A stretch of 64,000 nucleotides of DNA from Glandiceps talaboti (lineage: Eukaryota; Hemichordata; Enteropneusta; Spengelidae): NCBI RefSeq assembly GCF_964340395.1, contig NC_135556.1:25066223-25130222 (forward strand), read 5' to 3'. Of this stretch, positions 1 through 64,000 are shown in pieces. The notes beneath the pieces were generated by a model that had not been told where the DNA came from, searched no databases, and saw nothing but the letters and a program-made list of their open reading frames with translations. The stretch's first letter is position 1. Each line of letters opens with the position of its first letter. The position numbers and the translations under genes are program-made.

Positions 1-249
1 TTTTTAGTTACGCTTTGGCTTCTTTTCGGATTACTTTTTATCCCTGATATGAAATGTCCACCTTGGCCCTCTCAACGAACGGCCAATCAAATGTCCTGTT
101 GTGAACTTGTAAAGGGACACTTTACAGGAAGTCAACATCAAAATACTAAGTGTACCAAATAATGTACCGGAAAGGAAATAGCTCAAGTGATTTTTTCCCC
201 TTCTCACTAAATACTGAAACTGTCACCATGGCATACATTGTGTCGTAAT
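1..249 (+). promoter_or_regulatory. CAPN15 proximal promoter / 5' UTR with a short upstream ORF
   Basis: The 249 bases before the CAPN15 start codon must hold the 5' UTR and probably the core promoter; no TATA box stands out. An ATG in a very strong initiation context (ACCATGG, at 228) opens a six-codon upstream ORF (MAYIVS) stopping at 246-248, one base before the CAPN15 ATG at 250. If the transcription start lies upstream of 228, translation of CAPN15 would need leaky scanning or reinitiation. The transcription start itself cannot be placed from sequence. Confidence 0.5.
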
Positions 250-3200
250 ATGGGAAGTACCCCTTCCCAGCCCTTGGTTTGTGAAAAGTGCTCGAACGCG
301 GTTGGGCAGCAACACTGCGAGAGTTGTGGTGCCCCTCGACTGCAATCAAAGTCTGTTATCACGACCGACGACGAAGAGAAACCGTGGAAGTGTGATGTTT
401 GTTTACTGGAGAACGGGGACAGTGTCAAATCGTGTGGAAGATGTGGGCGACGTCGTGATCATGTGGGAATGGAAGAAACAAAACAGTGAGTAGATCGTCG
501 TGGTTTGTTTTCAAAACTATGATTATACTCTACGGCTTACAAAATTTAATCACGATACGTCGATAGTGAAAGTGAGTGTCAAGTTAATCCCCGGAAATAT
601 CAGCCAGTAATTTGAGTGATAACTTTAGCTTCCATCGCAGACACATAGACACACACTTTTACAACCTTACACCAGTATAAAAAAAAGTTTTACACGACGA
701 CGGTGAGGAACAAAATAAAATTAAAAAAATAGATATATATTAAAGTAGCCCACAATTTATGAAGGACAAATCATGCCTTCCAACAAATCTCAATATACAA
801 ATGTATGGATGATACAAACATGCTTAAATAAAATGCACTCCCACCAACACCACCACCATGAACGTTGGGTATAAAGTACATGACTCAATTCCAACCTGGT
901 AACTCCAACTGGATGACAATACGGAGAATAAATCAGCATACTGTATTTGTCAGTCAGCCATGATTCATCATTAAAAGTAACATGACTGTTTTGCTTATTA
1001 ATCACATTCACAAAGCTAACGATACATGTAAGATTAACTGTAACAGTGGAGTCTTACTGTCTTTCAACTTATGTTTTACAAATGAACTGATGATATTATG
1101 ATATCTACCAGAACAGATAAGTCACAAAGTACACAGTCATCATAGTGACTTCTTAGTGATATACACAAGAACAAAAACGTAGGTAGATGTGATAATTCTA
1201 CAATGACAATAGTGTTAGTAATACTAGTATTTGATCGAATTTGATTGATGATTTCACTGACACATTCTGGTAAGTATACATTTTGTGCACTGTAATTTAC
1301 TTACTCAAACCATTAAACCGTTAAAAGTGTTCTTGACAATGGTAATGTTTTAATTTAATTGATAAAATGACTGATAATTTTTTTTGGTCAGTCAAATTAA
1401 AACATTACCCCTGTCAGGGAATTATTATAGTGATGCTGATGTCCACAAGAATAATATTGAGATATAAGTGTGATATTTGTACAGTGACAGTGACAGTGAC
1501 AGTGACAGTGACAGTGACAGTGACAGTGACAGTGACAGTGATAGTGACAGAGGTCTTCATATTTTGGTATAAACATTCTGGTTTGTTTCTCTGACACATT
1601 GATGTTGTGAATATACATTACTTATTGAAATTATTGTTACAATTGTTGATGAGTTAATGTTTTTAAGTTGAATAATATGTAATCAACCAATGAATAATTA
1701 ACTTGTAACTGTTTTTAGCCATCATATGACATGACTTAAACAGTAAGTATTCATTTTAGACTTGAGATTTCCGTAGTATGTGTATAGTTATGCCTGTCAG
1801 GTACTCCATGTAGACAGTGGAGAGACTGTATATGGGTTCATAGTATGACATAACATTACATGTGTAAATGGTAAATGTGTATGGTGAAGTATGAATGATA
1901 ACAATGTCAAGTGTAGGTGTTTTTTGTAGGTATGGCATTTCCTCATTGTTTTGGGTCATTGACTGACAAAAACAAATCATACATACACCCACGCTTGTTA
2001 CTCAGAAGAAATTACCTTTCTGTATATGGCATTGTCATTACTTGCCCCCCCCCCCCCCAAAAAAAAAAATAATAATTGTTTGGTTCCAGTTACCTGACCC
2101 CACCTAGTTTTACACTGCCAACCCTAAACTTTTTTTTTACATGTATGTACTTGAGAAAAAGATAATAAAATCGCAAAAATTGTGATGTTTTTTTAAAATT
2201 TTGCATATTCTTTTTAGAGTTTCTGTACATCGCACTGTGACGTATGTGTAGTGCGTTTTCTAAGAAATTAAAATAATAATAATAATAATAATAATAATGT
2301 CTCCCAAGAAATAGTGGGTGCGGAAACTGACATCATCTTAAAAAGACATTCTAAAGCTGTTCTTCCAATCTGTAATGGCTGTACATCTGATAGAAAGAAA
2401 GAAATAACATAGAGACCATTTGGAAAACAATGGAAAACCTGAACTAGACACTCAGACATGAAAAAAAATGAAATAAAAAATCTACATACCCACCTATTCT
2501 AAAATTGAGTGTAATCGGAACCACACAATTTTTTATTATGTGTATATATATTATGTATATTGAAAGAATACCTTTTTTGATAAAATGAACTAACAATCAT
2601 GCAAATTGTTCATCTGTGTACGATTGATAACAAAATGAAAGTTGTCATCATATCATGCATGTCCTCTTAGAGTCTATTCAGTCACGACCTATGAGGTCAT
2701 GCGTGGATGACCTTTGGATCATGTTACAAGCATTAAGACTACAATGATACTGCTTTCACTAAACCCTGATACTTTTGTGTGATATTCATTATATAGTGAG
2801 GTTTCAACCATGGAAAGTATGTGGGTATCCTGTTGTACATGGGTCTGTTTGGAGTTGATAATGAGAAAAAGGTGGTCACACTGTAGGAAGTGTCCTCCAC
2901 GTTTCCTGTTACTAGAGGGTGTACACACATGTAATGTATCAAGTGTTGACTTCTCTCAGGTCTTTCTAGGGTTGATTTACTCAAAACTATGCCTATACTA
3001 ACCTAGAAATTCTCAGTGATATCTATTTCATTCCCATTTCTATAGGAATAGGAAAGACAGTGAGTGCGAGGTAAAGGAGAAAGAAACTGAAGGACAAAAA
3101 CAAGAACCAAGTATTGAAGAAGATATGGATATAAGCTGGAATTGTATAAAATGTACCTACACCAACAAGGCAGAGTCAACTTCCTGTTCAATGTGTGATT

Positions 3201-4945
3201 ATTGCAGAGAAAGCAATGTAACTGAGAATGGTGACCCTTCATTACCAGAGGACATGGAAGTAGATTTAGTGCCTATAATAGATCTGACTTCTGATGAAGG
3301 TAAGGCTAAAAATACTACTACTGACAATGTTGGTGCAACTTCCACTAATTCCTGTATGAAAGCTGACACCTGGAAATGCCAGCGGTGTACCCTGGAAAAC
3401 CCCAGTAATTCTATGTCTTGTGCTGTGTGTGAAGCGCCAAGAAAACTCTCTTTACCAACAATTCAGCCTTTGAAAGGTCTAAAAGAACCTCTAGTGGAGA
3501 ATTTTGTAGATATAAGCACTGAGAAAAAATTGAAGTCACCTGTTTCTAAATCTCCTAAAAGACCCAAAGAAATTATTGTCAAACCTTGTGAAGATGTAGG
3601 AGCCTCAAGGAGTAAGATTAAATCTCCACAGAAGTCACCAGGGTTGGAGCTTGCTACTGCTTTAATAGCTCATTTGAATAACCAAAAACCAACCTTGGTG
3701 CCAGAACAAAAATCTATACCTGATATTTACCCTGATGATAGGAATAAAGGTGAAACAGATGGGAATAAGGTTGAAACAGACAAGAGTGAGAGAGACAATT
3801 TAGATGCCAACAATAAAGTGGCAAGCTCACAGGTGTGGATATGTGCTAAATGCACCTGCAGAAATACTGATAAAGCTTGTCAAAACTGCAATATGACAAA
3901 GAAAATGAGTGTTAGGATACGTCGTGCAAAGGTTAAGAAAACTAGTAATGACACTGAAGTGTGTGCAAGTACAGAAAATGATAAACTCAACAATAGTGTT
4001 ATTGTCATTGATGATGAAGAAAGTAGTGAGTGTAGTGAAGACAGAAGCAGTGACAGTAATGCTGACAGTAGTGGTGCTAAATCAGATAATAATATCAGTT
4101 CTACTCAAGTGGAGAATAGTGATAGTGATAATGGTAAATCTAGAAATACAAGTTCTGAAAAACAAGATGATAGTGATACTGAAAACCAGAACTCACAAGA
4201 TGTTGATATATCTGATTGTGGAGAGCCAAAATCAAAATCAGCATCAGAATCAGTTTTAGAGCCAGCTGCAGAATCGGCCTCAGAATCATCATCAGCTACA
4301 TGGGCATGCACTAATTGCACTGCTGGTGAAAATCCAAGTAATGTAGATATTTGCACTGTGTGTGAACAGCATAGAGATGGAGCAGTGGAGATGGCAACCA
4401 TTGACCTTACCAAGGCAACTGTCACCTTTGTTCCTAAATCTCCAGGTGGACCACTGTCCAGAACGAATGCTGTCAGGAAAAAAATGTGGGAATGCACACA
4501 GTGTACATGTCTGAATATGGAAGATATCATGGAATGTTCTGCTTGTGGAAGTCAGAAAGTTTCGGTTGCTACCAAACCAACAACACCAATGATACCAGGT
4601 GATAATGAGTGGGCGTGCCAACAATGTACTTACAATAACACTAACCTAGTCAATGTGTGCTGTGTTTGTGGTGCTGTTAAACCATTTACTTCTTCTGGGT
4701 TAGCGTTTGATTTTCCAGAGACATGGAATTGTCCCAAGTGTACCCTAGAAAATAACAGTAGACATACAAGGTGTTTTGTGTGTGGCTATGATAAGAGTAC
4801 AGAACAAAGTGAAGAACACACAGCTAAAGCAAACAGTGGTGGTAAAATAGGCAGACAACGAAGTATTGTCATTGAATCCAAGAGGAAGAAAGACGAAGAT
4901 AGTGCTAAGCAGCAGTTTGAAAAGATTGTAGAATTCTGCAAACAG
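250..4945 (+). CDS. CAPN15: CAPN15 N-terminal zinc-finger region (exons 1-2)
   Basis: Exon 1 (250-485) and the long exon 2 (3046-4945) encode the ubiquitin/RNA-binding-type front half. Exon 1 has one finger lacking the usual Trp (VCEKC...CESCG) and one typical finger (WKCDVC...CGRCG). Exon 2 adds seven: WNCIKC, WKCQRC, WICAKC, WACTNC, WECTQC, WACQQC and WNCPKC, each followed by a second C-x2-C after about 10 residues, as in the RanBP2/NZF class. Between them lie [11 protein letters not shown] and VIVIDDEE, which look like SUMO-interaction motifs (hydrophobic run plus acidic tail), and a Ser/Asp-rich low-complexity stretch. Exon 2 ends in phase 0 just before the protease-proximal segment. Finger count and spacing are seen directly; ligand binding is inferred from the family. 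Confidence 0.92.
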
Positions 4946-7900
4946 GTATAGTAAAATATTGTATCAGGTTGTTTATTTTCTGTACACAATACAAACTTAT
5001 AATCTGTACTTTTGATACTAAGTATTAGGCCAAGAAAAAGAAGGATTTGTGATGATGAATAATAAAATTGTAAAATTGTCAAAATGTTGTCAGCCATAAA
5101 TTACAATTTTATGTCATGAAAATATGTGACTTATAGTTATTAAAATAATATATTTATTGTACTTATTTCCATTGTGAATTTTTTTTCAGTGACATAAAAA
5201 ATTGTTGTGTGATTAATATTTCTATTGTGTTTTCTTACTATATAGGATCATAGTCAATTTATTGATGATTCCTTTCGCCCATCATCCAAATCTCTCTATT
5301 ATAATGACAAAGAACAATTTGATTCTCGTGTATGTGATTGGTTGAGACCTGATCAAATTCAGTGTACATCACGTGATGAACTGCAAATTCCCTGGGCTGT
5401 GTTCAGAACCCCAATGCCATCCGACATATCACAGGGTATTCTTGGAAATTGTTGGTAAGTTCTGGAGCTAGATCAGTCAGATTTCTTACTTTAATTTGGT
5501 TTAGGTTGATCAAGAGGTTCATGTATATTTCAAATTAAAACTTAATAAAGTGACAATTTTGTAAACTTTTGCCTGATTTCCTCTTTCTTGGTACTAATAT
5601 TTGACAAACTGTGCAATAGATCTAACACTTTTGATGTGATACTAGTATTTTTCATACTTTTATTCTACTAGTAGAATAGTAAGAATAATAATAATAAAAA
5701 AAACTATAGATATTATATAATTCATTGTTTGTATTTTTTCATATATGCAGGTTTTTAAGTGCACTAGCTGTTTTAGCAGAGAGACCAGATTTAGTAGAAA
5801 AGATTATGATAACAAGGGAATATAACCCAGAAGGTGTATACCAAGTTAGACTGTGTAAAGATGGTATCTGGACCACTGTAGTGATTGATAGCTTATTACC
5901 ATGTGATCATAGGGGTGTACTGGTTTACTCTCAGGTGAGTGAAATCATAGGGGTGTACTGTTTTACTCTCAGGTGAGTGAAAAGTACTGTAGTTTTTGTG
6001 TTTCAGGCTTGTATGAGTTGGTTTCTTGCTGGGAAATTAATGACTCAGAGAGGCTGCCTATTTATAAATAGAATAGAATAGAATAGAATAGAATAGAAAA
6101 CTTTATTGTCCATCGTGTAAATATGGGAAATTATTTTAAGTCACTCGCTATACATAAGTGAACTTTTGGGTTTTTAGAAATTACATACTATGATACATAA
6201 AAAGTGCATTTTGTAAGTCATTCCTGTTATCTTCGAGGTGAGTATAATACTGTAATACAGTGTGTCCCTCCATGCACCCTCATCAGCTTTCTCTTTTTGT
6301 TGATGTGTGAGGGCGCCTGAACACTCTGTCGTACCGACTAAGTGAATAGTTTAAAACATGGATATTGTAACACCATGACAACAACCTGTGCAACTACGTA
6401 TATATATATTTATCATAATATGATTGAGATAAGATCCAAGAAAGTTCTGATATCTTTTTCCAGGCCAAAAGAAGACAATTATGGGTGCCATTAATAGAGA
6501 AAGCCTTAGCTAAGATGCATGGTTGTTATCAAGCATTAGTGTCTGGTAGATGTATAGAAGGGTTGGCTACGTTGACTGGTGCTCCATGTGAAAGTATACC
6601 TTTACAAAGTAAGTGTCACCTCATATAGTACTTATTTATTGATTTCAATCCATTCTGAGTCTGTCAATAGGTGTCATGTATGTGAATACACTGTGTACAG
6701 ATGAGTCACATTCACTATGCCACTTACACAGGCTTGTGTATGTTTTGATGGCTGGTCCTATCACATATACAGTGTATGTTATCATGTAGGATATATTTAG
6801 AATTTTATAGTGTAGTCTGCAGAAATAACTGTGGGTAGAGAGAGTGCCTGAGAGAAACCTGTTGGCTTTGTTATAAACGTACTGAAACAAAACCAAAATA
6901 TGAAACAAAACAAGGAAATGAAAGCTAAAGATACCCTTACATTATATGTTACTATATGAAATAAAGTTTATAACCTATGTTTAATTTCACAGAGTGAATG
7001 AAATAAATTCTGTAACGTACATTTTATTTCAGAGAATAAATGAAATGAATTATATAACACATGTTTCATTTCAGAGAGTGGTTTAGGTCCGAATGATCCA
7101 CCCCTAGATAAAGATCTTATATGGGTTAAACTGTTAAGTTCTAAAGAAGCTGGGTAAGTTAAATTGCAAACGAGTATGTTTAGCTACTTTGGAATTTAGC
7201 ATTTTCAAAAGTAAAAATCAGCCAGTATATTACTCAATTTCAGTTGTCTAAATTCAACAGATGTCATTGTTAATTGTTTTAGATCATGAAATAAAAGAAA
7301 CCTATTTTTGAATCTGTGAATTAAGCGAATACGGAGTTTTCACTCGGACATCATCAGTGTAATACACCCGACTATATTACACTGATGACATCCGAGTGAT
7401 TTGGATGAAAACTCTGTACTCGCTTAATTCACAGGTTCCAAATAGGTATCTTTATATCAGTGCACATGTGAAATCATATACAAGCATGATGGTATATTTA
7501 TTGTGAAATTTGCTGTAGCTAATAATAATAGAACCTTGGCTATGATGTGAGAATGCCAGTGTCGGTATTGTGGGAATGGTATATTTGAACTTGTGTTTGG
7601 ATTGCTTTTGGCTGCACTTTTACTTTCTCTGATCACAGACAACACTGGAAGCACTCATGCAAATACCCAGAGTATACTACACCTGTACACGCACCGACAT
7701 CATGAAGTTCTGTCATATGACTCCCATTGCCAGATACATTCTATGGATTAAATCTGATCTCTATTTTATCAACTGATACAGGTTTTTAATGGGGGCGTCA
7801 TGTGGTGGCGGTAACATGAAGGTGAATGATACCGATTATCATACCATTGGACTCAGACCAAGACATGCATACTCTGTGCTAGATGTACAAGACATATGTG

Positions 7901-9508
7901 GGCATAGGTAAGTCATCTATACACACACTGTATACTCCAACCAAGACATGCGTATTCTCTGCTAAACATAGTGAGGTGTAAGTAAGTCATCTATATACAG
8001 TGTATGTCTACTCTGCAGTTACTTGCTGTGAAGATGTGAAATAAGGAGTATTTAGACTTTTGATGCAAATTGATTTTAGAGTTATGAGATAAGTATTTAG
8101 AGTTTTCATGTAAGAGTAGATTTAGATTTTTGATGCAAAAGGTTTGGATTGTAGTCATTCCATTCTCGTTTGTTGTAAAGATTCCAATGATGAAAATATT
8201 GTACAATATTCCTTACAAACAGTGAGTGATACTGTGATACTGTGATACTGTGATACTGTGTACTGTGTACTGTGATGTTGGTATGGGGACAGGAAATGGT
8301 GTGAGGGTATTGCAAGACCACACCTCACACCTTGACCTGTCAACCGTACCCACGTTACCATGACAGCATATGGACCTGTGTTAACATGACATCCATCTAG
8401 ACGCTACCAACAGGATGTATTATCTAGGCAATCACCCTGTTCCTGTCAACCATACTAATGTTACCATGACAACTTTTGGAGCCAAGTAACCATGACAACA
8501 ACATATATTGCTATGCCAACCAGTCAGTTCCTGTTTCCTGGTCATATTGCTATGGCAATAATACATATCTCTGTTGTTCTATTTAGATTAATACGTTTAC
8601 GTAATCCATGGGGTACATATTCCTGGAAAGGTGATTGGTCTGACGAGTCTCCACTATGGACCAGTGATCTTAGGGAAGTATTAATGGTACATGGTGCATC
8701 TGAAGGTGTCTTCTGGATGTCATTAGATGATATGCTCCAGTAAGTAACACTTAAAGAACTTGCGAAGACTGACTGAACCTTGGATTAGAGAATATTTGTA
8801 GTGTGGCCAAGTGACTATTATTATTCTATCATATACAAAACCATATATTACACATTGCTGAATCCTCTCTCTTGGGGTTAGGGGTGAGGTGGGGTGGTAT
8901 TTGTTTGTACACAACAAATTGCTTCAAGTTTAGTCTGTAAGGTGCGACATGATGGGGTGCCCTCACACATTGGTCAACCTCTTTCACACAGTGACACAGT
9001 GCATCATAATTTCTACTTCAAGTTGAGCAACACAGGATTAATATGCAGTGGTATGGAGAATAATTTAGTAATTATGATGACAGAAGTCAATTTATTCTAT
9101 GTAATTATCTATTTCATGGAATACACATTTGATCAGTTAGTATAATTATCAATTAATGGTGTGAGAACTCAGTAAACTAGTACTTAGTACTTTCGTCCTA
9201 TCGCTAATTCTGTCCTCAATCCGTGAGTACTTTCTTGTGTGTCTGTTCAGGATGTTGCATAGGATAGGATTAATTAAAACATACCAATCTCTATTCTGTT
9301 ATAGGTACTTTGATACTGTTGATGTATGTAAGGTTAACTCTGATTGGTCAGAAGCCAGACTAAGTGGGGTGTTTCCAAATCATGCAGGCCAATCAATGCA
9401 AGTCACCATGTTAACAGTCACAGAACCAACAGAAGTGGAATTTGGACTGTTTCAGGAAGCTGATCGGTATGCCTAGATGAAATTATCAAACTAATATGCA
9501 GTTTGTGT

Positions 9509-9588
<80 letters not shown>

Positions 9589-12500
9589 ATGCGTGCATTT
9601 GTGCATGCATGCATGCGCGTGTTTGTGTCTGTATAGCCATGTTGAAGCACCTGTTTCATTTCTTTACTTTATATACATCATTTGATAGAATCAGTTGTAG
9701 CAATGAAAGGCAAAACAGATTCTGGTTTTGCATGACCCCCAGATTGTGATACATACAAATTATATGATTTCTTATATTCCCTAATTTACAGAAATGAACA
9801 GAAAAGTAAACGAAGTCTTCTAGATTTAGGTATTGTTGTTTTGAGGACAAGTGGTATGAGTACAACTGGTATGTACAAGTTGGGAACATTCTGTAGAAGA
9901 CAAGTCAAGGCATTTGTTGGTTGTAGAGAGATGTTAGAACCTGGTCTATATGTGGTGGCATGTACGGCGTTTAATCATTGGACAACTGGTGTAGACATGA
10001 CAGGTAAGTGTAGAGAGATGTTAGAACCTGGTCTATATGTGGTGGCATGTACAACATTTAATCATTGGACAACTGGTGTAGACATGACAGGTAAGTGTAG
10101 AGAGATGTTAGAACCTGGTCTATATGTGGTGGCTTGTACAACATTTAATCATTGGACAACTGGTGTAAACATGACAGGTAAGTGTAGAGAGATGTTAGAA
10201 CCTGGTCTATATGTGGTGGCTTGTACAACATTTAATCATTGGACAACTGGTGTAAACATGACAGGTAAGTGTAGAGAGATGTTAGAACCTGGTCTATATG
10301 TGGTGGCTTGTACAACATTTAATCATTGGACAACTGGTGTAGACATGACAGGTAAGTGTAGAGAGATGTTAGAACCTGGTCTATATGTAGTGGCTTGTAC
10401 AACATTTAATCATTGGACAACTGGTGTAGACATGACAGGTAAGTGTAGAGAGATGTTAGAACCTGGTCTATATGTGGTGGCTTGTACAACATTTAATCAT
10501 TGGACAACTGGTGTAAACATGACAGGTAAGTGTAGAGAGATGTTAGAACCTGGTCTATATGTGGTGGCTTGTACAACATTTAATCATTGGACAACTGGTG
10601 TAAACATGACAGGTAAGTGTAGAGAGATGTTAGAACCTGGTCTATATGTGGTGGCTTGTACAACATTTAATCATTGGACAACTGGTGTAGACATGACAGG
10701 TAAGTGTAGAGAGATGTTAGAACCTGGTCTATATGTGGTGGCTTGTACAACATTTAATCATTGGACAACTGGTGTAGACATGACAGGTAAGTGTAGAGAG
10801 ATGTTAGAACCTGGTCTATATGTGGTGGCATGTACAGCATTTAATCATTGGACAACTGGTGTGGACATGACAGGTAAGTGTAGAGAGATGTTAGAACTAT
10901 GTGGTGGTATGTATGGCATTTAATCATTGGACAACTGGTGTAGACATGACAGGTAAGTGTAGAGAGATGTTAGAACCTGGTCTATATGTGGTGGCTTGTA
11001 CAGCATTTAATCATTGGACAACTGGTGTAGACATGACAGGTAAGTGTAGAGAGATGTTAGAATCTGGTCTATATGTGGTGGCATGTACGGCGTTTAATCA
11101 TTGGACAACTGGTGTGGACATGACAGGTAAGTGTAGAGAGATGTTAGAACCTGGTCTATATGTGGTGGCTTGTACAGCATTTAATCATTGGACAACTGGT
11201 GTAAACATGTACATGACAGGTAAGTGCACAAGTTATAAATAGCACACAATACATTGTAAAGAAGCTGTAATTTTTAGTTGTCAGAGCTTTCATTGTCACA
11301 AGAATTTAAAAAAAACATTGTTGTATCATTGTAATTTGAAGCATGTACTATAGCTGTACATTGTTCAATGTCATGTTTGTCATGAAGTATGCCGTAACAA
11401 GAGATTTCAATGAAAACAATTGTAATGTAGGTATGAAAGTCTTTCTATTGACTATATATATCAGAGTACTAAAAAGTGAAATAAATCTTGTGATTGTAGA
11501 ACAGATTGAGTATTTGAGAACAATTCCCAAGAAAAGATTGAATAAATGATATCTGTTTTTTAACAGGAGTAAGAAGTCCTGTGCGGAAAGACAGCTTACC
11601 CATGTACACCCTGACCATGCATAGTTCTAAAGCTGTAATTGTAGAACAAATAGCGCCCTCTATGACTTTCTTAGCTGATGCTGTTATACAGTTAGCTATA
11701 CATCAAGGCAAACAACATGAGGTAAGTACAGCTAGACTTTAGGAAACAATTGAAATAAAGATGTCTTTAAATGCTTTAAAATGTTTTCAAAGTTTTTCTA
11801 ACAACTGTGTAAACAGAAAAATGGAGAACTGAAGAAGAAAGAGTAGGGAAAATATGATAACATTACTAGAACCCATGAAATTTTGAACAGCATAAAGTAT
11901 TAGTAATAATAAAGTTACCTTATTGGAATCTAGTTTTTGAGCATCTACGTAGCTTTCGTCCGAATGACTCAGACGTCATCAGAGTAATGATGTATATTAA
12001 GCATAACTATGAAGTACACCACAAAATATCACTATGAATACAAAGTATGTGATGTGTTCATATTTTAATTTGATTGTCTTACAGGGTCGTGAAGGCGTTA
12101 CATGTTACTACTTAGACCATGGTTGGGCTGGTCTGATTGTGGTGGTAGAAAACCGTTATCCTGACAGATACTTACATATCAAATGTGATTGCACCAATAG
12201 CTTTAATGTGGTCTCTACCAGGGGATGTCTGGTCACAACAGACAGTGTGCCACCATTGCGCAGGTTAGTCACATGACAATCACATGATCAGGACATATAG
12301 CTCATGATGAGAATATGACTAGCACCTGACTATCTTATGATCAGGACTTGATAGTCTTTTCATTTGGCACATGATTGTCATATCAATCAGCACAAAATAG
12401 TAATGGTAGCGTTTTATATATTGCTTTCCCACACTGTGCTCCAAGCACTTTACATTTAATACCCATGGCATTGATCTGTAATGGCTCATTGGCCTTTTAT

Positions 12501-12917
12501 ACTTTCTCAACTCCCTGGGGAAAATACTGTACATGGTAGCCTCCATAAGTACCCAGGATTACAGCATTCACATTGCAACCTATATCCTACCAGGTCCCCA
12601 ATTATACAGCTGGGTTGACTAAGGCACAGTCAAGGGTCAGATCTTGTCAGATCTTGAAAACAAGTCATGTGAGAACTTCAGATATGTCAAGTGCTGTTTC
12701 ATTGTCATTTTTAGGAAACTGAATTTTAGTACTGTTATTTTACAGACAAGTTCTCAATGTGCTGACTCAGCTTGAAGGCAGTGGATTCAAAATTGTTCAT
12801 CGTATCAGCCACAGAATGTCATACCAGTCAGATCTAGATACGTGGGGACCAGGACAACGTCATCTTCCGTTACTAACACAGGATATCTATGGGTTACATA
12901 CTGAAAGACCTCTATAG
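250..12917 (+). CDS. CAPN15: Calpain-15 (small optic lobes homologue), 13 coding exons
   Basis: Exons: 250-485, 3046-4945, 5246-5454, 5751-5934, 6464-6608, 7075-7153, 7782-7907, 8587-8739, 9305-9466, 9792-10003, 11567-11721, 12085-12263, 12746-12917. All junctions are GT-AG; the lengths sum to 3912 nt, or 1303 residues, against about 1086 in human (extra length mainly in the N-terminal zinc-finger half). In order: nine RanBP2-type zinc-finger units, two acidic SUMO-interaction-like motifs, a calpain cysteine-protease core, and the conserved SOL-homology C-terminus ([21 protein letters not shown]). The triad is intact: Cys781 in LGNCW, His946 in RPRHAY, Asn966 in RNPWG. Known role of the family: intracellular protease of the SOL group, lacking penta-EF hands and linked to ubiquitin binding and to neural and eye development. 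The ATG at 250 is chosen because it opens the first finger exon. Oddities: a 15-donor minisatellite after exon 10 and duplicated splice junctions in introns 4, 5 and 7. Confidence 0.96.
1481..1550. repeat. Hexanucleotide microsatellite (GTGACA)n
   Basis: About eleven tandem copies of GTGACA, the last diverged. It lies within CAPN15 intron 1. The open frames over it (alternating Val-Thr on one strand) are artefacts of the period being a multiple of three. Confidence 0.95.
2271..2299. repeat. (AAT)n microsatellite
   Basis: About nine copies of a trinucleotide AAT/ATA repeat in CAPN15 intron 1. Possibly the tail of an old retroposon, but no body is recognisable. Confidence 0.85.
5246..9466 (+). 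CDS. CAPN15: CAPN15 calpain protease core (exons 3-9)
   Basis: Seven short exons encode the catalytic domain. Exon 3 ends inside the codon after the catalytic Cys (GILGNCW), so the active-site Trp is split across intron 3. Exon 4 holds the [17 protein letters not shown] helix. Exons 5-6 contain [14 protein letters not shown] and [14 protein letters not shown]. Exon 7 carries [10 protein letters not shown] and the catalytic His ([12 protein letters not shown]). Exon 8 carries the catalytic Asn (RLRNPWG) and the WSDESPLW motif. Exon 9 has [14 protein letters not shown]. All are nearly colinear with vertebrate CAPN15, so the enzyme should be active. The donor of exon 4, the acceptor of exon 6 and the donor of exon 7 each have duplicated copies in the adjoining intron. 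Confidence 0.95.
5905..5982 (+). repeat. Tandem duplication of the CAPN15 exon 4 splice donor (2 copies)
   Basis: The last ~25 bases of exon 4 and its donor (CTCTCAG then GTGAGTGAAA) are repeated immediately downstream with a one-base difference. The true donor GT is at 5935; the duplicate donor is at 5973. Use of the second donor would add 38 nt and shift the frame, so it is a decoy that the cell must ignore or use at a cost. Confidence 0.9.
6071..6175 (-). mobile_element. 3' end of a LINE-type retroposon (truncated)
   Basis: Read on the minus strand, the segment ends with GGACAATAAAGTTTT followed by five copies of TTCTA/ATTCT, the usual 3' tail of CR1/L2-like non-LTR elements in many animals. 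The preceding ~80 bases (minus strand) look like the end of its 3' UTR. No coding part is present, so this is a 5'-truncated insertion in CAPN15 intron 4. Family assignment is by tail form only. Confidence 0.6.
6956..7081 (+). repeat. Three tandem 42-bp copies of the CAPN15 exon 6 splice acceptor
   Basis: Three 42-bp units start at 6956, 6998 and 7040. Each begins ATGAAAT(A/G)AA and ends in a pyrimidine run with TTTCA(C)AGAG. The last unit carries the acceptor used for exon 6 (exon begins 7075). Splicing at either upstream copy would meet a TGA a few codons in, so only the last acceptor keeps the calpain frame. Copies are moderately diverged, suggesting an older event than the exon 10 array. 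Confidence 0.85.
7299..7447. mobile_element. Foldback / MITE-like palindromic element
   Basis: Two arms of about 64 and 74 bases are inverted copies of each other, beginning ACCTATTT and ending AAATAGGT, with a ~10-base loop. The right arm has a ~10-base insertion. No coding capacity. It sits in CAPN15 intron 6. A single-arm relative, with the same TCATCAG(T/A)GTAAT core, appears near 11918-11992 in intron 11. Confidence 0.7.
7850..8005 (+). repeat. Decayed tandem duplication of CAPN15 exon 7 end and donor
   Basis: The last ~58 bases of exon 7 with the donor GTAAGTCATCTATA are followed in intron 7 by a degraded copy beginning ACTCCAACCAAGACATGCG. It again leads into GTAAGTCATCTATA at about 7982. 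Exon-derived codons in the copy have substitutions and deletions, so it is a relic. It shows that donor-spanning duplication has happened here more than once. Confidence 0.75.
8218..8275. repeat. Short GTGATACT-type tandem repeat
   Basis: Several copies of a 9-base unit (GATACTGTG) then shorter TACTGTG variants in CAPN15 intron 7. Simple replication-slippage repeat. Confidence 0.8.
8925..9010 (+). repeat. Dispersed repeat fragment shared with 41798-41922
   Basis: The stretch starting AGTCTGTAAGGTGCG, followed by a GGGGTGCCCTCA-like run, matches with ~75-80% identity the left half of the foldback element in the GLIS2 locus. It is probably a truncated copy of the same non-autonomous transposon family, in CAPN15 intron 8. 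Confidence 0.55.
9505..9592. repeat. (GT)n microsatellite
   Basis: About 40 GT dinucleotides in CAPN15 intron 9 just downstream of the exon 9 donor. Overlapping Cys-Val or His-Thr frames are artefacts. Confidence 0.97.
9792..10003 (+). CDS. CAPN15: CAPN15 exon 10, source of the donor minisatellite
   Basis: The exon encodes the start of the domain behind the protease core: [15 protein letters not shown], then the block [19 protein letters not shown], then TTGVDMTG. In vertebrate CAPN15 the equivalent EPGEYAVVCCAFNHW is followed by a variable loop, so extra residues here should be tolerated. The exon ends ACA G in phase 1; the next constant exon starts at 11567 with GA, restoring Gly. The final ~81 coding bases plus the donor are the template of the 87-bp array that follows. 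Confidence 0.93.
9923..11226 (+). repeat. 87-bp minisatellite of exon 10 end plus splice donor (15 donors)
   Basis: The exon copy plus 14 further units, each carrying about 81 coding bases and a perfect donor (GACAG then GTAAGT). Donor GTs fall at 10004, 10091, 10178, 10265, 10352, 10439, 10526, 10613, 10700, 10787, 10874, 10953, 11040, 11127 and 11220. Period is exactly 87 except one unit of 79 (8-base deletion) and a last one of 93 (6-base insertion). Read through, each unit is 29 residues, starting [13 protein letters not shown]. The frame stays open from exon 10 to a TAA at 10921-10923 in the shortened unit. Donors 1-11 are thus in frame with exon 11; donors 12-15 lie beyond the stop. Copies differ mainly by Ala/Thr, Asp/Asn and a few silent changes. 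Confidence 0.95.
12385..12655. repeat. Possible dispersed retroposon-like repeat in CAPN15 intron 12
   Basis: The segment reading GCTCATTGGCC, ACTCCCTGGGGAAAATACTG and TACCAGGTCCCC looks like a repeat family I believe is widespread in marine invertebrate genomes. Only one copy is in this window, so the call rests on memory rather than internal evidence. No coding potential. Confidence 0.3.
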
Positions 12918-14140
12918 ATGAGACTAGAAATGAAGACATGTTGGTGTTCATATCAAAATATTTGATTGTGTCTGAATGTAATGTGTCAGTTTGTGAGTTG
13001 GGAAAATGCCAATCATGAATATTTCACTAAAATGATGTGTATGATAAAATTGCAGTCTGCCAAAACAAGATTGATGTTGTCATGGTTACTGTCATGTGAT
13101 ATTGTAGATGTACTATCAGATGATATATCTCTGATTCTTCATAATTGTCAGTGTTTATAATTATATCTAAGCAAATCTGCAGTTTGTGCTGTCAGGTGTG
13201 TTTGGATAATTTGACATCAAATATTGTCTGCTAATGTTCCTGTCAACTCGTTTGCCTTCATCATATCTTGTCTCAATGATGTGACAGGATTTTACATCTG
13301 GTCTTTTAGACATACATTTACATCATATGCCCTCTAATGATAGCCATATTTTGTTGTTCTGGGTCAAAATGATAGAAACTGTCATTTCTTGTGAGTCACC
13401 ACATAGTAAGAGATAAGGGAACATCAAATTTTGGTGTGTCACTAGAAATTGTGTGCGTCAGTGGTGCTTCAATTGGCTTAGAGGGCACACTATTTACATA
13501 CATGGCAATGACAACATTTGAAATGAGCCATACAGTTTGTATACTAAGTACTTGTGTGCAATGTTTGGAAGTAAAGTTTCACTATTTAAGCTGTTTAGTT
13601 CTATGATATTTGAAGATGAAGCTGAGTGGGCAATCAATCACACAATAACATCTTAGTATATTTTGGTAAGGTTTTCAAACAAAGATAAGGAGACCTGTTT
13701 GTAGCAAAATTTCCAGTTTTCTATGATTATGCCATAGTTTTGTTTTGGGTGTTTGATGTTAATTACCACACTGAACAAAACAGTAACTAATGCCAGGGTT
13801 TGTACATAACAAAATGATGAAAAAAAAATTAATGAAAATGAACATTTGATTGATGGACCTGGTGCAAAATGTTCTTATTAATACATTATGTCATTAAATT
13901 ATGTAAAAAGTCAAATGATTGTTGGTTTACTCATGAATTGGAAACCAAATTTGTAGATAAAAATGAATTTTGCTTGTCCAAATAAACTCATAGAATTGGA
14001 TAGCTCAACTTGACAATATTTATGGTAAATTAATTTTGTAGTCCAGTATTTGAGTTCAAGTCAATCAGACTGCCTTGTGATAGTAAATTTGTATCTGTGT
14101 TTTATTGTTTGTTTTGGTTTCATTATCAATAAATATTCTG
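12918..14140 (+). other. CAPN15 3' UTR
   Basis: About 1.2 kb of AT-rich non-coding sequence follows the CAPN15 stop codon. Two AATAAA hexamers (13981-13986 and 14128-14133) are plausible ends. Nothing else recognised. Confidence 0.6.
14128..14133 (+). terminator. Candidate polyadenylation signal for CAPN15
   Basis: AATAAA followed within ~30 bases by a T-rich stretch, about 1.2 kb past the stop codon. An earlier AATAAA at 13981 is an alternative. Confidence 0.45.
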
Positions 14141-14504
14141 CTTTTGCTACATTATATCTTGGAGGTATTTTTTTACAAATTTGTTAAAATTGTAAATATT
14201 ACCATATTAAATATTCTTTTCTATATGCTATGATATATACCTTGTTATATCTTGCAATTTTTAAACTATTATGATATGTTCATTTCTCACTTACTATAAA
14301 TGTATCTTAATTATCATTTGTACCACATAGTCAAGATAGTTGATAGGGATGGCAGTATATCACACATCACATATTCTATGAATAACAAAAATAATATTGT
14401 TTCAAAAATTGTCGTTGTATACCTTTGTTACGTTATTTCTGAGTATAAGTCCCTCCCTGCTTACATTGCATGTTCATATTTTGTCTATAGCCCTGCAGTC
14501 CAAT

Positions 14505-14995
14505 TCAAGTTGGTGCAACAAAGTACAATATTGGACTTCCTTAACTATACAGTGCAATATTGGACTACCTAACTATGCTGTACAGTCCAATGTTGGACTT
14601 GCCTAACTACACAGTGCAATATTGGACTACCTAACTATACTGTACAGTCCAATGTTGGACTTGCCTAACTACACAGTGCAATATTGGACTATCTAACTAT
14701 ACTGTACAGTCCAATGTTGGACTTGCCTAACTACACAGTGCAATATTGGACTACCTAACTATACTGTACAGTCCAATGTTGGACTTGCCTAACTATACAG
14801 TCAATATTGGACTACCAAACTACAGTATACTGTACAGTCCAATGTTAGACTTGCCTAACTATACAGGATTATCAAACTAAACCGTACAGTCCAATGTTAG
14901 ACTTGCCTAACTATACAGTACAATGTTGGACTTGCCTAACTATACAGTACAATGGTGGACTTACCTGACTACATAGTATGATATTGGACTTAAAT
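14505..14995. repeat. ~30/61-bp minisatellite with inverted halves
   Basis: Tandem units alternate CAGTCCAATGTTGGACTTG and CAGTGCAATATTGGACTAC, giving a 61-62 bp dimer. Each half contains a small palindrome (TCCAATGTTGGA), so single strands could fold repeatedly. Copies decay toward the right end. It lies in the spacer after CAPN15. Confidence 0.9.
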
Positions 14996-16526
14996 CCCTA
15001 ACTACAGCAGAGTTAGATTTGCCTAACCCCAACTCCCATACTTGCTATTCAATGTGTGTTAAAAGCTTTCAAAGCTGAATCCTAGTCCAACCTCTTCACT
15101 GATGCACATACATTAGTGATATATGTGATATGTATCTCCAGTTAAAGTCTCAAATAGATGTAAAAACTAAACTATGAAAAGAAGTTTGTTGACTAGCCAC
15201 AAAGACTTATACTTGACTATATATCTCATCTCACCACATGTGCTCATTAGTATAGAAAACAGTAGTTTACATAGAACATTTTTGTCAAATCCATTCCAAG
15301 ATTATCCTTACCTTGCTGCCACATTCCTTCCACATGTTAACATTGGTGCAATATCAAGTTGATAGAATTATACATATTTACATTATCAGGATATCAGGGA
15401 ATGGTTTGACTGAGTACTCAAGATTGGATATTTAAATATATGTTTCATATTGTAGGAATGGTAAATGAGTTGTGACAAATACAGCATAAATTATCATTCA
15501 GACAAACTATGACAGAAAGTTGTAATATGTTTATATAATAGACTGAGACAAACATTTGATTTATTTTTTACTCTCTTCCATTCCACAATAAATCTACATG
15601 TCACTGAAACACAGCACAAACTCCCCATTAAATGACTTCAAATGTAAACAAATTCATGAAATAACTGTCATTCAGGTACAAATCATTTCTGTATTCTAAA
15701 TAATTAAGTGTCTAGAAAATTCAAATGTTATGAAGTTAAGCATTTGACGCTGGTAGATTTTTTGATGTCAATTTCACTCTCTTTTTTTTGAATGCCACAA
15801 ACTAAAATGTTTTATTCGGGAGCCACTTTAATAGTAAATGTTTAACTGGAACAAGAATAGTTACTTGAAGTATAGACAGTTGAGGGCAAACTGTCATGGG
15901 TAAAAATTTATAAGTTTACTGTTTTTTCAGGATGTGTCTCCAATGAAATTTTGTTCAAGTTTTTGAGACATACCAAAACTATATTAATTATAGATGTATG
16001 ACTAAATTATTATATGCTGTCATGATTTATTTTGAATTTATTATTTCACGAAATTGATAGCAAAATATGAAGTAATTATATTTATAATAATTAGAAATAA
16101 TTGTAGGATTATGAATTTGTTTTTGATAGTTTCAGTGACTTTGACATTGATTGGTTCTATTGAGGTGAACAGATTTACAAAAAGGAGATTGCTTGTTTTA
16201 ATTGGTTTATTTACTGGTATGTATATCTAAACCTAGCAATTATATGTACACACCTTCCTTACCTTTTACCTCATGAGATAATTGTAAACCAGCTTTATAT
16301 CTGTAGACAATATCAATAAATCAATTGTTTTATCATAAATATATGTTATTGTACAAGTTATTTTGTTCCAGGTGTGGTGGGCTAGTATTCAATGCGAGTT
16401 CTTCAGGTCGTATACTTAGCTTCTGTGAAATAATTAGAGTAATTTTATTATAGTGACATGAGGTAATAAAATACCTCCCAGCCCATCGGGCTTATAAGTC
16501 ACCTTGAACATTAAAAGTAATTGTAC

Positions 16527-16528
<2 letters not shown>

Positions 16529-16565
<37 letters not shown>

Positions 16566-16622
16566 CTTGGTGTGTGTGCGTGCATGTGTGTGTGCGTGTG
16601 TGTGTGTGTATGTATGTGCGTG

Positions 16623-16660
<38 letters not shown>
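16529..16660. repeat. (GT)n compound microsatellite
   Basis: Interrupted GT/GC/TATG repeat of ~130 bases in the CAPN15-LRRC59 spacer. Confidence 0.95.
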
Positions 16661-18052
16661 GATGGGGTGGGATTGGGCATTGGATTTAGCGTGGAATGAC
16701 AAAAAATGCTTTCAGAATAAAGTACAACATTTCTAGTATGATTTTTGTTGACAATTTATTGCTTTCCTCAAATCACAGTAAAAAGTTCATTGAAAAATAC
16801 AAGTACAAAGATCAATGAAATATTCCATTCAATCCATTATTTAGAAGGTCTTATATTTATGAATTTGCAGTACTTTTAAGACTGACTTTTTAAACTTTTA
16901 AAGATATTTATTCAAACCACAGATCCTGAAATGAACTGGGTTAAAGGTCTATGTTCAAACATAAGTGTCCATCTGACTGTCACGCACAATTTCTATATAC
17001 CGCCCTCTTTAGGTGAGACCATGCCGATCAAGTTCTTTTGTTTTATTTCCCTACGCCACTAGAATGTACTGGCAAAAGCCTAATTTCTAAAATTTGTTGA
17101 AGCGATCAAAGTTCAGGAAAGTAAATACACTATTCTATAAATACAAAGCAAGGTACTTTAAAAGAAAGTAAAAATATACCGTATGAGGAAAACATCTTGT
17201 TTGTGAGATATTATAACCTTGACAGTAACAAGTAGATGAAGAGGTTGATGTTAAAACTATTCATTATGGCGCTAGTATTTCTTCCATACTTATTGATCTA
17301 AAAATTTTAAATATTTAGTTTTCTTACCATTATTTTCTAATTCTAATCAAAACAAAGTTGATGAAAACATAACACTTAGTACTATTCAAATTATTAAAAC
17401 ATTGAAATAAGCATCAGTATTTAGTCAAACTTTCTTAATTAACTTCATATGATATGTTTGAATTAAGGACGAAGATTCCATTGTAAATTGGGATTAAAAA
17501 GTCATAACGGCCAATATCTATGAAAACATACTTCAAGTATCGAGTCAGCTTGTTTTTCAACCTTTGACCCTGTGTTACCATGGAAACAATACTGTGTGAC
17601 AATTCTCAAAAAAGAATAAATGGAATCAACAAAAGTTAAATCTGTACATGTTGATAAAGAGGATATACGCTTGTTTCATTTCATTTTGTTCAAAAGTAAT
17701 GTTTAGGAAGTTACCAGAGTACAACAGGATTGAACCCAATATCATATCACAGCCTATCTAGTATCTAGATTTTGACATCAAATGCAAATGTATCTGGAAG
17801 CATTGAATTTAGACTACGATGCAACGTATTGTGTCATCCTATCAGGTACCACTTTACTTGCAGAAAGGGTTAATCCAAAGGCACAATGGCATATGATGTA
17901 TCTGACAGTTTCCATTGATCTAGACTATAGAAGAAGAGTTTGTAAAACAAACAAGTATCAGTCTAGCTACAATATCAAAACAATCACCTGTTGTTGTACA
18001 CGGAAACAAGACTTAAGGGAATTGGAAAAGATTTTTCAGAAACTTGAGCTTG

Positions 18053-18058
18053 TTTATT
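18053..18058 (-). terminator. Candidate polyadenylation signal for LRRC59
   Basis: TTTATT on the plus strand (AATAAA on the minus strand), about 0.87 kb beyond the LRRC59 stop. Several other hexamers exist in this AT-rich spacer, so this is only a candidate. Confidence 0.25.
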
Positions 18059-18507
18059 TTCACACCTATAACAGAATCTATAGAAATATACCATCATATA
18101 AAACAACATGGTTTCTATGCAATGACATTACCGTGTTCTCACGGAGGATGACATTAGATACATTAGTATAGCTTGTGGTGAGACACTACTGCCATAAATT
18201 GGTATCTGTACAAACAGTTGTGAGGGACAGATAGCACACTCTCTGACGCATCAATACTATACTGCGTACCTAAATATATTCACTACGAGAAAATCTTGCA
18301 ATTTCACAGTCTTCAACAAAGACTAAATTTTACTAATTACCAGGCTGGTACATTGTATTTATACAAGGAGGCATGTTATAGTCACTACTTATTTTTGTTT
18401 TCAGTGAAATAAGTGAAAATAAATCTCAGTGAAAATTTCCAGGTTTACAGTACATTGCTGCATTCAGTGAGTGGGGCTTTTATACAGTAGCCCTGCATAG
18501 GAACTTG

Positions 18508-18585
18508 GGACAGATAGATGCATGCTGGTTGTGATGTCACTTCCTGTAGATAGATGTATGCTGATTGTGACATCACTTCCTGTTA
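18508..18585. repeat. Two-copy ~39-bp direct repeat with CRE-like and ETS-like motifs
   Basis: Two adjacent copies of ATGCTG(G/A)TTGTGA(T/C)(G/A)TCA followed by CACTTCCTGT. Each holds a CRE-like half-palindrome and an ETS-type CACTTCC core. It lies downstream of the LRRC59 stop; function is unknown. Confidence 0.7.
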
Positions 18586-18920
18586 TTTAATTTTTTTACT
18601 CTGACAACTTACAACTGTGAAATGCTTTCATAAACACAACACAACACAACAAATGAACTCTCTATGCCTTCAGAAGTAAGGCTTTTAAAATCAAGGTTGT
18701 TAGCTGACTTCATCATCTATACATCTATGCTATCTTAGTCAATCTAGGAAATTAAAATATCAATGTGAAAGGCAAGAACAAAGACAAACATTTCAACATT
18801 TTGATTAATTAATGTGGTGTTGCAAATACCCACATCCCATCTGTTTTGTTAAAGATAGAATACTTGAATACGAAATCATAGACTTCATACATGATATCTT
18901 GAACACATTGCACAAATTGG

Positions 18921-21900
18921 TTACTTTGGAAAGAGACTGGTGACAGTTCTTGTCATTTGTTGCACTCTGAAGACGATATCTCGACATGCTGGATTGTTGC
19001 CATGGTGTTGACAGTAGAAAAATACGCCAAACAACACTGCTACTATGCCAACCATGAAGGTAAACAGAAACATGATGTAGCAAGGTGACACTGTGGATAA
19101 AACAAGACAGAAAATATATTGCATAAAAGAGTTTTGCAAGGTTTCTCTGCTATCAATTTTGATAGTATTAGTAGTAGTCTAATAGAAGGTATACTATGAA
19201 ACCCTACAATCTCCTATAATTTACTATAAACTAACATTATCATCTAATAGTACACACTACTGATATCGGTCCAAAGCAAAGTACTTGTCATTTTCAGATA
19301 CTTTTTTTGTGTGCTTTTTATGTGTTTGAAAATATCAAATACAGCACAGGTTGCTGCAATAAAAGAGACAGTAGGTCATTGTAATTAGTTGTAATGTCTA
19401 CCATGGTAGTCCTTGATGGCAGATATAATATATTCATAGTTGCACAATGAATATTCAGATTTTCCAGTGAAGGGGATAAGCTCTCAGGAGTCATGAATAT
19501 TCATTACACAACCTTGAATATATTATTTTTGATGACTCCCATCATGCAAATGGCTCACAGCAAATACAATTTTAAAGAATAGAAATTTCATTTTTAGGAT
19601 AAACACACTATGGTGAAAGAAATTGCTGCAGTACACTAGCATTTTTGAGTCGATATAAATTAGTTTATTGAAATGAATCAAATTTGTCTTTCGATGATTC
19701 CTAATTTGTTATTAACTTAAATTGCAAAAATCAAGATGTCAAAAAATCTTGCATCACCACTGGAGCCCAGCTAAATTTTGGCAGTGCCTGCCAGACAAGG
19801 CCATATATACAACACTAAACATCCTTGAAAATATTCACATAAGAGAAACCGGACCTATTGTACTACTACAAGGTCGTAACTAAGTGTCTAATAGCCACGG
19901 CAACAAAGAAACATGTTGTCAAAACCTTAGCCTCTTTTCCCATAGCTACAAGGTCACTACGGCAACAACAACTCTGTCACGTCTAGTCTTTGTATATGAT
20001 GAGATGTGTTGTGGAAAAAAGATAATACATCAGTCTGTTCTTAAAGCTTTGTTGAAATTTCATATTGTTATACCTATAAGCAATGCACATAAGTAAAATA
20101 AAATGAAAATTTTCAGATGAAATTTCTATATTATTATGTAAATCCTGGCTGCTTCCCAATGTTTGCAGTCAAACAATTCAATTCATTATAGACAATGGAC
20201 TCTTGCCATAATCTGTAGTTTAGTGATACACTGACAACAAAAACAGCAAAAATTATTGTTTATTCAGAATGTCTTCATATCTTTCTGTTTAAAAGAACAT
20301 GAAACCATTTTGTTTTCTTTCAAGGTTGAAGCAATACAAAGAGTTTCTTGTAATCAAATAAACATAGCTTTGTTAGCAACTTTACAAACGCATTGTATAC
20401 AGCTGGTAAACTGGAAAATGATCCTAGTCGTGTCGTAAGTAGAATACGAATATAAAAAAACAGAATATTATTTACCTGATAAAGGTTTCATGTGTTCTGT
20501 TTGATAACCATTTAGTTTCTGGACTTCTGAAATACGGAGAGAGAGAAATAGCATAATGAATGTAAAAAAGAACAAAGGAATTATAATATACTGTATTCTA
20601 TTGATATGGTTTCTTCTTAAAGTACTAGTACAGCATGGGTGTTCAAACAAGACAATGGAGGTTCATAAACAGGAATATCTCCATTTTTCTTGCTATTTCA
20701 TACAACTATGCAAGTTACATGCCCTTTTTAGATTCCTAACCTCTGACATTTTGTAAGTTTTTGTACTCAGAAACCTTGAAAATGCATCAATTTGAGAAAA
20801 ATTGAAATCAAGAAGTAACTGAGCAAAACTAACGATGTCCCAATTGATGGTGCAATATGCTTCAGAGCTTTACATATTACAACCAAAACAGGTAATGTTC
20901 ACCAGAAAACTATAAACATGATGCAGTATGTTATCAGTGCTTTACATATTACAGCCAAAACAGGTAATGTTCACCAGAAAACTATAAACATGATGCAGTA
21001 TGTTATCAGTGCTTTACATATTACAGCCAAAACAGGTAATGTTCACCAGAAAACTATAAACATGATCAATGTCAATTCTTCAAGTTGAGTGTGTTTTACT
21101 AGAAAGATAACAGCACTGTATAACTGCTGAAGACAGCATGATTGTTGAGTGTGTTTTACTAGAAAGATAACAGCACTGTATTACTGCTGAAGACAGCATG
21201 ACTGTTGAGTGTGTTTTACTTGAAAGATAACAGCACTGTATTACTGCTGAAGACAGCATGATTGTTGAGTGTGTTTTACTAGAAAGATAACAGCACTGTA
21301 TAACTGCTGAAGACAGCATGACTGTTGGGTGTGTTTTACTTGAAAGATAACAGCACTGTATTACTGCTGAAGACAGCATGATTGTTGAGTGTGTTTTACT
21401 AGAAAGATAACATCACTGTATTACTGCTGAAGACAGCATGATTGTTGAGTGTGTTTTACTTGAAAGATAACAGCACTGTATTACTGCTGAAGACAGCATG
21501 ATTGTTGGGTGTGTTTTACTTGAAAGATAACAGCACTGTATTACTGCTGAAGACAGCATGATTGTTGAGTGTGTTTTACTAGAAAGATAACAGCACTGTA
21601 TAACTGCTGAAGACAGCATGATTGTTGAGTGTGTTTTACTAGAAAGATAACAGCACTGTATAACTGCTGAAGACAGCATGACTGTTGGGTGTGTTTTACT
21701 TGAAAGATAACAGCACTGTATTACTGCTGAAGACAGCATGATTGTTGAGTGTGTTTTACTAGAAAGATAACATCACTGTATTACTGCTGAAGACAGCATG
21801 ATTGTTGAGTGTGTTTTACTTGAAAGATAACAGCACTGTATTACTGCTGAAGACAGCATGATTGTTGGGTGTGTTTTACTTGAAAGATAACAGCACTGTA

Positions 21901-24900
21901 TTACTGCTGAAGACAGCATGATTGTTGAGTGTGTTTTACTTGAAAGATAACAGCACTGTATAACTGCTGAAGACAGCATGATTGTTGAGTGTGTTTTACT
22001 AGAAAGATAACAGCACTGTATAACTGCTGAAGACAGCATGACTGTTGGGTGTGTTTTACTTGAAAGATAACAGCACTGTATTACTGCTGAAGACAGCATG
22101 ATTGTTGAGTGTGTTTTACTAGAAAGATAACATCACTGTATTACTGCTGAAGACAGCATGATTGTTGAGTGTGTTTTACTTGAAAGATAACAGCACTGTA
22201 TTACTGCTGAAGACAGCATGATTGTTGGGTGTGTTTTACTTGAAAGATAACAGCACTGTATTACTGCTGAAGACAGCATGATTGTTGAGTGTGTTTTACT
22301 TGAAAGATAACAGCACTGTATAACTGCTGAAGACAGCATGATTGTTGAGTGTGTTTTACTAGAAAGATAACAGCACTGTATAACTGCTGAAGACAGCATG
22401 ACTGTTGGGTGTGTTTTACTTGAAAGATAACAGCACTGTATTACTGCTGAAGACAGCATGATTGATATTGAGGGGGAGAGTACAAAGTTGATTAATTTGA
22501 ACAAAACCATAAGTTATTCTTGTATGCTCCCCAGGGAATTGACAATGTAAAGGGCTGTTGTGTTGCTATAAATCCATGCTAGTGGTAAAAATTGTGAGCG
22601 CCTTGGGCTCTCATGAGAAAAAGCGCATTATAAATCCACATTATTTATGTTATTATTATTCAACAACATTCCCACTGTGTTCAGTATTAGCAAGTAAAAA
22701 CAACAACCTCAGCTTCAAAAAACCAGCCTTGATCATTAAATGTATATTTTTATGTATAGTCTTCTGGTGAATACATCCTGTTTTAGCTTTACATTCAATC
22801 AAACAGCCTGACCTATGTTGACCTATGACCTTGATTGACCTATGTGTACATAATGTCTGGTATCTCAAGGATGTCCATGGTCAAGTTTTAGGAGTCAATT
22901 AAAAGTGATGACAGAAGCCTTCTTATTTTACACGTTTTTGTTGATTTTTTTCATTGGTTTTGACAACTCCATTGTTTCAATATTGTGTATCTAAGAGTGG
23001 AACTTAAAATATGTAATGTCCAATTATTTTTATGGTAGCCTAAGATTGTCTGACATGTCTATGTATTTTACTATGTATGAGAACCTGATAATATAAAGGT
23101 CTTGTATAGATTTTCATAACTTTCTTTGTACCATACATTTAGATGGGGAACCTGGTAATGTGGAACCCAGTAAAACATCTTGGGAATTCAGGTAGATTTT
23201 ACCTACCTATACCAGGTTCTCCAAAAATACAGTAACTATGGATTTAAAAACAAATATTGGTGTTTTTGTACAGGGTAGTAAGTAAGTAACTTCTACCTGT
23301 CAGTGAGTTCCATAGCTGTTTTACCAGGGTTCCCACCAAAAATAATGGGACAACCAAAGTATGAAATTCTAAACAAAGTTTAACAGATTTTTAAAGACTG
23401 GTAATTTCTGAACTGAATCACTGAATTGATTGAAATCACCAAATCGTTGTATTGATTGAAAACTCTGAAAGTACAACTTACCTTCCTCTTCTTGTGTATT
23501 TGGTGAATCGTTTAAGTCTTCTTGTTGTATGGCGGCCTGTCTGGCTTCATATTCTTTCCTTTTCCTGTCTTTTTCTGCTTGTTTTTGTTTCTTTTTCAAC
23601 TCTCGTTGTTTACTCTCTTCTGCTGCTATAGCTGCTTCCTTCTCTATAAAACAAAATTCAATTTACATTGTAAAATGTTTCAAATTATTATCGCACTATA
23701 ACATTTTTCTACTTGTAATTTGTTGTACACAATGTAGTGTCATTTGAGTGAGAATGACCAAATAAAATAAATTTGTGCACACACTTGAATGTGACTTTGA
23801 AAATAATATCAAGATTTAATAGTGAGTATCCTGTCAGTGCTTCTAAACAAAGACAGTAATTAAGAAAAGTTAATGTTGTGTAATTCAGTGTATAACTGTA
23901 ATGAAGCAAACATCTCAAGATACTGTATTGTTTCTGCAAGAGATACAAATGTTGCAAGTTGCATCATCCTTTAGAATTTCACTGTATAAAGTTAACCACA
24001 AGAGGGCAGTGTTCATTAGGTAGGTCTATCCAAGATACTGCACTACTGACCTCTCTCTACTTTCAATCGTTGCTGTTTTTGTCGTTCCTGTTCTGACTGC
24101 ACTGCTTTCATGTAACTTACAACCTGCAATAAAAGATCAGATGAAGTGTACAATGGATTTTACAACCACTGAAATATTGCTAATTTACACCAAATAGTGT
24201 CCAATCAACATTTTTTTTCTTCATCAGTCATCTTATTCATTTATCATTCAAATTCAATAATTGTTAGTACATGAAGTTCTCCAGAGAACAGACACAGTAT
24301 TAAAGACATATTGCTATTATGCTATCATATATATTCTGTCTAAACTACAACACATAGTTCCCTTAACCTTGCAACACACTGAACACTTTGATTGCTGTCC
24401 TTTTGCACTTTCTTTGTAATTCTTGAAAACAAAAAAGTACATGTACCCGTTTAGCACATTCCTTGCATTGCTTATCATCAAGACAGTCTCCAGCAATTTT
24501 CTTCAGTTGATCGTTCAATGGATTATCCTTCAAATCAAGCCATTTCAAGTTTTTTAACCTGGCAAAACTAATGGGAAGAGTTTGAATCTGGTTGCCAAGG
24601 AGATCCAGGTGCTGAATTTTTTCCATATTTCCAATTTTCTGAGGAAGTTCTGTCAAATTATTCTTGCTGAGATCAATCTTTACAAGGTGTTTCAGTGTAC
24701 AGAAAGTATCCTGTATATTATAGAAATGAAACAAAAATATTAATTGCTATTGGCTGACACTGGTCACATGACAAGATTCAAGATGTCTATTAATTACTAT
24801 TGGCTGACACTGGTCACATGACAAGATTCAAGATGTCTATTAATTACTTTTGGCTGACACTGGTCACATGACAAGATTCAAGATGTCTATTAATTACTAT

Positions 24901-26439
24901 TGGCTGACACTGGTCACATGACAAGATTCAAGATGTCTCTAACAAGACGATGTGACAGTGAACATTTGATGCAAAAATAAATCTATTGGTCTAAATATGT
25001 ATATACTTTGAATTGAAGAATGAGATGCATTCAGGAATAACAGTTACTCGTACACCATCAAAACTTCATGATTTTATTGTTACAAAATGTCAAGGATGAA
25101 GTCTGGCAAACAAATTTACAATTACTTCGAAGTCATGCAACAAGGTTGAAAATCAAGAATATTTTCCTATGGATGATTTCCAATCTATTTACATATCACG
25201 TATAATATTAAAATGATACTTACAGGTAGACTGGTAAGTTCATTACATGATAAATCTACCACTGTTGCCTTTGGTAATGCAGCCTATTGGAAAAAACAAA
25301 ATATGTTATTTATTCATCCTTTCAGAGTTGCATCATCTATTCTCCTACTATATTTGAAGTCACTCCAACACAATATTTATTTTTGCGCTTTCTCCATCTA
25401 AATGAGCAACTCATTCATTCTCTTACAGTGTGTGAGTAAAATGGTCTAGAACTGTTGATAAATGTGTATAAACTTTCACAGACATATAACCTCCTAGGTG
25501 AGCTTCAATAATTGTCACAATATTCTTTGTTTTTGAACTTTTCATTATTCCAGGCATTTCACTACAAAAGTTGAGTGCAATTCCCAAGAACAATAAAAGT
25601 TAGACTCAGAAGAAAAAACAAAACTACAATTATAGCAGCTAACAATATCTTTTCTGGGATGTCAGAGAATGAAATCAAAGTGAAAGGAGAAGTGAGATCT
25701 AACCCAGGTGTGAAAGGTAAAAGGTAACAAAGTTGTAAAGTAAACTAGATTTCTCTGAAATTGCAACTAAACATATTGCATTCTCATTGGTGAATAGTAT
25801 ACAGAATAGATAGGAATCTCTAAGATAACACTGGGTCAAAGTATCATTCCCAGTGACTAGGTAACTGTTGCACCATCAACTGTAATATACATATGTGCAT
25901 ACTTAAAACTTGTACATGTAACTGAACCAGTGTCTTGTGGGCTGCGATTTTCTCTAATTAAACCAAAATTTAGCACTTATAGTCACGTTTCTGTCTTGTC
26001 CTTACATCCTTATTTCTACTCAAATGTGACACAAATACATGACACCAAGTCATGTAATGGGAGTTTATATCTAATAAGTGATAGGTTTTAGTAGCAAAAC
26101 TGATGACTGGTCAAATAACTACTGTATATATTTGCAACAGTATGGTGTGATTTTGTGAAAAATTAAGCAGAAAGTCCTTCTCTTCTTTTCGATACATGAA
26201 ACGAACATGACGCTAGGTGGTCATGATTTACAGTTGATATAACGAGACCTATACGAAAATCTAAATGAAACAGTGGTATATATTGAAGGGCTTCACACAA
26301 AATATGGCTACAACTGAACACGATATCAGCTACGGTGATTTACCAGATCTTTGACAGGAACCTTTGTCAGACTACTCATGCTAAGGTCAAGTTCATTTCC
26401 ATCAAGCCTGTCCTTCAACGACTGCTCCTTCGAAGGCAT
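18921..26439 (-). CDS. LRRC59: Leucine-rich repeat-containing protein 59, 7 exons
   Basis: Exons on the minus strand: 26439-26344, 25283-25224, 24710-24447, 24123-24051, 23643-23482, 20526-20476, 19090-18921; 876 nt, 291 residues (human ~307). The N-terminus ([17 protein letters not shown]) and four to five leucine-rich repeats ([67 protein letters not shown]) match the family closely. They are followed by [15 protein letters not shown], a charged coiled coil ([15 protein letters not shown] to about residue 218), one membrane segment (about 239-260) and a ~30-residue tail. The family is a tail-anchored ER and nuclear-envelope protein linked to ribosome binding and to FGF1 nuclear import; topology is a cytosolic LRR/coiled coil with a lumenal tail. 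Intron 5 carries a 1.4-kb higher-order satellite. Confidence 0.95.
20852..21066. repeat. 72-bp tandem repeat, 3 copies
   Basis: Three consecutive units of 72 bp, recognisable by GGTAATGTTCACCAG at 20891, 20963 and 21035. The last two are nearly identical. They directly abut the 60-bp satellite in LRRC59 intron 5. Confidence 0.92.
21084..22464. repeat. 60-bp satellite with 360-bp higher-order repeat
   Basis: Twenty-three tandem 60-bp monomers beginning TTGAGTGTGTTTTACT. From 21421 the monomer variants recur every six units (360 bp): 21421-21780, 21781-22140 and 22141-22440 are almost identical, e.g. the CATCACTGTA variant recurs at 21411, 21771 and 22131. The minus-strand frame is open across five monomers at a time only because 60 is divisible by three. 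It lies wholly in LRRC59 intron 5. Confidence 0.97.
22580..22660 (+). mobile_element. SINE/LINE 3' tail remnant
   Basis: GTGAGCGCCTTGGGCTC followed by AAAAAGCGCATTATAAATCC and an ATTATT-rich tail is the typical 3' end of tRNA-type SINEs and their partner LINEs in many animals. The 5' body is not recognisable. It lies in LRRC59 intron 5, just after the satellite. Confidence 0.5.
24738..24940. repeat. 50-bp tandem repeat, 4 copies
   Basis: Four units of TATTGGCTGACACTGGTCAC followed by ATGACAAGATTCAAGATGTC, at a strict 50-bp period. Each contains an inverted CCAAT-like ATTGGCT. The array begins ~30 bases upstream (in transcript sense) of the LRRC59 exon 3 acceptor at 24710 but does not include it. 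Confidence 0.93.
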
Positions 26440-26988
26440 CGCGATGGCTGAATCTTGTATAGTGCAGTGTCTCCGAGAACCAAAATTTCAAATTCAATAT
26501 GCGATATGAGTGGACAACGTGTCGTTTACTTCCGCCTTCTCAATGTATGACCCTTGACACGGGTCTTGAGACGAAGCGATTAAGTGTTACGGGTGCGGTT
26601 ATCGTTTTATTTGGTATGCAGGGGGTCGTGAACGGGCTACATATTACAAGTTGTATACTTTATCGTTTGGTATTAATTTTAGTTCCAAAATGCTAATGTT
26701 ATACACAATCAGATTATCACTTAATTTCCTTTTATCCCTTTAGTTCACAATCAGATGCACCAAATTAATGGTACGGTCTGCATCGTAAAACGAATGCTGA
26801 TTGGTTTATATTTGCAAATACTGCCGTTCGTCAAGCTGTCTGACCAATCAAAATGTGTCTTATGTACATTGGTGTTCAGACGCTGATGTAATCATGAAGC
26901 CATATTGTGTATGAGCATGCAGTCGACACTCACGTAGCCGGCTAAATATATTTCGTCAACGGATAAAGAAAGGGAAAAAACTTTTGTC
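26440..26988. promoter_or_regulatory. Bidirectional promoter between LRRC59 and PAM16
   Basis: The two start codons are head-to-head with 549 bases between them, so one region must drive both. It contains an ETS-type ACTTCCG (26528-26534) near LRRC59 and two CCAAT boxes in opposite orientation near PAM16 (ATTGG at 26800, CCAAT at 26844), a usual mix for housekeeping mitochondrial or ER genes. No TATA box is evident. CpGs are more frequent here than in flanking introns. Shared regulation is inferred. Confidence 0.65.
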
Positions 26989-29964
26989 ATGGTAAGGCTT
27001 GAGAAGTCAGAGTACACACATGCCGATGGTCAGGGTAAACGTAGACCATGTTTATTGTGTCGCGATCGCGATTTATTCACGATGGACTGCACGATAAACT
27101 TTATCACAATTTGTCGTATCGATTGTACATTACTATTACTACACTACAGTAGTGCATACATGACCCCAATGTATATAACATAACACATGTATATCGTCAT
27201 AGGGGTTATTGTATATATTATAATCATGGATGTATTTGGGGAGACATATGCTGCTTGTAGTAGTAAATTTTGAAGTCAAAATCCTCACTCAGCTGTGAAT
27301 ACTAAACAATTTGGCTATCTTCTATGTCTTTGTACAAGTTCACACAACTGTTCAGTTTGTACTGCAAACTTCAATATCATTATCGTATTTCTTATAATGT
27401 ATTTGTACAAACTTTCTTCAATGAAAGGATCTTTATGCTACTAATCATATGTAGTGTTGTTTGTCCAAAAAATGAACCTAGAAAGTCAAATTCCATCGAA
27501 AAATGTAATGTCAATCCAGGAATGTTGTAACAAAGTAAGAACCGATCTAATCTTACTGTACTGTAGTTTGCATATAAATTTATAATTGCAATTGAAAAAT
27601 ATAAATGATTATTGTGTGTTAATATATATATTGAATCCATTGGATAATGTCCTTCTAATACTTTGATAGTTCAATACAACATTCAGCAGAAAGTGGTTAT
27701 AAATTACTAGTATAATTTTTGCATAAAATGATTTTTGTTGTCAAGCAAATCATTAAGATTTGAAAACGTGAAAAAAATTTCAGCAAAAATTTCTTTGGAA
27801 GGGAATGGGGTAACTTTGTATGTACCTGTTATATACAAACTTACAAGGTTTCTATAGAAAAACTTCAAAGAAAAATTAATTTCTATTATTTGTTTGCAGG
27901 CAAAGTACATAGCACAGATAGTAGTACTGGGAGGACAGGTTGTGGCTAGAGCATTTGCCAGAGCTGTCAAACAAGAAGTGGCAGGTAAGAACACAAACAG
28001 AAATCACACTGAGCGAAAACAACAACAACACATAAATGATAAAGCTTACAAATTGATCACAGGACTCCATTCTGACTGTTAACAGGACAACAATCAGAAC
28101 TTGGAATCAGAATGAACTCTCCATCTACAAGCAGGACTAAAGTGATACTGAAAGTCTTCGTAAACATCTCTATTATACCTTTAATAATGGGATGGATTTT
28201 GGACATAAGATTAGATGTGAAATGGTTGACATTATTTATATGTATCTAACATTACAGCCAGTCAAGCAGCTGCTAAGAGAGCAGGGGGTGGTCAACAAGG
28301 TAAAAAAGCTGCTGCAACAGATAGCATCATGGGTATGACATTACAGGTGAGTAGCCTAATCTTAGATTTATGAGATTTTTACATATATGTATTACAAATC
28401 AGGATGTACATGTGCATGTCATCCCTTAGAATTAACTTTATCTGAAAGTGTAGTATTACACATTACTGCCTCACAAACAGATTATTTGACTGTTTTGCAC
28501 TTCATGCAGCAGGCTGTCTATGAGCTAAAGGAGGAAATATTTTCCAAAGAATGACTTTTGAGTTGATAAATTACTGCTTGTCAAAGTCCAGGTATAGAAA
28601 CTACCTCACATTGTTGGTTTTTCACAAGAAAAGTGCCAAATGAAAAATATTTATAGACCATTACATGTATTAATATCAACCAAGATGTCCATATCATCAC
28701 ACATGCACAGTTACTATGGTAACTGTAATTATGCACATGACATCAGTAACAACATATTATGTGTAGATTTAGAACGGTCATAATATTTCAGATATTATTA
28801 TCGTTGTCATTAACAATGAAATTTTGCCCCAACAGGAAGCACAACAAATTTTGAATATATCACCAGAATTAAAAGTGGAGGAAGTTAATAGCAACTATGA
28901 TCATTTATTTAAAGTCAATGAAAAGTCTAAAGGAGGGTCATTTTATATTCAGTCTAAGGTGAGTTTTAGCTTTTGTCTGAATGATACCTGTCCACCCCAC
29001 AATCTGTAATGGTGTTGACCAAAGTGAGTTTTAGATTTTGTCTGAATGATACCTGTCCACCCCCACCCCACCTCCAATCTGTAATGGTGTTGACCAAAGT
29101 GAGTTTTAGCTGTCTGAATGATACCTGTCCACCCCCCACAATCTGTAATGGTGTTGACCAAAGTGAGTTTTAGCTTTTGTCTCATACCTGTCCACCCCCA
29201 CAATCTGTAATGGTGTTGACCAAAGTGAGTTTTAGCTTTTGTCTGAAAGATACCTGTCCACCCCCACCCCCATCCCACCCCAATCTGTAATGGTGTTGGT
29301 CACTGGTAGACTTTAAATATAGTCTAGCTTGTAGGTAGTCACAAGTACTTCAGCAACTCCAGTGTTTATGTTATAATTATACATACAAGTATACACCACT
29401 TCTATCCTATCTTGAGAGGTATCTTAGCACAACTCTTGACTGTTTGTAGAGCCTAAAGTCAATGATTACTCTAACAAATCAAAGTTGTCAATTTTTTTCT
29501 TGATTAATGATTTGTAGTTTTCAGTATGAAAATATTGACATGAAGATTTAGCTGTAACTGAAGCTGTATAATGATGTGGGTATATGCAGTCATTCAAGAC
29601 AATGAGAAATTCACTGAACGTGCCATAACCTCCAGAGTATGGAATATTGTACATCATTTGAAGGCCAGAGTTTCAATCCCAGGTTCCCACATTAGTATAG
29701 TCTCATTAGTGGAGCCAATACGATTACATGGAATCATTCTTTGTTGTGAACCAACTTTTTCTATAGAGTTACTAGACATCACACTGAGAGTGTAATCCTT
29801 AATGAAGACCCGGCCTTTAACTTTTATGTTGTCTTTGTGTTGTCCAGGTTGTCAGAGCCAAAGAAAGAATTGATGAAGAATTCAAGAACAGGGAAGAAAT
29901 CAAGTTAAAAAGAGCAATCAAAGAAGGAGAACAAGAAAAGTCAGAGACAGAATCCAAGTCATGA
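26989..29964 (+). CDS. PAM16: Mitochondrial import motor subunit TIM16 (PAM16 / Magmas), 5 exons
   Basis: Exons: 26989-26991 (start codon only), 27900-27984, 28258-28346, 28836-28958, 29848-29964; 417 nt, 138 residues (human ~125). The N-terminus after Met ([20 protein letters not shown]) is the hydrophobic membrane-recruiting segment. Next are an Ala/Gly-rich linker and the degenerate J domain ([44 protein letters not shown]). The HPD motif of true J proteins is replaced by NEK, as expected for TIM16. Family role: pairs with PAM18/TIM14 at the TIM23 channel on the matrix side and restrains its stimulation of mtHsp70. The coding part of exon 1 is just ATG, split from codon 2 by a 908-base intron. 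Intron 4 begins with five tandem copies of the exon 4 donor. Confidence 0.96.
28953..29300 (+). repeat. Five tandem copies of the PAM16 exon 4 donor region (~62-75 bp)
   Basis: Starting at the exon 4 end (TCTAAG then GTGAGTTTTAGC), units of 62-75 bp repeat five times, with GTGAGT at 28959, 29024, 29099, 29163 and 29225 and a C-rich middle (CCTGTCCACCCCC). Later copies have CAAA rather than TAAG before the GT, making them weaker but still plausible donors. Read-through meets a stop at 29007-29009, so decoy use would truncate PAM16. Confidence 0.92.
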
Positions 29965-30348
29965 CAACATATATGATATTATTTGTACATTTCAATGGGT
30001 ATATTTTATTAAGAATATGTTTTTGTCATGCAAAATAATTATGGCTTATTGGCAAGGGGAATGAAAGAAAAAATATTGAAACTAAGTTTAGGCATACAAA
30101 TACAGCTTTGATGAACAAGAATATAGGACTCAACACCAAAGAGCAATAATTTCCTGTTTCTTATTTCATTAAGTCATGTGATTGGGTCATGTGACTTGGC
30201 CATGTGATTAGGTCATGTGATTTTCATAGTCTCTTACTTCTATTAGGTCACATTGTATGAATAACATTAACAAACTGTATGGCTATCCTTCCCTATATTT
30301 ATAATATCAAAGTGTGTGATACTTGTGAATATTTCAGGGTGGGGGGGG

Positions 30349-30382
<34 letters not shown>

Positions 30383-30489
30383 TTGTGAACATTGGAACAA
30401 CTCCAGACAACATTATTGCACATGTACAATATTAATACCACCTATAAATATGTAATGTAGATAATGACCATGTTACATTACAGAATAAA
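29965..30489 (+). other. PAM16 3' UTR
   Basis: Sequence after the PAM16 stop to an AATAAA at 30484-30489. It includes a G-run/GT microsatellite (30340-30380) and two or three copies of GTCATGTGA-type motifs near 30175-30220. No other gene seen. Confidence 0.55.
30484..30489 (+). terminator. Candidate polyadenylation signal for PAM16
   Basis: AATAAA about 520 bases after the stop codon with GT-rich sequence downstream. A further cluster lies near 30962-30978. Confidence 0.4.
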
Positions 30490-31023
30490 ATAGTGTGGTT
30501 GTAGTGAATTTCTCAGATTGGTCGTTTCCATTTTTTGTTAGTTGCAATATGGAAATTTGTTATGTTCATATCTACAACATTCAGAGTGTTTGTTCACGGA
30601 TAATTAGCATTCAGAGTGTATGTGTTCACGGATAATTAGCATGCATAAATTCTTGAATACTTTTAGACAAATCTTCAAGGAACTTCATATATGTTGAAAA
30701 CTGCTGAGACTGTTCTATTGGACCTAATTCAGTTGAAATATCATCGTTTAATATACATTTACAGTAGGATTTCATTTAGGAGAGAAAAAATACATGTTTT
30801 GAATACGTATCCCAAGTGAATAACAACTTTCACTATAGGTGTGTATAGCCTGTCTACAGTGCATTCCATCTCCAGTGTTAAAGCAGTGTCAATAATACAA
30901 CAGGTATTTGTGTTGTATATACATGTATTGTACAACAAGGTGTGTTTTTAGTAAGAAAATGAATAAATAAACAATAAAGTTTATGTTCAATTTATACTAA
31001 GTCTGGATTTCATATCTAGACCA

Positions 31024-31340
31024 GTGTGTGTGTGTGTGTGTGTGTGTGGTGGGGGGGGGGGGGTGTGTATGTATGTATGTATATGTGTGTGTGTATGTGT
31101 GGTGGGGGGGTGTATGTATGTATGTATGTATGTGTGTGTATGTATGTATGTATGTGTGTGTGTGTGGTGGGGGGTGTATGTATGTATGTATGTATGTATG
31201 TGTGTGTGTATGTATGTGTGTGTGTATGTATGTGTGTGTGTATGTATGTATGTATATGTATGTATGTATGTATATGTATGTATGTGTGTGTGTGTGGTGT
31301 GTGTCATGTGTGTGGGTGTGTGTGTGTGTCGTGTTCATTA
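31024..31340. repeat. Compound (GT)n/(TATG)n/G-run microsatellite
   Basis: About 315 bases of alternating GT, TATG and poly-G blocks in the spacer between convergent PAM16 and GLIS2. All overlapping Cys-Val or His-Thr open frames are artefacts. Confidence 0.97.
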
Positions 31341-31344
31341 TATC

Positions 31345-32340
31345 AAACCATATTTCATTCATTACTACCATTTGACATACAACTTACTACAAAGTAGAAA
31401 GGTTCAGTGTAAATAATGATTTATTAATGTATACTTATTGGCTTGTTCTTTTTTTCATACATTCAACAAAAAATTTACACAAAATTCATTTCATTGGAGA
31501 ACTGAGTATGATCCCCACACACAAACTAATGAGCACTGTCAATGATACTTCTTACACTTTTTCAGAAGTCTAAACATAACAAATGTTTGTAATTGTTTTC
31601 TGTTGTCATTTACAACAGTTTACAAGGCTTTAACTGTCTCAGTAATAGGCCTACATTTATCTGACCAATAAATTTCCTACAGGAAAGGAAAATATAAGAA
31701 TCACAACGTATTAAACCAGCAAATTTCAAAGTTTTCTTCTGAAATTCAGTAATTGATACTATACAACAGTTCAACTACTGTGTCTGCTTGACAAGAATTA
31801 GCCTTAGTTAGACATACTTAAACATTCCAGGATTGAACTTGTGAACAATGCTGATTGAATAATAATAATTTTGGACCTTTGCTTGATTGATTTCTATACT
31901 ATCTCTAAGAACATGCTTAGTGATATTAGCACCACCGCAATATCATAAATAACACTGTGGCACTACTGACTACTGAGTCAAAGTTACTTTATTGTTGGTA
32001 TGGCCGATATTATAGTTGGTATGGAATATCACACAAGTTTTCAAAGGAGAGCTTTTTGACCAAAATTACATTACTTTACAAAATCTTGTATTATTTCTTA
32101 TGAAGACATTTCTTGGAAAGTCCAACCAAAAACTAAAGAAATTGCTAGTTTTGAAAGAATTTGACTAAATAATAAAAATTCATCAAGGCGTCAGTCACAC
32201 TAACAATTTACCTTCAGCCTCAAATTTTGGGAGATTATCACACCAAATAAACATGTAATCACATATTTATTAGGTGTACAATCAAATTAAATCAAATTAG
32301 TCAAATCAAATTATCACTAACATGCTTGCATGGCCCTGTG
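31345..32340. other. Intergenic DNA, nothing recognised
   Basis: AT-rich spacer between PAM16 and GLIS2. No coding exon, RNA gene or clear transposon was found. Confidence 0.6.
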
Positions 32341-32360
32341 GCTAACCTAGCAATATATAG

Positions 32361-32728
32361 TCAATACAGAATGTACCTCCCTACCCTGAAGTCCACGCTG
32401 TCCATACAGAATGTACCTCCCTACCCTGAAGTCCATGCTGTCAATACAGAATGTACCTCCCTACCCAGAAGTCCATGCTGTCAATACAGAATGTACCTCC
32501 CCACCCTGAAGTCCATGCTGTCCATACAGAATGTACCTCCCTACCCTGAAGTCCATGCTGTCCATACAGAATTTACCTCCCTACCCTGAAGTCCATGCTG
32601 TCCATACAGAATGTACCTCCCTACCTTGAAGTCCATGCTGTCCATACAGAATGTACCTCCCTACCCTGAAGTCCATGCTGTCCATACAGAATGTACCTCC
32701 CTACCCTGAAGTCCATGCTGTCAATACA
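32361..32728. repeat. 40-bp minisatellite, ~9 copies
   Basis: Nine units of ATACAGAATGTACCTCCCTA followed by CCCTGAAGTCCATGCTGTC at a 40-bp period, with one or two substitutions per unit. It lies in the PAM16-GLIS2 spacer. The plus-strand open frame over it is a by-product. Confidence 0.95.
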
Positions 32729-33318
32729 CTCAAACTGGAAATCTGTGTTCAACATAACGCTTCTTACCGCAGAGGTTTGTTAACATGTTGGTCAACTCAT
32801 AGACTATTAAGTTTAGTTATTAACAGCTAGGGCATAAGCTGTGTCTCTACATTTTAGGGGATAAATTTTGTTACATATTAAGAGGTAACATGTACATCAC
32901 ATTTACTGAAAGCATTTAAGCATGACACAAATGATTTTATGAAAACAAATTAGAATATATATATATATATCAAAATGGTAATGAGATTAACCCTTGTTAT
33001 ATCAGTATCTGTCCTTACAGTGCAAGAAGACAATCTATAGTGCCATACTAGGTCTTATTTAATACCCAGTATTCCAATGTATTCAATGGAGAGCACGTGC
33101 ATTGAACCCTGGCAATAATTTCCTGCATCACAGCCTGGCACACTTTGCCCAATTATGGCAAATGGCATGCTCATTGATATCCATTCACTCAGTGATTTGG
33201 TTTTGTTAATTTCTTCACTATTATGACGTTTCTGTGAATAAAATCATATATCACTGCCAATTTATGTGATTATGGGCTTCAAATGATGTTTCCGTGCCAC
33301 TACAAAGGGTATATGATA

Positions 33319-33440
33319 AAACCTTTATGGCCCAGATATGGGGTTTGCGGCCCTCAGTAGTATTGCTTATGGGCCCTCCTATAGGCCCTTCCACTGTATA
33401 ATCTCAGTCCACAAAACCCATATCCTAGCCGTAAAGATTA
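33319..33440. mobile_element. MITE-like element with ~31-bp terminal inverted repeats
   Basis: The left end AACCTTTATGGCCCAGATAT and the right end, read in reverse (AATCTTTACGGCTAGGATAT), form imperfect inverted repeats of ~31 bases around a ~60-base centre. Non-coding, ~122 bp. Target duplication is unclear. Probably a non-autonomous DNA transposon. Confidence 0.65.
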
Positions 33441-36400
33441 ATAATATTAGGTATTGACATTAACATTTTACCAGTACTAGAAAAGTTACGTACTCAAAGT
33501 TTTGTGAACATATTTTCACCCAAGCAAAAGAGCAATGAAACACAGCCCATACTTAGTTCAGACTTTTTGAAAAAGCCCACTGAGGTGTAGTACAGGCAGA
33601 TGTAAAGTTTGCAAGGATAAATATTGATATTACAAAAGTAACTATTGTTACTTACTAGATACTAAGTATCAACTGTTGAAATACTGAGTCCTATACTGTA
33701 TAGCTGAGTTATATTGCAATTCTACTAAAACATAATGTCTAGATTAGTGGTAAATTCAAACTAACTTTCATTTCATTTCATGTCAGGGTTCATAAAGAGT
33801 TCTCTTTGATTATAGCTCATTGTATGATTGTGAATTGGCCATGACCATGCTGCTATCAAGTTCAGTGCCCTGCATCCATGTACAACCATATATAACATGT
33901 TCCATCCTGGAGAGTTTATGAAAGCTAGTACAAAAAAATACAATCCTACCCTGGAAATGGCATATTGGCTTCCAGGCGAGATGTCTGATTATACAAAGAC
34001 TATGAAAGGTGTAGATATTAATTTCTACTTGACTGCAGGGAAAATATGCTGGATAACAAAAGTGTACAAAATTGCACTGTACAGTAATATCAATATCATA
34101 ACAGTAAATATAATCTAGGCATATTGTAATCAATATAGTTATTGAAATATGACAATTAATGTTTCAATTTCATTAAAACAAACTCAGTCACACATACACA
34201 CATAAAACATTGTTGAAGACAAAACCCTACGAATACATATATACTATGATTAAGATAAATATAGTTTTTTTTCTTATTTTTTCTTCACTTGAATCAAAAA
34301 CAAAATAAAACATTTAACACAAAAACTTCAATATTTTGGCACAACACAATTACAACATGTTAATATTCATAGGCTGCTTTTGGGTAAAAATATAATTCCT
34401 CATTGTATGAAATCAAAATAATTTTTTGATACAATAAAGCACGACAGTACTCCTATGGAATATAACAGAATCTGCTGTATACAAAAGAAATCAAATATTC
34501 TGGAGTGAACATGAGTTAAAAAATAATGCTTTCTTTATCAATAATCACTTAGCACAAACTGTTTAAAGGTATATTTATTACCACTCTGGCAATCAAAGCT
34601 TCGTTTTACTAAGATAGGCACACACTAAAACTAAAGTTGATATAAGCCATTGAATGGATGTTAGTTTTAATAATTATATTCACAGGAGGGTGGTGTTTCT
34701 GTTATGATCTTGCAGTGTACATTTTTTGGGGCACTTCCAATATTTACACTATCTTGAGGTATTACTATCACCCACTTGTGAAATCTACCACATCAGACAA
34801 CAATGTGTTTCAGTTTGTGTCTATCTTAGTAAACCACGATTTTTGATCACCTGATTAGTGTACGCAATGGTTTGCTGTAACATACAATATAATATATATA
34901 CACTGACAAAAAATTTATAAGTTCTCCCTTCAAAAGGGCAACAATATCTCTTCATCTTTCTTAATCCAGTCATATAATTGGCAATCGTTGACAAAGTAAA
35001 ATCTAAAAGAACAAAACAACAAAACACTGTTTTTAAATAAACTTATTTCTCTTTTTGCACAGTCTTGGACTTTTTTATATCAACATAAAATTGCATTGGA
35101 CAAGGAGCATTTTCAGTTTTTGTAAAAGTTAATGAAAGATGTGAAGTTATGATACATCGATTTTTAACAATATAAGTATATTATGTAATATGTAGAATCT
35201 ATTCCATATATAGAATCTATACTGTATCAATAAAGGAGAACATAGCATTTCTAAAATTTTGTTCTCTTCATCAGTCTCTCAAAGAAAAAGTTAAAGTGGC
35301 ACAAGCTGAGTTTGTATGTCTTGGGTGTAATGTTTGCTGCACAACTAAATGGTATTCTATTTCATAGTCTAGTTCCAATATGATCCGCGTTATGATTTAC
35401 ACTACATTTATCTTCACACATCTAGTGAATGTCGAAGCTGTTAAATGTGGCTAGACCCCATGCTGAGTCAAGCGTAAAGCGTTATGTCAGTAGCAATCCA
35501 TTACAAATTGACAGGCTGTTGTAATTCAAACAATTGCTCAATAATACTCTAAAATCACATGGGGACGCGAAAACATCATGTTTACATGAACGCTGTCAGG
35601 GAAGCACAGATTTCTGTGCTAGAGTAATGACATTTAGACTAGACGTGATGTGTGAAGATAAACATAAAGTAAATCGTAGCATGGATCGTATTGGAACTAG
35701 ACTATCTATTTCATGAAGTGTACTTGGCCACTACTTGCAATTAAGTGAACACAAAACAGATATAAAGATATAACTTATAAACGATCCGATGACGTAATTT
35801 ATTATACATATAACAAATTTTTAGTGAATGTGAATGTTAACTGCCTGAAAAAATAATACTCTAGTTGCAGCTATTGTCCCTTTAACATTAATACTAGAAT
35901 AGTGCAATCAAGGTAGTATGTATGTATTTTCACACTGACCAAAACGTTTAAAACTACACTTGTGCCACTTTAAGTTCGTGTATTTCAACAGTCTTATTGA
36001 AAGAAACAGAGTTATGGTACATATGACAATAAATGAGAATCTACCATTTCTAAACTTTCGTATTCTCCTGTCTCTGAAGTAAAAGTTTATATCCAATATC
36101 TGAAGAATGTGTCGAACAGTTTTGAGGCAATTTCCTGTACAAATGATTACATCAATAAGTATTCAAATAATTTAACATTAGCACCTAAAATGTGGTGGCA
36201 GAAAATGGGGAATGGTCTGTTTGACAATTATTCCAGTATGAAATCCCAATAAACACAGGAAAGTCATGTACTGACATATTGAGGCATGTTCACATGAAAA
36301 CATTAAGGGATTGCTTTAATGAAAATTAGAGGTATATTTTAGAATGCTATCTATTCTCCTATGAAGTACACACTGGTGCTGCTGGAAGCTGTAAAGTAAA

Positions 36401-36500
36401 TAATATAATTATGTATATACTAGTCATGTGCAAATATTCAACATTTAGTTTTTGATATTAGATTGTTGAATTCAATTAAATCCGGTACTTGTATGGAAAC
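33441..36500. other. Spacer between PAM16 and GLIS2, no gene recognised
   Basis: About 3 kb of AT-rich DNA with only short, motif-free open frames. It holds dispersed-repeat pieces (e.g. AAAGTGGCACAAGCTGAG at 35293, also found at 42784; a reverse-oriented relative near 35955). Confidence 0.55.
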
Positions 36501-36506
36501 TTTATT
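36501..36506 (-). terminator. Candidate polyadenylation signal for GLIS2
   Basis: TTTATT on the plus strand (AATAAA in GLIS2 sense), about 690 bases after the stop codon. Other hexamers lie further away. Confidence 0.3.
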
Positions 36507-37187
36507 AAAGGGGAACACCACCTGCCAATAAATAATCATGACTTGTAAGCGCTTATTAACTCCAAATAAAATAAATCTTTCATGGATAATTATACAATGC
36601 TTGTCCATGGAAAGAACCTGAACTGAACAATGAATAAGTTTCAACTCGGTGTTTTGTGTAATGTAAGCGATGTATAATCATGGAATGACTCTCCACAACC
36701 CAAAGTTTACAAAAATGTCTTAAAGTTTACTTCCTGCCTTGGCTTTCCATTTAGCAGTCAAAGATTCAAGCTGTTTTTTGTTTTGACTCCTAAGTGCTTA
36801 TTACCTTCAATAAAACTGTTCCCCAACACTAATTGATATCATGTATACAGTGATATGTATACCAGAGTTGTCTGTAGACAGGTTACCCCCCCCCCCCCTT
36901 CCAATATCTGCACTGGGTGCTGATCATCAATCCGTACATGCTTCATACACAGAAAGAATACATGTTGTAGCGTTACTTATTTATATCAGCTAAGAATATG
37001 CAAATTATATGCAAAAAATACAGCTTAATATTTAGCTGTATTTCAATTAGTAATGCCACATATCTAAGCAAACAAAGTTATGTAGTGACTCATACAATTC
37101 ACTTCTCTATTTTTATAGGATAAGTGGACAATTATATTATATTTGTACATCTTTTATCAATAGTTATAGAAAATCTTAAAAATGACT

Positions 37188-39854
37188 TCAACTATGTGTA
37201 GCCACACTGCCACTATCTCCCGCAGTTGCCATGGTTTCTGAAACTATTTGATCCGATGTGACTGTCATGGTTGGCAGTGATAGGTCTGTTGAATTCTCTG
37301 ATTTATTGTCTGTAATAATAACTTTGCTAGTGATGGCAGATGTCGTGATGATGCTATCTGTACATGTGGGTATACTTGTTGTTGTAATCGGAGCAGTCAC
37401 TATTGTTGATGACAGGAGGGGGTTTGATGCTAGATGAATTGGCAAAATAGGTGCTTGCAGGCTTGTTGGCACAGCTTGAAGTATCATCACTCCACCTGGT
37501 GCACCTATTACTGGATACACTGCCACGCCATCTGTGAATGATGCAGTGACTGCATTTGGTTGCAGTGCAGTTGATAGGGTAGTGGGTAAAGTAAGTGCTG
37601 CAGTGTTTGTAGTCACAGCTGCAGTACTTGTACCAGTGATAACTCCATGTGATGAGCTTGCAACTTGTGTGGTAACAACAGATGTTGGTTTTTGTTGCAG
37701 TTCACTTTGTTGTTGTAGTTGCTGTTGGAGTTCTTGTGGAGGCTGTTGTTGTTGTTGTTGTTGATCTCGACTCACATAATGTCCATGTGTTTTTATATGT
37801 TTTCTGAGAGAGCTAGGATCTGTATACCTTTTATTGCAACCAACAACTTTGCAGTAGTACGGTTTCTCTACAAAGTGAGTCCTTGTATGTTTAAAACGAT
37901 CACTAGAATTAGAATATCTCTTGCCACATCCTTCTACTGGACAAATATAAGGCTTCTCACCTGAAAAGAATGAATCAGATGTCACAAATCAGAACAAATA
38001 AGGAAGAAGTAATAAACAGCTCTATTCAAGGTGAAACACACCTTGGGATCATTTTTCCTGAAAAATGAACATTTCTTCAAACTTTGCCATGTGAAAGCTT
38101 ATTCCTGGTCCTTCTGAACTTTTGGTGTTCATCATCTTGTTTTCAAGGAAATTGTCAATCTTTTATATTGGATTCTAAAATAACATAACTTTGACCTGTA
38201 CTCAGCAGCCATATTGGATTCTAAAATGATATAATTTTGACCTGTATTCAGCAGCCATGTTGGATTCTAAAATGATATAACATTGACCTGTATTCAGCAG
38301 CCATGTTGGATTCTAAAATGACATAATTTTGACCTGTATTCAGCAGCCATGTTGGATTCTAAAATGACACAATTTTGACCTGTATTCAGCAGCCATGTTG
38401 GATTCTAAAATGACACAATTTTGACCTGTATTCAGCAGCCATGTTGGATTCTAAAATGACACAATTTTGACCTGTATTCAGCAGCCATATTGGATTCTAA
38501 AATGATATAATTTTGACCTGTATTCAGCAGCCATGTTGGATTCTAAAATGACACAATTTTGACCTGTATTCAGCAGCCATGTTGGATTCTAAAATGACAC
38601 AATTTTGACCTGTATTCAGCAGCCATATTGGATTCTAAAATGACACAATTTTGACCTGTATTCAGCAGCCATGTTGGATTCTAAAATGACATAATTTTGA
38701 CCTGTATTCAGCAGCCATGTTGGATTCTAAAATGACACAATTTTGACCTGTATTCAGCAGCCATGTTGGATTCTAAAATGACACAATTTTGACCTGTATT
38801 CAGCAGCCATGTTGGATTCTAAAATGACACAATTTTGACCTGTATTCAGCAGCCATATTGGATTCTAAAATGACACAATTTTGACCTGTATTCAGCAGCC
38901 ATGTTGGATTCTAAAATGACATAATTTTGACCTGTATTCAGCAGCCATGTTGGATTCTAAAATGACACAATTTTGACCTGTATTCAGCAGCCATGTTGGA
39001 TTCTAAAATGACACAATTTTGACCTGTATTCAGCAGCCATATTGGATTCTAAAATGACACAATTTTGACCTGTATTCAGCAGCCATATTGGATTCTAAAA
39101 TGACACAATTTTGACCTGTATTCAGCAGCCATGTTGGATTCTAAAATGACACAATTTTGACCTGTATTCAGCAGCCATATTGGATTCTACAATGATATAA
39201 CATTGACCTGTATTCAGCAGCCATGTTGGATTCTAAAATGATATAATTTTGACCTGTATTCAGCAGCCATATTGGATTCTAAAATGACACAATTTTGACC
39301 TGTATTCAGCAGCCATGTTGGATTCTAAAATGACACAATTTTGACCTGTATTCAGCAGCCATGTTGGATTCTAAAATGATATAATTTTGACCTGTATTCA
39401 GCAGCTAAGTTGGATTCTAAAATGATTGTTTTTTACTGACTTTTAATGGAGAATGGGTTTGAGGTTTCTTGAACAAAATAACAATAACAATTTTAAGATT
39501 TTCATTTTCAAGGTAACTACTTTGAAAATAAATGAAGGTAATGCATGTATATATTATATCATATTTATGACACTTTTACGTATGTGTTGTTTTTCTACAT
39601 TCCTAAATTTCAGTGCACCCAAATCATATCATCTAAACACTCTCTAATCTGCCTATATGTGATGCTATAGATCTCCAAATTACAGTGAAACTTAGAGTAT
39701 GTTTCAGTGACAAGAATATGAAGTCACTATTCAAAGCTACACCAGCTTCAACTCGAACATTTTTTATAAACTGTTTGTTAGCTGAATGAATTGTTTGTAA
39801 ATAAATTTGTACATTCAGAACAGTATTGAATCACCTGTGTGTAAACATTTTTGT

Positions 39855-39920
<66 letters not shown>

Positions 39921-42900
39921 CACATAGTATGATGCAATGTATCCAATCAAATCAATTTTTGGGTCCTCAACCAAAAATCAGTACCAATGAATCATAATTT
40001 CAATTTATCAATACTTATATAGATAAACAGACCACTAATTGACATGTACAATGTCTAATTATTGGTATTTTAACAATATTCAGTGAATATATTGTGGTTT
40101 TCTGATCAAAAATAATAGCCCAGTTACAACCAGTGCAGGTTTAAAAGAAATCAAAATAACTGCTGAGCAATGACTGTGCTTCAGTAAATACTAAATAATG
40201 CTGCACCAAGTAATTATTAAAATATCATTAAGGCACCCACCTGTGTGTGAGCGGGTATGAATTTTCAAATTTTCTAGCCTAGAAAAACATTTATTACACT
40301 CTGGACATCGATGAGGTTTTTCGTTTGTATGTGTTCGTACATGAATTAACATTTTATACCTGTAAATAAAACATAGTGATAGACATGTTATTAATAATAT
40401 GTCTTGACTCAGACTCACAGGCATGATAGAATACATCAAATAAAATGTCCTATCTTTGTTTCTCTTTACATATATTCATCACCTCAACTTTTATCTGTAA
40501 CCATAGACCCTCCACCAAGCCTATGCTGTAACTCTGGAGGTAAAAAATAAATGCTTAATGTATGTAATCATGGTGTTTATAACATTGCGATATCTCCCTG
40601 TCCTTTATTTCACTGGACAATTATAAAACTGTAACTGCTCTGATAATACACTCAGGAATCTAACAAGTCTATAACAAATGTATATCTCTTTAGGTACATG
40701 CAAAGCATTAATAAGTGTATATCTGTGTTCATTCATTATTAAACTTGATACCTTTGTACCATGATATTTGCGATACAACAATACAAGAAGACAAATGAAC
40801 TATACAAAATATGCAGATTAGCTACTCTGCATATTTATAGTGCATACAAGATATGCAAATCAGCCACTTAAGATGCCTAGAGAACATTATTTCTTTGTAA
40901 GATACATGGCATGCCAAATATGTAGATTAGATACTCTGAATTCATAGTGTATATCAAAATATGCAAATCAGCCAATTAAGATTCATGGAGACCTATATTT
41001 CTTGTCCTCATTTCGCACGATAGTGTCTCACCTTGCATTAAATCCTTTACCCTTCCTTGGACAACCTTCCCAACGACAACAATACTCAACATCCTTTTCA
41101 GGTCGTATATGGTAATCATTTACATGATTGACAAGGTCTTCAAGAAGAGTAAATTTCTGGAAACATTTCAGCCATTTACATTCGAGTAGTTCAGGGAGTT
41201 CTTGCTGTTCCATCTGTTGTTGTAGTTGTTGTTGTTGTTGCTGCTGCTGCTGCTGCTGTTGTTGTTGTTGCTGTTGAGTATCAATTGTTAGACTATCTGG
41301 TGATTTGTCATCTAAAGCTATACTATGTCCATCAGTGTGAAATATTGTTTTAGCATAAATAGGTTGAGGTGACTGTGTGATGGGAGATGAACTCTGGTCT
41401 TCTTGAGTAGTAGTAGGAAACTAGTACATGTATAGAGAAAAAGAAATTCATTTTCTTCATTTCAGGCCATCAAAATGTCCCATAAAAATAGAAAAACATA
41501 CAGACACAAAAAACAGAATAAATATTATACAAATATCTGTACCTTTTATGACAATCCTATATTTTTTTTCAAAAATTTGAAAGAAAGTAGGTATCTGAGT
41601 CAATGTAGATATAGAAAATGCAGAATAGCTTTAAATGATGAAGACCATGGCATATTTGCCTGTTCACATATTTTATTATTCGTTTCACATAGGTCTACTA
41701 GCAGGAACTATTTTAAAGTTCAGGGGTCATCATGTGCTAGTGGTCACACTTTTTATAGTCAATTCATGTATGCCCATATCTATCCCAATTTAACCAGCAG
41801 GTAGTCTGTAAGGTACGCCATGGCGGGGCACCCTCAAACATCAGGCAACCCCTAACACTGAGAGGAGGCTGGTGAGGGCGAAACATCATGATGTATCTTA
41901 CAGTCTAACCAGCATGTTGTTGAATTTGGCGTATTTGCAAGACGTCAGCCGTCACTTAGGGAAAAGGGCTTTATATCATGTATATTCTCTGCACAGAGAC
42001 AAAGTTATTCCCAGTGTGAACTTGGGCACCATACGTAAAGCTGGTCGAATGAGGGATATGTGTATTCAGGAGCTGGTCTTCAGTGTTCCCATGAATGCAA
42101 AATGGTCAAACATATCTATAACACTGCACTACCACTGACATAGATGTGTATAACGTACAGAATATAATGTTTTTCTGTCAGAATGCACACAACTTGGGCT
42201 TGCAGGTGGTATAATATCAAATTGTAATGTCTGTCCACCTGCTCTATGCTCCTATTGTTCTCAGTGTTTTAGCTAAGTGTTGGAAACTTCAGTAACATGA
42301 GGGGGAATTCAAAGCCTGATAAAACTAGCATAGTTTCCCCATATATTGAGCCATAATTTGGTGGGAAAACTTCGGAAGATTTTACCTACACCCTTCACAA
42401 AAATACAGATTCTCCTCACCTGCATGACTGCATCATCTACATTCAAACCATCAGTAGCACTGTGATCGCTCACTGTAGAATCTGTTAAATTACTGGTCAG
42501 CAAACCATGAGGTCCTAATACGGCTGGAACAACAGCCGAGTCCATCAAACCAGTGGTAGACAGATTAAGAGGCCGTGATAAACCAGATGCTGTTATGGTA
42601 TTTTCTCCACTCAATAAATTATGTGCGTCAGTATCGTGCTCACCATCACACTGTATAAGGATACCTGAGAAGATAAACAAGTTTTTAAAAGTGGCAAAGT
42701 TTACAAGTTTTTTACTCAAGCGAAAATACCTACAAATAACTTTGACTAGCCCCCTCTATTGGCCAAACTGATGTAGATTTGGTTAAAGTGGCACAAGCTG
42801 AGTTTACAAGTTTTTACTCAAATGAAAATACATAAATCTTAAACTATTCTAGTAGAAATGTTAAAGTCAGTACATCATTTCTATGACATTACAATTATCT

Positions 42901-43518
42901 TACAGCATTGTTAACACAGTTGCAATGTAAGGATTTCCGTAACAGTTTCCATACGTATATTAAATGATATCATCAAATCATATATAAGTTACAAAATGTA
43001 TATTTCACATCAGCTTTGAGTTCTGTCAATTGCAAATGATTGTTTAGCATGTGTCAGTATTTAAAGCACAACACTGTGTATACTACTAGTAACTACTACA
43101 CAACAACTGCCGAATACACACAGTGAAACAGCCCCTGAAGTAATAGTTACAAGAGACGTTTTCAAGCATGGCTGTGTCAGCATTCAAACCACAGAGTATG
43201 GTAATACACATCAAACCACAGAGTATGGTAATACACATCAACGTACTGAAAAAAATCTAGTTTTATTAAAATCCGTATTTTGCTGTTTCTAAATTGTTCA
43301 AATTCATATCTAAAATAACTTGCAAACTATATCCTACCTGTGTCAGTTAATACCTGCTGCCCCTCCATCACTGCTGTGTTTTCTGGCCCAGCTTGTATTT
43401 CAATGTCTTCTGCTTTCTCAGCTTCTTGTTTTAAAGTACAGTCTAAAGGTTGTTCTTTGAATTTACTGATCTGTTGGTGGACATCTGAATCTTTTGTTGT
43501 TCTGAGTTCAGACTCCAT
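37188..43518 (-). CDS. GLIS2: Zinc finger protein GLIS2 (Gli-similar 2), 5 coding exons
   Basis: Minus-strand exons: 43518-43338, 42664-42420, 41420-41032, 40359-40241, 37960-37188; 1707 nt, 568 residues (human ~524). Five tandem C2H2 fingers at about 223-370: CKWLKC...HVNDYH, CCRWEGC...[41 protein letters not shown] and [19 protein letters not shown]. The linkers NARYKMLIH and [10 protein letters not shown] are the GLIS2 form rather than GLIS1/3. Fingers 2-5 run on over exon boundaries. Two glutamine-rich tracts flank the finger block (exon 3 and just after finger 5), and the C-terminus is Ser/Thr/Ala-rich. The family binds the Gli-like GACCACCCAC site and acts as activator or repressor; vertebrate GLIS2 is needed in kidney and cilia-related pathways. 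The start is the ATG at the first base of the first coding exon; a further 5' coding exon cannot be excluded. Confidence 0.94.
38170..39424. repeat. 46-bp minisatellite, ~27 copies, in GLIS2 intron 4
   Basis: About 27 units of TTTTGACCTGTATTCAGCAG then CCATGTTGGATTCTAAAATG, at a strict 46-bp period. Variants (CATAT/CATGT; ACACA/ACATA/ATATA) recur in blocks, with a partial five-unit higher-order pattern around 38640-39050. Each unit contains AGCCATRTTGG, matching the YY1 core GCCATnTTG. The array starts ~210 bases from the exon 5 acceptor. Confidence 0.96.
39425..40240. other. Remainder of GLIS2 intron 4
   Basis: AT-rich intron with an (AGT)n microsatellite at 39855-39920 (about 22 copies). 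No other feature recognised. Confidence 0.7.
39855..39920. repeat. (AGT)n microsatellite
   Basis: Uninterrupted trinucleotide run of about 22 units in GLIS2 intron 4. Confidence 0.97.
41032..41420 (-). CDS. GLIS2: GLIS2 exon with polyglutamine tract and fingers 1-2
   Basis: Encodes an acidic/Ser-rich lead, a run of mixed CAG/CAA codons (41218-41275) giving about 16 Gln in a row followed by LQQQ, then finger 1 and most of finger 2, ending within Arg of FNAR. The mixed codons suggest a polyQ kept at the protein level rather than pure repeat expansion. Vertebrate GLIS2 lacks this tract at this place as far as I recall. Confidence 0.9.
41798..41922. mobile_element. MITE-like element with ~33-bp inverted ends in GLIS2 intron 3
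   Basis: The left end AACCAGCAGGTAGTCTGTAA and the right end in reverse (AACATGCTGGTTAGACTGTA) form imperfect terminal inverted repeats. The centre is GC-richer (GGCGGGGCACCC). Its left half has a relative at 8925-9010 in CAPN15. No coding capacity; a non-autonomous DNA transposon is the likely identity. Confidence 0.65.
42708..42832. repeat. Two-copy repeat next to GLIS2 exon 2 acceptor
   Basis: GTTTACAAGTTTTTTACTCA is found twice ~97 bases apart (42708 and ~42805), followed by (G/T)GAAAATAC. The second copy lies next to the dispersed AAAGTGGCACAAGCTGAG motif seen also at 35293. It does not include the splice site. Confidence 0.6.
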
Positions 43519-44639
43519 CTGTAAGTCATGTAAAAATGATTGTCAATACAATAACATGTTACATCTGTGCTCACATATATATACAGTCCAGGAAATATAA
43601 AATATATTTACTCATTACTAGATTTGACTGTTTTTCAGTTTTATTTTTGCTTCGTACAGATAATTACATATTATAATATATTATGAACTTACATCTATGG
43701 CATACCATTTCTTTCTTTATTTAATTATTTGATTTAATTTGCTGATTTTCATCCTCATTTCTGTTGTGCACTCACTGGCAAAAATCTTCAACATGTTGAA
43801 TGTGACCAGTTATGGAAGAAGAAGAAGGCCATGATATAAGGTGGCCATGATCCACAAACTCATTGCTTTGTATACATAATTGCAGGGCTTTGGTACATGT
43901 ATATCACCAGGTGTGTCACAAGGAATACAAGTTATACAACATGTCATATTTTCTGCAATTTATCACAAGTTGCTTTTCACATTGCCAAATACACTTAGCT
44001 GTAGTTGTTAGTTTCATTACATGTAACACACTGCTTACCAAATTGCCTACTAGCCTTTAGAAACAAATCAAATAAGCTAAGCTTTGATGTACATTGTAAG
44101 TTTTGGATGCACCCAAATATTGCTGTTGATGTGAAGTAGAGAAATATGCAACCATAAACTTACTAATGTTACATATCGAGATGTATACTCATTTCAATAC
44201 ACACATAAACAACTACTGTGAATTATACTTGATAGTGTTTATGTACTGAGTATTCATTGACTAGTAGGTAAAATATTGTCTAAAGTTGGCCCATATAAAA
44301 AAACAAAGTACATCATCTATTGGGAAATCCCAACTGAAAACTATCAGATATGTCATGTCAAGACATGTTTACCACCAAATAAATTAAAGTGTGTCATCAC
44401 AATGCTGAGTAGATAGACGGAACATTGACATATTGTGTTCATTTCAAATTTACTGTTCCAAAGTATTTCACTGTCCTATTATTGATTCTTGGAACCATGC
44501 ACAATATATTCTCCAAACTGTACAAGCCTGAAAAGAAGGATTTAGTAAAAAGCAACATAGTACATAATTTTTATTGAATGCCACAACAATACACAACAAA
44601 ACATTGCATAAAAGGCGACATGGAGGTACTTAATTTCCT

Positions 44640-44745
44640 CCTGCATTAACACTGAACCCATGAGGGATGGCCCTCACTGGACTTCTTGGGAGACAAGTGT
44701 TTAAATGCTTAAAGAACTATCCAGTATAAATAAAGATTATTTTAT
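44640..44745 (+). mobile_element. Possible retroposon 3' tail
   Basis: GAGGGATGGCCCTCACTGG followed by ATAAATAAAGATTATTTTAT resembles the end of a LINE/SINE with an AATAAA-like and ATTTT-rich tail. One copy only, so low confidence. Confidence 0.3.
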
Positions 44746-45249
44746 TTTATTATACTTCTGAGCTACAAGAATACACATGCTAGTGATGCAGTATTCTCTA
44801 ATGTGAGACATACACAACTATGTGTTGTAGTCTGATTTTATGGATAGGTATAGAAATTTTGCTATACAAGTTAGAAAATCTATCAAACCAGATGGCCAGC
44901 CAAGGACCACACACAAGTAACTACCACTACACTATTACAAACTCTCTTTATGTTCAAAACTTCAAGTGTAATCACCTGTGTAGTAGTAATTGTTGTTTAC
45001 TCTTTGTCAATGAAAACTACTGTCTCTTCTTGCCTTGCTTGATTTATGCAGCACTGAACAATGTAATGAGATATACAATGGACCATTGTGTTCTATGTTG
45101 TCTTTGCAAGAAGGACATAATACTAATTAAAATGGCTTCATTTATTTGACATTGGCTTGTTGTCAAGAAATATACTTTATCCCTGACCCTCTAGTACTGA
45201 TAACTTACATGACTGTAAGATATTATTTCACAATATTTTCCTTCATTCA

Positions 45250-45570
45250 GTTGTGGCTAATACAAGTACATGTACCTTAAGGGGTCTTGTCACTTTGAGT
45301 CAACGATGGATTGTGACAAAAAGAGTTTGTGTCTTAGGTCACAAATGCTTTCTAGCTGAATGAAGACAAATATTGGGAAATACAATAATCAAATCTGTGA
45401 AAGTAAGACTATATTAATGGTGAGATTTAATATTTTGATTCATATTTCAAGCACCTCAGAATTAATGACACAGAAAATGTTGTCATGTTTAGAACAACCA
45501 CGGTATAAAATATCATATTTTTGTTTAATGCATTAAATGTGGTATAATATGAAATTCATTAATTTACTAG
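45250..45570 (+). repeat. Dispersed repeat, copy A
   Basis: Shares with 46715-47125, in the same orientation, a series of blocks: a GGGG(T/C)CT.TGTCACT start, CTTAGGTCACAA(A/G)T, TTTCTGACT/TTTCTAGCTGA.TGAAGA, TTTTGATTCATATTTC, and a closing ATTTACTAGT. Overall identity is perhaps 60-65% by eye. Likely two old copies of one mobile element; class unknown. Confidence 0.5.
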
Positions 45571-45574
45571 TATT

Positions 45575-45935
45575 TAGCATAAATGTCATAGTATTTGCTG
45601 ATATTTAGTGTGAATGCCATAGTATATTTGCTGATATTTAGTGTGAATGTCATAGTATATTTGCTGACATGAGTGTGAATGCCAGTGTTTGCTAGTATTT
45701 TAGCATGAATGCCATAGTATATTTGCTGATATTTAGTGTGAATGCCATAGTATATTTGCTGATATTTGAATGAATGCCATAGTATGTACTGATATTTAGC
45801 ATGAATGCTCTGGTATTTGCTGATATTTAGCAGAAATGCCATAGTATTTACTGATATTTGAATGAATGCCATAGTACATTTGCTGATATTTGAATGAATG
45901 CCATAGTATTTACTGATATTTGAATGAATGCCATA
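45575..45935. repeat. Degenerate ~30-35 bp minisatellite
   Basis: About eleven irregular copies of GCCATAGTATTTGCTGATAT with variable spacers, in the probable GLIS2 5' intron. Confidence 0.85.
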
Positions 45936-46714
45936 ATGTTTGGTAAATCATGAGTTCATCATTGTTTGACTGCGTATGCAACAGTAAGATGACATATAAA
46001 CTATTATTTTCACTGTCAGCTGTTTTCTTGAGACAGAAAACTCAATTCTTCACACATGATGATGATCCTGTCAACAAAACAACTGACAATAAGAACATCA
46101 TTTTACTTGTTACATAATATATTTGAACCAAAACATCATGATGCTAAATGTGGCATCTCATTTGGTTACCATGGATATCATTGTGTCATCAGTTTGAAGA
46201 GAATAACCTTTGCAGCAGTATAATGATCTGAGAGACATGAGAAGGTCATATGTACTCGTCTTTGTAAATCACAAAGTCTTGTCTGGATACCCTGTGGATT
46301 CATAAATAAATGTAAATTTGATGTCCGAGACATGTAAATGACATGTATGTATCAGTTGGTGTGTCTTAATTCTCACATCAATTTCTTTTCACACTTTTCA
46401 TTTGTGAAGTCAACATCTTTGTTTACTATGTATCTTTGTAACTTAGGCTCCTTTGAATAATTACACACTTTGTGTGTTGCCCTTCAATATTTCCCAAACC
46501 TACCAGGCAGCCAGGGAAAATCCTATGTGATATAAAAGACAGTGGCTATGACAGGATTAGGGATAAAATGTACAGGTTTTTTTTCATTGTTTTCACAGTT
46601 GTTGTATTGACTTTAAAACAGTGTACTGTAACACCATTGTGTATTTTATTGTTTTTGTGTCAAATAAAATATACTATTAGATGTTAGTCCCCAATATTTA
46701 TCTTTTTTCAGCCA

Positions 46715-47125
46715 AAGAAAATACAAGTGACCTGAGGGGCCTATGTCACTACGTTACTCTAGTGATGCGTACTGACAACCCTTAGGTCACAAGTATTTTC
46801 TGACTGATTGAAGAAAAAAAATTGGAGAGTAACATAATTATACCAGCACCAGTTATATCAAAGAAAAATCAGGGAAAATTCTAGCAACTTTGAACTTTCT
46901 GATTCATATTTCGAACACAGCAGAACCTGTGATGTAGACAGGTGTTGTCGACATACATGTAGACGCGTGCTGTCGTGATGTAGAACGACCAGAGTAAATA
47001 TTCCATATTTTTTGTTCAACTTGGCTTGAGCACGGTATAATGTAGACTGTACTGGGAAAGTTCCAATGCAGTTTCCTGTACTTGTGGTTTAGAAAGGATT
47101 ATACAGTAATAATTCATTTACTAGT
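46715..47125 (+). repeat. Dispersed repeat, copy B
   Basis: Second copy of the element at 45250-45570, with extra internal sequence. Begins CAAGTGACCTGAGGGGCC and ends TTTACTAGTCACC. No open frame with recognisable motifs. Confidence 0.5.
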
Positions 47126-48131
47126 CACCTGGTGCTTGCTTTGGCTGGCCAAGGTTTGTACTGGTTAGGGGTAAAGTATTTGATTTTCAGGGTGTGGGAA
47201 CTTTAGGACTTTGACCCTAAATTAAACTTTTATTTTGGCCACCACAACAGCAATGTTTCTTGCCTACTAGTGACCACTGTCCACACACACTGACAATCCC
47301 CAAACATTTATACTTCTATGATGTCTGTATACTGATACAGGCATACATTTAAAACAATTGTCAATTACTTTCAAACCTTACACCAAGTCTTGTAACAATT
47401 AAATCATTTACAGTAAAACAAGCAGACACTCAGGTATGCAGTTATGACAAGGATGGCAATACTTCCTATATTCTATCATCACAAACCATGGCCTGTTTTA
47501 CGACAACGTTCTTAACAAGCCTCCCACAGGAAATGTAGTGGTAGAAATAATAACTCTCGTTTGCGAGAATGCTACATTCTTTTTCCATTGCTATGTCCCT
47601 CAATTCCTATTCCTCTTTTGTATTTTATTTTAGTACTTTCAGCTGTAAGTAATATTACTTTCTGTTGGTTGTTTGTAAAGTGAAGTTAATCATGTATTTA
47701 TTTAACTGTGCTTATGTTTCTTTGTTTTGGCAATGTTCTTTTTAAAGAAAGAATTCGTCAATAAAATGAATATGAATATATGTACATGTAAGTTTCACTT
47801 TCCATTGCTGTGTCCCTCAAGTTCTTTTCACAAGCTTAGGTTTACCATTGATGACATGTATCAAACTATGGCAAACAATACACCGGTATATATTTCACAC
47901 ATATACCACATCTTTAAAATCAAGGAAATATGTGAAACACAAAGTTCAACCAAACCACTGTGCATACTACATACATGTATACATTTAAACTTTTGTTGAA
48001 GTTTCCTTCTTGTAATTTCAGAAGGGTGGTATTGGTATGTAGGTAAAATATACATGTAACTGTATTTCCCTGTCAGTTTATTGGGGTTCCCCACTAAAAT
48101 TATGGTACAGTGTATGGATAACTATGTCACT

Positions 48132-48180
48132 GTTACCAGATTCCCCCTGTTACCAGATTCCCCCTGTTACCAGATTCCCG
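48132..48180. repeat. 17-bp tandem repeat, 3 copies
   Basis: Three units of TTACCAGATTCCCCCTG, the last truncated. Intergenic or intronic; no function suggested. Confidence 0.9.
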
Positions 48181-48873
48181 TTAGCAGCGTTCCCAACCCT
48201 TAGCAAAGACACTGTATGATATGGGTTGAACATAACAGTCAACCCATTAGTACTAGTTTCACTATTAGTGAAACTCTCATTCTTGTATTTATTTTATTTG
48301 ATATATCGAATGCTATGGTAATATGTATGGTTATAGTGCCTTCAACTTAGTTGCGCTATTTTAAGGTATGTTAGCGATAAGCGACTACACACTTTTCTGT
48401 TGCCATTTGAAAATTTTCTCAATTCTTTGTAAAAAAAATTTAAAAGTTTCAAGATTTTAGCACCTTATTCTGGCTGTACACACACTACATATGAATTAGA
48501 GTCAGAACTGTTACAGTGAAGTGCAGTACCATCTTTTTATCAGTGTAGTTCCATTGGTTTCCTGCTATACAGATTTACAACAGAAGTACTATGCATGTAC
48601 ATGTACATGGATTTTAGAAATAAGTAAACATATGATAGTCAAGTGTTGTGATGATCAGTCACCTGGAATGACCCTGTACAGATAGCATATTATTTGGTAG
48701 ATCAAAACTTGGCAAGAAATAGATCGTTGGGTGTCACATTTTAACACATAAACTTCAACAAATAAAGGCTCTGAATGAAAAAGCAATTCCTATCAGCATA
48801 TGAGAGCAGTTAAATTAAATGAATGATATCAAGATCATGATGTATGTTAATGCTTGTGAATTAATCTACAGAC

Positions 48874-49573
48874 ATGTCTTCAAAAGTAGGCCAAACTGTA
48901 GACTATGATGAAAACCATGCAGGCAACATTGTTGATTATCATATTGTACAGGTTTCCATGGGTGAGTATAATGTCCCACCCTTCCGCTTGTAACACTACC
49001 TACTTTGAGATATATACAAGTTGTATGTGGGAGGGTCACATTCTTGTTGTGACCTAATAGGTATGCAGTGAAGAAAACCATGGGAGCAGGCCCGCCCTGA
49101 CTCTGAGATACACAGTACAATAAGCTTTAGGAGGCAAGCCCAGCTGACACAGACTCTGCGAGTGACATGTATGCAGTACAATAGTGCAAACCATGTGGGC
49201 AACCACTGTTATTTGTACATTTACTGCAATAAAACTGTTAATGAGATGTGAAAGGCTGTCTCTACAAATTCATTTCTTGCAAGGCCCATGTAACATGTCT
49301 TGGTTATTATAAATAGTACAAACTTTAAGTTGATAAAGAACATTGCAATATTCAACATCAAACTGTGAACACACATCTGATTTGAACAAATAAAACAACC
49401 TCAACATACAAAATTCAAGAGACATGCTGGTGAATTTTCAGGCAGGGAAATAATTTCAAAATTAACAATTATAATTTTTTCATTTGTATATAGATGTTGG
49501 AGCTCTCTTCAATGGCTATGATTTGAAAGGCTCGCATGATGGCAAGTTTGCAGAAAAGAGAATAACTGCTTAA
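48874..49573 (+). CDS. Candidate two-exon gene for a 56-residue protein, unknown
   Basis: An acceptor-like TCTACAG ends at 48871. After it an ATG at 48874 opens 29 codons ending ATG G at 48961, followed by a good donor (GTGAGT). A second exon after GTATATAG (49494-49573) continues in phase (G plus AT gives Asp) for 25 more residues to TAA. The product starts MSSKVGQTVDYDENHAGN, and its end reads GSHDGKFAEKRITA: acidic first half, basic end, no signal peptide, membrane segment or Cys. I do not recognise a family. It would lie antisense within the 5' part of GLIS2. Well-formed splice sites and protein-like composition favour a real gene, but 56 open codons can occur by chance when splice sites are chosen freely. 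Confidence 0.35.
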
Positions 49574-49660
49574 TCTCTAGTGCCCTAAAAATGAAAAAAA
49601 CATTTATATGTTTTGAGATTATATCGAAGTGTTACAATCACCTGTCATCAAGTGTCAAAC

Positions 49661-49914
<254 letters not shown>

Positions 49915-50559
49915 ATGAATTATTGTCTGTAAGTTTATATGAAAGTAATTTGTGGTCAAAGTACAGATTACATATATTAATTTCAAACACATTATTATCA
50001 AATGAAATACTGGCTGCCATTCATATTGTTTTTCAGGGCTATTACCATTAAGTGATTAATTGGTATTTTAATACAACCTACCCTCTAATGTAAACAAATT
50101 TTGTCTACTGAATACATATATTTCTATCATGGTAGTGTCAGAGGTGCCAGACTACTTAAAAAGCATTGACCCCTGACCTTCTCACACTGATGTGAATTAT
50201 GTTTAGAGTTTGAAATGTCAAAAAAAACATTTTATATTGTATAATTTCTAATATCCGTTTTTTGCCAAGGGTTGAAATGACACTAAGTATTGAACAACAA
50301 TAATGTCATAGTTATGGTTATTAATATTTGTTATTTGTAATTTGATACAATAAAAACATATGTCTAGAAATGATGGCTGTCCTGACAATTTAACTGGGGG
50401 AGGGGGGCACCTTATTTTGTATTACGATAGGTTTTCTATCCTGATCAGCTCTACCAATATTACAGGTAGTTCATTATATTGTTTGAACTACAGTCATGAT
50501 ATTTGATAACCATATATCTACTGTCGCACTTTTCAAGATGTTGTTTGTAATGACACATA

Positions 50560-51230
50560 GCATTAACCCTGGGGATACGAAATTGGACACCAATCACGTA
50601 AGCCAACATCTGTCTACACCTGTCATCCGTCATTTGTTAGCTTCCGGCTGACCATAGCCACACCGGCTGATCATGCCCTCTTCCTCGGGTCAAATTCATA
50701 ATATTGTTTAGTGTCGGTATAAACATTGCTGGTTCGCATAAGGTGAACCATATGACATGCAAAGAATCATTTGGATAGAAGATATCATAGCGTCAGATGG
50801 AAGTAAAGCAATGTTGAGAAGTAAACTCGATTGTCGCCGGAATATTTGAAGCCACGCCAAGCCTCTAAAAGAGAGTGTCTTTGCCGCTAGATCACTCCAA
50901 TGATCGTTCAGAGACATTGGAATGTTGTTGCTGCTAGCCAACAAAAGGAACCCTTAAAATTAGAATGAAAACAAAACAAACCTTTCCAAACGTGGAGCCC
51001 AAATTCTTCTATGTTGTCTCGAAAGACGTTATCTCCTGTTTTGTTAACGGTAATATCACTGCAAAAGACAAAACGTTCGAATTTTCCAAAATTTTCTAAA
51101 AACCCACAGGAAAAATCGTCTCGGAAGATGACAGCATGGAGCCGCACATACAGCGCTTGCGCAGTTCAATTAAGACCCCCAACATGCCAAACATAGCTTT
51201 GATTGGTTGGTTGGCCTCTGTTGTGTCATG
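50560..51230. promoter_or_regulatory. CpG-richer candidate promoter, probably of GLIS2
   Basis: Base composition shifts here: CpG is frequent compared with the flanks. Motifs include CCAAT (50590-50594), inverted CCAAT (ATTGG at 51202-51206), and an NRF1-like GCGCTTGCGCA (51153-51163) followed, in minus-strand sense, by a non-conserved open stretch (51144-50990) that ends in a GTTTGT donor-like site. GLIS2 lacks a recognisable promoter next to its first coding exon, so a non-coding first exon around 51.1 kb with a ~7.5-kb intron is a reasonable reading. This is inference. Confidence 0.4.
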
Positions 51231-51432
51231 GGGATGTCATCCACATTTGCAGTCTTGACCAAGTCTCTGCAGGGGTGCGAAAGTACAGCGCACTATCAAT
51301 GAAAACGAAGACACCCAATGTTATATATTTTTTTGTTTATGATTATTATGTATACTTTTTCTTTCGTAACCACAAGGTGTACTATATACTTTATGATGAC
51401 AGTAAACATCTGGAAGTAAATGTTTTCCCTTT

Positions 51433-51482
51433 ATAATTATTTATTTTTTGTTGAATATTATTCAACAAATAATAAATAATTA
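51433..51482. repeat. Near-perfect 50-bp palindrome
   Basis: TAATTATTTATTTTTTGTTG and its inverse CAACAAATAATAAATAATTA flank a short centre (AATATTATT). One mismatch in ~24 per arm. It could extrude as a cruciform. Possibly the remains of a foldback element. Confidence 0.85.
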
Positions 51483-51780
51483 TCTCCTTAAATGAGATCT
51501 CCAGACATTGTGACTATCAATCTCGTCAATATACTAGTATTTTTAACCAAAGTATCAATATTCTGATGTGCACCTGAAGGCGTTATATTTGCGCCCTCAG
51601 CCGGTGAACTTTGGGGATGTGTCGCGATCCGTCATCAGTGTTACCTCAGACAGAGTCCCTCCACTGTCCATGGTTACTTGTACGTATGGACACCAATGCA
51701 CTGCAATGTCAGTAATGTTACAGGTGCATCCAGACGATGCTTGGTGCTTGAGGGTGTTCAGTAGAATACATTAATATGCA

Positions 51781-51788
51781 TGACGTCA
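51781..51788. promoter_or_regulatory. Consensus cAMP response element
   Basis: A perfect palindromic TGACGTCA in a CpG-containing stretch. A full CRE is rare by chance (about once per 65 kb), but with no mapped start nearby its target is unknown. Confidence 0.35.
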
Positions 51789-54700
51789 GCGGCAAGAGCA
51801 TTCTCTCCATTTATGATACACTATTATTAATTCAGCTCTGTAAATATACGCTTCGAGGTTTCAGCCCGGGTTTCAGACACGTCTTCAACCCACTCCGAAA
51901 CGAGCGGAGATGTGTCGGAATTATAGAAGCGCATATCCAGAGCTATGTTTTATTGAGATTGCTTTATGACAAAGTTATCAATATTAAAACCAACAGAAAA
52001 ATTATAAAACACACAAATTATCAGCTTTTCAAATGGTCACTTTGTTTTTAGAAGTCCAGTGGCTAAACGTAGAAATTATAAAAATAAAAAATAGTAAAAC
52101 CAATACATTTGTCATTTTTGATCCTGTGGTCTGTGTCTGGTCGACGAGGCGTTTGTGATCAACGTATTAACATTATATGCATAATATACATATTGCATAA
52201 TGTCGATATATCCTTAGCTGGGTAACTCTTGAAATTCAGTGATATGCGCTCGACACGTCTTCATTCCACTCCTGGGAAGAAGCCTAAGCAAGGTATGCGG
52301 AAACTTCGATTTTTTAAGACCTACCATCAACTTCAAGTGCGATACACACTACGCCAAGTCGGTCAATTTTTAAGTCTCAACTTGAACATATTATTAAACT
52401 CGCCTTTTTTCATTTTTTTCAAAATATGTTATTGTAGCTTTTGACCAATTTCCGCAATGTTTTAGTGTCATGTATACTTGTTGATAAGCATCTTTGATCA
52501 CCTGTTTGTCTGGATACTGACGCTATATATATAAATAAATTATTAGTTATTATTTAATATTATTTATTATCATTATTATATGTAAACTTTTGGTATTTGA
52601 AGAGTAACGTGTTCAGTGTTACTAGTAATATGGTTGTTAAATTCCCAATCACAGTGTCCTTTACATAATGCATGTATTCGCAGACACCTGACGTGTGTGC
52701 ATAAATATAGTATATTAAAGATTTAATACCGGACTACAACTTGAAAGCCATATATACCTGCGGCGTCTAGCTTCTTTTCCCGTTCATCTTTAAGGCAAGA
52801 AGTCTGACTACCTGTATGCTAAAAATAGTATACACAATCTGACAAGGTTTAGGGCCTATAGTTTTTCTCTGAAACTTAATTATCACATACACTATGATAA
52901 TTTCAAAGGTTCTCTCCAAAGTAGTTTGTAACATTTCGAAAGTTCCGATTGCGCGTTGTTATCCTATTCAGAATAAAATGTATTTCGATAACGATATTTG
53001 TGTCACGCCTTATAAGACGAAAGGTATAATAGCTGGACAACCAGTGTGTTCGTGGCGACGATGTCATATTTTCTCTTTGTATCATACGAAACCACCAATA
53101 CCATGAATGAGCGTGTACCCACGTACTTTTCACCTATAGTCCTTTACAAGTTAATCTCAACCCCGGACATATTACATTTGCATGGCATGTGAGTCTGAGG
53201 AAAAAGACGGTTTACTTAATAACGAAATTAGAGATATTGATTTCTGATTTAAACAGATCCACTCGTAGTCACAAAGTCTCGATCGACTACGACTCTTCAA
53301 AGCGAAAAAAACTAACAGGTTGATAGTTGCTAAGGTGACTGTCGAAAGTCGAATACTTTAAATCGTGGGAATCCATGCAAGCAATCCGCCAGAATGATCT
53401 TCATGGGATTTGGCACGTGATGCCAATAGGTCATCGATGTATGTGACATATATTAGGATTCCGATATCACAAGGACGATAGCCAATATGAAATATATTTG
53501 TACATGTTGTTCATGTGAAGTAAACTTACAACTTGTGTTTGCAGTACATTGAAATATAGCTACATATCCATAGAACATACTGTCATGAATTTGTAATTAC
53601 TGTCTGCGTTCAGACATGAGACTAGGCTGTTTATACATGTCGCCAAACACCTAGTTAAAGAAATGAATATATTTGATTGCAGCACAGACAACTATTCTTG
53701 TCTGTGATTGCAGTAACTCACATGGGTGTCAAGACAATAGGTACACTAATATCGTATGTCTGGAGATGTCATTCACTGAGTTCAAGTTTATAGTGTCCTT
53801 TGTTTCATTTCCACGACGCTCATAATTATGCATGACCTATTGTTATCTTAACTTTACACGATGCAACTCATGAAGCAATTCGTCGCATGCGACGAGGCTT
53901 GCAAGTTTAGGAAGCCCAGCTCTAGTGCGTGACTTATTGTGATTTAATTATAACGATCATAGCGTGCCGTAAAAATTAAAATAAGAATATTCAAAACAAC
54001 TTTATATAAGTAGCACCTTCTGATCTAATTTGGATTTTTATTTTCTTACACTTTTGATATTTTGATGATAAAAAATACATGTCTAAAACCTTGGATAACA
54101 ATTATTATTTTCCAGTATTTTCACATGTAAAGTGTAAGTTTTGAACGAGATAACCAAACCTTCAAAATTATGATGTAACGCTTTATCACATTCGCTAAGA
54201 AAGTAAAAAACCCGGAGGTGTAACCCATTGATTCAATATAAATCTTGTATCATACATTATCTCATATTATATCATCATGTCACTATACTCTTGGTATTAT
54301 TTGCTGTAATAGGGTAACGTTTAACACTTGTAGTTATTTCTAATTATATATTTATCAAGTTTCAGGGTCACAGACTAGACTAGACTCAGGCAAGACTAGT
54401 TCAGGTCAAACTGTTTCTGTGGCCATCGCAAGATCTATCATCATGATCAGGGCCTAAAATGTCTTCTTCTTTTTTTACATATGATGTACATATTTTATTT
54501 TTGTATCTAGTGAAACAGATATATTGGAACTTGAAGTGCTATCAGGAGTGATATTCTGTGCCAACGGTCAGCCTACTTTCCAAACCATATGTAATTACTA
54601 CAGCATACATTCATATCCTTCACTCTTCAATACTTCATTGAACCGTATACGTACCCTACACGTGTACCATGTACCCCACAAGAAGCTTTTACATGTAATA

Positions 54701-55879
54701 CTAAACTGATTTTATTATAATTGTGAGATGAAGAAGACGGCGATGGTTCTGCTGAAAAGGAAAACAACCAAAACAGCAATATTTTCATTTCAAATTACAT
54801 GTATCATAAGCTTAGAGTAAGAGAGATGGACTGTATGTAAGCTTACATAGGTGTAACATTTATCTGTTTAATATTCGAAATAAATTTTACAATTAGTTCA
54901 AGTGTACCATCAGAAATTACCATTAAATTATTTTTTTAAATTGGAAATCATTAAATGACAAAAAACGAAAGGGCCCATTTCTCACTGTTATTGTGCGAGA
55001 TCAAAGATATCTGAATTAAAGTGCCATCAAGATCGTGCAGAATTTACTTTTCGTTCAAAGAAAAAAATATTGATATGTTTGTTTCCAATAACACGACTTC
55101 AGAAAATTGAGTAGGTAAGTCGTAATTTTAATTTATTTTATTTTACTTTTTTTTTAATTGCTTCGACCCCAAGATAAAATTTTCGTCGGTCACACTACTC
55201 CCGATACTTTGTGTAAAGTTGTAGAGGTGTAAAATGAAGACAACTATAATAAGTATAGACGAACCCGTTCTGCAGATTGTAAGCTTTATAGTGCTATAGT
55301 CTAAAAAAAAAACCTTGGTTTCTCTATGGAATATGATTTTTTTTAAAGTGACCAGAGATGACTCAAAGGCTTGAAGCTGTACACGAATATAGAAGTAAGT
55401 TGTTACCATTTTACCTTTTTGCCCCAAAAAATGTTTACGGGGTCGGGGATTTAAACTAGGGTCGGTAGTATTGGCCTTTGCAGGCACCTTCTGCCCAATT
55501 CGAGGTTCAAATTGTAATACAAGAGTGTAAAAATGCTGTGCATGGAAGTTCCGAAATACATTGTATACGGGTTCGATTTATAGCCAATGTTGCATATACA
55601 TGGTGTTACACAGCCAGGTCATGTGATACAATAATTGTATCAAAATGTATAATACTACATGCTAGGGCTATGGGCTGCCTTGGTATAATACACTGTACTT
55701 TACTCAAAAGCACTATTACTGTACTGTCCAATGTGTACGTGTGTAGGCCCACCCTTTTTCAAGGGGGTGGGTAAGAAAGAATATGATTGCATTTTACATA
55801 ATATACCGTACTATATAAATATCAATGATTTATTGTAAATGTTATTATATCGTTTGGAAGCGAGTCACTCCTAGCCCGA

Positions 55880-57084
55880 CTGCCACTCATTTGCAATCTC
55901 ATCATGGAGACCACGTGTTTTATGTTCATTGACGAGCCGCCGCGCCTCGCCTCACTAAGCGCTAGCACTAGTTTAACCCCAAATGAAGGAATCGGACCGT
56001 TTTCCTAAGTGCAACGTTTCCCCTTCCTCACATTCACTAACTCTAGGGTCACACATCATGAATAAATTGCAACTTCATTCAGTCCCACAGTGCTGACGAC
56101 GGCACCAATAACATGAAACGTCAACTGGGCATGTAGTGTTTACAGTGGCAGCGTTCCCATGGCCTTGTCTGCGATAGGAACACAGAAACAACTAGCAGAG
56201 GGAAGGCGGTCATTTAGTTGTAACAGCTGATGTAAATAAACAACAGCTGACCGCGTGGTGAAAACCCGCGGAATTTGTGATATCCAATCAGCTTTCGGGT
56301 CGAAATTGATGTACGGGGATATTTTTAGAAATAATTACAAGGTTGTCAAATGACAGCACTCTGATTGGCTGTTAGGGCATTCCATTCATTGATGTCATTG
56401 ACCTGGAAAGCGGGGGAGAGTTGTATTGTAAACAATATTATATAGATTATTAGCAGATATACTTTTTGTTTGAAATGACAAAAAATACACTAGATCAGTA
56501 CATAACTATGTTATGATACATGATTTGGAAAAGTAGTGTTTTTAATCATATTTTTGAAACAACTTATCGACTATATTAATCAGCGTAATGAGCAAACCGT
56601 TTCTATATTCTCCCAACCTTTCACTGAATGGAATTTTATACAGCTGTTGACATTATTTGCTTGTTTCCCGCGCCATGCCAACTGTCAGCTGATCCAGCCA
56701 ACGAGCATATGTTAGTCATAAAAAACATTCATCCGCTGAAACTAGTCCTAGAAATGATAAACGTCAAAAATATTTTCTGTTTCCCTTGTATTGACAAAAG
56801 TGGCTATGGTCACATGGCATTCGTAATTCTAATCGAAAAATACATAACTCTGAATTTTCAGTTATATTTTGTGCACGACATTGTTGTCAGACGTTGTAGT
56901 ATGCGGAGTGATAAAGCGGTAAAACGTCTTTTCAGCTGAGTGCCGGCCCAGCTGTTTCCCGCCAGAAAGACACACCATTTACGCACCCTTCTTGAAGCCG
57001 GTAACGAAGACCTAAATTTTGGGATATTCGAATTAGTGAGAATTTGCGTATTTGCGTCACAGTGTTACTTGTTATTTGAAAAAT
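55880..57084 (+). promoter_or_regulatory. TFAP4 promoter and 5' UTR region
   Basis: The ~1.2 kb before the TFAP4 start codon is richer in CpG than elsewhere (e.g. GAGCCGCCGCGCCTCGCC near 55935). It contains one CACGTG MYC/MAX-type E-box (55912-55917), CCAAT boxes in both orientations (56284; ATTGG ~56366), two E2F-type TTTCCCGC sites (56664-56671, 56955-56962) and six CAGCTG E-boxes. In mammals TFAP4 is a MYC target through CACGTG sites in intron 1; one such site lies upstream here. The start of transcription is not determinable. Confidence 0.6.
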
Positions 57085-57202
57085 ATGGCATTTCAGGTTA
57101 GAAATCCGGAAAAGGCCAAAGGTTTGCATGATTATCGCGTACAACACGATGCTGTCGGTGGTCTGTGCAGGTAAGGGTTTTTAAAAGCAGCCATGTCAGC
57201 TG
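56224..57202. promoter_or_regulatory. Cluster of seven CAGCTG E-boxes around the TFAP4 start
   Basis: CAGCTG occurs at 56224, 56244, 56641, 56686, 56933, 56949 and 57197. This hexamer is the known recognition core of AP-4, the product of the gene that follows. Random expectation is about one per 4 kb or less in AT-rich DNA, so seven in under 1 kb is a strong local enrichment. More scattered sites follow in intron 1 (57869, 58592, 59587, 60175, 61309). Confidence 0.6.
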
Positions 57203-60200
57203 TTCGAGGCGTAGTATTTTCTAGTATTTTTTTTATTTATTAATTCTGCGATATTTATGTGTCATCTTAGCATTCTGCAAGGCAGAATATACTTGTTTGC
57301 GCTTGTAAAAAATAATTTCGTCGTGTGTTTTGATAATTTTGTTCAATCTGACGAAGAATAATACCGGCGAAAAAGATGAGAAAATTCAGACTGCATGTTT
57401 TGAAAACGCGATCACATGGCCTGTGTTGACATTATGTATGGCAATAATTTTGCCTCATAATCGACTCAAACAACGCATATAGGGAGTTATTCCAATGTAC
57501 AATGAAGTGTTTTCATAGTAAGATCAACTGTAGAGAATATTATTTCCTAAAATTGTCGTTTACTATTTTTTAATAATTTTTATTTACATTTTCCACCTGG
57601 GCGTTTCACGTACGCATGGCTTCATTGACTGGATAGCCGTAAAATTTAGAACAAGCATGTTTTTGCAAAGTATTCTTTTCGAAAGGGGTGTTTTGTAAAG
57701 AGAACTGAATTTGTCCAAAATATGAGCCATACGAATTTCGGATATGAAAATTCAAGTGTGTATTTTTGCAGATTTTATATTTTAAATACAGATCATTTTG
57801 GCAGGCGGCTGTAGCCTTTTGTTATGAATGATATGAGGCGTATGCAAATGAGATAGTGTTTTGTTGATCAGCTGTGCTGTTATACATAGGACATATTGCA
57901 AGTTAAAGAAAAATCAGTTGTTTTGTGCAGGAGATTATTTTGAGTGCGCAAAATATTTAGATAAATACAGCTACCTGCGTATGTGTAGCCCACCTTGTTG
58001 TAGATTTTGAAATTTTGCCAGATAGTCGATCCACTTCACACTCGCTGAAATGCGTGTCTGACACTGCAAGTGGGACGAAACATTGAACGCAAATCGAGAA
58101 AAAGTTAGCTAAAATGCCTTCCTGTGTTTAATTCTAAACGTCATATTTTCGTTGATAGTTTTGTTAGTGCAAAATTGGTAAATAAATTACCCTTCGCTGT
58201 CTAATTTCATTTTATGTTTCTGTATTCGAAAACGGAAGAGATCGACGGACCTCACTGAAAGTTGGCATCATGCCAAAATCGCATTGCTATATGCGATGGA
58301 ACGTGCTACGTTGGTTGATGGGTGGGTATGTTAGATAAAACTGTGAGGGGCACTCCGCGGGGCTTGCTTCAGTAACCAGATAAAATCTTCATATTACTCC
58401 AGAACATTTACAAATTAACATAAATTTGATACAGTCATTTATTTTCATAATGGTTACACGCCAGTAAAGTATAAAAAGTCTTGAAATAAGGTAACTGAGT
58501 GATGATAATGGAATAAAATATGAATGCATTATTCATGAAGCATACAGTTATATTCATACTTAGAATTCCAAAAATACTGTCTATTCTCTCCCAGCTGGCC
58601 AGTATTAAATCAACTTGTAAAACAAAAGTAACCCATAACCTTGATTGTTAGGCAACTGAAGTGAATGGAAATATTAACAAGAGTATCATAAATATTGGCA
58701 TTGTGCCAACTTACTCCTAATGAGTCACCATTGGAGTAGTGTCATGAAACTTGCGGTTTTGTATTTCAGTCAATGGGAGTTATAAGAGCTTCAAAACTGG
58801 ATGTTTTGTATGCTCTAGGAAATGTTTCCGCCTAGTAGTTTGATCAATGGACAACTTTCACAAGCATGTCTCTATAACATGAAAAAAATAATTGTATTAC
58901 ATTGTACTGTGGAAACTACCTGCATATTGGCATATGTCACAATTTGTAATTAAAGTTTACCAACAAAGAAAATATGAAGTGAAGAATTTTCTTTCAAGTC
59001 ACCAAATATATTTTGATTTTTGAAACTGACTGCTATGATTGAAAAGACTGACAAGGGAGATGAGAAGAAAAAAATGTGGACAGAGTGCTGGTTTGGTGTA
59101 TTTAAGGTGTGGCATATATTTGTACTTATAAAGATTGGTATTTGATAAAGATATGTAAGTCACATGGCCTGTCTAACTCTTGCATCATGATAGGGGGCCA
59201 CTAAAAGATACGACATTTGAAAAGGAGAATATAATTTTGTTTCTTTTTTTAAATATGAAAGTAAACCCAGTAGAGTTCTTTTTTGCTAACCAACCATTTC
59301 TCCGTCTTGATTGAAAGACCAAAATAAATTGACTATATTTGGAGTTGAACTTTGACTAGTTAATTACTGATGTGACTTCGATGATTACTGGGTCAATCTG
59401 ATTAAATGCAGGGCATGTTTGATTTGTGCAAGTCATACAAAAACATCGCCAGTGTATGTTGTGGTTTGTTGTTTTGGTCAAAGGTCAACTATCATTGTTT
59501 GGGTTTTTCAGACATGTTTACATGGAGTGTACAGAGTTCAGTCATGTGAAAATGTGTCAAAAGTAAATAGATAGCACAGAGATTGTCAGCTGTGTTTGTA
59601 AACAAAAACTTGGGTAGGGCCAGATACAGTAGGTCATACATAGTAAAGATCTCAAAGAAGTGTCTTTGAATATGAAAGTCTACATGAAAAGAATGTTTTG
59701 TTAATTTCTGTGGAATTTTGAAATCCAGAAATATAGCTGTAAATATCCATTTTAAGAATATATAATGTGAGAGGTAAAGAAATTATTTTCAATAAGTCTG
59801 TATTGTAGTTCGTAAAACATTACCATGTATGCACATCCCATAACTAGACAAAACAGACAGCTTCATTTGAATATAGTGTGGTTTATGGGAGTCAGTTTTG
59901 GGTCAAGGGAGAATTGGGTCAGTGCATTGCCCTCCCCTCCACGCAGTTTGACCTGTTACCCCCTCTGATAGTAGTAAGAATGGAGTACCGATTAATTTGC
60001 ATGATAAAAGAGCTGGTTATGCATGACAGGTGTAGGGTTGGCACAGTGCCAAGTTTTAATGTTTATGATGACATCACCTTGTATGGGCTATACAGATGGC
60101 AGGAAAATAATCACTGCCTACTTAGACATTCAAATGTTATTCATATTAAATGCAGAGAATATTTATCATGGAGGCAGCTGTTTCATTGACTTGGCAGTGT

Positions 60201-61677
60201 GCCAATTGTGTGGGTGAAGTCTAGATTATTTTTCCCAGGTGAATATATTTTCCACAACCTTTCATAAGGCAATTTAAAAACGCTAAGCTCAGTTTTTTTT
60301 AAATTTTGCACAAAATTTATATTTTTTACACGATAATTTTAGAGAAATTAAACCACATTTAATGAAAGGGAAATTATATCATTGTTTATTTTGTCTCCCA
60401 GACTGAGGACAAATTAAGCAATTTCCAGTTACCTTGATTTAGACAATTGTACGTCAAGTGAACTGATATATACTGTCACTTATGCAACATGAATAACGGT
60501 CCTTAAAATATACTGCAGGTTTTTCGAAGAAATATAAAATAAAAGCAAAACAAAAATATAAATTTAGAAAGTGATAAAATATTATGGGAGAAATTATCAC
60601 AGTAGGGATTAATGAGAGGTTGAATTTTTTTATCGCATAAATTAGTTATGAAATATTCATGATTTGCACAGGTTGAAAATGGCTGTTTGATAATCCATTT
60701 ATTGTGTATTGTTGTTGGTATAGAATTCATGGAATATGTTAAAATGTTCCTTTCAAAGTTTCATTTAAATTTAGAGGCTTTTAAAGTGAATTTGTTTTTC
60801 AAGTGGTATTACTATTGTTACCAAAAGGGAAATAAAATCCAGACAGTTGTTACATAACGTCTTGGTGTGAACTTTTGTTTGAAATTGTCAGGCAAATGAT
60901 ATGAAATGGTTTTGAATTCTCCTGGTGGAATCTCTTTTTGTGAAAATTTAAAAAACATTAATTTTCAAAAGTGAAAATCAAAAAAAATATGTAATGTGAA
61001 TATTTCTTCATCAATTTATCTGTGAGATGAGGAGACGTTGATAAATGATAAAACATAATGTGATATTTAAAAAAATGAGGTATTCATATTGGTTTGAGAA
61101 AAATGAATACATATGTTGTATTGTTGGTATTCTTAGAAAGGTAGGGTGTTACTTTCTCAATAAGGTACTATCATGGACAAGAGGTAGCTTTAATTTTAAA
61201 CCTCGGTTGAAGGAAATGAAAATAAGAAAAAATAAATGGAAAAAAATGCTCATGAAAAATGTCATTAAAGATGTATTTATTGTCAAGATTGCGAGGATGA
61301 TTAAGTTCCAGCTGCCAGAAGGATAAAGCCCTTTGTGTTTACTGCTCTACTTTGATTTCTTTTGAGGCTACCATTCAGACATTGATTAGATTCGATCTGT
61401 TTTCACTTACAGTCTAGGGAGGATGTCTCCCAATACCCAGCGTGAACAAGAACGAAAAATTCGTCGTGAAATCGCCAATAGCAACGAGCGCCGTCGTATG
61501 CAGAGTATCAACTCTGGATTCCAGTCTTTGAGGACGCTGCTGCCCCATTCAGATGGAGAGAAAATGAGCAAGGTAAATACGGAAGTCTATTATTAGGAAA
61601 GCATTATTTCCTGGAAAAGACTGGCCAGTCATGTCTAAGTATGGTAAACAAAAGGCTATCTGGGACATATGGACATC

Positions 61678-61736
<59 letters not shown>

Positions 61737-63802
61737 ATTATTAGCATTTGCATTCAAAGTTGGGGTGTGTTTGCATAACAATCAGTCTGTATTTGAAATA
61801 ATGAATTAATGATATATGTGTACATGGAAGAGTTTTTGGCACATACATGATGGGTTTTCATGCAACTGTTACTACATCTATGAATGTCCAATTTAACTTT
61901 GTAGTATATTATGCAATAGAGTGCCAACTGATTTCATGTAATTAACCTTTCTGTGCACTTCCTGTTTCTTTCAATGGATAGTTTCTATGACCTGTATTCA
62001 GTTATTGTAACAGTAACTATTGAGTGATAAAAATAGTGAGAAAGAACATTAATCAGATGCAAATGTAATCATTATAGGGGTACTTATCTATATTTATGTA
62101 TTCCAAACAGTGAGGTCATCATGTGATGACCTAGATGTCAGTGACCTCTACCATGGCTGCTGACCTCCCTATGTTGTTGTTTATAATATGATCTGGCCAA
62201 TAACCAGCAATGACCTCTGAGAGGGTTCTTGCCAAACAATAGACATGTCAGGGTTTGTTTTGAAAGGCAGATAGGGTTAGTAGTTGAAAGACAGCTGTTC
62301 AAAGAATAATATTTACTGCCCCCTAGTGGCAATTACAGCAGTTTTGTTCTTTTGGGTGAGCTAAATTTATCACCTTGGTACAAGTTACAGCAGTGGAACT
62401 AATGTCTTGTTGGGTATGCATGAAGTAATGTGATTCCTATTGTGAGAATATCTTAATGTGGAAATGAAGCCATCCCATCCTAACAAAAATAAACCAACGT
62501 TTCTTTCTTGACACACAGGCTGCCATTTTGCAACAAACATCAGATTACATCTATAATCTGGAGCAAGAAAAGACGAGGTTAATGCAACAAAACACACAAA
62601 TGAAGACACTGCTGAACAGCAAAAGACCAACTGAACCAAAGGAGTCACCACCAAAACGGAGGAAGAATGATGACAGCATATCATCTGATGAAGGCATTGG
62701 TAGTCCAGATATGGTGGAAGACATGTCTGTGAGTTTAGTTTAGTTTAGTTAACATATATATCAGAGTGGTGTTGTGTGGTAGCCCAGATATGTAAGTTTA
62801 GTGTAGTGAAACAGTGGTGCTTGTCAAGTTAGTCTTTGGAAGCAAATCAAGATTCCATAGTCTAAATCCATCTTTGAATTTTTCCAAAAATCTTCTTTGT
62901 ACTTTTGTTATTTTGGCAATGAATAATTCTGTATTTTGTACTTTTTGGAAAAACAAAGAAAACTGAAATAAAATGTCCAGGTAGTACTAGAAAGAAAGGA
63001 AAGAAAATATTTTTAAAAAAATGTGGCATGGATGTAATAGAATGTTGTTTGACCATTTCTTCTGTTTATTTTGAAAGGTGGAAGAAATGCAAAAAGAAAT
63101 GTTGGAGCTACGACAACAATTAGACCGTGAAAGGCGACTACGAATGTTATTGGAAGAACAGAACCGCAGCCTGGAAGCCCAGTTGTATCCAGAAAAGTTA
63201 CGAGAGATTGCAAAACAAGTGAGTGTTATTTCATACATAGAAAGCTTGAAGTTGTGTATGGCTCCAATGTATTCACTGAGATTTAACACTTTGTTAGATA
63301 TATTTTGTATTTAGTTAAGATCTAAAGTATCTCTTTCTAATAATTTCGTGTATAGGTACAGATTCAAGAGCAACAGAAGTTGCTTGAAGCACAAAGGCTT
63401 CGCGAGATTCAAGCAGTGAAACAAATTCAACTAGTCCAGCCTCACCCTGTGACAGTAGTGCAAGCTCCCCCAGTCATCACAGCAACAAACACAGCGAGGC
63501 AAAATCTTGACGCCATCGTCCAAGCCATCAAGCATTTAGAAGGCGCAAAAGAAACCCCTACCCCAGAAGACAATGATAAAATTTGCTGTGATAGCGACAG
63601 CGACATGAGTGAAGGCGATACAGAAAATGTTGAACCAGATGGTATTGTACAAGGTCCTATTGCTGAAGTGCAAGCTGAGGAAATAATAAGTACAACGGGA
63701 ACAGTGGAAGTAAAACATGAAGCCGTAACTGTTGAGTTAGTTCATCCACAATTTTCAAAACCTCAAGAGTTAACTTCCACACCGGGAATATTTGTTTCAT
63801 GA
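57085..63802 (+). CDS. TFAP4: Transcription factor AP-4, 5 exons
   Basis: Exons: 57085-57170, 61413-61572, 62519-62728, 63078-63218, 63356-63802; 1044 nt, 347 residues (human ~338). Exon 1 has the short conserved KGLHDYRVQHDAVGGLCS start. Exon 2 holds the basic region (REQERKIRREIANSNERRR) and helix 1 (MQSINSGFQSLRTLLPH). Exon 3 holds helix 2 and the first zipper (AAILQQTSDYIYNLEQEK), then a basic PPKRRK and DEGIGSPD motif. Exon 4 is the second leucine zipper (MLELRQQLDRERRLRMLLEE, YPEKLREIAKQ). Exon 5 has the conserved TARQNLDAIVQAIKHLEG block and an acidic C-terminus. The family binds CAGCTG as a homodimer and controls proliferation and cell-fate genes in the nucleus. Intron 1 is 4.2 kb. 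All hallmarks are intact. Confidence 0.96.
57171..61412 (+). other. TFAP4 intron 1 (4.2 kb)
   Basis: The first ~1 kb is still fairly CpG-containing and may be regulatory; the rest is AT-rich. Open frames at 59878-60189 and 61045-61326 lack motifs and a plausible splice context. Scattered CAGCTG sites only. No nested gene recognised. Confidence 0.7.
61680..61734. repeat. (AT)n microsatellite
   Basis: About 27 uninterrupted AT dinucleotides in TFAP4 intron 2. Self-complementary, able to form a cruciform. Confidence 0.97.
62698..62812 (+). repeat. Decayed duplication of the TFAP4 exon 3 donor region
   Basis: The end of exon 3 (GGTAGTCCAGATATG) and its donor (GTGAGTTTAGTTTAG) are echoed 78 bases downstream as GGTAGCCCAGATATG and GTAAGTTTAGTGTAG. 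The intervening 15 exon bases are missing in the copy. The true donor is at 62729. The copied GTAAGT at about 62791 is actually a stronger consensus donor than the original. Confidence 0.65.
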
Positions 63803-64000
63803 AAAAATATCATTTCATAGCAAAAAGTTCTTTATCAGTGCAAATATCTATATTTGTTTTATTATTATAAATTGTATAAAAGAGAATTGTTGGTTTCCCA
63901 GCATTTGTTTGTTTGTTTGTTCGTCATGTCCATTTTTGCAGCTGACTGTTATTTTTGATGGTAAACATTTCAGTCCTTTTCATCAAACTAAGTCTCTGGG
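63803..64000 (+). other. Start of TFAP4 3' UTR
   Basis: Non-coding sequence after the TFAP4 stop to the window end. A GTTT microsatellite lies near 63906-63922; no AATAAA is reached within the window. Confidence 0.6.

Follow-up and report, generated by a model that had tools for sequence, protein, structure and literature searches.

Fifteen identical splice donors follow one CAPN15 exon in the hemichordate Glandiceps talaboti and probably form a silent 'mirage'

Introduction

When identical splice donors stand in a row behind one exon, which of them ends it, and does the protein change length with the choice? The CAPN15 locus of Glandiceps talaboti raises this question in an unusually pure form, since the end of its tenth coding exon, donor included, is repeated in tandem 15 times. 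The first-pass annotation of this DNA had held that U1 would find no sequence reason to prefer one copy, and had proposed a family of calpains with 0-10 extra blocks of 29 residues. Here we set out the structure of the array, place it among similar arrays in the same genome, and weigh which donor the gene is likely to use.

A minisatellite of donors at the end of exon 10

The gene model comprises 13 coding exons at 250-12920 on the + strand of the window (the whole 64,000-nucleotide stretch analysed here), and its conceptual product of 1303 residues carries RanBP-type zinc fingers and a calpain protease domain. Exons were picked by eye before the NCBI protein match had been seen. A database query with the last 564 residues of the model gave 1213 matches; among the best 120, which were listed, the top one was an NCBI entry from Glandiceps talaboti, 'uncharacterized protein LOC144438758 isoform X1' (1303 aa; P0001), whose LOC name we take to be of RefSeq type, and the next were a moth protein (54% identity) and a CAPN15-like protein of Ptychodera flava (79%), followed by crinoids and amphioxus. 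The NCBI protein is letter-identical to the model spliced at donor 1 across all 1303 residues, and because of this identity the array-bearing gene is, judged by sequence, CAPN15 of G. talaboti, an enteropneust hemichordate, which bears out the earlier gene assignment. Compared by sequence with PDB chains at E up to 1, the C-terminus gave no match.

Fifteen tandem units occupy 9922-11224 on the + strand, the first starting at 9922 and the others following in 87-bp steps; thirteen copies measure 87 bp, copy 12 measures 79 bp and copy 15 measures 93 bp. Each unit joins the 82-nt end of exon 10 to GTAAG, the last 82 nt of the exon itself (9922-10003) being the exonic part of copy 1. The units therefore span an exon end and the adjoining intron, and the exon is verified by the NCBI protein. 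The junction GACAG/GTAAGT is letter-identical in all 15 units, with the first GT at 10004. TRF reports a period of 87, 14.9 copies and a score of 2331, and a search of the 590-Mb assembly, which scores the best candidates only, returned 15 unit matches, all within the CAPN15 array. Such an array is far beyond chance. The earlier count of 15 identical donors ahead of exon 11 at 11567 is confirmed, with coordinates that had been 1-2 bases off. The features of the region are as follows.

9792-10003, + strand: CAPN15 coding exon 10, 212 nt when ended at donor 1; model letter-identical to the NCBI protein
9922-11224, + strand: whole 15-copy array; unit of 82 nt of exon end plus GTAAG
10004-10009, + strand: CAPN15 donor 1, CAG/GTAAGT; fits the NCBI protein
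10009-10878, + strand: copies 2-11, in frame and open; includes the 348-bp block duplication, with one difference
10879-10957, + strand: copy 12, with an 8-bp deletion that causes a frameshift and a stop at 10921-10923
10958-11224, + strand: copies 13-15, copy 15 with a 6-bp insertion; transcripts from donors 13-15 would carry the copy-12 stop
11225-11566, + strand: unique remainder of intron 10
11567-11721, + strand: coding exon 11 of CAPN15; no acceptor between 10000 and 11567 scores higher than its own (the matrix includes that acceptor)

The copies carry a record of how the array grew. Copies 3-6 and copies 7-10 are one four-unit block present twice, with 1 difference in 348 bp, and among the full-length copies it is copies 1 and 14 that diverge most from those in the middle. 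In sequence terms, block duplication with divergent end copies is the usual mark of recent mid-array expansion, and the 348-bp duplication, seen in a single assembly, suggests recent turnover of the array. Two bases (TG) are common to the right end of the array and the adjoining intron; when the left end was compared with its flank, no shared bases were seen.

Splicing models give the coding consequences. Donors 1-11 are in frame with exon 11 and yield products of 1303-1593 aa in 29-residue steps, whereas every product of donors 12-15 stops at 1441 aa; the frame is open up to a TAA at 10921-10923, which is due to the 8-bp deletion in copy 12. The claim of eleven in-frame donors with no stop before 10921 is borne out by these models. 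The coding model has 12 introns, the shortest of 296 nt and the longest of 2560 nt. Those flanking exon 10 measure 325 nt upstream and, downstream, 1563 nt from donor 1 or 347 nt from donor 15; the exon 11 acceptor scores 16.6, its own sequence being included in the matrix.

Boundary arrays elsewhere in the window and the genome

Three more arrays that span an exon boundary were recognised in the window, none of them mentioned in the first-pass annotation.

5906-5982, + strand: second CAPN15 boundary array, 38 bp x2, donor CAG/GTGAGT duplicated; donor 1, which ends the exon at 5934, agrees with the NCBI protein
6956-7080, + strand: third CAPN15 boundary array, 42 bp x3, each copy with a polypyrimidine tract and an AG acceptor
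28959-29265, + strand: PAM16/Tim16 exon array, about 62 bp x5; the NCBI protein fits donor 1

The 38-bp period of the first of these is not divisible by three. At the acceptor array the NCBI protein agrees with the third acceptor, next to the exon that starts at 7075, and a rule of proximity to the exon likewise predicts this last one. The PAM16/Tim16 exon is identified by Pfam Pam16 (9.4e-26) and its GTGAGT donors lie at 28959, 29024, 29099, 29163 and 29225; in copies 2-5 of this array, A replaces the G immediately 5' of GT. NCBI proteins thus fit the exon-adjacent site at all four boundary arrays recognised in the window, the acceptor array included. This is consistency rather than proof, as a protein predictor would choose that site in the frame-breaking cases anyway. 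Within CAPN15, a boundary is crossed by 3 of the 6 arrays of period at least 20 (P = 0.007), though this single-gene count was made post hoc. Elsewhere in the window, a 72-bp x3 array at 20847-21066, with CAGGTAATG in each unit, is followed immediately by a 60-bp x23 array (21084-22464); nothing there was recognised as an exon.

Minisatellites are abundant in this genome. Across 244 kb, made up of the window and 18 stretches of 10 kb (L009-L026), TRF found 64 non-overlapping arrays of period at least 20 covering 13.5% of bases. One of these stretches (L009) holds a 7-kb array of a 58-bp unit, and in another each unit of a 40-bp x30 array (L021:914-2119) finishes with an acceptor-like TTTCATTCCTACAATTCAGG. 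When the full assembly was scanned by pattern for perfect donors spaced 66-96 bp, 718 pairs (265 + 453) came up, pairs inside one array being counted repeatedly, and the reversed pattern gave 255 (85 + 170), a comparison not normalised for word frequency (1 and 1 in a 180-kb sample). Places were listed for the pairs on C1 and C2 (69.9 Mb), where they fall into 11 arrays; extrapolation would put roughly 90 arrays of the same motif and spacing in the genome.

About 315 bases were read at the start of each C1/C2 array, the start of L035 not being reached. Homology identifies an exon before the array firmly in 2 of the 11 and weakly in one. Two perfect-donor arrays, L030 and L032, start at exons of IARS1 (4.4e-7) and KNTC1 (3.5e-10 and 1.1e-4). 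The weak case, L036 (G000:C2:31286592-31289526), begins at the donor of a DDX28-like exon (DDX28 match 0.021; Pfam DEAD 0.048, below cut-off) and runs for about 77 units of 38 bp over 2.9 kb, with a perfect CAGGTAAGT in many units, not all. Five further arrays have an open frame before the donor and no homolog above threshold in Pfam or PDB, where tried; L033, L034, L037 and L028 gave no match in those searches and L029 a sub-threshold one only. L027 has a 36-nt open stretch and L031 had no coding look; the homology run was made without L027, L031 and L035. A statistical exon test of the 11 starts, combining an acceptor-score cut-off (matrix from 12 acceptors) with a frame open to the donor, gave 6/11 at a score of at least 4 (null 0.224, P = 0.02), 6/11 at 5 (null 0.167, P = 0.005), 3/11 at 6 (P = 0.14), 2/11 at 7 (P = 0.21) and 1/11 at 8 (P = 0.49). 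The L036 hit lay inside its own array and was spurious, the L034 hit lay within a longer open frame, and the test is a weak one.

Targeting of minisatellites to splice sites is not supported. With the first 13 kb of the window set aside, 58 arrays were compared with unique sequence: strong donor motifs were not enriched (3/58 at a score of at least 8, null mean 4.6; 2/58 at 10 or more, null 1.0; 0/58 at 12, null 0.13), and acceptor motifs were at most marginally so (13/58 at 6 or more, null 8.3, P = 0.04; 6/58 at 8, null 3.5, P = 0.14; 0/58 at 10, null 1.3). Because splice-site motifs are not clearly enriched in arrays, we take the boundary arrays to follow incidentally from the high minisatellite load of this genome and not from targeting.

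Nor is a period divisible by three a property of such arrays. The 11 C1/C2 arrays have periods, read by eye from donor spacings, of 41, 99, 50, 46, 50, 46, 52, about 55, about 47-50 (variable), 38 and 47, with one clear multiple of three; the donor arrays of the window have periods of 38 and 87 and, for PAM16, spacings of 65, 75, 64 and 62. The period is therefore divisible by three in 2 of 14 donor arrays, two variable ones being counted as not divisible. The multiple of three highlighted in the first-pass annotation holds for the 87-bp array and does not generalise, and the open CAPN15 frame looks like the outcome of recency and a one-in-three chance. The 13 copies that measure 87 bp vary at 5 synonymous and 3 non-synonymous sites (p = 0.025 against neutrality); with two more non-synonymous changes, present in copy 12 and counted by eye, the ratio becomes 5:5 (p = 0.07). 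The per-copy comparison that had been suggested was thus made, and its counts are too few to decide on selection. The synonymous excess would be compatible with a degree of coding exposure, or with seeding by the constrained exon copy. With a chance of about 0.81 that 5 random substitutions create no stop, the open frame carries little information, and the earlier caution that it may simply reflect recent copies is one we share.

Which donor is used

We consider it likely that donor 1 is the dominant or sole donor and that the array is a 'mirage', a boundary minisatellite whose downstream copies are intronic and neutral. An 87-bp stretch of CAPN15 (82 nt of exon end plus GTAAG) would have been duplicated in tandem and would then have grown by block duplication in a minisatellite-rich genome. 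Because the introns on both sides of exon 10 exceed about 250 nt, splice sites would be paired across the exon, and the donor nearest the upstream acceptor would win although all 15 are identical; being transcribed first would add to its advantage. Copies 2-15 would then behave as ordinary, selectively neutral intron. The frameshift in copy 12 and the insertion in copy 15 count in favour of such silence.

The precedent for this comes from another system. Five exon-defined minigenes, in which two CAG/guaagu donors of identical strength compete and introns are 365 nt long, used the upstream donor exclusively (PMC9225289, cited here from excerpts, as are PMC3087553, PMC3902484 and PMC4526556), which by analogy would favour donor 1. 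In the accompanying human survey, the downstream donor was favoured in all four intron-length classes when no strength filter was applied; with near-equal strengths only, long-intron events switched to the upstream donor (PMC9225289). The view that U1 has no reason to prefer one copy is thus correct as to the donor sequences, which are identical, and incomplete as to position, which in the minigenes can decide.

The annotated protein agrees with donor 1, and no block-containing form was retrieved. A search with the 141-residue repeat region of the isoform with three extra blocks gave 1152 candidates, and none of the 10 proteins that passed contains a block; the sole Glandiceps protein among them was again P0001, which lacks them. 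The database was clustered at 90% identity, and the P0001 cluster has one member. An 'isoform X1' label presupposes one or more further isoforms, of which X1 is by NCBI custom usually the longest. Protein homology may lead a gene predictor to donor 1, and short reads that fall within the repeat have no unique placement, so the annotation is compatible with minor use of other donors.

A ladder of isoforms is unlikely. In it every one of donors 1-11 would see some use, so that CAPN15 would carry between 0 and 10 additional blocks of 29 residues in a surface loop, its length depending on kinetics and copy-number polymorphism. Eleven identical in-frame donors, the weak synonymous excess among copies, the human gene IFI6, in which two downstream repeat units act as donors (PMC4526556), and the fact that upstream preference is not absolute in human data (PMC9225289) all speak for it. 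So does the place of the junction. The stretch from NHW to YxL measures 9-31 residues in 123 CAPN15 proteins (the 120 listed from the C-terminal search plus 3 from the block search) and 20 in Glandiceps, and N875, H876 and W877 of a crinoid ortholog are invariant across 34 aligned proteins. In an AlphaFold model of that ortholog, of modest quality (mean pLDDT 63.6, pTM 0.43), a strand at 865-873 is followed by pLDDT below 50 at 880-890 and by the next strand from 897. By alignment and model, then, the exon 10/11 junction is in a length-variable loop of low confidence, as had been claimed. The same data weigh against insertion of blocks. One block would give a Glandiceps loop of 49 residues (20 + 29), above the longest (31) of the 123 listed proteins, and in the crinoid model each block would repeat the preceding core beta strand (865-873) and would be no simple linker. 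Donors 2-11 would moreover require exons of 299-1082 nt, the database search found no block-containing protein, and with a period divisible by three in so few donor arrays frame-keeping is no class trait. The proposed isoforms with 0-10 blocks thus stand unsupported, the NCBI protein being the donor-1 form. Low-level use of the nearest few downstream donors, with ladder amounts following donor order and the range following individual copy number, seems to us similarly improbable; if it occurred, splice-site position alone would set protein length.

The opposite order of preference has far less to recommend it. If the last donors competed best for the exon 11 acceptor, the array would be a length-dependent poison: transcripts extending through copy 12 would have their stop at 1441 aa and be degraded, and CAPN15 output would be lowered. 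The intron is indeed shortest from donor 15 (347 nt; 1563 nt from donor 1), and the intron-proximal donor was favoured in classical assays, those of Reed and Maniatis as described in PMC9225289, a rule that would predict donor 15. The same excerpts limit the rule, for near-equal donors, to introns below 250 nt, and all introns of our model are longer; the annotated protein is, besides, the donor-1 form. We regard this reading as very unlikely.

We hold out just as little prospect for an assembly artefact, in which the array has been expanded or collapsed and the true copy number is lower or higher. Tandem repeats are error-prone, and contig C9 has 27,525,465 bases in the assembly of the window and 27,529,565 in that used for the NCBI proteins, a difference of 4,100 bases; against this stand structured differences at 8 sites, with copies 3-6 repeated as 7-10, the indels in copies 12 and 15, and the occurrence of similar arrays elsewhere in the assembly. 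Recursive splicing within the array, which would need a functional acceptor (polypyrimidine tract and AG) immediately ahead of the donor, seems unlikely, the best in-array AG scoring -0.2 with a small matrix built from the gene's 12 acceptors, 11 of which score 3.4 to 12.4, and one -4.4, when left out in turn.

Discussion

A silent array with predominant use of donor 1 would have counterparts in amphioxus. Mirages there, in Adh3, the globin genes BflGb6 and BflGb9, TnC and PGBD5, are minisatellite-like duplications across an exon-intron boundary with AG/GT copies; they occur at donor or acceptor ends and, in the excerpts, splicing is reported as regular and undisturbed (PMC3087553, PMC3902484). 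Length instability is described for those in Adh3 and the globins, and the authors of that work propose mirages as a route to new introns (PMC3087553). Amphioxus units measure 10-72 bp in Adh3, 150-160 bp in the globins and 60 and 108 bp in PGBD5, against 87 bp in CAPN15. The CAPN15 array differs in standing in a hemichordate, in having 15 identical donors and in its period, a multiple of three. In a search of titles that covered chiefly work outside subscription journals, none on hemichordate mirages was found.

Human IFI6 has a repeat unit of 12 bp, and Turri in 1995 reportedly described its minisatellite as giving multiple splice donor sites. Like CAPN15, IFI6 (6-16, G1P3) has donor-bearing minisatellite units and one predominant protein form, of 130 residues, which would be the first-donor form; unlike in CAPN15, where use of later donors is putative and each unit would add 29 residues, later donors are used there, and three mRNAs result (PMC4526556). 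The minigenes of Carranza 2022 resemble our locus in their identical CAG/guaagu donors, introns of about 350 nt and a single upstream acceptor, and differ in being designed two-donor constructs in transfected cells, whereas CAPN15 is a natural gene with fifteen donors (PMC9225289). Taken together, the CAPN15 array is real and striking, and probably a silent mirage of the kind known from amphioxus, now in another phylum.

Rows of identical donors amount to clean natural experiments on how a splice site is chosen, sequence being constant and position alone varying. The Glandiceps genome offers a graded series of them, with 2, 5, 15 and about 77 units (the last in the DDX28-like case, where the perfect donor is not in all units), and this series would let the exon-centric proximity rule, tested with two-donor minigenes in PMC9225289, be read from RNA. 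With it, the mirage phenomenon extends from amphioxus to a hemichordate.
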